A DNA stretch of 45,313 bases from Candidatus Desulfolinea nitratireducens (GTDB lineage: Bacteria > Chloroflexota > Anaerolineae > Anaerolineales > Villigracilaceae): contig JACNJN010000071.1 in assembly GCA_014382535.1 (NCBI GenBank), forward strand, positions 1-45,313, written 5' to 3'. Position 1 is the first letter of the stretch, and each line of letters opens with the position of its first letter. Positions 1 through 45,313 of the stretch are shown in pieces. The notes below the pieces were generated by a model. The model was not told the origin of the DNA. It worked only from the letters and a program-made list of their open reading frames with translations, and did not search any database. The translations under genes and the position numbers were made by a program.

Positions 1-35
1 TTCTTATTCCATTTTGTCCCACTTAATAGACAGTA

Positions 36-51
36 GAACAAACGTTCGTTC
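36..51. promoter_or_regulatory. TetR-type palindromic operator (candidate)
   Basis: A 16-bp near-perfect palindrome, GAACAAACGTTCGTTC, matches its own reverse complement at 14 of 16 positions. Its form resembles operators of TetR-family repressors, but this is a resemblance only. On the minus strand it lies beside a TTGAAC hexamer, so it may control a gene reading leftward out of the window. Confidence 0.35.
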
Positions 52-436
52 AACTGTGTATATCCGAAGCTTGCTGTATATCCACCCCCAAGAGTGGTAA
101 TATACAAAGTATAACAGTATAAGTACTTGTCTACTATGACCAAAGATCATGCCTAAGTCTGTATCTTTATATAAGAATTTATATTAACCCTGCGCGGGAT
201 AATCCTGGGGATCGAAGGTATCGGGTCAGCTGTCAGGACCACGATCGAAAAAAAGACCAGAGAAATTGCTCATAATAAAATATTGAAAGGGGAGTGTATT
301 TTGATGATGAAGGGAATTTTTCCGACCGACTCCCTTTGTATAACCATCAAACTTAGTGTTTATTATGACAAGGATTTGGGTAGCGTTCAGTGTCCTCCAG
401 GTCACGGGAGTGGCTAAGTTGGTGAGTATTGGTCCT
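52..436. other. No gene seen
   Basis: This AT-rich stretch has no credible coding frame on either strand and no RNA gene that I recognise. A short direct repeat of a CTGTRTATCC-like word lies near 54-90. It is probably the upstream region of a gene left of the window. Confidence 0.5.
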
Positions 437-525
437 TGCGCGCGAGCGTAGCGAGAGCGGCAATCCCCAAGATTGTCGGGGAGATTGCTTCGTCGGACAA
501 AACCCTCCTCGCAAAGACAAGTCAG
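437..525. repeat. Intergenic REP-like element, copy 1
   Basis: The stretch contains CGGGGAGATTGCTTCGTCGG and ends in CCTCCTCGCAAAGACA. A related end, CCTCGCAGAGACAG, occurs at about 704-717, and a degraded relative (GAGATTGCCGCG ... TTCGCAATGACA) lies at 5703-5741. The common features are an AGATTGC-type start and a TCGCAAWGACA-type end. It looks like a dispersed non-coding repeat. Its boundaries are approximate. Confidence 0.5.
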
Positions 526-587
526 GCTTTCCCCGCTAATTTAGGCACTCCCCCAAAAAATCTCTGAAACCCTCCGAATGATTTCCC

Positions 588-618
588 TTGACATTAACCT
601 AACGTCAGGGTTTATACT
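588..618 (+). promoter_or_regulatory. MerR-type promoter with 19-bp spacer
   Basis: A perfect -35 TTGACA (588-593) and a -10 TATACT (613-618) are separated by 19 bp, the overlong spacing typical of promoters activated by MerR-family regulators through DNA distortion. The spacer holds a dyad, CCTAACGTCAGG (598-609), that is symmetric at 10 of 12 positions. The next gene downstream is itself a MerR regulator, so autoregulation is the simple reading. Confidence 0.75.
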
Positions 619-624
619 GACGTA

Positions 625-717
625 GCCATCGCGAGGAGGGCGTCTGCCTGACGTGGGATCTCCGCGCCAGCAGGAGACTGCGACGTTACCCCTTCGGGAT
701 TCCTCGCAGAGACAGAG
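625..717. repeat. Intergenic REP-like element, copy 2
   Basis: The element runs from an inverted GCGAGGAGG end to CCTCGCAGAGACAG and is related to the element at 437-525. It occupies the transcript leader between the MerR-type promoter and the merR start codon. Its right end abuts the ribosome-binding site of that gene. Boundaries are approximate. Confidence 0.5.
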
Positions 718-723
718 GTTTCT

Positions 724-1467
724 ATGTACACCGTAAAAGAACTTTCCACCCTGGCCGGAGTCAGCGCGCGCACGCTGCACTATTATGATCAAATTGGTTT
801 GCTCAAGCCAGCCGAGATCGCCGCAAATGGCTACCGTCAATATGACGATGCAGCCCTGTTGCGCCTCCAGCAAATCCTCTTCTACAGGGAATTGGATTTC
901 AGCTTAAAGGAGATCCGCTCTCTGCTGGATGCGCCCGATTTTGATCAGATCAAAGCCCTCGAATCGCATTGGGACGCCCTCCGGGCACGCATGGCGCGCA
1001 CCGAGAATCTGATCAGCACGGTGGAAGATACGATTAAACATTTGAAAGGAGAAAAAGAGATGAGTAAAAAAGCGCTGTTTAAAGCTTTTGGCGATGAAGA
1101 ACAGGAAAAATATGCCAAAGAGGCTGAGAGTAAATATGACCCCGAAACTGTCCGCGCTTCCAATCGCAAGTGGAAGGGCTACTCAGCCGAGAAAAAGCAG
1201 GCTATCATGGATGAGGGAAACCAGGTTTATACCGATATGATCGCAGCCATGTCCAAAGGGGCGGACTCGCCTGAAGTCCAGGCCATCGTTGGTCGCTGGC
1301 GCAAGCATATGGATTACTTCTGGACGCCGAATCTTGATCAATTGCTGGGCCTCGCCACGATGTATGGGCAGAGCCTCGACTTCAAGGCCAATTTCGACAA
1401 GATGCACCCCGATCTGGCTGATTTCTTCCCTGAGGCAGTAGCAAGTTACGTTGCAAATCATAGCTAA
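724..1467 (+). CDS. MerR-family regulator with TipAS ligand-binding domain
   Basis: This 247-residue protein is a transcription activator of the TipA type. Residues 1-70 form the MerR winged helix-turn-helix (YTVKELSTLAGVSARTLHYY), residues 75-110 the dimerising coiled coil, and residues about 115-247 a TipAS-like domain, which in Streptomyces binds thiopeptides and other multidrug ligands. AGAGG lies five bases before the ATG. A second good ribosome-binding site (GGAG, 8-base spacing) precedes an in-frame ATG at 1060 (Met113), exactly at the start of the TipAS domain, so a free 135-residue ligand-binding form may also be made, as known for TipA. A MerR-type promoter lies upstream, which suggests autoregulation. 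The last 42 bases belong to a 311-bp duplication. The ligand and other targets are unknown. Confidence 0.88.
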   Translation: MYTVKELSTLAGVSARTLHYYDQIGLLKPAEIAANGYRQYDDAALLRLQQILFYRELDFSLKEIRSLLDAPDFDQIKALESHWDALRARMARTENLISTVEDTIKHLKGEKEMSKKALFKAFGDEEQEKYAKEAESKYDPETVRASNRKWKGYSAEKKQAIMDEGNQVYTDMIAAMSKGADSPEVQAIVGRWRKHMDYFWTPNLDQLLGLATMYGQSLDFKANFDKMHPDLADFFPEAVASYVANHS

Positions 1468-1471
1468 ACAA

Positions 1472-1508
1472 AAAAGGTCCCGTTCCTTTGAAAGGAACGG
1501 GACCTTTT
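1472..1508. terminator. Bidirectional terminator, merR/htpG (copy 1)
   Basis: This is a perfect inverted repeat with 18-bp arms (1472-1489 and 1491-1508) around one base. It has A tracts on the left and T tracts on the right, so it can end transcripts from both strands. A second perfect 15-bp inverted repeat (1534-1548 with 1568-1582) follows. Confidence 0.85.
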
Positions 1509-1625
1509 ATTTTAAATATATTTTATCTTGCAGCAATGCTCTGCGTTGCTGTTTGTTAACAATACCCCAACGCAGAGCATTGGGATAAGGACTAATACAA
1601 TGCGGAAGTCCAATGATATTTTGAA

Positions 1626-1736
1626 TTACGAAAGAAGCATTTCCATTAGTTTCTGAATGCGTGGTGCCATACTGGATGGATCGGGGTGCAGCCCTTCCAC
1701 CAGCAATGCGCTTTCATAGATTTGTTCGATGATTTC
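1626..1736 (-). pseudogene. htpG 3'-end fragment
   Basis: These 111 bases duplicate the last codons of htpG, encoding the C-terminal residues up to about IIEQIYESALL, and end abruptly in reverse-transcriptase sequence. The intact gene is at 2043-3902. This fragment has no start signal and is not expected to be expressed. Confidence 0.85.
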
Positions 1737-1850
1737 GTCTGCGCCTTCGAGAAGGAAGAAGATGCCCGGCGTTTCTATGAAGCACTGGGTAAACGTCTGG
1801 GGAAGTTCAAGCTAGAGCTGTCTGCGGAGAAAACGCAGATTATTCCCTGA
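1728..1850 (+). pseudogene. Group II intron reverse transcriptase fragment
   Basis: In one frame the stretch between the two duplicated segments reads DDFVCAFEKEEDARR, then FYEALGKRLGKFKLELSAEK and TQIIP before a TGA. This matches the region of group II intron reverse transcriptases that starts at the catalytic aspartates (YADD motif) and runs to the EKT(R/K)II motif. Only about 40 codons survive; the DD codons and the IP end fall in microhomology shared with htpG and merR. No intron RNA domains or other reverse-transcriptase parts are seen nearby, so this is a captured scrap and not a working element. Confidence 0.72.
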
Positions 1851-2153
1851 GGCAGTAGCAAGTTACGTTGCAAATCATAGCTAAACGAAAAAGGTCCCGT
1901 TCCTTTGAAAGGAATGGGACCTTTTATTTTAAATATATTTTATCTTGCAGCAATGCTCTGCGTTGCTGTTTGTTAACAATACCCCAACGCAGAGCATTGG
2001 GATAAGGACTAATACAATGCGGAAGTCCAATGATATTTTGAATTACGAAAGAAGCATTTCCATTAGTTTCTGAATGCGTGGTGCCATACTGGATGGATCG
2101 GGGTGCAGCCCTTCCACCAGCAATGCGCTTTCATAGATTTGCTCGATGATTTC
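1843..2153. repeat. 311-bp direct repeat, copy 2
   Basis: This is the second copy of 1426-1736. It begins inside merR sequence (TTCCCTGAGGCAGTAGC) directly after the reverse-transcriptase fragment and runs into the intact htpG gene. It gives htpG its own terminator plus a 42-base merR remnant. Confidence 0.92.
1889..1925. terminator. htpG terminator (copy 2)
   Basis: This is the duplicate of the hairpin at 1472-1508 with one arm change (C to T), which still allows a G-U pair. For the minus-strand htpG transcript it follows the stop codon by about 115 bases. The 15-bp inverted repeat is also duplicated (1951-1965 with 1985-1999). Confidence 0.8.
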
Positions 2154-3902
2154 CGTTTGCAGATCAGAGTCCGATTCTTTTGTGATGAGCAGTTTCAAAA
2201 TTGTATGAGAAGGATTCAGCTCGAGGATCTTTTTGGGCACCTCATATTCCTTGCCAAGATATTGGTAAACACGCTGCAACTCCGGGTTTAAACTGTCATC
2301 CGGGTCGACCAGGCGGGCAACCGATTGCGACAATCGATTGCTGGCGCGGACATCTGTAACACGTTCCCCCAATATTCCCTTAAAGCGCTCGATCAACGGA
2401 CCGAATTCACCCTCGGGAATTTTTTCCGCTTCGCCCTCCTTTTCGCCTGCTTCCGGTGTTTCAACATCTGCCTGGGCGACGTTTTTCAGATCATGGTCCT
2501 TATATTTTTGCAATCCCATCAGCATGAAGGAGTCCATTGGATCTGTCAGGAGTAATACCTCGGTTCCTTGTGTCTGGAAATAGTCCAGGTGCGGACTGAG
2601 CAGTACCGATTTGGGGTCGTTACCGATAATATAATAGATCTCTTTTTGTTCAACCTTCATCCGCTCAATATATTCATCCAGGGATGACCAGCTTTCTGTG
2701 TGAAGATTGGTTTTGAAACGCAACAAGGGCTGCACTTTTTCAGTATTCAGAGGTTCAGCAGCGATGCCCTGTTTAAGATAGATCCCAAATTCTTCCCAAA
2801 AAGTATTGAACTTTTCAGGATCATTATTGGCGAGGTTTTCCAATTCCCGCATGACCTGCCCGGTGACGATCTTTTTCAGTTTGGGCATCAGACCGACGGA
2901 TTGTACGGTTTCGCGGGAGACGTTTAGAGGCAGGTCCTCCGAATCGACCACACCCTGGACGAAACGCAGATATTCAGGGAGCAGGTCCTTATTATATTCA
3001 TCGATCAGAATATTGCGGGAGTAGAGCTTAAGTCCATCATCCTTTCGCAGGGAAAACATACCCCGTTCTCCTTTGCTGGGAACATAAAGCAGCGCATAAA
3101 GCTGTACCGGTGCATCAGTGACGGCATGGATATGGAGCAAAGGCTTTTCAAATTCCAATGTGAGCTGCCGATAGAAATCCTGATATTCTTCGTCTTTGGC
3201 CTCACTTCTGGGTGTGCGCCAGAGTGAGGTCTGTTTATTGACCTGCTCATCGCTCTCACCGACATAAATCGGGAAGCCAATATAGTCTGAATGTTTTTTG
3301 ACGATGGTTTTCAGGTGGTACTCTTCAGCAAATTCAATCGCATCTTTCTTCAACTTGATTTCGATTTTTGTGCCGCGTTCGTCCATCTCAGCAGCGTTGA
3401 CCTCGAAATTATCCTCCCCGGTGGCATACCAACTGACCGCCTTCGCGCGTGACTTGTGGGAGCGTGAAGTCACTCGAACCCATTCGGCCGCCATGAATAC
3501 GGAATAGAAACCGACTCCAAACTGCCCGATCATTTGAGCGATATCCACTTCTTTATCTTTGGCTGCTTCGATGAAATTGCGCGCACCCGATTGGGCGATA
3601 GTCCCCAGATTTTCGATGATCTCATCCTTCGTCATCCCAATCCCGGTGTCCTGGATGGTCAACATCCCCTTATCTTTATCTGCCGTGATGCGGATATTGA
3701 GCTCCACCTCTGAATCAAGCATATTCTGATTGGTCAGCATCTCAAAATGAGCGCGGTTAAGCGCATCCGAAGCATTGGATAATAGCTCCCGCAGGAATAC
3801 TTCCGGATCCTTATAAAGGGAATGGATCAGAATATTAAGCAGCTGTTTGGTTTCAGCTTTGAACGAAAAAGATTGTGCATCCGTTTTAGAGGCTTTTGCC
3901 AT
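2043..3902 (-). CDS. htpG: Molecular chaperone HtpG (Hsp90)
   Basis: This is the cytosolic Hsp90 chaperone, 619 residues against about 624 in Escherichia coli. The N-terminal GHKL ATPase domain shows LRELLSNASDALNRAHFEML, the DTGIGMT loop (about residues 85-91) and GQFGVGFYSVFMAAEWV. The middle domain contains the SLRKDDGLKLYSRNILI and DLPLNVSRE motifs, and a C-terminal dimerisation domain follows. The start is supported by AGGAGA eight bases upstream. An acidic, Glu-rich insert (about residues 478-500) separates the middle and C-terminal domains. The last 111 bases lie in a duplicated segment, but the gene is intact. It reads convergently with merR. Confidence 0.97.
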   Translation of the reverse strand: MAKASKTDAQSFSFKAETKQLLNILIHSLYKDPEVFLRELLSNASDALNRAHFEMLTNQNMLDSEVELNIRITADKDKGMLTIQDTGIGMTKDEIIENLGTIAQSGARNFIEAAKDKEVDIAQMIGQFGVGFYSVFMAAEWVRVTSRSHKSRAKAVSWYATGEDNFEVNAAEMDERGTKIEIKLKKDAIEFAEEYHLKTIVKKHSDYIGFPIYVGESDEQVNKQTSLWRTPRSEAKDEEYQDFYRQLTLEFEKPLLHIHAVTDAPVQLYALLYVPSKGERGMFSLRKDDGLKLYSRNILIDEYNKDLLPEYLRFVQGVVDSEDLPLNVSRETVQSVGLMPKLKKIVTGQVMRELENLANNDPEKFNTFWEEFGIYLKQGIAAEPLNTEKVQPLLRFKTNLHTESWSSLDEYIERMKVEQKEIYYIIGNDPKSVLLSPHLDYFQTQGTEVLLLTDPMDSFMLMGLQKYKDHDLKNVAQADVETPEAGEKEGEAEKIPEGEFGPLIERFKGILGERVTDVRASNRLSQSVARLVDPDDSLNPELQRVYQYLGKEYEVPKKILELNPSHTILKLLITKESDSDLQTEIIEQIYESALLVEGLHPDPSSMAPRIQKLMEMLLS

Positions 3903-4008
3903 TGAGTGTCTCCTGAAAAAAAAACAAGTAATAAATTTGTTAAATCGATCTTTCTGTCATTGTTTGATAAATTTTAGCAAAGAATTGTTGAAAAAATGTT
4001 AACACCTG

Positions 4009-5688
4009 CTATATTGTTTTTTCGCCCACAAGGCTCATCGCATATTCAGCCAGCGCGGTGATCGACAGGCTGGGATTCACCCCCGGGTTTCCCGGCATGA
4101 TCGAGCCATCGACAACATATAAACCCGGGTAATGATGGGTTTGGCAATCAATTCCCACCACGCCTTCGGTATCGTCACTTCCAATAGGGACACCGCCCAT
4201 AAAATGCGCCGTTGTCGGGAAGTTGAACAAACTATCGGTAAAGGCCGCCTGTGGGATGCCATTCGTCCGCTTGGCAAAAGTCCGGATGACCTGATTCCCA
4301 ACCGGAATTTGCTTTGGGATCGGATAATCGGCATCGGGCTTCAATACCAGTCCCTTGAGGAAAAGGGTAAAGAAATTGCGTCCCGGTCGGACATGCGTCA
4401 AATTATCTTCAGTTTGCATGACCAGAAAAATGGTTGTAAATTTCGACCAGCGCGCAAAGAATTTTGAGTAGAGAAAATCAATTGGGTGGCGGATCATCTC
4501 CCAGAGTGTCTTTGCAAAACGCAGCCAGATCGGGTGATCCCCCTCGACCAACGGCGCAGTCATCGACCGGATGAAGGAAGCCCCGTCCGCATATTTTACG
4601 GGCTCGATCCGGGTCACCTCATCCGCCTGAAAAATAGACGTGATCGCGATGCCCTCTGAGTAATTTACCTCTTTATTGCGAGTGGTGACCCCCATGATAT
4701 TTTCGGAATTGGTGCGGACCTGATCGCCCAGGCGTTGAGAAATTTTTGGGAGGGATCGGGTCTCGTCGCGGCAGCGGAAAAGTAACTCCATGGTGCCGAT
4801 TGCACCTGCAGCCACGATCACGTTTCTCGCGTGAACTTCAGTTTGCTGCCGTTTGACGAGTGATGTCGAAGACCGGTACATGACCCGATAACCTGGGCCA
4901 GCCATATCTGCGTGAGTTTCTTTTTTATCAATTGCTCTAGCCGCCGTCCTCGGCGGCGGGGACGCCGCCTTGAGCGATTGGCTAATCGGTTGAATATCCA
5001 CAACCTTCGCCTCCGCAATGATCTCTGCGCCATTTTTCTCCGCAAAGTAGAGATAATTTTTCGTGAGCATATTCTTTGCATTTTCCCGACAGCCCACCAT
5101 ACAACCGCCGCAGTGGATGCACCCGGCTCGTTCCGGACCTTTTCCGTCAAAATATGGGTCCGGGACGGTTTCTCCCTCCTGATCGGGGTCACCAAAATAA
5201 ACACCCACATCTGTTGGCTTGAAGCTTTCCGCATATCCCAACTCGCCCGCAATTTGTTGAAGCTCCTTATCGGCAGGCCAGAGTTTGGGGTTGGGTGTTA
5301 CCCCCAGCATCTGGCGGGCGGTTGCATAATGTGGGGCGAGAAGCGTTTTCCAATCGGCGAGATGCTGCCATCCGGCGGTTCTAAAGAGCTTGTCATCCGG
5401 CTCCATCAGCACGTTGCCATAAGTGAGACTTCCCCCACCAACGCCACTGCCATGCAGCGCGAGCAAGCCGTTCATAAAGGTCATTTCGAAAAAGCCGAAA
5501 AGACGCATTTTGGGCATCCAGAGAAATTTGGGGAGGTTCCAGTTGCTTTTCGGGAAATCTTTATCTCGGTAGCGTTTTCCGCGCTCAAGGATGAGAACAG
5601 AATAGCCCTTTTCGGTCAGCCGCATTGCAGATACTGAGCCGCCGAAACCAGAACCAATGATGACGTAATCGTATATTTGACTGTTCAT
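4009..5688 (-). CDS. GMC-family FAD oxidoreductase, cholesterol-oxidase-like
   Basis: This 559-residue flavoprotein belongs to the GMC oxidoreductases. The FAD-binding Rossmann motif GSGFGG is at residues 12-17, followed by a Glu at the end of the second strand (LILERGKRY). The C-terminal domain ends with GLYVVDGSIMPGNPGVNPSL, the family signature near the active site. A four-cysteine cluster, C190-x2-C193-x2-C196-x3-C200, resembles that of ChoD-like actinobacterial members. The start was chosen for the TAGGAGAG ribosome-binding site and because the FAD motif then begins at residue 12; longer in-frame starts would translate a REP-like repeat. Residues 244-252 (PPPRTAARA) are encoded by a palindromic repeat also found at 19857. 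The substrate, probably a sterol-like or other alcohol, is unknown. Confidence 0.85.
   Translation of the reverse strand: MNSQIYDYVIIGSGFGGSVSAMRLTEKGYSVLILERGKRYRDKDFPKSNWNLPKFLWMPKMRLFGFFEMTFMNGLLALHGSGVGGGSLTYGNVLMEPDDKLFRTAGWQHLADWKTLLAPHYATARQMLGVTPNPKLWPADKELQQIAGELGYAESFKPTDVGVYFGDPDQEGETVPDPYFDGKGPERAGCIHCGGCMVGCRENAKNMLTKNYLYFAEKNGAEIIAEAKVVDIQPISQSLKAASPPPRTAARAIDKKETHADMAGPGYRVMYRSSTSLVKRQQTEVHARNVIVAAGAIGTMELLFRCRDETRSLPKISQRLGDQVRTNSENIMGVTTRNKEVNYSEGIAITSIFQADEVTRIEPVKYADGASFIRSMTAPLVEGDHPIWLRFAKTLWEMIRHPIDFLYSKFFARWSKFTTIFLVMQTEDNLTHVRPGRNFFTLFLKGLVLKPDADYPIPKQIPVGNQVIRTFAKRTNGIPQAAFTDSLFNFPTTAHFMGGVPIGSDDTEGVVGIDCQTHHYPGLYVVDGSIMPGNPGVNPSLSITALAEYAMSLVGEKTI
4933..4975. repeat. 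Palindromic repeat inside a coding sequence
   Basis: The first 27 bases are identical to 19857-19883. They include GCCGCCGTCCTCGGCGGC, a hairpin with 7-bp arms and a TCCT loop, followed here by a shortened inverse arm. The element lies in frame in the GMC oxidoreductase gene and adds a Pro/Arg/Ala stretch. Confidence 0.75.
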
Positions 5689-5702
5689 TTCTCTCCTAAA
5701 GT

Positions 5703-5741
5703 ATGAGATTGCCGCGCTGTCTTCAGCAGTTCGCAATGACA
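5703..5741. repeat. Degraded REP-like element
   Basis: GAGATTGCCGCG ... TTCGCAATGACA has the same type of ends as the elements at 437-525 and 625-717. It lies just upstream of the GMC oxidoreductase ribosome-binding site. Confidence 0.4.
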
Positions 5742-5776
5742 TTTTGCACCAGGTTTTGATCCATCCCATTACTTTT

Positions 5777-6541
5777 CTAAGGGCTTCGTTTTCCAGGCGA
5801 GATATATTTTGTGTTTTTAAAGGGCTTGATCTGCTCACTAATATTATCCACAACCAGATGACCGGATTCATGCATCAACGTATCGTGGTTGAAATCGTCC
5901 AGTTTTGTCATACTGGCCAGACAGGGGAAGTGATGATGGAGTAATCCAGCTTTTTCTTCGGCTTCGTCAACTGACAATCCGATCAGCCCCTCTGCAACAT
6001 AACGCGCACATCCACAAACGGCATCCCGGTTTACTTTGGCAGATGAGATGGTGCGCGTTTCAGGATCAACTTCCACTTTCAGATCGGGTTGACCGAAATA
6101 TTCTGCAAATGCAGAAATTTCCGGGCTCTCATAGGCCAGCCTGTCCCGGCGGGTAATCCCGTAATCATGCTCGGTTAATGAGCATAGGGGTTTTGGCGTG
6201 GCACAGGCAACATCCATTCTCTCCAGCCATCCCCGAAGCTGACGGGCCAATCCGCGTGGCAGCCAGGTTTCGTTATCTACGGCAACGATGACAGCCTTCG
6301 CACCGTTTTTTTCTGCGATCTCGGGGATCAGTTCAGCCACACCGCGATGCTCTGCAAAGGAGAGGATCAGATCAGCCGGTGGGAATGTCTCAGGAATATA
6401 ATCTTCAGGATAATCAATAACGGGTGGCAATACAGCGGGCGCCTGCCATGTCTCAATATTCCATGACGATGGCCCGTGGGCTTTGATATTTTTGACATGG
6501 CGTTCGCCATATTCTCCAGAAACTATCGCTAAAATTTTCAT
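5777..6541 (-). CDS. DUF166 family protein
   Basis: This 254-residue protein resembles the DUF166 family, common in methanogenic archaea and some anaerobic bacteria and without a settled function (older entries carry a doubtful thymidylate-synthase label). It begins MKILAIVSGEYGERHVKNI, a Rossmann-like first strand and loop. Near its C terminus it has the conserved-looking Cys region DAVCGCARYVAEGL, a HHHFPC motif and a His-rich tail. The start is ATG at 6541; no strong ribosome-binding site is visible. It is transcribed divergently from the CODH/ACS operon across a 481-bp region, so a C1-related role is possible but inferred. Confidence 0.7.
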   Translation of the reverse strand: MKILAIVSGEYGERHVKNIKAHGPSSWNIETWQAPAVLPPVIDYPEDYIPETFPPADLILSFAEHRGVAELIPEIAEKNGAKAVIVAVDNETWLPRGLARQLRGWLERMDVACATPKPLCSLTEHDYGITRRDRLAYESPEISAFAEYFGQPDLKVEVDPETRTISSAKVNRDAVCGCARYVAEGLIGLSVDEAEEKAGLLHHHFPCLASMTKLDDFNHDTLMHESGHLVVDNISEQIKPFKNTKYISPGKRSP

Positions 6542-6646
6542 GGTTGTTTTTACCTGTAAGTATAGGTTTTATTGGCAATTTGAAGGTTTTTTTTCGCATA
6601 AAACAAAATTGTATCATGGAGCTATGAAAGTGATTAAATATAGGCA

Positions 6647-6678
6647 ATATTTGTCATAAAAAAGCTAATGACAAATAT
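6647..6678. promoter_or_regulatory. Perfect inverted repeat, candidate operator
   Basis: ATATTTGTCAT and ATGACAAATAT are perfect 11-bp inverted arms (6647-6657 and 6668-6678) with a 10-bp spacer. The TGTCA/TGACA half-sites recall CooA/CRP-type sites, but the spacing (12 bp between the pentamers) is not that of CooA. The position suggests control of the C1 operon, the DUF166 gene or both. Confidence 0.45.
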
Positions 6679-6738
6679 CAAGCATCTTGATGACAGTAAA
6701 TACTAACGAAATAATGCCTCCTATTCTATACTTTAATC

Positions 6739-6764
6739 AGTGTTGTGCAGGGCAGCACTTTTTC
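6739..6764 (+). terminator. Intrinsic terminator or attenuator in the C1 leader
   Basis: An 8-bp stem with two G-U pairs (6739-6746 with 6752-6759) and a 5-base loop is followed by TTTTTCTTTTC. It lies about 260 bases before the first gene of the operon, with no gene ending just upstream on this strand. It may end a short leader RNA. Confidence 0.55.
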
Positions 6765-6905
6765 TTTTCTATTCTTTATTAATATATTTGGTTATTGTGA
6801 AATCTACTATTTGGGTTCTGGCTTTTTATGAATGCATACAAAGACGTATTTATTATTTGTAATCGTAGTCATTGTTGCAAGATCCTTATATTTTGGCATG
6901 TATTG

Positions 6906-6957
6906 AGGAGCAAAAATAGTATGTTGAATAAGCATGCAAAATTTGCTCCTTTTGTGT
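6906..6957 (+). promoter_or_regulatory. Leader stem-loop with T-rich tail
   Basis: AGGAGCAAA (6906-6914) pairs with TTTGCTCCT (6942-6950). The pair is followed by TTTGTGTTTTTT, about 65 bases before the first start codon. The 5' arm contains AGGAG, so the fold could also hide or mimic a ribosome-binding site. The loop is long (27 bases), so its stability is uncertain. Confidence 0.4.
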
Positions 6958-7022
6958 TTTTTAACAAATTAACCCTGTGGAATACTTATTGAGAAAACCT
7001 TTAATCCGAGGAGGAGAAACTT

Positions 7023-7424
7023 ATGACCGTATTAACGCTTGAACTACCGGCCATGTATGGTGACCATCATGTTGTCGAAGTTAAGCGCCTATTGATGGAT
7101 CTGGATGGTGTAGAAGAAGTATATGCCAGCAGTGGTTTCCGTGCTGCTGAAATTACCTATAACTCCAAGAAAGTCAAAAAGGCAGATATTACCTCTACAC
7201 TTGAGAAGGCCGGTTATATTGGTGAATTACCCATCCCCGTTGAGGCAGGAGAGCCATTATATGGCCGGAAGAATGGCGATTCGACTTATAGGCACACAGC
7301 TGCCCTTGGAGAAATGGCTACAGCCAATGAGGTCAGCTTTACGCAAGAAGTAAATTACGGCGGGCGCCCGTTATGGCCTTGCCCAGGTATGAAACCTGTT
7401 ACCGGTATGGATGAGGAAGGGTAA
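7023..7424 (+). CDS. HMA-like small protein of the CODH operon
   Basis: This 133-residue protein heads the CODH/ACS operon, behind a strong GAGGAGGAG ribosome-binding site and 10 bp before cooS. Residues 1-68 follow the beta-alpha-beta-beta-alpha-beta pattern of heavy-metal-associated (HMA) domains, with GVEEVYAS and LEKAGYIG in the usual places. The metal-binding CxxC loop is replaced by MYGDHHVVEV, which offers His but no Cys. The remaining 65 residues are not recognised and contain a single Cys (RPLWPCPGM). Context suggests a role in metal delivery to, or assembly of, the Ni-Fe clusters. That role is inference, and I do not recognise the full-length family. Confidence 0.65.
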   Translation: MTVLTLELPAMYGDHHVVEVKRLLMDLDGVEEVYASSGFRAAEITYNSKKVKKADITSTLEKAGYIGELPIPVEAGEPLYGRKNGDSTYRHTAALGEMATANEVSFTQEVNYGGRPLWPCPGMKPVTGMDEEG

Positions 7425-7434
7425 GGAGAGAATT

Positions 7435-9450
7435 ATGGCTAAAAAACAACGAACACCCCAGGAAAAAAGTATAGATCCCGCAGCCCAAAAAATGCTCATT
7501 CGGGCCGATGAACTAGGTCTCGAAACAGCATTTTCTCGCGCAGATAATATGGCTCCCTGCAATATTGGTGCGGCTGGTCTGTGCTGCAAATTATGTGGTA
7601 TGGGACCCTGCCGAGTAACCAAAGATGGTCAGACCGGGGTTTGTGGTGCAACCATGGATACTATCCAGGCCAGAAATCTGGGTCGATCGATTGCTGCCGG
7701 AGCATCGGCCCATTCAGATCATGGTCGTGATATGGCCTTCACCCTAAAGGCAGTTGCCAATGATGAAACCGAAGGATTTGTTATCCGGGATGTTGCCAAG
7801 CTGCGGAATGTAGCTGCTACTTACGATATTCCCATTGAAGGTCGCTCACCAAAAGAGATCGCCAATGAGTTGGCAGATTTGTTCATCGCTCAATTCGGTT
7901 CGCAAGTCGGGCCAATTGTGCCGCTTAAACGCGCTTCACAGAAACGCCAAAAGATATGGGCAGATCGAAAAGTACAGCCCCGCGGTATTGATCGTGAAGT
8001 AGTGGATATGCTCCACCGCACTCATATGGGCGACGATCAGGATTACGAACATATCATGGAGCAAGCTGTACGCACCGCTCTGGCTGATGGTTGGGGTGGC
8101 AGCATGATCGGCACCGATGTTTCAGATATTTTGTTTGGCACGCCGGCACCCGTCCATGGTCAGGCCAATCTGGGTGTCTTGAAAACAGATATGGTCAACG
8201 TAGTTGTCCATGGGCACGAGCCGACCCTTAGTCAGATGATCGCTGCAGCAACCCAGGACCCAGAGATCATTGCATATGCTAAAGCTGCCGGAGCAAAAGG
8301 TGTCAACCTTGCCGGTATTTGCTGCACAGCCAATGAAATCCTTGTCCGACAGGGCGTACCGGTTGCGGGCAACTTCCTGCATCAGGAACTCTCCATCCTC
8401 ACCGGTGCTGTCGAAGCCATGGTGGTAGATGTGCAGTGCATTATGCAAGCGTTGGTTAACCTTGCTGAAAATTTCCATACAAAGATCATTACTACCTCAT
8501 CTAAAGTAAAGATCAAAGGTGCTACACATATGGAATTTGATGAGCGTCATGCCATGACCATAGCTAAAGATATTCTAAAAACAGCCATTGATAATTTCAA
8601 GGAACGTGGTGCAACTCACATTCCTGATGATAAACAGGATCTGATCCCTGGTTTCTCTCACGAATATATCAACTATATGCTGGGTGGATCCTACCGCGCA
8701 TCCTTCCGCCCGCTTAATGATGGGATCATCTCCGGACGTATCCGTGGTGTAGCGGCTATTGTTGGTTGTAATAACCCTCGTAGTCAGCAGGATTATTTGC
8801 TTACCCATGTAGCTGAAGAATTGCTAAAACAAGATGTCCTGGTAGTTGAAACTGGCTGTGGTGCAATTGCTGCGGCTAAGAAAGGTCTCCTGTTAGGTGA
8901 AGCTGGCCTTGACAAGGTTGGTCCGGGCCTGCGTGAAATTTGCGAGGCTGTCGGTATTCCGCCAGTATTGCATATGGGGTCATGTGTTGATAACTCCCGC
9001 ATCCTGACCGTGCTTACTCAAATGGTTGAGGAAGGTGGACTCGGCGATGATATCGACCAGGTTCCCGCCGTTGGTTTGGCCCCTGAGTGGATGTCTGAAA
9101 AGGCACTTGCCATCGCCACGTACTGTGTGGCCTCGGGTGCTTACGTGATCTTTGGTGGTTCTTCCCCGGTAGGGGGAATGCCAGACAGAATAGATGAAAG
9201 CGATATTGTTTTGAACTACCTCAGCAAAGGATGGGAAGAAGCCTACGGTGGAAAACTGGAGTTCATCCCCGATCCCGATGAAATGGTTCGCGCCACATTG
9301 GCACATATCGATAAAAAACGAGCCGATTTGGGCCTGCCAGAATATGATCCAACTCGTTTTGGAAAGAGCGGCGATACCCGCATGTTAGAACTTGAGAAAC
9401 TTCCTCTTTCGGAACGCCGAGAATCAATCTACGGCGTTGCAGCGGACTAG
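7435..9450 (+). CDS. cooS: Carbon monoxide dehydrogenase catalytic subunit
   Basis: This 671-residue Ni-Fe CO dehydrogenase (AcsA/CooS) interconverts CO2 and CO and supplies CO to acetyl-CoA synthase. All expected cluster ligands are visible. Cys42 and Cys50 fit the D-cluster; Cys51, Cys54, Cys59 and Cys70 fit the B-cluster. The C-cluster set is in HGHEP (His261), GICCTANE (Cys296/297), DVQC (Cys335), VGCNN (Cys445), ETGCGA (Cys475) and MGSCVDN (Cys517). The start is ATG 7435, after AAGGAGAG; an upstream in-frame codon at 7411 overlaps the previous gene and lacks a ribosome-binding site. The next gene, acetyl-CoA synthase, starts 13 bases after the stop, as expected for a CODH/ACS complex. 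Confidence 0.97.
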   Translation: MAKKQRTPQEKSIDPAAQKMLIRADELGLETAFSRADNMAPCNIGAAGLCCKLCGMGPCRVTKDGQTGVCGATMDTIQARNLGRSIAAGASAHSDHGRDMAFTLKAVANDETEGFVIRDVAKLRNVAATYDIPIEGRSPKEIANELADLFIAQFGSQVGPIVPLKRASQKRQKIWADRKVQPRGIDREVVDMLHRTHMGDDQDYEHIMEQAVRTALADGWGGSMIGTDVSDILFGTPAPVHGQANLGVLKTDMVNVVVHGHEPTLSQMIAAATQDPEIIAYAKAAGAKGVNLAGICCTANEILVRQGVPVAGNFLHQELSILTGAVEAMVVDVQCIMQALVNLAENFHTKIITTSSKVKIKGATHMEFDERHAMTIAKDILKTAIDNFKERGATHIPDDKQDLIPGFSHEYINYMLGGSYRASFRPLNDGIISGRIRGVAAIVGCNNPRSQQDYLLTHVAEELLKQDVLVVETGCGAIAAAKKGLLLGEAGLDKVGPGLREICEAVGIPPVLHMGSCVDNSRILTVLTQMVEEGGLGDDIDQVPAVGLAPEWMSEKALAIATYCVASGAYVIFGGSSPVGGMPDRIDESDIVLNYLSKGWEEAYGGKLEFIPDPDEMVRATLAHIDKKRADLGLPEYDPTRFGKSGDTRMLELEKLPLSERRESIYGVAAD

Positions 9451-9463
9451 GAGAAGATAAAAA

Positions 9464-12400
9464 ATGTCAAAATATATTGCAACTCGCGCCATTCGTGGTG
9501 CTAACGCACTGGTTATAGAAGCAGAAACAATGCTTCAGAGGGCGCTATCAGAAAAAGGTCCCGACACCATAGTCGAATTCCCAAATACGGCTTATTTTTT
9601 ACCGACCATTTTTGCAATGACCGCCATGGAAATAGAGACGCTTGGCCAGCTCGGAGAAGCACTGAATCACGCTCGTTCACTCCTGCATCCCGTACCCGCC
9701 GAAAATCACTGGACGCCATATTTGGGAGAAACCCTGGATAGTGGTATGGCTACCCTCCTGGCCGCCGAAGTGATCGAGGCCATTCGCTTTGTTTACGGAT
9801 TACAACCCGAACCTTTCCCCGGAATTGAACTGACCGGTGGCACCGCCTATCCTCAGCTTGATAACGGCGGCGGGCCGGCCGGACATCTGAACGGACCGAT
9901 TGATGATATTCAATTGCGCTCCTGGGGTATCCAGTTGGTAGACGGTCGTATGCCCGGTTTTGCGGCTATAGTTGGTGCGGCAAAAAACAATGAAACAGCC
10001 GTCAAAATTGTCCGTGAGCTACAGCAGAGAAATATTTTGGTCTTCCTCTCTGGCAACGTCAATGGTCGCAGTATCATTCACCAACTTCAGGAAGAGGGTG
10101 TTGAACTCGGCTACGATACCTATACGATCCCCTTTGGGACTGATACGATCAGTGCGATTTACGCGCTGGGTTTTGCCGCTCGTTCGGCACTAACTTTCGG
10201 CGGAATTGATGCAGGCCAGGCACGCGATATTCTCCTCTACAACAAGAAACGCGTTTTTGCCTTTGTGCTGGCTTTGGGCGAGGTTGACGATCTAAAATAC
10301 GCGGCAGCGGCAGGGGCGATCAACTTTGGTTTCCCGGTCATCGCTGATACTGTAATTCCCGAAATTTTGCCAACAGGCGTAACTGATTACGAGCATGTGA
10401 TCTCAATGCCCTTTGACGAAATCGAAGGCGCAGATGATCTGGAACGCGCCGAACGTTTGGTGCAGAAATGCATCGAAATACGCGGCGTCAAGATCAAGAT
10501 GACCGAAGTTCCGGTTCCGATCCCTTATGGCTCGGCATTCGAGGGAGAGGTCGTCCGTAAAGCTGATATGCGCGTCGAGTTTGGTGGAAAATACTCGCGC
10601 TGCTTTGAGTATCTGCAAATGCGTGATATGGATGAAATTACCGATGGCGTGATCGAGATCGTTGGTCCCAACTTTGACGATGTCAAGGATCAAGGATCGA
10701 TGGACCTCGGTATTGTCGTCGAAGTGGCTGGACGTAAACTGCAGGAAGATTTTGAACCTGTTCTTGAACGCCAGATTCACTACTTTGTAAATGGTGGTTC
10801 GGGGCTGCAGCATATTGGACAGCGTGATATCACCTGGATCCGTATTTCCCGAGAAGCTACCGAAAAAGGATTTACACTGGAACATATTGGCACAATTCTA
10901 TATGCTCGTTTGCATGCAGAATTTGGTGCCATTGTTGATAAGGTCAAGGTCACTTTGTACACCGAGCCAGATCAGGTGACCGAGTGGATGGAAAAAGCCC
11001 GCGAAGCTTATGACTATCGTAATAAGCGCCTGGCAGATCTGACCGATACGGCCGTGGATGAATTCTATTCCTGCACCCTCTGTCAATCCTTTGCTCCTAA
11101 CCATGTTTGTATCGTCAGCCCTGAGCGCCTCGGACTTTGTGGAGCTTATAACTGGCTGGACTGCAAGGCCTCCTTTAGCATCAATCCCACTGGCCCCAAC
11201 CAGCCGATTCCGCTTGGCAAACTCCTTGACCAAGAAATTGGTTACTGGTCAGGAACGCTCGATTACGCCAAAGTCGGTTCTCATGGTGTTGTTCAGGACA
11301 TTTCCATGTATTCCATCATGGAAAACCCGATGACGGCCTGTGGCTGTTTCGAATGCATTGTCATGTATGTCCCTGAGGTGGAGGGTGTCTTCATTGTCAG
11401 CCGAGAAGATACTGGTATGACCCCCATCGGAATGAAATTCTCCAGTTTGGCGGGCATGGCTGGTGGCGGTATGCAAACCCCGGGCGTGATGGGCATCGGT
11501 AAATTCTATTTGATCAGCCCCAAATTCATCTCAGCTGATGGTGGTTTCAAACGCGTCGTCTGGATGAGCGCCAACCTCAAAGAAAGTATGCAAACCGAAT
11601 TCCAGGGTGTGGCAGACCGGGAAGGCATTCCTGATCTGATTGACCGGATCGCTGACAGCAATTCAGTTACGACAGTTGAGCAATTGGTCGAATGGGTGAA
11701 AGAGAAAGACCACCCCGTGTTGGATCTGGGCCCCATGGTTGCTACATCCGCTAAAGTTGATGGGGCCGATGATGTTATCGCCCAGGCAGAAGCGGTAGTG
11801 GATGCTGTATCTGCTCCCAAGGTAGAAGCACCGAAAGCTGAGGCTGCGAAACCAGCTCCTGTTGAAGTTGCTCAGGTTAAAGAAGCACCTCCTGCCCATG
11901 CAACACCTCCCGCTCCCCCCTCCGCCCCCGCGGTATCCGGTTCGATGGAAGAGCGTGTTGATCGTCTGGAGCGTTCCGTCAAAACCCTGATCGGTTCTCT
12001 GGTCGGGGCATTGGCAGAACTTGGTGATGTGGACGTCCCGCAGATCCCGGCTGCTCCAAAAGTGTTTGCTCCTGTTGAAGCAGCACCTGCCCCAGCAGCC
12101 AAACCTGAAATAACACTTGCTCCTGATAAACCCTGGCTTGCCGAGGGTACCAAAACGGAGATTCTCAAAGAAAATTGGCCTGGCTCTGTCCGCGAAGTCA
12201 AGCTTGGCGCCACTGCCGCTGATGGTGGTACTCGTACCAGTGTGATTACAGTTGGCGGTCAAAATGCAATGCCCTTCATGGATTTTGAAGGTGCGATGCC
12301 CAATAAACCTGTGATTGCCCTTGAGATCAAAGATCGTCGCCCTGACGACTGGTCAGAATTACTGCTCAAGGAATGGGGCGATGCAATGAACGACCCCGGA

Positions 12401-13108
12401 ACCTGGGCTAAAGCCGCAGAGAAAGCTGGCGCAGATCTGCTTCAGATGACTCTCTCGGTGACCGATGCCGATGGTAACCCAACCAAACCGGATGCAGCCG
12501 TTGCAGCAGTTCGCAAAGTGCTTGAAGCATCCGGATTGCCCCTGATGGTATTTGGCCCCGGACAGGTTGATATTGACAATGAATTGATGGTGCCGATTGC
12601 CGATGCTTTCAAGGGTGAGAGATTGCTTCTGGGCCTCTGCGAAGATAAAAATTACCGCACCATTGTAGCCTCTGCGATGGCCAATGGTCATCTGGTCAAT
12701 GCGCGCACTGCCATGGATGTCAACCTGGCGAAACAGCTCAATATTTTGATCAATGATATGGGCCTTCCCTTGGAACGCATCATCATGGATCCGACCACAG
12801 GCGCGTTGGGATATGGATTTGAATATGGCTATTCTGTCATGGAGCGTTTGCGTATGGCTGCCCTGCAGGGCGATAGCATGACCCAAATGCCGATGCTCGT
12901 TACCCCCGGCGAAGAGTGCTGGAAAACAAAAGAGGCAAAAGTCGGTGTGGATGTCCCCGAATCCTGGGGCGACTGGCTTGAGCGCTCCATTACCTGGGAA
13001 ACATTGACCTCGGTCATGCTGCTCGAAGCAGGCGCAGATATTCTTACCCTGCGACACCCTGAAAGCCTGCGGCGCACACGCGCAGCTATTGAAGATTTGG
13101 CAGGATAA
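9464..13108 (+). CDS. Acetyl-CoA synthase fused to corrinoid protein small subunit (AcsB-AcsD)
   Basis: This 1214-residue protein joins two Wood-Ljungdahl enzymes normally made separately. Residues 1 to about 755 are a full bacterial acetyl-CoA synthase, which condenses CO, a methyl group and CoA. The A-cluster ligands are all present: Cys537, Cys540, Cys549 and Cys559 (SCTLC ... CIV ... LCGA), then Cys626 and Cys628 (ACGCFEC). Residues about 760-826 and 861-885 are Ala/Pro/Glu-rich flexible linkers around a predicted coiled coil (SMEERVDRLERSVKTLIGSL, from about 827). Residues about 886-1214 match the small (delta, AcsD/CdhD) subunit of the corrinoid iron-sulfur protein, a TIM barrel with IIMDPTTGALGYGFEYGYS. 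No stop or frameshift breaks the join, and no separate acsD exists in the window. The linker could swing the methyl donor toward the A-cluster. AcsC, its partner subunit, is the next gene. Confidence 0.93.
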   Translation: MSKYIATRAIRGANALVIEAETMLQRALSEKGPDTIVEFPNTAYFLPTIFAMTAMEIETLGQLGEALNHARSLLHPVPAENHWTPYLGETLDSGMATLLAAEVIEAIRFVYGLQPEPFPGIELTGGTAYPQLDNGGGPAGHLNGPIDDIQLRSWGIQLVDGRMPGFAAIVGAAKNNETAVKIVRELQQRNILVFLSGNVNGRSIIHQLQEEGVELGYDTYTIPFGTDTISAIYALGFAARSALTFGGIDAGQARDILLYNKKRVFAFVLALGEVDDLKYAAAAGAINFGFPVIADTVIPEILPTGVTDYEHVISMPFDEIEGADDLERAERLVQKCIEIRGVKIKMTEVPVPIPYGSAFEGEVVRKADMRVEFGGKYSRCFEYLQMRDMDEITDGVIEIVGPNFDDVKDQGSMDLGIVVEVAGRKLQEDFEPVLERQIHYFVNGGSGLQHIGQRDITWIRISREATEKGFTLEHIGTILYARLHAEFGAIVDKVKVTLYTEPDQVTEWMEKAREAYDYRNKRLADLTDTAVDEFYSCTLCQSFAPNHVCIVSPERLGLCGAYNWLDCKASFSINPTGPNQPIPLGKLLDQEIGYWSGTLDYAKVGSHGVVQDISMYSIMENPMTACGCFECIVMYVPEVEGVFIVSREDTGMTPIGMKFSSLAGMAGGGMQTPGVMGIGKFYLISPKFISADGGFKRVVWMSANLKESMQTEFQGVADREGIPDLIDRIADSNSVTTVEQLVEWVKEKDHPVLDLGPMVATSAKVDGADDVIAQAEAVVDAVSAPKVEAPKAEAAKPAPVEVAQVKEAPPAHATPPAPPSAPAVSGSMEERVDRLERSVKTLIGSLVGALAELGDVDVPQIPAAPKVFAPVEAAPAPAAKPEITLAPDKPWLAEGTKTEILKENWPGSVREVKLGATAADGGTRTSVITVGGQNAMPFMDFEGAMPNKPVIALEIKDRRPDDWSELLLKEWGDAMNDPGTWAKAAEKAGADLLQMTLSVTDADGNPTKPDAAVAAVRKVLEASGLPLMVFGPGQVDIDNELMVPIADAFKGERLLLGLCEDKNYRTIVASAMANGHLVNARTAMDVNLAKQLNILINDMGLPLERIIMDPTTGALGYGFEYGYSVMERLRMAALQGDSMTQMPMLVTPGEECWKTKEAKVGVDVPESWGDWLERSITWETLTSVMLLEAGADILTLRHPESLRRTRAAIEDLAG

Positions 13109-13127
13109 TGCTAGTTTAGAAAAATCT

Positions 13128-13181
13128 AAACACTAAGGACACCAAGAAGCACGAAGAAAAACCTTTGTGACCTTTGTGTTT
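13128..13181. repeat. Imperfect palindromic repeat between acsBD and acsC
   Basis: AAACACTAAGGACACCAAGA (13128-13147) faces CCTTTGTGACCTTTGTGTTT (13162-13181), an inverted repeat matching at about 15 of 20 positions. The form (ACTAAGGACACCAAG ... CTTTGTGACCTTTGTG) resembles a dispersed intergenic repeat, and it reaches to about 10 bases before the acsC ribosome-binding site. Confidence 0.6.
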
Positions 13182-13199
13182 AAAAAAACGGAGATAAAA

Positions 13200-14531
13200 A
13201 TGGCACTATCAGGTATTGAAATCTATAAAATGCTTCCGAAGACCAATTGCAAGGATTGTGATTTTCCAACCTGCCTGGCCTTTGCGATGAAGCTGGCAGC
13301 AAAGCAGGTGGAATTATCCTTATGTCCACATGTAAGTGAAGAATCAACGGCCTTGCTTTCAGAAGCTGCTGCACCTCCCGTGCGACCCTTCGCGCTCAAA
13401 TCGAATGGCTATGAAGCCAAAGCCGGCAGTGAAGTGGTCCTGTTTCGCCACGAAAAAACCTTTTACAGCCGCCCGGGGCTTTTCCTGCGCGTTTATGATT
13501 CACAAAGCGCTGAGGAGATCAAAGCCAAAGTTTCTCCGGCAGATGCATATATGGTCGATTATGTCGGCATCGAGCTTGAGATGGGTGGATTTGTCATCCA
13601 GGCTGATGGCGGCGATTTTGGAAAGGCTGTCAGCACGGTGCGTGAGATTAGTCAGCGCCCATTGATACTCATCGGCGAAGCAGACCAACTCAAAGCAGGC
13701 CTGGCCGCGATTAGTGGTGACGAGAAAGTCATGTTGGGACACGCTACAGCTGATAACTGGGAGGCGATGGCGGCCCTGGCAAAAGAGTATGATACCGCAC
13801 TGGCTATTGAAGCTGATTCTGTTGATGCAATGGTGGATTTATCCGAGAAAGTGCAGGGAGCTGGCGTCAAGGATCTTGTGCTTTCGCCCACCCAACGTGG
13901 CTTCCGCGGTACACTGACAGCCAATACAGTATCCCGGCGTATGGCCCTCAAGAAAAATTTCCGGGCGCTGGGTTACCCGATCATCAGTTTCCCCGGAGAT
14001 GTTGGGGATGCCTCGACTGAGGCTACTCTGGCCGCGCAAGCCATTGGAAAATATAGCGGTTTCATCGTGATGGATAATTTCTCCCCGGAAACAGCCTACG
14101 CCCTTTTGGTATTGCGCGAGAATATTTATACAGACCCACAAAAACCGATCCAGGTCCAGCCAGGCATATACGAAATAAACGGTCCTGGTCCCGATTCACC
14201 TGTCCTTGTGACCACTAATTTCAGTATTACCTATTTCAGTGTTGCCAATGAAGTCGAAAGCTCCGGAAATCCTTCCTGGCTGTTGGTAACCGAAGCCGAG
14301 GGTATGAGTGTACTGACTGCCTGGGCAGCCGGCAAATTTGATGCAGAGGTGATTGCCAAAGACGTCAAACGGTTTGAAGTTGCCGATAAAGTCACCACGA
14401 AGAATATTGTCCTCCCCGGCCATACAGCAGTGCTCTCTGGCGAACTAGAAGAGGAACTCCCTGATTGGAACGTGCTCGTTGGACCGCGCGAAGCTGTTGA
14501 TATCCCGGCCTATTTGAAATCTTTGGTCTAA
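13200..14531 (+). CDS. acsC: Corrinoid iron-sulfur protein large subunit
   Basis: This is the 443-residue gamma subunit (AcsC/CdhE) of the corrinoid Fe-S protein, which carries the methyl group from methyl-THF to acetyl-CoA synthase on a cobamide. The N-terminal [4Fe-4S] motif is Cys17-x2-Cys20-x4-Cys25-x16-Cys42 (TNCKDCDFPTC ... SLCPHV). A TIM barrel and a C-terminal cobamide-binding domain follow; the length is normal for the family. The start is ATG 13200, with GGAG seven bases upstream and with MALSGIEIYKMLPKTNC matching the usual N terminus. An in-frame start at 13167 would translate the upstream palindromic repeat and is rejected. Its small-subunit partner is the C-terminal domain of the preceding fusion protein. 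Confidence 0.95.
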   Translation: MALSGIEIYKMLPKTNCKDCDFPTCLAFAMKLAAKQVELSLCPHVSEESTALLSEAAAPPVRPFALKSNGYEAKAGSEVVLFRHEKTFYSRPGLFLRVYDSQSAEEIKAKVSPADAYMVDYVGIELEMGGFVIQADGGDFGKAVSTVREISQRPLILIGEADQLKAGLAAISGDEKVMLGHATADNWEAMAALAKEYDTALAIEADSVDAMVDLSEKVQGAGVKDLVLSPTQRGFRGTLTANTVSRRMALKKNFRALGYPIISFPGDVGDASTEATLAAQAIGKYSGFIVMDNFSPETAYALLVLRENIYTDPQKPIQVQPGIYEINGPGPDSPVLVTTNFSITYFSVANEVESSGNPSWLLVTEAEGMSVLTAWAAGKFDAEVIAKDVKRFEVADKVTTKNIVLPGHTAVLSGELEEELPDWNVLVGPREAVDIPAYLKSLV

Positions 14532-14547
14532 GATAGTAGGTGCTTTA

Positions 14548-14585
14548 TACCAGGTATCAAATTAGAATAAATTTGATACCTGGTA
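14548..14585. repeat. Perfect 16-bp palindrome between acsC and acsV
   Basis: TACCAGGTATCAAATT (14548-14563) and AATTTGATACCTGGTA (14570-14585) are perfect inverted arms around six bases. There is no T-run, so it is not a classic terminator. It could be a processing or stabilising hairpin or a dispersed repeat. Confidence 0.8.
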
Positions 14586-14607
14586 CTTAAATCTCCCAAT
14601 CCCTAAA

Positions 14608-16536
14608 ATGGCTGAACACATTGTAAAATTCGATATTTCATCTGAGCCTGTCACAGTTCCCACAGGGACGCTGGTCTCCGAAGCCGCTGATAAAGCTGGC
14701 ATTGAGATCAATCAGCCTTGCGGAGGGCAGGGCCGTTGTGGGCGTTGTGCCGTCATCGTTACCGAAGGCGATTCGAGTATTCGTCGTCGCAGCACCTTGC
14801 GTTTATCCTCTGAAGATGTGGCAGCTGGCTATGCTTTGGCCTGTCAGTCAGTCATTGAAGGGGATACCGAGATCACCATACCCCCTCAGGAAAAAATCCA
14901 GCGTCGGTTGACCACCGATCGAACTGTAGGCAAAGTGGTGATCCCTGCTGGTTACGATCCTCAACTGAGTCAAAGTATTCGCCGCGTCAAGCTCACCTTG
15001 CCGCCTCCCAGTATGGATGACCAGACTGACGATTGGAGCCGTTTACAGACAGCTTTGCGTAAACAGGCCGGCGTGACACAGCTACAAGCCTCTTTGGAAT
15101 TAATCCGAAATATCGGCGCAACTCTTCGGGAAATGGATTGGCAGGTTACGGCAACGCTCAATGCGAAAACCTGGGATTGCCCCGATTGCCCGGCTCAATT
15201 GCTGGCTTTGCTACCCGGGCATATAGAAGATGATACGCCGCTTTGGGGGGTAGCGATCGATATTGGCACGACCACAGTCTCGGTTTGGATGGTTGACTTG
15301 CTCACAGGAGAAGTAAAGGCACAGGTTGCTGAATATAATCAACAAATTTCGCGTGGTGAGGATGTGATCTCCCGCATCATTGTCGCTGGCAAGGAGGGTG
15401 GCAGTGAAAAAATGCGTGACCTGGTTGTGGATACGATCAATAATTTGCTGGTTCAAGCGTGCAAGAGATTGAAAGCCAGCCCTGATGAAATTGTCAAGGC
15501 AACCATTGCTGGCAATAGCACGATGATGCATCTTTTACTGGGGATTCCTGCAGCAAGCATTCGTCTATCACCATTTGTGACTGCAATCAATCAAATCCCC
15601 ACCCTGGATGCGACCGACGTTGGATTAGCAATTCACCCCCAGGCTATTGTTGATTGCCTGCCGGGTGTTGCCAGCTATGTGGGTGCAGATATCAGCGCTG
15701 GTGTGCTTTCCTCGGGAATGATCGATTCGGAAGAGATGATCCTCTTTCTGGATGTTGGCACCAATGGTGAGATCGTTCTCGGATCGAAGGATTGGCTCGT
15801 AACCTGCGCCTGTTCAGCGGGTCCCGCTTTTGAAGGTTCCGGTGTTTTAGACGGGATGCGCGCAACCAAGGGCGCCATCGAGGAAGTTTGGGTTAACGAT
15901 CAAACGCATGAGCCGACCTACAGGGTAATTGGCGGTAGCAAGCCTAAAGGTTTGTGCGGCAGCGGTTTGATCTCCCTCCTGGCCGAGATGTTCCTAACTG
16001 GCGTGGTTGATAAGGGAGGCAAAGTTAACACAAAACTATCAACCCCACGCACACGAGAAGGTGAACATGGCGGAGAGTATGTTGTCGCCTGGGCCGCTAA
16101 ATCCAGTACTGGTAAAGATATTGTCATTACCAATGTTGATATCGATAACCTTCTGCGAGCCAAGGCCGCCATCTACGCTGGTTTTGCTGTCCTGGCTGAA
16201 AATGTTGGGGTAACCCTGGATATGGCCGAACAGGTTTTGGTGGGTGGATCATTTGGAAAATATATCAATGTCGAAAAGGCCATTGAAATTGGATTGCTGC
16301 CTGATCTGCCCTGGGAGAAATTCCAGTTCTTGGGAAATACCTCCGTGCAAGGCTCTTATCTGGCGTTGATTGACGATCAGGTACGCAACCGAATTACAGA
16401 GATTGCTACTAAAATGACTTATATTGAATTATCTGCCGATAATAAATTCTATGATGCATTTATGTCGGCGCTCTTCTTGCCGCATACAGATATGACTTTG
16501 TTCCCATCTGTGGCAAAAATGATGGAAGAAAAATAA
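14608..16536 (+). CDS. acsV: Corrinoid protein reductive activator (RACo/AcsV-like)
   Basis: This 642-residue protein is the ATP-dependent activator that reduces inactive Co(II) corrinoid protein back to Co(I). An N-terminal plant-type [2Fe-2S] ferredoxin domain has Cys38, Cys44, Cys47 and Cys79 (QPCGGQGRCGRC ... LACQ). A linker domain follows, then an ASKHA-type ATPase (DUF4445) from about residue 215 with AIDIGTTTVSVWMVDL, FLDVGTNGEI and VLVGGSFGKYINVEKAIEIG. The length and domain order match the RACo family. It lies between acsC and acsE, its functional partners. The ATG at 14608 has no clear ribosome-binding site, unlike its neighbours, so translation may depend on the upstream hairpin or be weaker. 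Confidence 0.93.
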   Translation: MAEHIVKFDISSEPVTVPTGTLVSEAADKAGIEINQPCGGQGRCGRCAVIVTEGDSSIRRRSTLRLSSEDVAAGYALACQSVIEGDTEITIPPQEKIQRRLTTDRTVGKVVIPAGYDPQLSQSIRRVKLTLPPPSMDDQTDDWSRLQTALRKQAGVTQLQASLELIRNIGATLREMDWQVTATLNAKTWDCPDCPAQLLALLPGHIEDDTPLWGVAIDIGTTTVSVWMVDLLTGEVKAQVAEYNQQISRGEDVISRIIVAGKEGGSEKMRDLVVDTINNLLVQACKRLKASPDEIVKATIAGNSTMMHLLLGIPAASIRLSPFVTAINQIPTLDATDVGLAIHPQAIVDCLPGVASYVGADISAGVLSSGMIDSEEMILFLDVGTNGEIVLGSKDWLVTCACSAGPAFEGSGVLDGMRATKGAIEEVWVNDQTHEPTYRVIGGSKPKGLCGSGLISLLAEMFLTGVVDKGGKVNTKLSTPRTREGEHGGEYVVAWAAKSSTGKDIVITNVDIDNLLRAKAAIYAGFAVLAENVGVTLDMAEQVLVGGSFGKYINVEKAIEIGLLPDLPWEKFQFLGNTSVQGSYLALIDDQVRNRITEIATKMTYIELSADNKFYDAFMSALFLPHTDMTLFPSVAKMMEEK

Positions 16537-16581
16537 ACCAACCTGCATATCCTGTGTATGCGAGTATAAAAAGGAGACCAA

Positions 16582-17505
16582 ATGTATATCATTGGAGAGA
16601 ATATCCACATCATTTCCCCCGCAGTCAAAGAGGCATTAATAAATCGGGACGGTGAATATTTTAAAACAGCAGCCATCAAGCAGGTTGAGGCCGGCGCGCA
16701 ATGCGTTGACTTGAATCTCGGCCCTCGCAAGAAAGACTGGGAGGAAGTTTTTCCCTGGATGGTGAAGACAGTTGAAGAGGTGGTTGATGTTCCTTTATGC
16801 ATTGATACCACCAATGTCAACGGGATGGAAGCTGCCCTGAAGACTGTTACCAAGGCCCAGCCTATCCTGAATTCCACCTCAGCCGAAGCAGAGCGTCTGG
16901 AAAAAGTGCCGGAACTGGCGAAGAAATACAATGCGAAACTGATCGCTTTGACAATGGAAAAAAGTGGAATTCCGGTTGCCTCAGATGATCGGGTTAATAT
17001 TGCCCTTGAAAAACTGATCCCTCGCTGCCTGGAATTGGATTTCCCTATTGAAGACCTGATCATTGATCCCTTGGTTTTGACCGTTTCAGGTTGCCAGGAA
17101 TTTTGCCCTGAATTGATCGAGGCCGTTCGTACGATCCAATTTGCCTGGGATCCGCCCCCTGCGATCTCGATTGGGCTTTCCAACGTTTCCAATGCTGTTC
17201 CAACTGCCAATCGACCGCTGATCAACAGCGTTTACTGTGCAATGGTCATGGGAGCCGGTCTCCAAATGATGATCGCAAATCCGCTGGAGACAGAACTTAT
17301 GGATGTGATCCGCATCGTTGAAAACCGCGATGAGAGCACCTCGCTAAATAAACTTTATCTCAAGATCCACGATCATGTTGCAGCCATGGAAGCGCCCACT
17401 CCTGATGGTGTTGATATGAGCGATCCCAAGCAGGCTGCTGTCTGGAAGACTGTTCAAATTCTTCTTAACAAGGTTATTTACGCAGATTCTTATTTGGAAC
17501 AATAA
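16582..17505 (+). CDS. acsE: Methyl-THF:corrinoid protein methyltransferase
   Basis: This 307-residue pterin-binding TIM barrel transfers the methyl group from 5-methyltetrahydrofolate to the corrinoid iron-sulfur protein. The family signatures are YIIGENIHIISPAVKEAL, QCVDLNLGPRKKDWEE, CIDTTNVNGMEAAL, LNSTSAE, DPLVLTVSG and SIGLSNVSNAVP. It is about 45 residues longer than the Moorella enzyme, the extra being mainly a C-terminal tail (EAPTPDGVDMSDPKQAAVWK and on). AAAGGAG precedes the ATG. It sits between the reductive activator and the methylene-THF reductase, the step that makes its substrate. Confidence 0.95.
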   Translation: MYIIGENIHIISPAVKEALINRDGEYFKTAAIKQVEAGAQCVDLNLGPRKKDWEEVFPWMVKTVEEVVDVPLCIDTTNVNGMEAALKTVTKAQPILNSTSAEAERLEKVPELAKKYNAKLIALTMEKSGIPVASDDRVNIALEKLIPRCLELDFPIEDLIIDPLVLTVSGCQEFCPELIEAVRTIQFAWDPPPAISIGLSNVSNAVPTANRPLINSVYCAMVMGAGLQMMIANPLETELMDVIRIVENRDESTSLNKLYLKIHDHVAAMEAPTPDGVDMSDPKQAAVWKTVQILLNKVIYADSYLEQ

Positions 17506-17613
17506 AGTAAGTGAAATAGGTGCAGATAAACCACAAAAATTCTCTGCATAAACAAGGTTATACAATGAATATGATATACATTACAATTCGCTGAAGTAGA
17601 TTAGGAGAATACC

Positions 17614-19110
17614 ATGCCCATCTTTACCCCTGGACGTCGCTGGCAGCCCCCGTACCTGCCATTCAAAAAGGAACCACTTAATCGAAGGTTGCTCGCATCC
17701 CTTGAAAAAGCCATCAAGGGTCCACTTTTTGGCTGTCGCATGTGCGGTAACTGTCTTTTGCAGGAAACGGCTTTCATTTGCCCAATGGAATGCCCTAAAG
17801 GCGCCCGTAACGGCCCCTGTGGTGGTTCGACTGAAGAGTTTTGCTATGTAGATAATACCCGTCCCTGCATGTGGTACAAGATCTATGAGCGTTCCTTTAA
17901 GATGGGGCGCGAAGAAATGCTGCTGGAAGTGCTGCCCCCCCTGGATTGGGAAAAAACCGGCACTGAGACCTGGGGCGATGTAACCAGACAGGTAAAGAAA
18001 GTGGGCACGGGGAGGGTAGTCAAAGGGATGCTTTCCAAAGATGCGGCTACTCGCACCGTGACCTGGGATTCAGTTTTTCGCCCCGTTCGCCAGCCGGATT
18101 GGTGGGAAGGTGATGCAAAATATCATCCTCCAGCTTATGATGAACCGATGTCAGAATTGGAACGTCGCTTACGAGCCGGAGAATTTGTAGTCACCTCAGA
18201 AGTAGCCCCCCCCGTGAGCGCGGCCACTGGCAAGCTTGTTAGAAATACTCAGATGATCAGTCCTTACGTGGCGGCAGTCAACTTTACAGATTGCCCTTCG
18301 GCAACGCCACGCATGTCGAGTATAGCGTGCAGCAAATTGGCGCTCGAGAACGGGGCTGAACCGGTCTTGCAGATTGCTGCCCGTGATCGTACACGCACTG
18401 GATTACAGGCTGAAATAATTGGGGCGAGCGCTCTTGGTATTCGAAATGTGCTCTGCCTCTCTGGTGATAGCTCTCAGATGGGTCCCTCTCCCTTGGGACG
18501 TTCGGATATTATCGATGTCGATTCGGTCCAGATGCTCTGGATCCTGCGTCGTATGCGCGACGAGGGCAAATATCTTGATGGGCGCGAGATTAAATTCCCT
18601 CCGCAATTGTTCCTCGGGGCCGCGGCCGCTCCCTTCGCATCAGAGCCCAAATTCCAGGCAATTCGTGAGCATAAAAAGATCAATGCAGGGGCACAATTCT
18701 TCCAGACCAATCTGGTTTACGATCCCGATGGGATGGAAATTTGGCTCAATGAGTTAGCCAAGCGCGATATTCTTGACAAGGTTTATTTGCTGATCGGAAT
18801 CACTCCGCTGAAAACCCTAAAGATGGCACAATATATGCACTATGACGTGCCCGGCGTCTTTATTCCAGAGAAGCTGCTCAAACGCATGGAAGCTGCTGGA
18901 CCTGATGGTGAAGCCGAAGTCGGTTTTGAGATCGCATTGGAATTGATCGAGTCCATTCGCAATAAGGAAGGCGTCAATGGCATCCACGTGATGGCTGTGG
19001 GTTGGGAAGATATTGTCCCGCGCCTCGTCACTGAAGCAGGCTTGCTACCGCCAGATTTTGTGGCTCCCGAACCTAAAGCTGATCCCGCCAAGGTAAAGGC
19101 TGTCGCATAA
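17614..19110 (+). CDS. MetV-MetF fusion, methylene-THF reductase
   Basis: This 498-residue protein appears to join the two subunits of the acetogenic methylenetetrahydrofolate reductase. Residues about 35-150 form the MetV-like cysteine-rich domain (annotated in databases as the MTHFR C-terminal domain) with Cys41, 44, 47, 56, 60, 69, 77 and 85, likely binding Fe-S clusters or zinc. Residues about 185-480 form the MetF TIM barrel, with the catalytic Glu in VTSEVAPP and the NVLCLSGDSSQMG region. The product, methyl-THF, feeds AcsE, encoded just upstream. A CTTAGG-like region (TTAGGAG) precedes the ATG. The electron donor is not known from the sequence; no HdrA/MvhD partners are present here. 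Confidence 0.9.
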   Translation: MPIFTPGRRWQPPYLPFKKEPLNRRLLASLEKAIKGPLFGCRMCGNCLLQETAFICPMECPKGARNGPCGGSTEEFCYVDNTRPCMWYKIYERSFKMGREEMLLEVLPPLDWEKTGTETWGDVTRQVKKVGTGRVVKGMLSKDAATRTVTWDSVFRPVRQPDWWEGDAKYHPPAYDEPMSELERRLRAGEFVVTSEVAPPVSAATGKLVRNTQMISPYVAAVNFTDCPSATPRMSSIACSKLALENGAEPVLQIAARDRTRTGLQAEIIGASALGIRNVLCLSGDSSQMGPSPLGRSDIIDVDSVQMLWILRRMRDEGKYLDGREIKFPPQLFLGAAAAPFASEPKFQAIREHKKINAGAQFFQTNLVYDPDGMEIWLNELAKRDILDKVYLLIGITPLKTLKMAQYMHYDVPGVFIPEKLLKRMEAAGPDGEAEVGFEIALELIESIRNKEGVNGIHVMAVGWEDIVPRLVTEAGLLPPDFVAPEPKADPAKVKAVA

Positions 19111-19134
19111 AGAATAATTAGCTGGTTGATATAA

Positions 19135-19167
19135 TTCAAGGGATCGCAGATGCTGTGGTCCCTTGAA
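19135..19167. repeat. Intergenic hairpin after metVF
   Basis: TTCAAGGGA (19135-19143) and TCCCTTGAA (19159-19167) are perfect 9-bp inverted arms with a 15-base loop. They lie between the MetV-MetF fusion and the DUF3786 gene. No T-run follows, so read-through is expected. Confidence 0.6.
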
Positions 19168-19194
19168 AATTTAACTGACCATCGAGGAATTTCC

Positions 19195-19842
19195 ATGGGC
19201 AAAAAAGACTGGTTGCTTGGTGATTCGCCTAATCCATTGGGAGATCGGGTTGGCGAGATCCGAGAGAAATTGCAGGCTAAAGACCCTGAAGTTTTAGCCA
19301 CCCGAACAGGTGCAATCTACTCATCTACAGGTGAGGCGATTTCTGAGATTCAACTGCCCTTTTGGTCAAGGGAGGTAGTGATCAGTTTTCCAGATTTTAT
19401 TGGCAAATACGCGGATACTGGAGAAGAACTGAATTCTTTTGATATGACCATGCTGGCCTATTATTTTGATATCTCCACAGGTTCTCCAATCGCTGGAGAG
19501 TGGATTTCCTTCAATCAGATCCCCGGCGGGATGTTCTACGCCCAGGCTTTTCAGGGTTATTCAGGAAACGAATTGCTGAATGTTTTTGGAGATGATCTGG
19601 AAGCCTTTATCAGGGCCAACGAGAAAATTGGCGGGAGGCGCGAAGCCTTTGGGAACGCAGCCTTCTCATATCAAATATTACCTTTTGTTCCGATAATGGT
19701 GGTTTGTTGGTTAGGAGATGAAGATTTCTCCTCTTCCTATCGCATGCTTTTTGACGCCAATGCCCATCATTATTTGGTCACGGATGCCTATGCCATTTTA
19801 GGCAGTAACCTGGCAAAGCAATTGATTCGAGCAAAAGAATAG
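19195..19842 (+). CDS. DUF3786 domain protein
   Basis: This 215-residue protein resembles the DUF3786 family, of unknown function and found mostly in anaerobes with corrinoid or C1 metabolism. Recognisable stretches are EIQLPFWSREVVISFPDF, MLAYYFDISTG, WISFNQIPGGMFYAQAFQGY and the C-terminal MLFDANAHHYLVTDAYAILG. There is no signal peptide and no metal-binding Cys cluster. The start is ATG 19195 after CGAGGAA; a longer in-frame start at 19150 would translate the upstream hairpin. Its place between the methyl-branch reductase and the CooC ATPases suggests an accessory role in the pathway, which is inference. Confidence 0.78.
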   Translation: MGKKDWLLGDSPNPLGDRVGEIREKLQAKDPEVLATRTGAIYSSTGEAISEIQLPFWSREVVISFPDFIGKYADTGEELNSFDMTMLAYYFDISTGSPIAGEWISFNQIPGGMFYAQAFQGYSGNELLNVFGDDLEAFIRANEKIGGRREAFGNAAFSYQILPFVPIMVVCWLGDEDFSSSYRMLFDANAHHYLVTDAYAILGSNLAKQLIRAKE

Positions 19843-19856
19843 ACCTCTTGCATAAG

Positions 19857-19920
19857 TGCTCTAGCCGCCGTCCTCGGCGGCGGTAATAGGAGAGCCTGCG
19901 CCGAGGACGGCGCAGGGAGC
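19857..19920. repeat. Double-hairpin GC-rich repeat
   Basis: Two hairpins stand in inverted orientation: GCCGCCGTCCTCGGCGGC, and CTGCGCCGAGGACGGCGCAG with 8-bp arms. They are bounded by TGCTC at the left and GGGAGCA at the right. The first 27 bases recur exactly at 4933-4959 inside a gene. The form is that of a REP doublet or a very small non-autonomous element. Confidence 0.8.
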
Positions 19921-19977
19921 ATAGTGGAAAAAGACTTTTGCAAGAAGTCTAATAAATATAATCGTCCGGAGATAACT

Positions 19978-20742
19978 ATGAAACTTGCAATTAGCGGTAA
20001 AGGTGGCGTTGGTAAAACCACCCTCTCAGCTCTACTGGCGCAAGCCTACGCTGATATGGGGCGGGATGTGCTGGCAGTGGATGCAGACCCCTCCCCTTGT
20101 TTATCCGGGGCCCTCGGCTTCCCTGATGAGAAATTGGCAAAGCTTAAGCCTATCGTCGAGATGGAAGAATTGATCGAAGAGCGAACTGGTGCCAAACCCG
20201 GTACGACCGGTGGTTTCTTTACCATTAATCCACGCGTGGATGATATCCCGGATCGCTTCAGCGTTACCCACAGGAATGTTCGCCTCCTGGAAATGGGTTC
20301 GGTGGATCTGGGCGGATCAGGTTGTATCTGCCCGGAAGCGGCGATGCTGAAAACCCTCTTTACCCACCTGATGTTCCGTGATGAGGATATCCTTATCATG
20401 GATATGTACGCTGGGGTGGAGCATCTGGGACGTGCTACGGTCGATTTTGTTGAGGCAATGATCATTGTCGTTGAGCCAACCCGACGCTCTTTGGGTACTG
20501 CGCGTCAGATCAAGAAACTTGCCAATGATATTGGCCTGGAGCGTCTGTGGTTAGTCGGGAACAAGGTCAGGAATGAGGACGAATCCAGCTTTTTGGAAGC
20601 GGGATCACCTGGAATTCCAGTGTTGGGATTTCTTCCCGCAGACTTGAAGGTCCAGGAGGCCGACAGGTTGGGAATTCCTGTTTACGATCATGTTCCAGTG
20701 TTGAAAATCGCTGTTGAAGAGATGGTAAAGAAATTGATTTGA
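19978..20742 (+). CDS. cooC: CooC-type nickel-inserting ATPase, copy 1
   Basis: This 254-residue P-loop ATPase of the MinD/CooC family helps insert nickel into CODH or ACS. The deviant Walker A is SGKGGVGKTT (residues 6-15), the switch I region is VDADPSPCL, and the dimer-interface metal motif is Cys116-x-Cys118 in GGSGCICPEAAM. The start is ATG 19978, after CCGGAG; an in-frame start at 19924 lies in repeat-derived sequence. It is followed by a second, clearly different CooC paralogue. The GSGCICPE variant of the Cys motif differs from the GAGCYC form of the neighbour, so the two may serve different clusters (C and A); that split is inference. Confidence 0.9.
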   Translation: MKLAISGKGGVGKTTLSALLAQAYADMGRDVLAVDADPSPCLSGALGFPDEKLAKLKPIVEMEELIEERTGAKPGTTGGFFTINPRVDDIPDRFSVTHRNVRLLEMGSVDLGGSGCICPEAAMLKTLFTHLMFRDEDILIMDMYAGVEHLGRATVDFVEAMIIVVEPTRRSLGTARQIKKLANDIGLERLWLVGNKVRNEDESSFLEAGSPGIPVLGFLPADLKVQEADRLGIPVYDHVPVLKIAVEEMVKKLI

Positions 20743-20751
20743 GAAATAATT

Positions 20752-20826
20752 CCTCCCCCGCTTGCGGGGGAGGCCAGGTGGGGGCTTTTAACGCCCCCCT
20801 CTAGCTCCCCCCGTAAACTGGGGGAG
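20752..20826. repeat. C/G-run hairpin cluster between the two cooC genes
   Basis: Three hairpins follow each other: CCTCCCCCGCTTGCGGGGGAGG-type arms at 20752-20773, GGGGGC/GCCCCC at 20780-20798 and CTCCCCC/GGGGGAG at 20805-20826. The form is that of dispersed C-run repeats. It fills most of the 138-bp gap. Confidence 0.75.
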
Positions 20827-20880
20827 AACCCTTCGAAAAGTGAGTAAAAAAATGGATCCAAAATTTTATTGGAGAATTCT

Positions 20881-21666
20881 ATGACAACAACAATTGCATT
20901 GGCCGGAAAAGGTGGGGTGGGTAAAACCACGATTGCGGGGATGGTGATCAAATATCTGGCTCAAAACCAGGATGGCGCCATTATGGCAATTGATGCCGAC
21001 CCGAGCAGCAATCTGAATATGGTGCTGGGTCTCGACCTGGAATGGACTGTGGGCGATATTCGGGAGGGGATGCTGGCAGAAGTCCAAAAATCGCTACTGC
21101 AAACTGGTGCGGCCATGGGGACGATGCCAGGCGGGTCGAGCAAACAGGATTATCTGGATTATGAGGTCCGTTCATCCCTCTCTGAGGGCGATCGTTTTGA
21201 TCTGATCGCGATGGGGCGCCCTGAAGGCGCGGGATGTTATTGTGCGGTCAATCATAGCCTGCGAGAGGTAGTGGATAGTATCAGCAAGAGTTATCGCTAT
21301 GTCATCATTGATAATGAGGCCGGGATGGAGCATCTCAGCCGCCGCACAACCCGGGATGTGGATCACCTGCTGATGGTCAGCGATCCCACCCAACGAGGGA
21401 TTGTGGCCACAGAGCGAATTGCCGCAATGGTGCCTGACCTTGGCATTAACGTGGAAAATATTCATTTGATCCTTAATCGGGTTGTCGGGGATTTGCCCGC
21501 TCCGCTGATGGAGAAGGTTAATGCGATGGATGTGAATTTCCTGGGTACCGTACCCTCAAATAACGATCTGATGGAATTCGAATACAGCGGACGCCCGCTG
21601 GTAGAATTGGGTGACGAGTCACCTGTTTATCAGGCTGTGGCAGCAATGATGCAGGGAATACTATGA
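20881..21666 (+). CDS. CooC/AcsF-type nickel-inserting ATPase, copy 2
   Basis: This is a 261-residue P-loop ATPase of the CooC/AcsF family. The Walker A motif is AGKGGVGKTT (residues 8-17), the switch is IDADPSSNLNMVLG, and the metal-binding dimer motif Cys119-x-Cys121 is in EGAGCYCAVN, the classic CooC form. The segment VIIDNEAGMEHLSRRTTRDV is also typical. The start is ATG 20881 with GGAG six bases upstream; a TTG four codons earlier overlaps that ribosome-binding site. It is the last C1 gene of the operon. Nickel insertion into CODH is the likely job, with ACS maturation as the alternative. Confidence 0.92.
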   Translation: MTTTIALAGKGGVGKTTIAGMVIKYLAQNQDGAIMAIDADPSSNLNMVLGLDLEWTVGDIREGMLAEVQKSLLQTGAAMGTMPGGSSKQDYLDYEVRSSLSEGDRFDLIAMGRPEGAGCYCAVNHSLREVVDSISKSYRYVIIDNEAGMEHLSRRTTRDVDHLLMVSDPTQRGIVATERIAAMVPDLGINVENIHLILNRVVGDLPAPLMEKVNAMDVNFLGTVPSNNDLMEFEYSGRPLVELGDESPVYQAVAAMMQGIL

Positions 21667-21732
21667 AATTTCCTGTAGACAAATAATCAAAAATATTGCC
21701 CCTGAGGGGGAACTACATTTGCTGGAGAGTGA

Positions 21733-23001
21733 ATGGGAAAAAGAATGAAACAGCTTTGGGGCGTGATCAAAGAAAATCATCGTCTTTTGGTTGCATTGGG
21801 GATAATATTGGTTGCTGCGACAATCTATTATTTTGCCTGGGCAATTCCTCAAACTTTTGCTGAAATAACCCATATTGGCATTAACAGAGAGAAGATGGAC
21901 AATAATATGTGGTGGGCATCTGATGCGAGAGATTATCGAGATTCTGGAGATTATTTCTTTGGCAGGTCAGAGGTGCATGGTTTGAACCGTCGCCCTTGGT
22001 TATATCCGCTAATAGTTGGTTTTTTACGTTTAATCATCCCTTCTTTTCCTGATTTTGGTTTGTGGGTATTGCAATTTGTTTTCTGGCTTTTATCTATTTC
22101 CTTTATCTTTTTAACCCTGGTGCGCGCAACGGGAAAAATCTGGTTGGCAATGTTGACAACAGGTATTTTTTGGACGCATCCTTCTCCGATAGCATTAACT
22201 TTCCATGGGATGACGGAAGTTTTTAATATTTTCCTTTTATCCATCCTGGTCTTTTTTTTGTTCTCAAAACATTCCAATGAAGAGAATTCTGATTACTGGT
22301 TGCTTTTCCTAATGTGCCTTTTGGTTGTTACAAAGCCAACCTATCAACTCCAGCTTGCAGCTTTATTGATCTTCAGCCTGATTAAGTCTTTTAAAAAATG
22401 GCACATTTTGCGCTTTTGGGGGAAGATTATCCTTGCACTATTTCCTTTGTGGATTCAATTTCTCATCACATGGCAGATTTTGGGATATGCGACCGTTTCC
22501 GATGTAGCGGGGCATACCCTCAAATACTGGATGCTGACGCGTGTCTACGCTCGCGCCGAAGGCATAGCGGACCTGCATGAGGTTGCTCCCATTGTGGAAA
22601 CTTGGTCACGGGAAGAAGAAATCGCCTATTTTCTTGACCACAAGCAACTTACATTCACGACTTATTTCAATAATCTTGTCGCAGAAGGTTTACTCGCCGA
22701 TTCTTATGTGATTATCGACAAAGATAATTCTATGAATGTCGCCATTATGACTCTTAACAAATGGCATTTCTATCTGCATTTGCTTATGTTGCCATTAATG
22801 GGCTATTTTTTACTTTTCAATTACAAGGGCAAATGGAAGGCAGTTTGGATTATTTACCTCACCTTCATAATTCAGATTTTAGCTACAGGCGTTTCAGCCG
22901 ATCAGGGCGACAGGCTGATGATTACGGCATTACCATTGTGGATAGTTGCCTACAGTTTTGTTATCGGGAGACTTCGGCTGTTAGACATCAGAGAAAACTG
23001 A
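21733..23001 (+). CDS. Multi-pass membrane protein, GT-C-like
   Basis: This 422-residue integral membrane protein has roughly eight to ten hydrophobic segments, the first at about residues 19-39 (VALGIILVAATIYYFAWAI). The first loop carries SDARDYRDSGDYFF, which recalls the acidic DxxDY-type motif of GT-C glycosyltransferases (PMT/ArnT-like). A large soluble loop lies at about residues 270-330. The ribosome-binding site is CTGGAGAG. I cannot assign a substrate. It follows the cooC genes by 66 bp on the same strand but has lower GC and a different style of codon use, so it probably is not part of the C1 operon. Confidence 0.6.
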   Translation: MGKRMKQLWGVIKENHRLLVALGIILVAATIYYFAWAIPQTFAEITHIGINREKMDNNMWWASDARDYRDSGDYFFGRSEVHGLNRRPWLYPLIVGFLRLIIPSFPDFGLWVLQFVFWLLSISFIFLTLVRATGKIWLAMLTTGIFWTHPSPIALTFHGMTEVFNIFLLSILVFFLFSKHSNEENSDYWLLFLMCLLVVTKPTYQLQLAALLIFSLIKSFKKWHILRFWGKIILALFPLWIQFLITWQILGYATVSDVAGHTLKYWMLTRVYARAEGIADLHEVAPIVETWSREEEIAYFLDHKQLTFTTYFNNLVAEGLLADSYVIIDKDNSMNVAIMTLNKWHFYLHLLMLPLMGYFLLFNYKGKWKAVWIIYLTFIIQILATGVSADQGDRLMITALPLWIVAYSFVIGRLRLLDIREN

Positions 23002-23025
23002 AGTCTGATGCCTGATCGCTGAAAT

Positions 23026-23871
23026 CTAGTATTTGTAAAACCCTCTCCCCGTCTTGCGTCCCAGATAGCCGGCATCCACCATTTTGCGGAGGAGATAAGC
23101 CGGGCGATATTTATCCTCGCCAAGATCATGCTGGAGCACCTCCATGACGAAGAATACCACATCCAGGCCGATCAGATCACCAAGGGCGAGCGGCCCCATG
23201 GGATGATTCATCCCAAGTTTCATCACTTCGTCAATTGCTTCGGGTGTGCCCACATTTTCCTGTAAAGCGAAAACAGCCTCATTGATCATCGGGCAGAGAA
23301 TGCGATTGGAGATGAATCCCGGTGAATCGTTTGCCTCGACCGGGGTTTTGCCCATCGCTTCGCACGCCTGGAGGATGGTCTCCGTTACCTCATCGCTGGT
23401 TGCGATCCCCCGAATGACCTCCACCAACTTCATCAGCGGAACAGGGTTCATGAAGTGCATCCCGATCACCTTTTCCGGGCGGGAGGTGACCGCTGCGATC
23501 TTTGTGATGCTGATCGAAGATGTATTTGTCGCCAGGATCGCGTCAGGGCGGGCCTTTTCATCCATTTCCTTGAAAATCCTGAATTTCAGGTCGGGATTCT
23601 CTGTCGCGGCCTCGACGACCAGATCCGCTTCGCCGATGGTATCCATATTGCTGACAAAGTTGATCGCATCGGCAGCGGCCTTTTGCTCCTCGGTGATCCG
23701 ATTTTTGGAGAGCAGTTTGGCGGTAGATTTCGTAATGACAGCCTGTGCCTTTTCAAGGGCAGCAGGTTGAACGTCCATGCAGGTGACGGTATATCCGGAA
23801 ACTGCGGCAGTTTGAGCGATCCCATTCCCCATGGTCCCCGCGCCAACGATAAAGATATTTTTGATATCCAT
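23026..23871 (-). CDS. 3-hydroxybutyryl-CoA dehydrogenase
   Basis: This 281-residue NAD-dependent dehydrogenase reduces acetoacetyl-CoA to 3-hydroxybutyryl-CoA, or the reverse in beta-oxidation. The NAD-binding motif is [14 protein letters not shown] (residues 6-19). The substrate-binding and catalytic signature is [17 protein letters not shown], which contains the catalytic His, and the conserved [12 protein letters not shown] is present. The length is normal for Hbd/FadB2. The start is ATG 23871; a further in-frame start at 23898 would add MDTKWIRIN, which is not family-like. It lies downstream of a thiolase on the same strand and probably in one transcript. No crotonase or acyl-CoA dehydrogenase is in the window. 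Confidence 0.93.
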
Positions 23872-23889
23872 ATTTATCCTAATCCACTT

Positions 23890-23972
23890 AGTGTCCATCC
23901 TAAAAATATTCCGTAGTGGCGACTTTAGTCGCTCTTTACGGCTGAAGCGTTTACTACAAAAGAATTTTAGGA
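23890..23972. repeat. Inverted repeat between thiolase and hbd
   Basis: CCTAAAAATATTCCGTAGT at the left faces ACTACAAAAGAATTTTAGG at the right, as imperfect inverted arms (14 of 19). An inner GGCGACTTTAGTCGCT palindrome lies in the loop. It has the form of a mobile palindromic repeat or miniature element filling the intergenic gap. Confidence 0.6.
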
Positions 23973-23979
23973 TAGGTTC

Positions 23980-25185
23980 TTAGTCTTCCAGTTCAATCGT
24001 CATCGCCACGGCTTCGCCGCCGCCAAGACAGAGGCATGCCAGACCGCGTTTGAGACCGCGATCCTTGAGGGCATAGATCAGGGTGGCTACGATCCGCGCA
24101 CCTGAGGCACCGATCGGGTGACCGAGGGAAATCCCGCCACCGTTTACGTTGACTTTCTCCCAATCCCAACCTTGATCCGCCAATTCGTAGCCATTCGCGA
24201 GACATTGAGCGGAGAAAGCTTCATTCAATTCGATCAGATCAACATCGGTCAAAGTCCAACCAGCTTTGGCGAGAACTTTTGGGATCGCCTGTGCAGGCGC
24301 TGCGAAAAGGCGTTTTGGATGGACTGCAGCATGACCGTAAGAGACGATCCGTGCCATCGGTTTCAGGCCCTTGGCTTCAGCGTAAGCGCGGCTTGAGACG
24401 ACCACAGCGGCGGCACCATCATTCAAGGTGGACGCGTTCCCAGCCGTGGTTTTTCCATCTTTACTGAAAACCGGACGCAGTTTTGCCAATGCTTCAACAG
24501 TCGTACCTGGGCGGGGGCCTTCGTCGGTGTCGAAAATGGTTACTTTGCCCTTGCGACCTGGAACTTCAACCGGTACGATCTCATTCTTGAATTTTCCTGC
24601 CTCGATCGCGGCGATAGCTTTTTGCTGGCTTTCCGCAGAATACTGATCCATTGCCTCGCGGGTAACCTCGTATTCACCCGCAATATAGTCAGCTGCGTCC
24701 CCCATTTGCCATTCTTCAAAGGGATCCCAGAGTCCATCGTGGAGCAGGGAATCTTTCAGATCGACGTGACCATAGCGGAGTTCACCCGTTCGACCGGGGA
24801 CAAGGAAGGGAGCGCGGGTCATCGATTCCATCCCGCCGCTGACAAAGAGCTGTCCATCCCCTGCTCTGATCGCCTGTGCGCCGAAGATGATCGCTTTCAA
24901 CCCCGATCCGCAGACCTTGTTTACGGCGGTTGCGCCGACAGATTCAGGCAATCCGGCAAAGTAGCTGGCCTGGCGGGCAGGAGCCTGACCTACCCCTGCG
25001 GTTACCACGTTGCCCATAAAAACTTCGTCGATCTCTGCCAGATCAGGGATACCTGCACGTTCAACAGCAGCTTTGATCGCTACTGCGCCAAGTTTGGGCG
25101 CGTCAATCCCTTTTAATGCACCTTGAAAGCGTGCGATTGGCGTCCGGGCTGCACTCAGAATAACGGGTTCGTTCTCTTTGGTCAT
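23980..25185 (-). CDS. Acetyl-CoA C-acetyltransferase (thiolase)
   Basis: This 401-residue thiolase condenses two acetyl-CoA to acetoacetyl-CoA or cleaves 3-ketoacyl-CoA. The nucleophilic Cys is in NKVCGSGLKAIIFGAQAI (about residue 93), the active-site His in NVNGGGISLGHPIGASGARI, and the second Cys in CLCLGGGEAVAM near the C terminus. The length is normal for AtoB/PhaA. AAGGAG lies nine bases before the ATG. It precedes 3-hydroxybutyryl-CoA dehydrogenase, which suggests butyrate-type or short-chain acyl-CoA metabolism linked to acetyl-CoA from the CODH/ACS pathway. The direction in vivo cannot be read from the sequence. Confidence 0.95.
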   Translation of the reverse strand: MTKENEPVILSAARTPIARFQGALKGIDAPKLGAVAIKAAVERAGIPDLAEIDEVFMGNVVTAGVGQAPARQASYFAGLPESVGATAVNKVCGSGLKAIIFGAQAIRAGDGQLFVSGGMESMTRAPFLVPGRTGELRYGHVDLKDSLLHDGLWDPFEEWQMGDAADYIAGEYEVTREAMDQYSAESQQKAIAAIEAGKFKNEIVPVEVPGRKGKVTIFDTDEGPRPGTTVEALAKLRPVFSKDGKTTAGNASTLNDGAAAVVVSSRAYAEAKGLKPMARIVSYGHAAVHPKRLFAAPAQAIPKVLAKAGWTLTDVDLIELNEAFSAQCLANGYELADQGWDWEKVNVNGGGISLGHPIGASGARIVATLIYALKDRGLKRGLACLCLGGGEAVAMTIELED

Positions 25186-25330
25186 CTATTATCTCCTTCA
25201 AGTTATGTTGATACTATAGAAGTTTATAAGATTTTTGGATTATGAACAATTGTCAATAGACCTTTTCTGGAAACCAAAAAGTCATATTATTTAGGCGTGC
25301 AGGGCTGGAGGAGGGTACGTCGCACCCCTC

Positions 25331-27013
25331 TTAGTTTGGAGATGGGTCAAAGGGTTGGATGAATATTACTTGCCACTCACCATTTTCTTCTTCCTTGATG
25401 GTCGAAGCTGGTGTGACCAGATGAATCCAGGTCCGACCAGGGTGTAAGGCAATTGGATTTTTATCAATATCTTCAAAATGGATTGGGCGTAAAAGTCCGT
25501 TTTTCTGCTCCCATTCCCGGTTGGCAGTAGACCAGTAGATTTTTCTGACCATCCCATCACGGAAGAGATAAGCAAAGCCCTTTTGGCTCATGCTCAGATC
25601 AATTTCCAACTGATTATGCCGAAATACGGCATGTTCTGCCTGCAAAACGATCACATTCTCAAAAAACTGCTGCCTCCCGCTCAGGCGGTCAGTGGCAGGA
25701 TGAAAAATCCCCGTTCCGTCGGCGTTATCTGTATAACGCAAATAGGATTGTGAAATCGGATCATATCGCCAGGCGGATTGGCTGATCTTGTGATAATAGA
25801 CAGAAATAGTTGTTGCCGGGTCGCCCGCGATATTGGGCAGGCTCTCGCTAAATAGATTTCCAGCATAGTTGACTTTCTGTCCGTCAACCTTATTCTCCTC
25901 AGCCAATTTTCGCATCTCTTCAACCGGCAGGAGGGCGCTATTTGGCGTGGACGTATCCACACCATAAACAATTCTGCAGGGATTGAGCTGGGCGAGAATG
26001 TCGGCTGGCGCACCGGCGAAGACCAGACAGCTATTGGTGAACATTTTGTTGATATTGTCGTATGTCAGCCGCCCGGAACGGATCGGGCCCACATAGGCTT
26101 CAAGAGGCAGGTACCAGGCCGGGGGTGTACCGGTAACGACGGGACTGGGGGTCGCAACTGGCTTTTCCAGCAGGAGCAGGCCTGCGTCCCAGGATGAATC
26201 GGCGGAAGATTGTCTGAAGGATTTTGTTCTTCCGGTGGTTAATTCCGCATCGCTATCCTGATCGTCATTTCCAATATTTGGATGGGTAAACTCGAAATTT
26301 TTTGTCCCAACAAATTCGATAAAATAGCTGTTTTCATTTGCCGGAATATCAAAGGCATAAAAGCCATTTGAATTTGTGGATGTGCTTTGGACAATTTCTG
26401 CGCTGTCTGCATTGTAGAGATGGACACAGATCCCACCCACACCGGCCTCCCAGGCATTTTGTACGCCATCCAGATTCTCATCAAGCCAGACCCGATTGCC
26501 GACCCAGTTTTCTGCTGGGGTGAATATAGTTTCCCTAACCGGGCAGCTTCCGGTGACGTTTTGAATACGACGGGGATAATCGCCATAGAAGACGCCCAAG
26601 AAGCGGGTGGTGGCCTCGCCGATATAATATTCAAAAATCCAGGGAGCAAATCCTGGCCCTGCCTGTGGACGTGCAGAGACCGGAATATTACTGATCGAGA
26701 CCAGCACTGCTGGCAGATCAAGCAGGGTGGGATCCTGAACAGCGCGACCGGTTAAAGGGTTATAACCAGATGGGAAATTCTCAATTTCAGGGCCATGGCT
26801 AACTGGCGTCAATCGTGGCTGTGGTGTCGGTGTGATCGTTATGGTTGGCGTTTGCGTTGGGGCGGATGTGGCTGTTGCCAAGAGGGGTATTGTCTTTGTT
26901 GCCGTGGGTGTTCCTTCAACAGTTGATGTGCTGATGCAGCCAGAAAATGATAGCATTCCCAAAAGAATAAGAATGCCTAGAAAGCATTTTTTCGATAATT
27001 TCACAGGATACAT
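25331..27013 (-). CDS. DUF3048 lipoprotein with inserted SdrD-B-like domain, paralogue 1
   Basis: This 560-residue surface lipoprotein has a signal peptide with lipobox LSFSGC (Cys26) and a Thr/Pro linker (about 35-70). The N-terminal half of a DUF3048 (YerB-like) domain follows (about 85-148: YNPLTGRAV, SARPQAGPGFAPWIFEYYIG). It is interrupted at about 170-282 by an SdrD-B/prealbumin-like beta domain (GNRVWLDENLDGVQNAWEAG, with TSTNSNGFYAFDI) and resumes at VGPIRSGRLTYDN. The C-terminal DUF3048 part contains NVIVLQAEH. ATG 27013 gives the normal signal peptide, but its ribosome-binding site is weak; a TTG at 27061 would add 16 residues and overlap the upstream gene. It is a tandem paralogue of the next gene. 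The function is unknown; an envelope-exposed binding role is likely. Confidence 0.8.
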   Translation of the reverse strand: MYPVKLSKKCFLGILILLGMLSFSGCISTSTVEGTPTATKTIPLLATATSAPTQTPTITITPTPQPRLTPVSHGPEIENFPSGYNPLTGRAVQDPTLLDLPAVLVSISNIPVSARPQAGPGFAPWIFEYYIGEATTRFLGVFYGDYPRRIQNVTGSCPVRETIFTPAENWVGNRVWLDENLDGVQNAWEAGVGGICVHLYNADSAEIVQSTSTNSNGFYAFDIPANENSYFIEFVGTKNFEFTHPNIGNDDQDSDAELTTGRTKSFRQSSADSSWDAGLLLLEKPVATPSPVVTGTPPAWYLPLEAYVGPIRSGRLTYDNINKMFTNSCLVFAGAPADILAQLNPCRIVYGVDTSTPNSALLPVEEMRKLAEENKVDGQKVNYAGNLFSESLPNIAGDPATTISVYYHKISQSAWRYDPISQSYLRYTDNADGTGIFHPATDRLSGRQQFFENVIVLQAEHAVFRHNQLEIDLSMSQKGFAYLFRDGMVRKIYWSTANREWEQKNGLLRPIHFEDIDKNPIALHPGRTWIHLVTPASTIKEEENGEWQVIFIQPFDPSPN

Positions 27014-27047
27014 CTTGAAAATATTGTACTTGAAAACCAGCTTTTGC

Positions 27048-28649
27048 TTAATACTCCCCAAACCCGGGAGGAGAAAAAATACGTACCTTCCATTGGTGTG
27101 TATTGAGTTCAGTGACTGAGCTATAGGGCGTTGCGATCAAAATCCACGTGTGGCCGGGGTGTAAAGCGATCGGATTTCCCTCCAAATCCTGAAAAGCAGG
27201 TGGGCGTCGAAATCCTGTCGATCTTTCGTAGTCAGTCGTGCGGGTACTCCACTTGATCTCATACTTCTGCCCATCTCGGAAAAGAATCCCTTTTTCAAGC
27301 ATACCCAATTCCATATGCATATCAGCGATGCGCGTAGCTAACACCTCATGCTCGACAAAAAGGACAATTAGATTTTCAAAAGATAGCTCACGTCCGGTCA
27401 ACTTATCAATATCTCGATGAAAAACAGTTTCTTCGCTGGCATTATCTACATAGCGTGCCCAACTCTTCGAAAGTGGATCATAGATCCATTTTGTCTGATT
27501 AACGGAGGAGACAAATATATCTACCTGATCTGCGGGAACTCCTCCTGCAGGCGGAAGTTCTGCAAATAAATTGCTGGCGTAGTTAAAATGACTCCCTCTG
27601 TTGATGGCATTTTTCTCTGAAATGGTTATCATGCGTTTAATTTCGAGCAGAGAACCTGCCCCGTTTTCCGTATTATGCACCTGTGAGCAAATTGGAAGTT
27701 TGTCTATTATCTCCCTCGTTGCACCAGAGATGATCAGGCAGCTATTTTGGAAAAAATTCTGGATGTGAATATAGAGCAAACGTCCAGACCGGATTGGCCC
27801 AACTTTCCCCCCAGGCAGGATCGAGGTCTGGTTTGGGGGTGGCATCAAGCCTGCATCTACCAGAAAATAATCATTCATAATCGGCAGCAAGCCCGTCATC
27901 CCGCTGAGGGGATCGGCATCACTATCCAATTTATCGTCGCCAAGATTAGCCGGGGAGAAATCCATTTTCTCAGGAGGGATGAATTCGATCTGATAGGTTT
28001 CCCCTTTCTCCACGGCGAATCCGTAATAACCATTTGAATCAGTGCTGGTTTCCTGGATGAGTTCGCCATTTGAATTATAGAGATTAACGCAAACGCCGCC
28101 TACGCCTGGCTCACCGGCATTTTGGATGCCATCCCCGTTTTTATCGAGCCACACAAAATTGCCCAGGATCTCCCCATTGTGGGAAAAGGGTTCGGTACGA
28201 ATTTCGCAATCCCCAACGAGAGCCTTTTCCTCAAAGGGCTGCTCTCCATAAAAGACGGCCAATAAGCGTGTTGTGCCCTCACCGATCAGGAACTCAAAAA
28301 CCCAGGGAGAAAATGACAACCCCGATTGTGGCCGGGCGCTAATCGGAAAATGCGGCACCGAAATGAGTAAGGCCGGCTCTTCCAATAAAGATGGATCGGA
28401 AACAGAAAGCCCAGTGAGAGGATTGATACCTTCTGGAAAATCCTCCTGATTTGGGCCAAAGCTGACAGTAGTTCCAATTGGCTGCGGAATTGGAGTGAAT
28501 GTTGGCGTGGGGGTTGGTGTTGCAGTATGCGAAGTTTCTCTTAATGGAATGGAAGAACTTGCAGTTTCCCTCTTTTTAGTACAGCCAGAAAATGACATTC
28601 CTATAAGAAGGAGGGTAATAGATAAAAAGAATATTTTTGATGATTTCAT
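27048..28649 (-). CDS. DUF3048 lipoprotein with inserted SdrD-B-like domain, paralogue 2
   Basis: This 533-residue lipoprotein has the same architecture as the gene that follows it. It has a signal peptide with lipobox MSFSGC (Cys23), a Thr/Pro linker (40-58) and a DUF3048 N half (75-140: INPLTGLSV, SARPQSGLSFSPWVFEFLIG). An SdrD-B-like insert follows (155-268: GNFVWLDKNGDGIQNAGEPG, with TSTDSNGYYGF and an AspxAspxAsp-type LDSDADPLSG), then the DUF3048 remainder from VGPIRSGRLLYIH. The two proteins align along their whole length but have diverged well, so the duplication is old. The Asp-rich loops of the insert suggest calcium binding, by analogy with Sdr B domains. Confidence 0.82.
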   Translation of the reverse strand: MKSSKIFFLSITLLLIGMSFSGCTKKRETASSSIPLRETSHTATPTPTPTFTPIPQPIGTTVSFGPNQEDFPEGINPLTGLSVSDPSLLEEPALLISVPHFPISARPQSGLSFSPWVFEFLIGEGTTRLLAVFYGEQPFEEKALVGDCEIRTEPFSHNGEILGNFVWLDKNGDGIQNAGEPGVGGVCVNLYNSNGELIQETSTDSNGYYGFAVEKGETYQIEFIPPEKMDFSPANLGDDKLDSDADPLSGMTGLLPIMNDYFLVDAGLMPPPNQTSILPGGKVGPIRSGRLLYIHIQNFFQNSCLIISGATREIIDKLPICSQVHNTENGAGSLLEIKRMITISEKNAINRGSHFNYASNLFAELPPAGGVPADQVDIFVSSVNQTKWIYDPLSKSWARYVDNASEETVFHRDIDKLTGRELSFENLIVLFVEHEVLATRIADMHMELGMLEKGILFRDGQKYEIKWSTRTTDYERSTGFRRPPAFQDLEGNPIALHPGHTWILIATPYSSVTELNTHQWKVRIFSPPGFGEY

Positions 28650-28670
28650 AATCTGCTACCCTTAAACTGG

Positions 28671-29156
28671 CTATTCTTTTCCCCAAGCCTCTTTAATGCG
28701 CTGGTATGTTTCTTCCAGCGCCTCGGGCAGGACGCGTGTTTCTCCAAGCGAAGACATGAAATTTGTGTCTCCCGACCAGCGCGGCACAACATGCAGGTGA
28801 ACATGGGGAGCAATCCCTGCGCCAGCGGCTTCACCGATATTTGCGCCCATATTAAATCCCTGTGGGCGATAGATGCTGCGCAGGACCCTCATTGATTGAG
28901 TGACCAGTTCCATCATTTCAGCGCGAGTATCCGCGTTTAGAACTTCGAGATTGGGTTTGTGAATATATGGAATTACAAGAATATGTCCGCTTGTATAGGG
29001 ATAACGATTCATGACCACATAGGATAGCTCGCCTCGGACAACGATCAGATTTTCTTTATTATCGGGCATCTTTTGAATTGTGCAAAAGACACAGCCCTCT
29101 TCATTTTTATGAGCTTGTATATATTTCATGCGCCAGGGAGACCAGAGATATTTCAT
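28671..29156 (-). CDS. HIT-family nucleotide hydrolase/phosphorylase
   Basis: This 161-residue histidine triad protein has the triad HVHLHVV at His118, His120 and His122, preceded by NMGANIGEAAGAGIAPH. The N-terminal C22-x2-C25 and the WSPWRMKYI start are typical of the AP4A-phosphorylase-like HIT branch seen in actinobacteria and Chloroflexota. It probably cleaves dinucleoside polyphosphates or AMP conjugates in the cytosol. The start is ATG 29156; the upstream bases lack a strong ribosome-binding site. It precedes the DUF3048 lipoproteins by 21 bp on the same strand, but a functional link is not evident. Confidence 0.9.
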   Translation of the reverse strand: MKYLWSPWRMKYIQAHKNEEGCVFCTIQKMPDNKENLIVVRGELSYVVMNRYPYTSGHILVIPYIHKPNLEVLNADTRAEMMELVTQSMRVLRSIYRPQGFNMGANIGEAAGAGIAPHVHLHVVPRWSGDTNFMSSLGETRVLPEALEETYQRIKEAWGKE

Positions 29157-29251
29157 AATTTTATTGATAAAATCAGCTTTATAAACCAGTAAACTGAGAA
29201 GAATGGAAGATCAAAAACGATTGTAGCAGAGAATGGTTTTTGCTGGTATGG

Positions 29252-29281
29252 TTGACAAGTCACCCTGCCTTAAAGTATCCT
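29252..29281 (+). promoter_or_regulatory. xseA promoter, probably leaderless
   Basis: TTGACA (29252-29257) and TATCCT (29276-29281) are separated by 18 bp. The -10 ends only seven bases before the xseA ATG, and no ribosome-binding site precedes that ATG. Transcription would begin at or next to the start codon. Confidence 0.6.
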
Positions 29282-29288
29282 CAATATA

Positions 29289-30506
29289 ATGAATCAGCCC
29301 TCTCTTTTCTCTTCCCCTCGCTGGACAGTTACCAGCCTGACCGCTTATCTGCGTGAAATCTTTGAATCAGATGAGATGCTGCGTGATGTTTGGATTCAGG
29401 GTGAAATCTCCAATCTCTCTCGCCCACGTTCCGGGCATATTTACTTTACCCTGAAAGATGGTGGAGCCGCCTTGCGGAGCGTCATGTGGCGCAGCAGCAC
29501 CGCCCGTTTGGCTCTTGACTTGCGAGAGGGCATGGCCGTTGAAGCTCATGGGTATCTCGGTATTTATGATGTAAGCGGGCAGTACCAGCTTTACGCCGAT
29601 GAGATTCGCCCCGTGGGCGAAGGTCTGCTTTATCAGGAATTTTTACGTTTGAAAGAAATGCTCGAGGCTGAAGGTCTCTTCGATGATGATCGTAAGCGAG
29701 TTATCCCTGAGTTACCTAAAAAGATTGGTATTATCACCTCGGCTACAGGCGCGGCTTTGCGAGATATGCTCAACACACTTCAAAGGCGGATGCCTCTTGC
29801 AGAAGTGATCCTCGCACCGACCACAGTCCAGGGCGACACAGCTCCACCGAAAATCATCGCTGCATTGGATGATTTGCTCCGCATCGTTCCTGACCTCGAT
29901 GTGATCCTGCTTGGACGCGGCGGTGGCTCCATCGAAGATTTGTGGGCATTTAACGATGAGCGCGTTGTGCGTGCTGTGGCGGCTTCACCGGTCCCCATCA
30001 TCTCTGGGGTTGGACATGAAACCGACTTCACCCTGACAGATTTTGCATCCGATCTGCGTGCAGCCACTCCCACCGCAGCAGCCGAATTGGCAACCCCGAT
30101 CACCATCGACGAATTACGCGGCGCGACGAGTTATTACGCCGACCAGCTTAAGATCCAAATTTCGAATGCACTGGATAAATATCATATTAACGTGGATGAT
30201 CTTTGCGTTCGCTTGGGGTATGCCTCTCCGCTGAAGCAAATCCAGCGGGACGCTCAATCTTTAGATGGGCTCTTGTATCGCCTTAACACCCGGCAAACCC
30301 ACCGTCAGGATTTGATGTGGACCAGGATAAAAGGAATGAATCGCCGTCTCGAGGCTCTCAATCCCCAGGCGGTTTTGGGGCGAGGGTATGCGGTCCTCAC
30401 CCGTCAAACAGACCAGAAAATTGTTGGCAGCGTGGACGATGCGAACGCGGGGGATGAGCTAAAGGTTCGCGTTGCAGATGGAGAATTTGGCGTAAAGGTC
30501 ACATAA
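29289..30506 (+). CDS. xseA: Exodeoxyribonuclease VII large subunit
   Basis: This is the 405-residue catalytic subunit of exonuclease VII, which degrades single-stranded DNA to oligonucleotides. The N-terminal OB fold (about residues 8-105) has WIQGEISNLSRPRSGHIYFT. The catalytic domain carries KKIGIITSATGAALRDML, LGRGGGSIEDLWAFNDE, ISGVGHETDFTLTDF and the DLRAATPTAAAE motif. A coiled-coil C-terminal part ends with NPQAVLGRGYAVLT. The length is slightly below the 440-456 of proteobacterial forms. It is followed at once by xseB, with which it forms the enzyme. No ribosome-binding site is seen, in line with a leaderless transcript. Confidence 0.96.
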   Translation: MNQPSLFSSPRWTVTSLTAYLREIFESDEMLRDVWIQGEISNLSRPRSGHIYFTLKDGGAALRSVMWRSSTARLALDLREGMAVEAHGYLGIYDVSGQYQLYADEIRPVGEGLLYQEFLRLKEMLEAEGLFDDDRKRVIPELPKKIGIITSATGAALRDMLNTLQRRMPLAEVILAPTTVQGDTAPPKIIAALDDLLRIVPDLDVILLGRGGGSIEDLWAFNDERVVRAVAASPVPIISGVGHETDFTLTDFASDLRAATPTAAAELATPITIDELRGATSYYADQLKIQISNALDKYHINVDDLCVRLGYASPLKQIQRDAQSLDGLLYRLNTRQTHRQDLMWTRIKGMNRRLEALNPQAVLGRGYAVLTRQTDQKIVGSVDDANAGDELKVRVADGEFGVKVT

Positions 30507-30516
30507 TGGAGATATT

Positions 30517-30738
30517 ATGACTGAGAAAAAAATTGAAAAAATGAGCTACGAGGAAGCTTTTGCCGAGTTGGAGACAATCGTGGCGACGCTTGAAAATGAA
30601 CAGACTTCGCTGGATAAATCAATGGCGCTTTTTGAACGAGGTCAGCATTTGAGCAGCCGTTGCACCTTTTTACTTGAAGAAGCGGAATTGAAAGTGAGGC
30701 AGCTTTCTGAAGATGGTTTGCTCGAGGCGGATGCATGA
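30517..30738 (+). CDS. xseB: Exodeoxyribonuclease VII small subunit
   Basis: This is the 73-residue helical small subunit of exonuclease VII. The signature is MSYEEAFAELETIVATLENE, then LDKSMALFERGQHL. GGAG lies five bases before the ATG. It begins 10 bp after xseA ends and overlaps the next gene by four bases (ATGA), so the three are translationally coupled. Confidence 0.96.
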   Translation: MTEKKIEKMSYEEAFAELETIVATLENEQTSLDKSMALFERGQHLSSRCTFLLEEAELKVRQLSEDGLLEADA

Positions 30739-31190
30739 ATAGCCCCGTAGATATATTTCAAAACCCGGTATTTTTGAGTTCGGTTATCGCCTGGGGTTTG
30801 GCGCAAATCATAAAAGTTCCTGTGGAATATTGGCGAACCAAAAGAATAAACTGGGCATTGCTGCTCAGCACAGGTGGAATGCCCAGTTCGCACTCGTCCC
30901 TGATGACCGGTGCGACCTATGGCGCAGGCCTTTTTGTAGGTTTTGATTCCCCTGTTTTTGCGGTGGTTTTTTCGATCACAATGATCGTGATCTACGATGC
31001 GACAGGTGTACGTCGTCAGGCTGGTTTCCATGCTGAGAAGATCAATTTATTAATTGGTGAGTTACTTAGTGGAGATTTCAAGGCAGAAAAAAAATTGCGC
31101 GAAGTGCTCGGGCACACGCCTCTGGAAGCGATAGCCGGGGTGATCCTTGGATTGATCGTCCCCCAGGTTCTATGGTTTTTGTGGAACTGA
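30735..31190 (+). CDS. Divergent PAP2 family membrane protein (DUF212)
   Basis: This 151-residue membrane protein has four to five hydrophobic segments and belongs to the divergent PAP2 (acid phosphatase/vanadium haloperoxidase-related) family. The family core is TGGMPSSHSSLMTGATYGAG, with the SSHS of the phosphatase motif, followed by VIYDATGVRRQAGFHAEKIN. It may act on an isoprenoid or phospholipid pyrophosphate, but the substrate is not known for the family. It shares a four-base overlap with xseB. A strong terminator follows at 31211. Confidence 0.88.
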   Translation: MNSPVDIFQNPVFLSSVIAWGLAQIIKVPVEYWRTKRINWALLLSTGGMPSSHSSLMTGATYGAGLFVGFDSPVFAVVFSITMIVIYDATGVRRQAGFHAEKINLLIGELLSGDFKAEKKLREVLGHTPLEAIAGVILGLIVPQVLWFLWN

Positions 31191-31210
31191 TTTAATTTTT
31201 TTCTTTTCTA

Positions 31211-31251
31211 AATGCAAAGAGCTTCCCGACGGGAAGCTCTTTGCATTTTTT
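31211..31251 (+). terminator. Terminator of the xseAB operon
   Basis: This is a perfect 17-bp stem (31211-31227 with 31231-31247) with a GAC loop and a T-run after the 3' arm. The T-rich tract on the left is weaker, so it chiefly serves the plus-strand operon. Confidence 0.92.
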
Positions 31252-31273
31252 GTATAGCAAGTATCAACAATGA

Positions 31274-31867
31274 TTATGGTGTTATCCACTTTATTGAGTC
31301 ATCCCTAATTTCCAGCGTATGCTTGTCAGGGTTTCCGATGCCATAACCGCCGCCAGAAACACTCTTGTTTTGTCCTACAAGCCACGCGTACATCGAAAAG
31401 GTTCCGTAAGGCACTGACATTACTACAGACTGATTTTTCTCGAGGGAAGGTACAAATAAATAGCCGCATTGATTGTGCGCGTTATTTGGCGAGAGATATA
31501 GTGAAATATTGGCTGTGCTTTTTGTAGTATTTACGATACGCATTGTTGACTCTGTCCCCGCCCAGCTGCCCAAGAACTGGTTACACCGATCTGTGTCTGG
31601 CGTATTTGTTATCTCAGGCAGCGCCAAAGTTGGAACAAGGGTCATTGTTGCTGTCGGAGGGACGGGGGTCGGTGTCTCTGTCGGAGGGACAGGTGTGGCT
31701 GTGGGCATTGCTGCAATTGTTTCAGCAGCCATTGTCCACGCCATGGCAAGGGCGGTTGCTTGCACATCTTCGCCGGTTAAAACCGGTGGGGCATCTTCGG
31801 CCGGGGTTCCTCCACAAGCACTCAGTAAAAAGCTGAGCGTAGCAAGGATGAGGGTTATCTTTTTCAT
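31274..31867 (-). CDS. Thr/Pro-linker lipoprotein A
   Basis: This 197-residue predicted lipoprotein has a signal peptide with lipobox LLSAC (Cys18). A Thr/Pro/Glu linker follows (about 54-85: TATPVPPTETPTPVPPTAT), then a C-terminal beta-rich domain (about 93-197) with RIVNTTKSTANISLYLSP, a single Cys pair (C94, C133) and VPYGTFSMYAW. The C-terminal domain resembles that of the gene upstream (NTTK, then ISL, then a hydrophobic strand and a VP/IP-x-G turn), so the two look like paralogues. No function is recognised. It probably sits on the outer face of the membrane. Confidence 0.7.
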   Translation of the reverse strand: MKKITLILATLSFLLSACGGTPAEDAPPVLTGEDVQATALAMAWTMAAETIAAMPTATPVPPTETPTPVPPTATMTLVPTLALPEITNTPDTDRCNQFLGSWAGTESTMRIVNTTKSTANISLYLSPNNAHNQCGYLFVPSLEKNQSVVMSVPYGTFSMYAWLVGQNKSVSGGGYGIGNPDKHTLEIRDDSIKWITP

Positions 31868-31894
31868 GTTATTTTCTTGAACTCCTGAAAATTA

Positions 31895-32608
31895 TTATTT
31901 TTCGACTTTAACTTTGTCTTTGGATATGACTATTGTGATGCTGTTGTTTTTATGTACGACAAAATAGTTGATCATGGGATCTTTGCCAACATAGACGATA
32001 GAGGCATAATTCCCTTCGGGAATAGTGAGTTTAATTCGTTCTCTTGGGGCAAGATCATATTCGATAATTGGATTATATCCACCTACTGTCGAACCTTGCA
32101 AGGAAATATAGACTCTAACCTTTGTGGTATTTTTTACATCGATTTTATATCTTGGCACACTGGCTGGAGGTTCATTGATACTGATAGGAGATGTAGGTGA
32201 GGGGAAAACACTTGTTGCAGTAATCTCACGGGTTGCCGTTGCAGTTCCGGCAGGAAGAGTGCCTTCTGGAGTCTCCGTTGCAGTTTCAGCGGGGAGGGTG
32301 CCATCTGGAGTTTCAGTTGGTGTGAGGGTCCCGTCAGGTGTTTCAGTTAGGGTAGCGGTGGCTGTTTCGGTGGAAGATACTACTTCGGTCGCAGTTGGTT
32401 CATCAGTGGGCGATTCTAGCATGGATGTCGCAAGTGCAGCTATCGCATCAAGCGTTTGCGCGACCTGGGTGTTGGCAGCTTCTTCTACCGTCGCTACAAC
32501 ATCAACAGGTGCGGACGTTGCATCCCCAGACCCTGGATTCAGAAAGTCTGGCACACAGGCACTCAAGCTAAGTAGAACGAGTGCCCCTGCAAATAAGATT
32601 TTCTTCAT
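31895..32608 (-). CDS. Thr/Pro-linker lipoprotein B
   Basis: This 237-residue predicted lipoprotein has a signal peptide with lipobox LSLSAC (Cys17). A helical segment (about 35-62) is followed by a low-complexity linker built on TETPDGTL-type repeats (about 75-135). The C-terminal beta domain (about 150-237) has YKIDVKNTTKVRVYISLQGS, LAPRERIKLTIPEGNYASIVY and a Lys-rich end. The start is ATG 32608, with GGGAGG six bases upstream; a longer start at 32635 overlaps the thioredoxin stop and is less likely. It lies 28 bases after the thioredoxin gene on the same strand. The function is unknown. Confidence 0.72.
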   Translation of the reverse strand: MKKILFAGALVLLSLSACVPDFLNPGSGDATSAPVDVVATVEEAANTQVAQTLDAIAALATSMLESPTDEPTATEVVSSTETATATLTETPDGTLTPTETPDGTLPAETATETPEGTLPAGTATATREITATSVFPSPTSPISINEPPASVPRYKIDVKNTTKVRVYISLQGSTVGGYNPIIEYDLAPRERIKLTIPEGNYASIVYVGKDPMINYFVVHKNNSITIVISKDKVKVEK

Positions 32609-32635
32609 GGCGACCTCCCTCGCATAGCGGGTCAT

Positions 32636-32974
32636 CTATTTGGCAACTTCCAGAAACTGAATAATTGTATCCCGCAACATTCCTTCAGGCAATGCGCCAA
32701 CCTGGCGATGAATGATCTTCCCGTTAGCAATAAAAAGCATTGTAGGGATCCCCTGAACACCGTATTTTTGTGACCATTGTGAGTCTTCATCCGTATTTAC
32801 TTTTGCGATCAAAACTTTACCTTCCAGCTCTTTTGCCAGTTTATCCAGGATTGGCGCAACCATTCGACAGGGAGCACACCACGGAGCCCAAAAATCAACC
32901 ACTACTGGTAGCGATGATTGCAATACAGTTTTCTCAAAGGCCGCATCTGTCACGTGAATAGGTTCGTTAACCAT
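32636..32974 (-). CDS. trxA: Thioredoxin
   Basis: This 112-residue thioredoxin has the active site WCAPCRM (Cys33 and Cys36) in VVDFWAPWCAPCRMVAPIL, and the cis-Pro loop is GIPTMLFIANGK. The length and motifs match the cytosolic TrxA type. GGAGG lies about eight bases upstream of the ATG. It follows the osmC gene by 17 bases on the same strand and precedes a lipoprotein gene. General disulfide reduction is the expected role. Confidence 0.95.
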   Translation of the reverse strand: MVNEPIHVTDAAFEKTVLQSSLPVVVDFWAPWCAPCRMVAPILDKLAKELEGKVLIAKVNTDEDSQWSQKYGVQGIPTMLFIANGKIIHRQVGALPEGMLRDTIIQFLEVAK

Positions 32975-32991
32975 GATTAATCCTCCACAAA

Positions 32992-33426
32992 TTATTCTGT
33001 GCTTTGACTGGGTGCAATAATTTTATAGTCCGAATTGATTTTTGCAGTTGATTTTAGCATTGCGCTTACCGAACAATATTTATCTTCCGAAAGCTGGATA
33101 GCCTGTTCCACATCTTTTTCCCTGATATCCTCGCCCCAGATCAAATATGTGACATTGATATCAGTATACACTTTTGGATGCGTATCTGCCCGCTTTCCAC
33201 TAACTTCAATTTGCAGATCACTGAACTTGACGCGCTTTTTATTTAAAAAATTGACAACATCAACGCCAGTACAACCAGCCAACGAAGCCAGTATCATTTG
33301 CATCGGTTTAATGCCGGGTTTCCCCTCCATTACGCCTAATTGCGCTGTCCCGCCCTCCCCATTTTCTCCCAGAAAGGCGCTTTCTCCCTGCCAGGTGACC
33401 TTAATATTTGTGGAAAAATCTCCCAT
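32992..33426 (-). CDS. OsmC family peroxidase-like protein
   Basis: This 144-residue OsmC/YhfA-type protein has the two conserved cysteines in LAGCTGVDVVNFL (about residue 53) and EDKYCSVSAML (about residue 117), the pair used for thiol-dependent peroxide reduction. The start is ATG 33426 with AGAGGTG upstream; an earlier in-frame start would add MCFLFHQRGVY, encoded by the ribosome-binding region. A TATACT -10 on the minus strand lies near 33464-33469. It is probably co-transcribed with thioredoxin, which could supply its electrons. The physiological peroxide is unknown. Confidence 0.9.
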   Translation of the reverse strand: MGDFSTNIKVTWQGESAFLGENGEGGTAQLGVMEGKPGIKPMQMILASLAGCTGVDVVNFLNKKRVKFSDLQIEVSGKRADTHPKVYTDINVTYLIWGEDIREKDVEQAIQLSEDKYCSVSAMLKSTAKINSDYKIIAPSQSTE

Positions 33427-33498
33427 ATAAACACCTCTTTGATGAAATAAAAAGCACAAGGCAGTATAACATAAAAGGCCTTCTCAAATTCATTATGT

Positions 33499-33504
33499 TA
33501 TAAT
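33499..33504 (+). promoter_or_regulatory. ftsY -10 box, very short leader
   Basis: A perfect TATAAT ends eight bases before the ftsY ATG at 33513, and no ribosome-binding site lies between. No good -35 is seen. As with xseA, the transcript would be leaderless or nearly so. Confidence 0.5.
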
Positions 33505-33512
33505 CGCTCGTT

Positions 33513-34427
33513 ATGACAGAACCCATTTTTCGATGGCGAGAGGGCCTTGCAAAAACCAGTAAATCTGCTTTCGGACGTGTTGCCAGTTTACTCGGCGCCA
33601 CAGAAATTACATCAGATATATGGGATGAACTGGAAGCGCTTCTCATCCAGGCTGACCTGGGAGTTGAGATCACGACTGAGGTAATTGAAGCCCTTCAGCG
33701 TTGCAGCCGTGATTTGGGCCTGCTTCGCTCCGAAGAGCTTAAAGTTGCCCTTCGGGATGAACTCCGCTCCCGCCTCGATGAGCACGGGGATATTTCATTT
33801 GCAGAATCTGGCCCCAGTGTTATTCTTTTGGTAGGTGTAAATGGTTCTGGTAAAACGACTACAGCCGCCAAGTTGGGCGCTCTGTTCGTCTCGCAAGAAA
33901 AAATAGTTATTTTTGGGGCTGCCGATACTTTTCGGGCGGCAGCCGTTGAGCAGATCCAGGTTTGGGGCAGCAGGCTGAATATTGACGTGATCGCAGGTCA
34001 ACCGGAGAGCGATCCCGGCGCAGTCGCATATAATACAGTCCAGGCAGGGATCGCGCGTAGCGCAGATATTATCCTGATCGATACTGCAGGCCGTCTGCAT
34101 ACGCGCTTCAATCTCATGCAGGAATTGCAAAAGATTGAACGCGTGGTTGGCAAAGCATCCCCCGGTGCGCCTCATGCAGTTTGGCTGGTAATGGATACCA
34201 CCACCGGACAAAACGCGCTCCAACAGGCGCGGGCGTTCAAGGAAGCGGTTGGAGTGACAGGGGTGATCCTGACCAAGTTGGATACATCGGCCCGCGGAGG
34301 GATGGTTTTTGCCATTCGCCGTGAGCTTGGACTGCCGATCCTATTTGCTGGTCTGGGTGAAAAGATGGATGATTTACAAATTTTCGATCCAAACGCCTTT
34401 ATCGAAGGTATTTTGGCAGCGTTTTAA
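33513..34427 (+). CDS. ftsY: Signal recognition particle receptor FtsY
   Basis: This 304-residue SRP-receptor GTPase docks SRP-ribosome complexes at the membrane. An N-domain helical bundle (about 1-95) is followed by the G-domain with LVGVNGSGKTTTAAKLGALF (P-loop), FGAADTFRAAAVEQIQVW, ILIDTAGRLHTRFNLMQEL, ILTKLDTSARGGMVFAI and the C-terminal FAGLGEKMDDLQIFDPNAFI. It lacks the long acidic A-domain of enterobacteria, as is normal outside that group. It is followed seven bases later by prfB. No ribosome-binding site is visible upstream. Confidence 0.97.
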   Translation: MTEPIFRWREGLAKTSKSAFGRVASLLGATEITSDIWDELEALLIQADLGVEITTEVIEALQRCSRDLGLLRSEELKVALRDELRSRLDEHGDISFAESGPSVILLVGVNGSGKTTTAAKLGALFVSQEKIVIFGAADTFRAAAVEQIQVWGSRLNIDVIAGQPESDPGAVAYNTVQAGIARSADIILIDTAGRLHTRFNLMQELQKIERVVGKASPGAPHAVWLVMDTTTGQNALQQARAFKEAVGVTGVILTKLDTSARGGMVFAIRRELGLPILFAGLGEKMDDLQIFDPNAFIEGILAAF

Positions 34428-34437
34428 CGGAGGCATG

Positions 34438-35524
34438 ATGCACGAGATTTTAGGACGATTACAAGCCGCAGAAGAATTGAGCAAACAGCTTATGGAGCGT
34501 CTTTGACTTAATTTCCAAGGAAACCAAGCTCAAAAAATTACAAAAAGAAACTGAAGCGCCTGATTTTTGGAATGACTCAAATCACGCCCGCCGGGTGATG
34601 AAAACCGTCACAAGATTGCAGGAAGAAACCGAGTCGTGGAATGGCTTTTGGAAACGACTTCAGGATTTGATCGAACTGGCTGAGATGGGCGATGAAAGCA
34701 TATTGGGGGAGTTGGAAGCGGAAACGGATGCGTTGGAGAAGGATCTGGATAAGCGTGCCTTTCGGGCGATGCTCTCTGGTAAATATGACTCTGAGGATGC
34801 CTTGCTCGCGATACATGCAGGCGCGGGTGGTACTGATTCCCAGGATTGGGCGGCGATGCTCCAAAGAATGTATTTGCGGTGGGCGGAACGACGCGGCTAT
34901 CAGGTCGATGTCCTGGATTTGACGGTTGGGGAAGAAGCAGGGATTAAAAGTACAACCCTTTCTATTTCAGGGAATTATGTCTTTGGCTATCTGCGCTCCG
35001 AAAAGGGGACCCATCGTCTCGTACGTATCTCTCCCTTTGACTCGGCGCATCGGCGGCATACCTCTTTTGCTTTGGTTGAAGTTCTCCCACAGATCGGTGA
35101 TGAGAATATGGATGTGGAAATAAACGCAAGAGATTTGCGTGTTGATGTGTATAAATCATCTGGGGCCGGAGGGCAGAGTGTTCAGAAAAACTCGACCGCA
35201 GTCCGTTTGACCCATCTACCAACCGGGATTGTAGTTACTTGCCAGAATGAACGCTCTCAATTGCAAAACAGGGAAAATGCCTTACGCGTTTTGCGTGCTC
35301 GTTTGCTTGAATTGAAGGAAGCTGAACAAAAAGAAGAATTGGATGGGCTGCGTGGTGAATATACCAAAGCCGAATGGGGCAGCCAGATCCGCTCGTATGT
35401 CCTGCATCCCTACCAATTGGTGAAAGATCACCGTTCTGAGTATGAGATGGGTAATACCCAGGCTGTTTTGGATGGCGATCTGGATGGTTTTATGGAAGCC
35501 TATTTGCAGCAGGCTTCGTCCTAG
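34438..35524 (+). CDS. prfB: Peptide chain release factor 2 (programmed +1 frameshift)
   Basis: Release factor 2 ends translation at UGA and UAA. The gene is read in two frames. Codons from ATG 34438 give 22 residues (MHEILGRLQAAEELSKQLME, then RL) up to an in-frame TGA at 34504. A +1 shift on CTT-TGA-C continues at GAC 34505 for 339 residues, about 361 in all. The SPF stop-codon recognition motif is in RISPFDSAHR and the catalytic GGQ is in SSGAGGQSVQKNS. ATG 34438 stands four bases after GGAGG; the adjacent ATG at 34435 is too close. It is co-transcribed with ftsY. The real stop is TAG, which this factor does not read. Confidence 0.97.
34490..34507 (+). promoter_or_regulatory. Autoregulatory +1 frameshift signal of prfB
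   Basis: GGAG (34495-34498), CGT-spaced, precedes the slippery CTT (34501-34503), TGA (34504-34506) and C (34507). The internal Shine-Dalgarno with a three-base gap to CTT-TGA-C matches the classical RF2 signal: low RF2 lets the ribosome shift and make more RF2. Confidence 0.95.
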
Positions 35525-35546
35525 TATGGAAGAGTGAAGATACAAA

Positions 35547-35570
35547 AAAAGCCCTCGACTGAGGGCTTTT
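35547..35570. terminator. Bidirectional terminator, prfB / S1 gene
   Basis: AAAAGCCCTC and GAGGGCTTTT are perfect 10-bp arms around GACT, with A/T tracts on both sides. They lie between two convergent genes. Confidence 0.92.
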
Positions 35571-35589
35571 CGTTTTAAAGGGGAGAAGC

Positions 35590-36351
35590 TTACTTTCGTT
35601 GTTCCAAGGTGCGGGAGAGAAGCTCTTCTTGCACCTGGGCAGCTTCGGCGCTTTTTTCATCTTTTTTGTTGCTTTTCTTGGTGGAACCGGCTCGGTCAAG
35701 AGCAGCTTTCCAGGCCACTTCCATGGCAGTATGTTCAGGAACCTTTGGCTCCTCACTACTAAATTCAGCCATCATGGCTTCAACGCTTTTGCCACGTTTT
35801 TTACCACCGCGACCACGTCTTGGTTTATCAGGGCTTTCTTCTGGCTCGGGGAGAACAGCCTTCATGCTCAAGCGAATCTGTTTCTTTCGGCGATTAACCT
35901 CAAGGATCATCACTTCAACCTCATCATCAACCTTGATAGCCTGCGAAGGATGTTTGATATATCCATGGGCGATCTCGCTCACATGCACCAAGCCCGGACG
36001 CTCAGCACCGATCTCAACAAAGGCACCATAAGTTTCAAGACGCACAACTTTGCCTTTTGTAACGACATCCGGTTTCATTTCGCGCCATTCTAAATCCAAT
36101 GGCTCGATCATTGTTAATTCAATCCGATCCTTTTTGGCACGGCGTACCCACACTTCTATCTCTTGTCCGATCTCAACTGCATCTTCCACACGGGTCAGAT
36201 GCTCTTTTTGTAGTTGGGAGATATGAATTACACCGGGAAGTTCTTGTCCGAGATCAACAATTGCCCCACCGATTGTTATTTTTTTGATCGTACCTTTTAT
36301 TTTTGTTTTTGGTTCCAACACGCTCTCTGGTGTGGTTTCGTTTTCAGCCAT
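35590..36351 (-). CDS. S1 RNA-binding domain protein (two S1 repeats)
   Basis: This 253-residue protein has two S1 OB-fold domains. One is at about residues 13-83 (GTIKKITIGGAIVDLGQELP, GVIHISQL) and the other at about 98-172 (GKVVRLETYGAFVEIGAERP, GLVHVSEIAHGYIKHP). A basic RGRGGKKRGK segment and a Lys/Glu-rich helical tail follow. The architecture resembles short bacterial homologues of ribosomal protein S1. The start is ATG 36351 with AGAAGGAG upstream; earlier in-frame codons (to 36402) lie in the promoter region. It is driven by a strong consensus promoter at 36394-36422. A role in translation or RNA turnover is likely, but the exact target is unknown. Confidence 0.88.
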   Translation of the reverse strand: MAENETTPESVLEPKTKIKGTIKKITIGGAIVDLGQELPGVIHISQLQKEHLTRVEDAVEIGQEIEVWVRRAKKDRIELTMIEPLDLEWREMKPDVVTKGKVVRLETYGAFVEIGAERPGLVHVSEIAHGYIKHPSQAIKVDDEVEVMILEVNRRKKQIRLSMKAVLPEPEESPDKPRRGRGGKKRGKSVEAMMAEFSSEEPKVPEHTAMEVAWKAALDRAGSTKKSNKKDEKSAEAAQVQEELLSRTLEQRK

Positions 36352-36393
36352 AAGCCTACTCCTTCTATACTTGTACAAGTTTACCGACCCGTG

Positions 36394-36422
36394 ATTATAC
36401 ACGCCGGAAGGGCTTGCGTCAA
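36394..36422 (-). promoter_or_regulatory. Consensus sigma-70 promoter of the S1 gene
   Basis: Read on the minus strand, TTGACG (36417-36422), a 17-bp spacer and a perfect TATAAT (36394-36399) precede the S1 gene, giving a leader of about 36 bases. The rest of the gap (36423-36652) is AT-rich and I see no gene or structured element in it. Confidence 0.85.
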
Positions 36423-36652
36423 CAAAAAAATGAAGGAAATCTCAAATTTTAAGGAAAGAGACTTCCCGATTATAAAAAATCTATAAGGTTGTGCGTTCTT
36501 TTATGCAAATCGCAAGAAAATTTAGTAATTTCCTTCAACATAGTTATTTTAAAAAAATAATGCTTCTCTGAAAGATAAATTCAATTCAAAAAGCAGTCGG
36601 GATTATGATAGAAATGATTTTTATTACTTTTTCAACGCAATTGAAAATACCT

Positions 36653-37498
36653 TCAGATGGTGTTGTCTTTAATCATCTCCACACGCCGAAAGGCTTCAAA
36701 ATAGCCGAGATCATATAAGGCCGAAAGATGTGGATCATCTCCAAAGAAATTTTCAGCATAGGAATCCATACGGTGATATTGGAGGTGTAAATATATGAGA
36801 ATATTACGCGCTATTGTGCTGGGATTGCCACGTTCTGTATGGAATACAAAGTGTGTAATGGAATGCTTTTTATGCCGATAAACCAGCCAGCCGCGTGAGC
36901 CGTCTTCGAGTTCAATGGAAAATCCTTGAAACATACTGGCGTTTTTCATTGTTTCCAGGGCGTTAATCCATGTTAAGGAATGTGGATAAGAGCGAAGAGC
37001 GGCCAAAGCATCTTTTCTATAGAGCCAGGTGATTTCCCCTTCAGGGCTGAGTGAAGGACGAATAGGTGCTCGCCTTAGGACGAGGTATTCCTTGTTTTTT
37101 TTGAAGCCGCTATTTGCAAAAAGTGTCTGAGCAGGGATATTATTTTTGATAACTTCCAAAATTATATTTTTTCCACCGATACGATAGGAAGCCTCGAGTA
37201 GTGAATCCATCAATGCTGCACCGACACCTTGTCGGCGGTTTGGGGGGCAGACACCCATTCTTGTGATCCAGGTATTTTCGCCGCGCACTCCCAACATCCC
37301 AAGTCCCAAAAATTGTCCAGATCCTTTTTCTTGAACAACAGGAGAAAGAGCTAAATTTACATCAAAATCATGAATATATTCGGCCATGACTTCGGGGCTC
37401 ATTGGCATTGGAACAAGATAATCCACCCGAGTTCGGTTGTAAAAGGCAGTTAGCTCTTCGATTGTGAAGTGGTTAGCGGTGAGAATTTTTAGGCCCAT
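36653..37498 (-). CDS. GNAT-family N-acetyltransferase
   Basis: This 281-residue protein has a GNAT fold in its first half: MGVCPPNRRQGVGAALMDSL is the acetyl-CoA-binding motif A (about residues 93-112), and ILEVIKNNIPAQTLFANSGF follows. The second half (about 150-281) is less clear and may be a second, degenerate GNAT-like unit. ATG 37498 is six bases after the stop of the response-regulator gene, without a clear ribosome-binding site; a TTG at 37537 within that gene is the alternative. It ends a minus-strand signalling operon. The acceptor substrate is unknown. Confidence 0.78.
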   Translation of the reverse strand: MGLKILTANHFTIEELTAFYNRTRVDYLVPMPMSPEVMAEYIHDFDVNLALSPVVQEKGSGQFLGLGMLGVRGENTWITRMGVCPPNRRQGVGAALMDSLLEASYRIGGKNIILEVIKNNIPAQTLFANSGFKKNKEYLVLRRAPIRPSLSPEGEITWLYRKDALAALRSYPHSLTWINALETMKNASMFQGFSIELEDGSRGWLVYRHKKHSITHFVFHTERGNPSTIARNILIYLHLQYHRMDSYAENFFGDDPHLSALYDLGYFEAFRRVEMIKDNTI

Positions 37499-37503
37499 AT
37501 TGA

Positions 37504-37869
37504 TTAAGCTTTGATAAATTCCCCAACGGTATCCCAAAAATCTTTAAGATTAAAAGGTTTGGAGATATAGCCATCCAATTGGTAGGCTTCGACTGTTTGC
37601 TTTGCTGTATTTTCGGGCCAGGCTGTCATTACAATAACCGGGATTTTCCAGAGGGTTTTCTCTTCGCGGATCCATGCAGAGAGTGTCTGTCCATCAATAT
37701 CAGGGAGACCTAAATCCAGAAGAATAAGATCAGGAATTGTTTCAAGCGCAATTTTCATACCCTCAGTGCCGGTACTGGCCCACAAAAAGTCAATTCCTTT
37801 TGCCTCAACGGCTTTTTTTACAAGGGTGGCGTTATCGTCAATATCTTCTATGAGTAATATGGTTGCCAT
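37504..37869 (-). CDS. Single-domain response regulator, 1
   Basis: This 121-residue CheY-like receiver has no output domain. The phosphoacceptor is Asp52 in DLILLDLGLPDIDG, with acidic residues at EDIDD (8-12), the switch Thr in VIVMTAW and the conserved Lys in YISKPF. A stand-alone receiver next to a histidine kinase usually acts by protein contact or as a phosphorelay step. It is 25 bases downstream of a second receiver gene and just upstream of the GNAT gene, in one apparent operon. Confidence 0.9.
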   Translation of the reverse strand: MATILLIEDIDDNATLVKKAVEAKGIDFLWASTGTEGMKIALETIPDLILLDLGLPDIDGQTLSAWIREEKTLWKIPVIVMTAWPENTAKQTVEAYQLDGYISKPFNLKDFWDTVGEFIKA

Positions 37870-37893
37870 ATCTTTTCCTTAAAATTCGGACAA

Positions 37894-38292
37894 TTAGAAG
37901 AGATTAGAAATCGCATCAATTGGCATGAACCCCTCAACGCGCGCCCAGAGTTCGCGGATATTGATAGGTTTTGACATATATACATCACAACCCGCTTCCA
38001 GAGCTTTTTCGGCATCACCCTTTAGGGTATTTGCCGTAATTGCGATGACCGAAACTTGGCGTACTGCACTGTTTTTATGCTTTCGGATCCTCCGGGCGAC
38101 TTCATAACCATCAATATCCGGGAGATTTATATCAAGCAAAATAACGGATGGTTCAATGCTTTCTGCCATCTGAAGACCGGATAAGCCATCAACCGCACCA
38201 TGAATAACATATCCCTTTGCTTCAAGCGCTCTTTTCACCAATCGCATATTATCGGGATTATCTTCAATATATAAAATATTATTAGCTGTCAT
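37894..38292 (-). CDS. Single-domain response regulator, 2
   Basis: This 132-residue receiver has the phosphoacceptor Asp54 in SVILLDINLPDIDG, the acidic pocket IEDNPDN, the switch Thr in VIAITANTL and the Lys in VYMSKP. No DNA-binding or enzymatic output domain follows; the tail ELWARVEGFMPIDAISNLF is short. ATG 38292 is preceded by a weak GAG; a TTG at 38304 is the alternative. It lies 98 bases after the histidine kinase, its likely phosphate donor. Confidence 0.9.
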   Translation of the reverse strand: MTANNILYIEDNPDNMRLVKRALEAKGYVIHGAVDGLSGLQMAESIEPSVILLDINLPDIDGYEVARRIRKHKNSAVRQVSVIAITANTLKGDAEKALEAGCDVYMSKPINIRELWARVEGFMPIDAISNLF

Positions 38293-38390
38293 AGTTAGGC
38301 TCAATTTACTATTATAGTGAGTAGTATATCAATTTTTAATATCATTAGAAACCTTTAGATCTGTAGATGGTAATACCTGAGATCAGGTCC

Positions 38391-40898
38391 TTAGTCTTCA
38401 GGTAATACGACTGGAATCTCAAGGATGAATGCAGAACCTTCTCCAGGAAGTCCTGTGCTTTCTGCCCAGAGACGACCATTGTGCATTTCGATAAAACGTT
38501 TGCTGATCGGGAGACCCAACCCGGTTCCACCGGCTTTTCGTGTAGTTGAAATGTCTACCTGGCTAAATGCCTGAAAGATTGATTCTAGTTGGTCAGGCGG
38601 AATCCCGATCCCAGTATCAATAACTTTTATGATGATATTGTCCTTATGAATATCCGAGCGGATGGTTACTCCGCCTTTCTTCGTGAATTTCATCGCGTTT
38701 CCAATTAGGTTGATCATCACCTGTTGGATACGCAAATCATCAGCCATGACAATAAGGTCTTCAGGAATATTATTGACCAGGCTAATAGTGAGATCGTTTT
38801 CGCGTGCCAATCCGCTAGTCGTTTTGATAACCTCATCCAGCATGTTATGGAGGTTGGCAGGTCCTAATACGACCATGATATTCCCTGCTTCTATCTTTGC
38901 CATGTCAAGAACTTCGTTAATCAAACGGAGTAAATGCTCCGCATTTTTATCAATCAAACCTAGATCGTCTTCCATCTCTTTTGTGAGTGGTCCGTCGATC
39001 CCCTCCAGCATAACCTGTGTAAAGCCTGAGATTGAATTGAGCGGAGTGCGAAGTTCATGACTCATATTTGCGAGGAAAGATGATTTTAGTTGATCCAGTT
39101 CCCGTAATCGCTCCACGGTTTTGATCTGCTCCTCATATAGCTGTGCGTTTTGGAGGGCGACCGCAGTTTGAGATGCCAGCGTACTATAGGTACGTTTGTC
39201 ATCTTCTGTGAAACGATTCGGGATATCTGCCTTTACGTCAAAAACACCGACCAGTTGATCGGCTACGATCATGGGGATCGCCATTTCGCTACGGGTATTT
39301 GGAAGCAGAGGGTGTTTATGATAGAGAGGGTGATTTTCAGTATCACTTATAATGACGATTTCGTTTGTTCGTGCAGCTTCAGTGATAATTGCCCTAGCCT
39401 TACCAAGCTTGACTGTATGTCCTTGTTGGAGCATTTTTTGGCCAATTTTTCCGGATGCAGCAAAAAGATTGAGCGTTTTTGTGCCATCATCGTCCTCATG
39501 AAAAAGGTAAATAGACGTATGGTAAAGTTTGAAGCTGTAATTTGTCAGATCAACCACAGAGCGCAGCAGGGATTCAGAGTCTCGTATCGCAGCAGCGGCT
39601 GTACTCACTTTTGCCACGGTCTCTAATTCGGCAGCTCGCTTGTTGAGCTGTTGACGGCCAAGTTCTGTTTCTTCGAGTAATCTCAGGTTTTCGATATGGG
39701 TATTTGCCTGAGCTGCAATAGACCTTGCCAGCTCAATGGCATCTTCTGCTAACCTGTCGTCACCTGCCACAACCAGTTGACCAATAGTTTCGCCGCGCAC
39801 TTCCAATGGCACGGTAAGCGCAATATTCTCAGGTAGCGTTGAATTTCCCAGCGGACTAACTTGGACCGTATCATAAGTGAATCCCAGAGAGTCTTTTTCC
39901 CTACGATCTGTGAATTCTTGCCAGCTTTCACGTGTCAGACGCCGGGTAGCATCCTCGGCTTCAGCCCGGGCGCGAGAGGCATCTGCCAGCAAACGGATAT
40001 TTTCAACCTGTTGTGCAATTTGACTGGCAACGGCGGCAACCATCTTTTTGTCCTCGTCTGTGTAGGGACGAGACGGGTCAGGTTTTAAAGATAATGTACC
40101 AATTTCCTCCTCCATAACCTTTATTATTGCGCTTAGGTCTTCATCAGAAGTTAGTTTATCGAGAAAGGGTGTTACCGATGCCTGGTCATAAGCGTATCCA
40201 AGGCGCTCATTTTGCTGAATGCCGTCGAGATAGGATGCCCAGTTTTCATGCATAAAGCGACGGGTGGCTTCTTCAGCTTCGGTACGGGCTCGTTCTGCAG
40301 AGGCAAGCAGACGCAGGCTCTGAATTTGCAGTGAAGCTTGTTGAGCGACACTGGAAAGCAGACTTTCCTCCTCGGGTTCCCACGGACGCTCTGGAGAAGC
40401 CTCAATATGAATGGTGCCAATGGTTTGCCCTGTATCTGTTAGGGGTGCCTGAATGCCTTTTTTATCTTCAATGCTTTTTCCTAAATTGGGACCAGTCAGA
40501 GGTTCCAGAGAATCCCCTTTGAAAGCGTAGCCCACCTGTTCCTTGTCATATAGTTTGGGGGCAGCTTTTCCTTTCTCCTGAAGTTTTTTTTCCAATTCCT
40601 GGATGCGATTATTAAGTGCGTCCAGTTTGATCTTCTCCTCTGTATCTTTTGGAATTACCAAAGGTGGTGAATTTTCAATTACCGCACTCTTTTTTCTGGC
40701 TTTTGTACCACGTTTGCCAAACTTGATTTTATGATCTGCAGGTTCCTGTTCAGTGAGATTTCCAAGATATGAAAATAGTTTATCAATACTTTCACGAATT
40801 TTCTGCTCATCTTCGGCAGGGGCTACCAAAGCACTACCCTTTGTTTTGGTAGCTGCAGATAATTTCTTGGTTGGTTTACGAGATTTTTTGGTAGACAT
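38391..40898 (-). CDS. Soluble multi-GAF sensor histidine kinase
   Basis: This 835-residue kinase has no membrane segment. A basic N terminus (1-70) and a coiled coil (85-110) lead to three tandem repeats of about 105 residues (119-229, 230-335, 336-440). Each has a GY/FxY start, an IGTI/L-type strand, a helix ending in QI/HIENLRLL and, in the first two, an RARAEAEDATRR coiled coil; they look like shortened GAF units. A full GAF domain (441-585) follows, then HisKA with His614 in FLANMSHELRTPLNSISGF, and HATPase_c with N734, DTGIGI (761-766) and GGTGLGL (790-796). AGGAAA precedes the ATG. The gene sits between a HAMP-GAF receptor without a kinase domain and two receivers, so it probably takes its input from that receptor. 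Confidence 0.93.
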   Translation of the reverse strand: MSTKKSRKPTKKLSAATKTKGSALVAPAEDEQKIRESIDKLFSYLGNLTEQEPADHKIKFGKRGTKARKKSAVIENSPPLVIPKDTEEKIKLDALNNRIQELEKKLQEKGKAAPKLYDKEQVGYAFKGDSLEPLTGPNLGKSIEDKKGIQAPLTDTGQTIGTIHIEASPERPWEPEEESLLSSVAQQASLQIQSLRLLASAERARTEAEEATRRFMHENWASYLDGIQQNERLGYAYDQASVTPFLDKLTSDEDLSAIIKVMEEEIGTLSLKPDPSRPYTDEDKKMVAAVASQIAQQVENIRLLADASRARAEAEDATRRLTRESWQEFTDRREKDSLGFTYDTVQVSPLGNSTLPENIALTVPLEVRGETIGQLVVAGDDRLAEDAIELARSIAAQANTHIENLRLLEETELGRQQLNKRAAELETVAKVSTAAAAIRDSESLLRSVVDLTNYSFKLYHTSIYLFHEDDDGTKTLNLFAASGKIGQKMLQQGHTVKLGKARAIITEAARTNEIVIISDTENHPLYHKHPLLPNTRSEMAIPMIVADQLVGVFDVKADIPNRFTEDDKRTYSTLASQTAVALQNAQLYEEQIKTVERLRELDQLKSSFLANMSHELRTPLNSISGFTQVMLEGIDGPLTKEMEDDLGLIDKNAEHLLRLINEVLDMAKIEAGNIMVVLGPANLHNMLDEVIKTTSGLARENDLTISLVNNIPEDLIVMADDLRIQQVMINLIGNAMKFTKKGGVTIRSDIHKDNIIIKVIDTGIGIPPDQLESIFQAFSQVDISTTRKAGGTGLGLPISKRFIEMHNGRLWAESTGLPGEGSAFILEIPVVLPED

Positions 40899-40915
40899 GG
40901 GTAGATTTCCTGTGT

Positions 40916-42742
40916 CTATTCCAGATTATTTTTGTCTTTGATATTCAGTTGAGCGACGGTCATGGGGGCATCCAGGGCATGGCCCAGTTCGCGTGCGGCA
41001 ATTTGCAGCACCGCTTCCACAGAAGTAGCACTCTGAATCTTCTGACTGATGATATTCAAAGTAGCCTCACGTTTGGCCTGTTTCTGAGCCAAAGTAAAGG
41101 AGCGTGCATTTTGAAGCGCAGTGGCTACCTGGGAGGCCAACGTCGATTGGATATTGGCATCTTCCTCGGTGAAGGCATTCAAGCGCTCCGATTGCACGTC
41201 CAGCACGCCCAGCAGCTGGTCGCCGACGATCATGGGTACGGCCAGCTCTGAGCGCGTGTTGGGCAGCTGCGGGTTGGGTAGCCAGCCCGGCTCGTTGCGC
41301 ACGTCGTTGACGATCACGGGTTGCCGGGTGCGGCCGCAACGCGCCACCAGAGATTGCTCCTGCTCAAGGGGGATAACGGCGGTGCCGTGTGTGCCTTCTT
41401 GCTCGTCGCCTTCCTGGTAGCCGCAGGCCACGATCTGCAGTTCTTCTTTCTCTTCCTGATACCTGAACACATGCGCGTGGTACAGACCAAAGCCGCGCTG
41501 GGTCAGGTGCACCATGGTTTCCAGCATTTCGAAGGTGTCCTGGATAGTAGCAGTAGCGGTACTGATAGCAGCTACCGTTTCCAGCTCGGTTGCGCGTTTG
41601 GCTACTGTTTCGGCAGATTCAATATTTTGCAGAGCGACCGCGATCTGGTTGGCGATGGATTGCAGCAATTCTGCATCTTCTTCAGTGATTCCGTCGATCA
41701 CATCATGTTGCACATCAAAAACGCCCAGCACGTTATCACCAATAGCGATAGGGACTGCGACCTCAGAGCGTGTTTCAGGGAGTAATTCGTTTGGCAGCCA
41801 GCCTTCTTCGTTCAGTGTATCGCCGACGAGAACAACAGCATTACTTTCTGCGGCACGCCCCACAAGACCGCGCCCTTTTTGAATGGTATGACCGCGAGAG
41901 AGTAGCACTTGTCCGGCTTCGCCGGTACCACCCTTCATGACCAGTTTATTCTCATCTTCCTCGAAGAGATAAATATGAGCATAGTAGTAACCAAAGGCTG
42001 TCACCAACTGCTCAACCACCTCTTTTACCAGGGCATCCCGATCGAGAATGGTGGAGAGACGCCGACTGACTTCAGTGGATGTGGCCAATGCTCTGGTGCG
42101 GTCTGCCACGCGTTGTTCCAGGCTGCCGACTAGATCCCGAAGTTGAGCGCTCATGGTATTGAATGTTTCGGCAAGCGAAACAAACTCACTCCCACCAGCG
42201 ATTCTCACTGTTTGAGTCAAATCTCCCTCTCCAAGCTTTTGAGCGCTGTCTCTGAGACTGTTCAAAGGGCCAATAATGCCTCGCACCAGCGCGAACGCTG
42301 CCAAGGACCCCAGTCCCAACGCTATAATTGAAACCACTACCAAAGCCAGCCTGTTCTGATCGCTGACAGATTGCAGTTGATCGCGCGCACGAGTAAAGCC
42401 AGCCTCGCCTTCCTGAAGGATGTGATCTGTTAATTCGTTGATTTCCACCGTCACTTCCCGGAAAACGGTGGTGTTGACATCGATACTTCCCTCTATCGTG
42501 ACTAACTCCGTCAAATTTGCTTGATATATCCCGATCAATTCGAGTATTTCTGAGATCGGTATCTCTACTATTTCTTCCGGTGCCGATAGCGGCACAGTTT
42601 CTTCCTGTGGATCGGACACCGAGGCAGGGATTGCTGCCGCTTCATCCGGGAGATTGGCCTGGGAGGAATTTTTAACCAGATCGGTAAATTCGAGAATCAA
42701 CAATCGAAGGTTGTCATAATATTGACGCTGTCCCGTGTTCAA
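40916..42742 (-). CDS. HAMP-GAF-GAF receptor, C-terminal part (split gene)
   Basis: About 608 residues carry the end of an outer sensor region (1-131), a membrane segment (132-153: LALVVVSIIALGLGSLAAFA), a HAMP domain (154-207), two GAF domains (about 225-375 and 390-545) and the start of a third unit that stops at the gene end. There is no kinase domain. It is in the same frame as the upstream piece at 42767-43345, separated only by one TAA and eight sense codons, so the two formed one protein of about 810 residues. If expressed alone it would need the TTG at 42742 and would lack the first membrane segment. The start is thus doubtful. Confidence 0.75.
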   Translation of the reverse strand: MNTGQRQYYDNLRLLILEFTDLVKNSSQANLPDEAAAIPASVSDPQEETVPLSAPEEIVEIPISEILELIGIYQANLTELVTIEGSIDVNTTVFREVTVEINELTDHILQEGEAGFTRARDQLQSVSDQNRLALVVVSIIALGLGSLAAFALVRGIIGPLNSLRDSAQKLGEGDLTQTVRIAGGSEFVSLAETFNTMSAQLRDLVGSLEQRVADRTRALATSTEVSRRLSTILDRDALVKEVVEQLVTAFGYYYAHIYLFEEDENKLVMKGGTGEAGQVLLSRGHTIQKGRGLVGRAAESNAVVLVGDTLNEEGWLPNELLPETRSEVAVPIAIGDNVLGVFDVQHDVIDGITEEDAELLQSIANQIAVALQNIESAETVAKRATELETVAAISTATATIQDTFEMLETMVHLTQRGFGLYHAHVFRYQEEKEELQIVACGYQEGDEQEGTHGTAVIPLEQEQSLVARCGRTRQPVIVNDVRNEPGWLPNPQLPNTRSELAVPMIVGDQLLGVLDVQSERLNAFTEEDANIQSTLASQVATALQNARSFTLAQKQAKREATLNIISQKIQSATSVEAVLQIAARELGHALDAPMTVAQLNIKDKNNLE

Positions 42743-43008
42743 GTAGGCTTGCTCGTCAGCCCGAATTTAAAAAACCAGTTGAAGGAGTTCAGGATCTGGC
42801 AGAGGGGAAACCATGGCTTCAAGCTGGTTGAGCGTTGCGAACATAGTATTCTCTTGTCCATCCGGGCGACTGCGTTGTTCGATAGCGGTGACAACAGCTT
42901 GAAAAGCAGATTCGTAGGTATCGAGCAGAGGAATCAGGTTGACAGAATCATTTAAAGTATCCATTAGTTCCGGATCGCCCGAATTTTGAACTATTTTTTC
43001 AAATTCAT
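42619..43008. repeat. 390-bp direct repeat, copy 1 (in receptor gene)
   Basis: This stretch is repeated at 44868-45257 with a constant offset of 2249 bp and five mismatches that I can find. It covers the sensor-domain codons on both sides of the in-frame TAA. Confidence 0.93.
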
Positions 43009-43345
43009 GAAACTTGCTGCGGGCTTGTTCCAGGTGTAATTCATTCGTAGAGACATATTCGGCCTGAGCCGCTTCAAACCCCAGTGAACGCCATGTAGCC
43101 AGGAAGCTTGATTCGTCCTGGCGGGCTAGCAAAAATTCGTTCTCGATTTCCAGGCTCAACTCACGAATTTGACTGGCTTCTTCCAGTGTGGTCTGAACAC
43201 TGGTGCGCAGGCTTTGCAGACTCTGATAGCCGATAATCGCAATAACCAGGGCTAAAATCAGTATCAACCCAAACCCCAACACGAGTTGAGATCGAATAGA
43301 GCCAAATATCCGATTCGGGCTTGATGAGGTTTTAGATAATGTCAT
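42767..43345 (-). CDS. HAMP-GAF receptor, N-terminal part (split gene)
   Basis: This 192-residue fragment has an inside-in N terminus, a membrane segment at about 20-41 (LVLGFGLILILALVIAIIGY) and the first part of a helical extracytoplasmic sensor domain like those of methyl-accepting receptors. AAAGG lies about eight bases before the ATG. A TAA at 42767 ends it in the middle of the sensor domain; the frame continues afterwards into the HAMP-GAF part. As a free product it would be a membrane-anchored sensor stub. It lies 42 bases after the PotD-like gene, whose product it may sense. Confidence 0.75.
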   Translation of the reverse strand: MTLSKTSSSPNRIFGSIRSQLVLGFGLILILALVIAIIGYQSLQSLRTSVQTTLEEASQIRELSLEIENEFLLARQDESSFLATWRSLGFEAAQAEYVSTNELHLEQARSKFHEFEKIVQNSGDPELMDTLNDSVNLIPLLDTYESAFQAVVTAIEQRSRPDGQENTMFATLNQLEAMVSPLPDPELLQLVF

Positions 43346-43387
43346 AGTTCAAACCTTTCAAGATTTTCTATTTGCATATTTAATACC

Positions 43388-44494
43388 TTATTGTCCGTGG
43401 TTGGCCAATACCTCGCTCCAGGCATCATCATAGAGCTGGCTGGCTGATCCAATATTGGCAAAGAAAAACATCCGAGCGAGAACTTCTTCGGGTGGGTACA
43501 AGCCTGGGTGATTGCGATCTTCCTCGTTCAAAAATGGCAATGCTGCCTGATTTGGTGAAGCGTAGCGAAGATAATTTGAAAGCGCAGCACCGACTTCAGC
43601 ATCCAGGAGGTAATTCATGAACTTTTCTGCGTTCTCTTTATTTGGCGCGCTGGCCAGCAGGCATAGATTATCAGACCAGATCATTGCACCTTCGCTTGGA
43701 ATCATATAACGAATATCTGGATTTTCTGCCATAATTTGGAAAATATCACCATTATATTCATGCGCAATATCGACCTCACCAGCATCCAACAAATCTTGCC
43801 CGGTATCAGGAGCATAGGTCGCTATATGATCTGCATTTGATTTTAAAAACGCTGTAGCTTCATCAAGTTCAATCTGATTGGTTGAATTGGGGCTATGTCC
43901 CAAAAGCAGCAAAATGGCGGCAAAAGCCTCTCGAGGTTCTTCTATAAACGAAACTCGGCCAGCATAAGCCGGATCAAAAACATCGGCCCAGCTGGTTAAT
44001 TCTTTGCCAGTTGCTTTGATGTTGTATCCAATCCCCGTGGTTCCCCATTGATATGGAATACAATAGCGATTACCAGGATCATAGGATGGATTGATAAAGG
44101 TGGGTGCAATATTTGCAAAATTTGGAATATTCGTTTTATCCAGCGATCCAAACATAGATTCGCCACGCAAGAATTCGACGGCATAATCTGAAGGTACGAC
44201 AAGATCATAGTCAACTGGTCCTGCCATAAGAACATCAATCAGTTCTTCATTGCTGGTATAGGTAGTGTAGTTGATGGTTATGCCGTATTCTTCTTCAAAG
44301 GCCGCTAAAATGGTATCGTCCATATAATCCTCCCAATTATAAATATTGAGAACAGTGGATTCGGCGACAGGGGCAACTTCAGTCGCTGGCTCTGCAGTGG
44401 GGGTAGCCGCAGGGGCGCAGGCCGAGACCAGCACAAGGAGTAATATTGGTGCAAATTGAAAAAACTTTGATGTGACTTTCATATTATGGTTCAT
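43388..44494 (-). CDS. PotD-like polyamine-binding lipoprotein
   Basis: This 368-residue extracytoplasmic solute-binding protein of the spermidine/putrescine (PotD) family has a signal peptide with lipobox LVSAC (about Cys26) and an Ala/Pro/Thr linker. The mature domain starts at STVLNIYNWEDYMDDTIL, the PotD hallmark, and contains DYDLVVPSDYAVEFL, YQWGTTGIGYN and WSDNLCLLASAPNKENAEKF. The start is ATG 44494, with ATAGGAG eight bases upstream; the in-frame start at 44575 is rejected. No potA, potB or potC lies nearby; a HAMP-GAF receptor gene follows instead. It may therefore report ligand to the receptor instead of feeding a transporter, which is inference. The ligand itself is unproven. Confidence 0.88.
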   Translation of the reverse strand: MNHNMKVTSKFFQFAPILLLVLVSACAPAATPTAEPATEVAPVAESTVLNIYNWEDYMDDTILAAFEEEYGITINYTTYTSNEELIDVLMAGPVDYDLVVPSDYAVEFLRGESMFGSLDKTNIPNFANIAPTFINPSYDPGNRYCIPYQWGTTGIGYNIKATGKELTSWADVFDPAYAGRVSFIEEPREAFAAILLLLGHSPNSTNQIELDEATAFLKSNADHIATYAPDTGQDLLDAGEVDIAHEYNGDIFQIMAENPDIRYMIPSEGAMIWSDNLCLLASAPNKENAEKFMNYLLDAEVGAALSNYLRYASPNQAALPFLNEEDRNHPGLYPPEEVLARMFFFANIGSASQLYDDAWSEVLANHGQ

Positions 44495-44867
44495 TTCGAT
44501 TCTCCTATTCTTGAAATCGGCTGAAATATTGTTTTTAATTGATATCCGGAGTATCTGATCTGCCGAAGTGATCAACTGTGCAACTCCTTAATTCCCAGTA
44601 ATCTTAAGATTGTAGCAAACCAATTTTACTGTGAATTATATATTGGCTACATTTCAAACACCTTACAACTAAAAGTGACAATATATGCAAAAAAATAGTT
44701 TTCAGCAAAAAATACGAGATTTTCTGCCAAAAATAACGAATGATTTGACTAAGGAGTATTTACGAAGGAGGTAAAGTGTTACCTTCAAAGGCATGCCATT
44801 CCCCCTTTTTTTGGAATGTCTTAAACTGAGGCATCTTGTAGAGTATAAATGCCTTTCAGGACGAAAG
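44495..44867. other. Upstream region of the potD-like gene
   Basis: No gene is seen. A small hairpin (GGTAA-AGTG-TTACC, near 44768-44783) and an inverted CATTCC/GGAATG pair lie at its left-end flank beside the duplicated receptor fragment. The promoter of the signalling operon is presumably here but I could not fix it. Confidence 0.45.
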
Positions 44868-45257
44868 CCGAGCCAGGGATTGCTGCCGCTTCATCCGGGA
44901 GATTGGCCTGGGAGGAATTTTGCACCAGATCGGTAAATTCGAGAATCAACAATCGAAGGTTGTCATAATATTGACGCTGTCCCGTGTTCAAGTAGGCTTG
45001 CTCGTCAGCCCGAATTTAAAAAACCAGTTGAAGGAGTTCAGGATCTGGCAGAGGGGAAACCATGGCTTCAAGCTGGTTGAGCGTTGCGAACATAGTATTC
45101 TCTTGTCCATCCGGGCGACTGCGTTGTTCGATAGCGGTGACAACAGCTTGAAAAGCAGATTCGTAGGTATCGAGCAGAGGAATCAGGTTGACAGAATCAT
45201 CTAAAGTATGCATTAGTTCCGGATCGCCCGAATTTTGAACTATTTTTTCAAATTCAT
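44868..45257. repeat. 390-bp direct repeat, copy 2
   Basis: This is the second copy of 42619-43008 with 385 of 390 positions identical by eye. Both flanks are unrelated to the receptor gene. It holds the same TAA. Confidence 0.93.
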
Positions 45258-45264
45258 TACTCAT
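45016..45264 (-). pseudogene. Receptor sensor-domain fragment
   Basis: The duplicated piece encodes 82 residues from ATG 45264 (MSNEFEKIVQNSGDPELMHT and on) to the same TAA as in the receptor gene. MSN comes from flanking sequence; the rest is receptor sensor domain. It lacks both membrane segments and any output domain. It is most likely a non-functional remnant; the start codon may be chance. Confidence 0.7.
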
Positions 45265-45313
45265 GTTACGCAGTTCTGTAGTCGATAACGAGCTAAAATC
45301 AGGTCAAGGAGCG

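Follow-up and report, generated by a model that had tools for sequence, protein, structure and literature searches.

The window analysed here, meaning the whole 45,313-nucleotide stretch of contig JACNJN010000071.1 from Candidatus Desulfolinea nitratireducens, carries a gene in which acetyl-CoA synthase (ACS, AcsB) and the small subunit of the corrinoid protein CoFeSP (AcsD) share one reading frame, flanked by CODH, AcsC, reactivase, and methyltransferase genes:

7411-9450, + strand: cooS/acsA, CO dehydrogenase, the partner enzyme (TIGR01702, 593.8 bits against a cut-off of 478)
9464-13108, + strand: acsB~acsD fusion gene, 1214 aa, one open frame from ATG, with AGGAG upstream at 9449-9453
13167-14531, + strand: acsC, CoFeSP large (corrinoid, Fe-S) subunit, partner of the fused AcsD (NF003195, 496.3 bits against a cut-off of 306)
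14608-16536, + strand: acsV/RACo-like corrinoid reactivase (RACo Pfam domains; NF040756 at 654 bits, below its cut-off of 800)
16582-17505, + strand: acsE-like methyl-H4folate:CoFeSP methyltransferase (Pterin_bind over its cut-off; PRK07535 at 224 bits, below 259; CODH_ACS_meth at 203.7, below 370)
17614-19110, + strand: MetV-MetF-like methylene-H4folate reductase fusion (DUF5981 and MTHFR)

Formate-H4folate ligase is encoded elsewhere in the genome. The fusion gene is a single stop-free frame of 1214 codons, in the order ACS-linker-AcsD:

9464-11737, + strand: AcsB part, residues 1-758, domains A1, A2, and A3 (NF040764, Pfam, PDB ACS chains)
11072-11140, + strand: A-cluster [4Fe-4S] cysteines C537, C540, C549, and C559, read directly from the sequence
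11339-11347, + strand: Cys626-Gly-Cys628 motif, read directly from the sequence
11738-12154, + strand: linker, residues 759-897, two Ala/Pro-rich arms around a helix, mostly at pLDDT <50 in the model
11759-11812, + strand: linker motif 1, residues 766-783, short helix DDVIAQAEAVVDAV, a feature of clade I
11945-12019, + strand: linker motif 2, central amphipathic helix, residues about 828-852, in both main fusion clades
12155-13102, + strand: AcsD (CoFeSP small subunit) barrel, residues 898-1213 (NF003376, 4djd_D, pLDDT)

The initial annotation had described one uninterrupted ACS-AcsD frame with six A-cluster cysteines and a complete AcsD barrel, and both halves of this description are borne out. 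NF040764 (ACS alpha/beta) spans residues 10-758 at 951.7 bits (cut-off 800), Pfam orders CODH_A_N, CdhC, ACS_CODH_B_C, and CdhD along the chain, and A1, A2, and A3 are all present in the AcsB part according to Pfam and to PDB ACS chains, whose match covers residues 10-759. Cysteines 537, 540, 549, and 559, which we take from ACS structures to be the [4Fe-4S] ligands of the A-cluster, and cysteines 626 and 628 of the Cys-Gly-Cys sequence, presumably its nickel motif, do not vary when the window is aligned with 13 fused relatives. NF003376 (CODH/ACS delta, AcsD) covers residues 898-1213 at 364.1 bits (cut-off 280); each of the five remaining delta models scores below its own cut-off (NF003377 334.9/527, NF003375 262.8/488, NF040759 239.9/430, TIGR00381 208.2/252.9, NF003378 181.6/634). 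The AcsD part is matched by sequence to PDB 4djd_D over residues 899-1212 and was modelled by AlphaFold2 as alternating strands and helices with pLDDT mostly >80, that is, a barrel fold. The prediction of a covalent link between ACS and the CoFeSP small subunit at 9464-13108 is thereby well supported. AcsD here is part of the fusion chain and not a free-standing subunit; a single ACS copy was found in the genome, and by reading, no AGGAG-like site lies directly before any in-frame start codon of the linker.

A frameshift or lost stop codon, or a separate acsD elsewhere, had been raised at the outset as grounds for doubting the fusion. Profile matches of the CdhD family in the 97.88%-complete genome yielded no second acsD, the other matches being only AcsC, AcsE, and two of about 28 bits. 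The suggested inspection of Chloroflexota for proteins with both domains recovered 34 fused loci (four fetched twice), all of them in Anaerolineae or in records that carry the name Anaerolineae or Chloroflexota. The recurrence of this fusion in 34 loci of many genomes, of which those with names are MAGs with different titles, shows that it is not an artefact. Moreover, substitutions across the linker are biased toward third codon positions, and the bias is strongest in the helix (90/28/352). Nothing we found speaks for the loss of a stop codon through faulty assembly or base calling, an explanation already refuted at the family level and of negligible probability in the window.

The fusion thus occurs in many uncultured Anaerolineae: at least 19 of the 154 genomes with an ACS match in the class sample carry it, against 0/37 in other Chloroflexota classes as judged by frame length. 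Many relatives carry the same operon with separate subunits, and split and fused forms coexist inside one family. In most relatives, acsB and acsD are separate, often with a CBS-domain gene between or near them, and the fused loci are without this gene. Among split loci, 28/90 also are without a CBS gene; in 21 of the 28, the gap is <250 nt. Three records named Actinomycetota, Armatimonadetes, and Chromatiales are split. One apparent fusion, the 1012 aa frame of genome G058, was rejected: it is an AcsB frame extended upstream, and acsD is separate (L046).

The initial annotation had also proposed a long Ala/Pro linker with a central coiled coil. The linker stands, and the coiled coil gives way to a single amphipathic helix at about residues 828-852. 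AlphaFold2 predicted only two helices in the linker of the window and one in a clade II linker, with low pLDDT for the central helix (52-61 in the window model, 46-57 in the clade II model); the motif 1 helix was predicted at residues 768-783 with pLDDT of about 42-46. Low linker pLDDT alone is no proof of disorder because parts of the A1/A2 region are also <50. Among the window and six close fused relatives, amino-acid identity is 0.89 for AcsB, 0.83 for AcsD, and 0.84 for the helix (828-856), against 0.46 and 0.43 for the arms. In these close relatives, the central helix has been conserved to the same degree as the enzyme domains, while the arms drift fast. No Pfam model matched residues 760-897 at E 0.001, so that the linker is without a lipoyl or subunit-binding domain at this threshold.

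The model alignment, A2, comprised 22 fused relatives and every second split row (37/73 AcsB, 37/73 AcsD), with intein loci excluded; as a separate observation, some related ACS genes carry inteins whose insertion points coincide exactly with two of the A-cluster cysteines. With a helix model of clade I, each of the eight clade II linkers scored above 500/500 of its shuffles, a result that overstates the similarity because shuffling destroys helical periodicity. The fairer control is a background scan of 25,748 segments from loci not classed as fused, all of which were outscored by the eight clade II linkers with the exception of one in L061, itself a contig-cut fusion. In the reverse cross-clade test, the window's subgroup of seven does not beat the background (ranks: L042, 23; window, 96; L103, 97; L045, 98; L043, 106; L102, 1711; L044, 1833), and the L069 linker fits the helix model weakly, 2/500 shuffles reaching its score. 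Two patterns written after reading the linkers are descriptive: that of the helix occurs in 24/26 linkers versus 20/26,000 shuffles, and that of motif 1 in 15/17 clade I and 0/8 clade II linkers.

The linker could be imagined as a mere target for proteolysis, with the single chain being cut in its Ala/Pro-rich part to give the usual separate subunits and the fusion only fixing equal synthesis. Long low-confidence arms would be easy protease targets and an equal supply of AcsB and AcsD useful, but no conserved cleavage-like site is evident by eye in the arms and the conserved element of the linker is a helix. We consider such processing improbable.

The fused forms lie in separate clades, two main ones, both with the central helix. 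In an AU test, a single clade of all 26 fused rows was rejected (p 2.3e-5, lnL difference of 179; LG+G4 without mixture, quick search). A 102-row tree includes loci with both parts nearly complete, 10 repeats having been removed, and the incomplete fused loci L054, L066, L107, and L114 are absent from it. On a 72-row AcsB+AcsD tree of all 26 fused and 46/76 split rows, hand-chosen for spread and nearness and also used for the AU test, the fused/split state changes four times, with at least two changes forced. L052 and L069 were excluded from the identity scan of the two main fusion clades. The number of changes needed depends on the region: four for AcsB 1-640, three for AcsB 651-745 alone, and two for AcsD after column 870. 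A junction tree (last ~110 AcsB and first ~100 AcsD columns) places all 26 fused rows on one side, though with a support of only 46. Recurrence in separate clades, the CBS gene of split relatives, and a short helix as the conserved part of the linker all go beyond the initial annotation.

Neighboring acsB and acsD may simply have run together harmlessly, with little kinetic role, the helix serving folding or assembly only, e.g., by bundling CODH/ACS units into a larger complex. The two genes already lie close in many relatives (the short gaps of CBS-less split loci), the arms drift fast, and both forms are found within one family. However, the fused forms fall in separate clades, the linker spans at least 126 residues in all 26 complete fusions, and the helix is conserved like the enzyme domains in close relatives, which makes this reading unlikely in our opinion.

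As for the source of the linker, its origin as a CBS-gene remnant was rejected, the helix model finding no counterpart in the non-fused-locus segments apart from L061. Relocation of the CBS gene was also rejected (best match of 8e-5 in G000; none in G004, G008, and G042; 8.7e-10 in G055). G270 retains two CBS copies after its fusion, and the search also took in G060 (1.7e-14), though its 775 aa frame indicates a split locus. A bolder scenario, which we offer as a tentative possibility, is that the junction (the linker with its helix and a few dozen codons on each side) might be a transferable cassette that arose once and recombined among Anaerolineae lineages into acsB-acsD pairs already in place, replacing any CBS gene found there. 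Its helix would dock the tethered methyl donor on CODH/ACS or join several units, an E2-like multienzyme plan for carbon fixation.

Such a plan is known from the E2 chains of 2-oxoacid dehydrogenases, in which flexible Ala/Pro-rich arms and a small helical docking element lie between working domains. The likeness is of plan only, no lipoyl or subunit-binding domain being matched here. Also comparable are the bacterial CODH/ACS systems with separate CoFeSP of Moorella, Carboxydothermus, and Clostridium autoethanogenum. The fusion shares with them the ACS domains, A-cluster cysteines, AcsD/AcsC families, and operon partners; in the available structures, however, full-length ACS (708-734 aa) and AcsD (309-323 aa) are distinct chains, whereas here one chain includes a 139-residue linker. 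The methanogen ACS, CdhC, has a ~75-residue C-terminal extension after A3, described in PMC11474084 as unresolved and probably flexible, with a proposed role in the swinging of ACS between CODH and CFeSP. Unlike the fusion, CdhC lacks A1 and its extension is unjoined to CdhD. The linker start alone matched no PDB chain, CdhC extension included, by single sequence or small profile; a profile of the A3 end plus linker reaches position 109 on 9c0s_E, which may just extend the A3 match. MetV and MetF, fused in several organisms (PMC3315566, in part), likewise join adjacent pathway subunits in one chain, as also in the window at 17614-19110, but concern another pathway step, with no long linker described in the consulted portion of that paper.

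Altogether, we favor a model in which the tether probably keeps methyl-CoFeSP at ACS through a swinging arm, with the helix as a docking or assembly point. The fused AcsD would bind AcsC as in ordinary CoFeSP, and the corrinoid methyl carrier would therefore stay permanently attached to its ACS. The Ala/Pro-rich arms would let CoFeSP swing among AcsE, AcsV, and the A-cluster, while ACS shifts between CO-loading and methyl-accepting positions on CO dehydrogenase, and the conserved mid-linker helix could dock on a partner or nucleate assembly. Treated as a random coil, 135 residues would span 6-10 nm, with an effective concentration of 0.6-2 mM. From the architecture, a 1:1 stoichiometry and a donor held near the A-cluster would be expected. 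In an AlphaFold3 model of separate ACS and CoFeSP, as reported in part of PMC12289521, A1 contacts the CoFeSP beta subunit and A3 the corrinoid domain, and an A3-to-AcsD tether should therefore be long.

The initial annotation knew of no characterized example, which agrees with our literature search of CC-licensed full text, where no description of the fusion was found among the matches listed. CoFeSP hands its methyl group to ACS in the joining step of a very old carbon-fixation pathway, and the complex in which this happens is difficult to capture. According to excerpts, the ACS-CFeSP interaction had not yet been visualized in any organism in 2024 (PMC11474084), a later C. autoethanogenum complex is cited in PMC12289521, and in that study methyl cobinamide was substituted for CH3-CoFeSP because micrographs became too crowded when concentrations were high enough for the complex to form. 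The Anaerolineae fusion would be a natural tethered version of a partnership made of separate proteins in the studied species. With its 1:1 tether, it may be a ready-made construct for structural work and for determining what share of the rate depends on encounter, and a docking site is predicted from the conservation of the linker helix.

The fusion gene of the window is as follows.

9464-13108, + strand: acsB~acsD fusion, an uninterrupted frame of 1214 residues with AGGAG ahead of the start

As the initial annotation had claimed, this single frame encodes a full acetyl-CoA synthase (ACS, AcsB; residues 1-758) with the six A-cluster cysteines and a full CoFeSP small subunit (AcsD; residues 898-1213), both established with curated models and alignment to solved chains, while the cysteines were read in the sequence and are invariant in an alignment of the window and 13 fused relatives. 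The gene lies between cooS upstream and acsC downstream, and acsC is followed by genes for a RACo-type reactivase, an AcsE-like methyltransferase, a MetV-MetF-like fusion, a DUF3786 protein, and two MinD/CooC-like ATPases (the AcsV and AcsE assignments score below the NCBIfam cut-offs and have Pfam support). The window's genome shows a single ACS and a formate-H4folate ligase, and a search of this genome for a separate acsD, a check raised in the initial annotation, found none. Directly ahead of cooS, here and in most annotated loci, lies a small protein gene (window 7023-7424), whose product gives an HMA-like match of 21.4 bits, below the Pfam cut-off of 24.8, and has no CxxC motif in its sequence.

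The proposed search of Chloroflexota for ACS and AcsD in one protein led to 147 classified loci: 34 fused (including four sequences fetched twice), 90 split into separate acsB and acsD genes, 20 with acsB and no recognised acsD, several owing to a contig end, and 3 lacking the acsB end. The recurrence of the same fusion in these 34 loci argues that the frame is not an artefact of a frameshift or lost stop. In a survey of 60 relatives, ACS is present in three of the nine genomes from the window's genus, fused in every case, and it is also fused in G042 and G055 from another family of the same order. The window's own family further includes 14 genomes of different genera whose ACS frames are ordinary, at 756-815 aa; G020 has its ACS gene divided over two contig pieces. 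In the class sample, 154 of 395 genomes matched ACS and at least 19 of these were fused in the stretches fetched; in six more (G420, G072, G221, G106, G258, and G375) the frame reads on beyond the end of AcsB into similar sequence where the contig stops. The phylum sample gave 50 matches in 400 genomes, and no fusion was apparent among the 37 outside the class, since all their frames measure at most 812 aa. The class is taken to be Anaerolineae, since two genomes of one family, G014 and G018, have sequences identical to those of records titled Anaerolineaceae (L134) and Anaerolineales (L135). Among the best 80 of 581 relatives in a scan of named genomes, the titles gave Anaerolineae, names of related Chloroflexota, or Chloroflexi alone, with five exceptions, all split: L142 and L151 (titled simply as bacteria), L146 (Actinomycetota), L179 (Armatimonadetes), and L180 (Chromatiales). 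A divergent second ACS type occurs at L077 (G405), L078 (G400), and L079 (G247), with frames of 618-712 aa that match the reference only from residue ~142-146 onward; cooS and acsC relatives are absent from the fetched stretches of these loci, and a CooC-like gene adjoins L077.

In both FastTree (AcsB, AcsD, and joint; 102 rows) and IQ-TREE (joint; 72 rows) analyses, the fused forms fall into clade I (17, including the window), clade II (8), and the single locus L069. Clade I has support of 0.995 with both parts together, 0.927 for AcsD, and only 0.28 for AcsB, where L069 joins it; clade II lies near split loci L158, L161, and L178, and its member L052 stands apart from the rest in the AcsB and joint trees. 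The fused/split label changes four times on the IQ-TREE tree (72 rows), at least two changes being forced by well-supported branches, and a single clade of all 26 fused rows is rejected (p-AU 2.3e-5, lnL 179); a clade II including L052 is not rejected (p 0.46). At the junction (columns 721-780, taking in the AcsB end and the first 20 AcsD columns), 10 informative columns unite clade II with clade I and none unites it with its split sister; the corresponding counts are 13 and 40 for columns 1-720, and 9 and 11 for columns 781-1079. When a tree is built from columns 651-860, every fused row falls on the same side, at a support of just 46. Either recombination of a junction cassette or similar constraint on residues in similar positions could explain this pattern. 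The window's genus groups with fused genes of another family and not with split genes of its own, which suggests horizontal transfer.

Of the 90 split loci, 62 (51/76 with repeats removed) encode a ~165-aa CBS-domain protein (PF00571), which is a candidate for a ligand-sensing regulator of the complex; in those inspected, its gene lies between acsB and acsD (e.g., L093:10940-11539). In the 28 split loci without it, the acsB-acsD gap is <250 nt in 21, and the acsB tails inspected end in, e.g., TMDPIF or SMPPIF. Of the 34 fused loci, only L069 was found to have the CBS gene within the fetched stretch, where it follows the fusion; some of the other 33 stretches are truncated. Elsewhere in fused genomes, the best match was weak in G000 (8e-5), with no match in G004, G008, or G042. 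L036 and L094 are among the split loci in which a ferritin-like gene (PF00210 in L094) accompanies the CBS gene in the acsB-acsD interval.

In-frame inteins interrupt ACS genes of eleven class relatives (L062-L072) exactly at two A-cluster cysteines. Site 1 lies ahead of the first Cys of Cys-Gly-Cys (NPMTA / CLTAD...VKN / CGCFEC; window C626, 11339), with both junctions read in 8 loci and one in L064 and L065; site 2, occupied in L069, L070, and L071, lies ahead of the second [4Fe-4S] Cys (FYSCTL / CVPP...VKN / CQSF; window C540, 11081). Pfam Intein_splicing matched all five inserts tested (three above cut-off) and LAGLIDADG_3 three of them; among the papers listed in a literature search, none mentions "intein". 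Four of the at least 19 fused genomes carry inteins, including G413 with a broken AcsD part, which goes on in another frame (L066), owing either to a genuine break or to faulty assembly.

The 26 complete linkers span 126-275 residues (about 124 in the incomplete linker of L107) and are rich in Ala, Pro, Glu, and Val. Across the window and six close fused relatives, identity is 0.43-0.46 in the linker arms, 0.84 in the central helix, and 0.71 in motif 1, a shorter helix (DDVIAQAEAVVDAV in the window), compared with 0.89 for AcsB and 0.83 for AcsD; the conserved central helix changes mostly synonymously (90/28/352 changes at codon positions 1/2/3). Motif 1 occurs in 15/17 clade I linkers, in none of the 8 clade II linkers, and not in L069. 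The central helix is common to both clades. With a clade I helix model, each of the eight clade II linkers scores higher than every one of its 500 shuffles and outscores the 25,748 background segments with the single exception of L061, itself a fusion cut by a contig end. In the reverse test, 11/17 clade I linkers exceed all 500 shuffles and 10/17 the background, L061 aside; the seven linkers of the subgroup to which the window belongs fail to exceed the background, and the link of this subgroup to clade II thus rests on intermediates. In L053-L059 (family f47), the linkers have an additional helix-like stretch of Gln/Ala type, AALRQAQALQQAAAEALRQAELL or near it, ahead of the central helix.

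AlphaFold2 modeling of window residues 15-1214 (window number = model number + 14; mean pLDDT 74.7, pTM 0.42) gave a well-formed AcsD barrel and two linker helices, 768-783 (pLDDT about 42-46) and 828-852 (52-61), with pLDDT <50 in most of the remaining linker and in parts of the A1/A2 region. The clade II model (L051, 8 sequences; mean pLDDT 60.1) has one long linker helix at pLDDT 46-57.

Consistent with the initial annotation, which knew of no characterised example, none of the papers listed in searches of CC-licensed PMC text was seen to describe an AcsB-AcsD fusion in its title, abstract, or consulted passages. The parts are familiar, and their covalent union by a helix-bearing linker is undescribed as far as could be found. 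According to PMC11474084, the ACS of methanogens bears an unresolved ~75-aa extension at the same place, proposed to aid its swing; we found no sequence relation between it and the linker. ACS also needs to reach a CO-loading position on CODH, as stated in PMC12289521. As the fusion joins the end of A3 to the start of the small subunit, movement of this kind should call for a long, pliable linker; a random-coil estimate for 135 residues gives 6.4-9.8 nm and 0.6-2 mM, ignoring domain volume and helix docking. The two proteins form one chain, recurrently, with a conserved helix and no free acsD found in the genome. We propose, as the probable reading, a natural covalent ACS-AcsD tether, a swinging arm keeping methyl-CoFeSP at ACS with the helix as docking or assembly point. 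AcsC would be bound to the tethered AcsD, the helix may dock, and methyl delivery through the tether could be faster or more certain.
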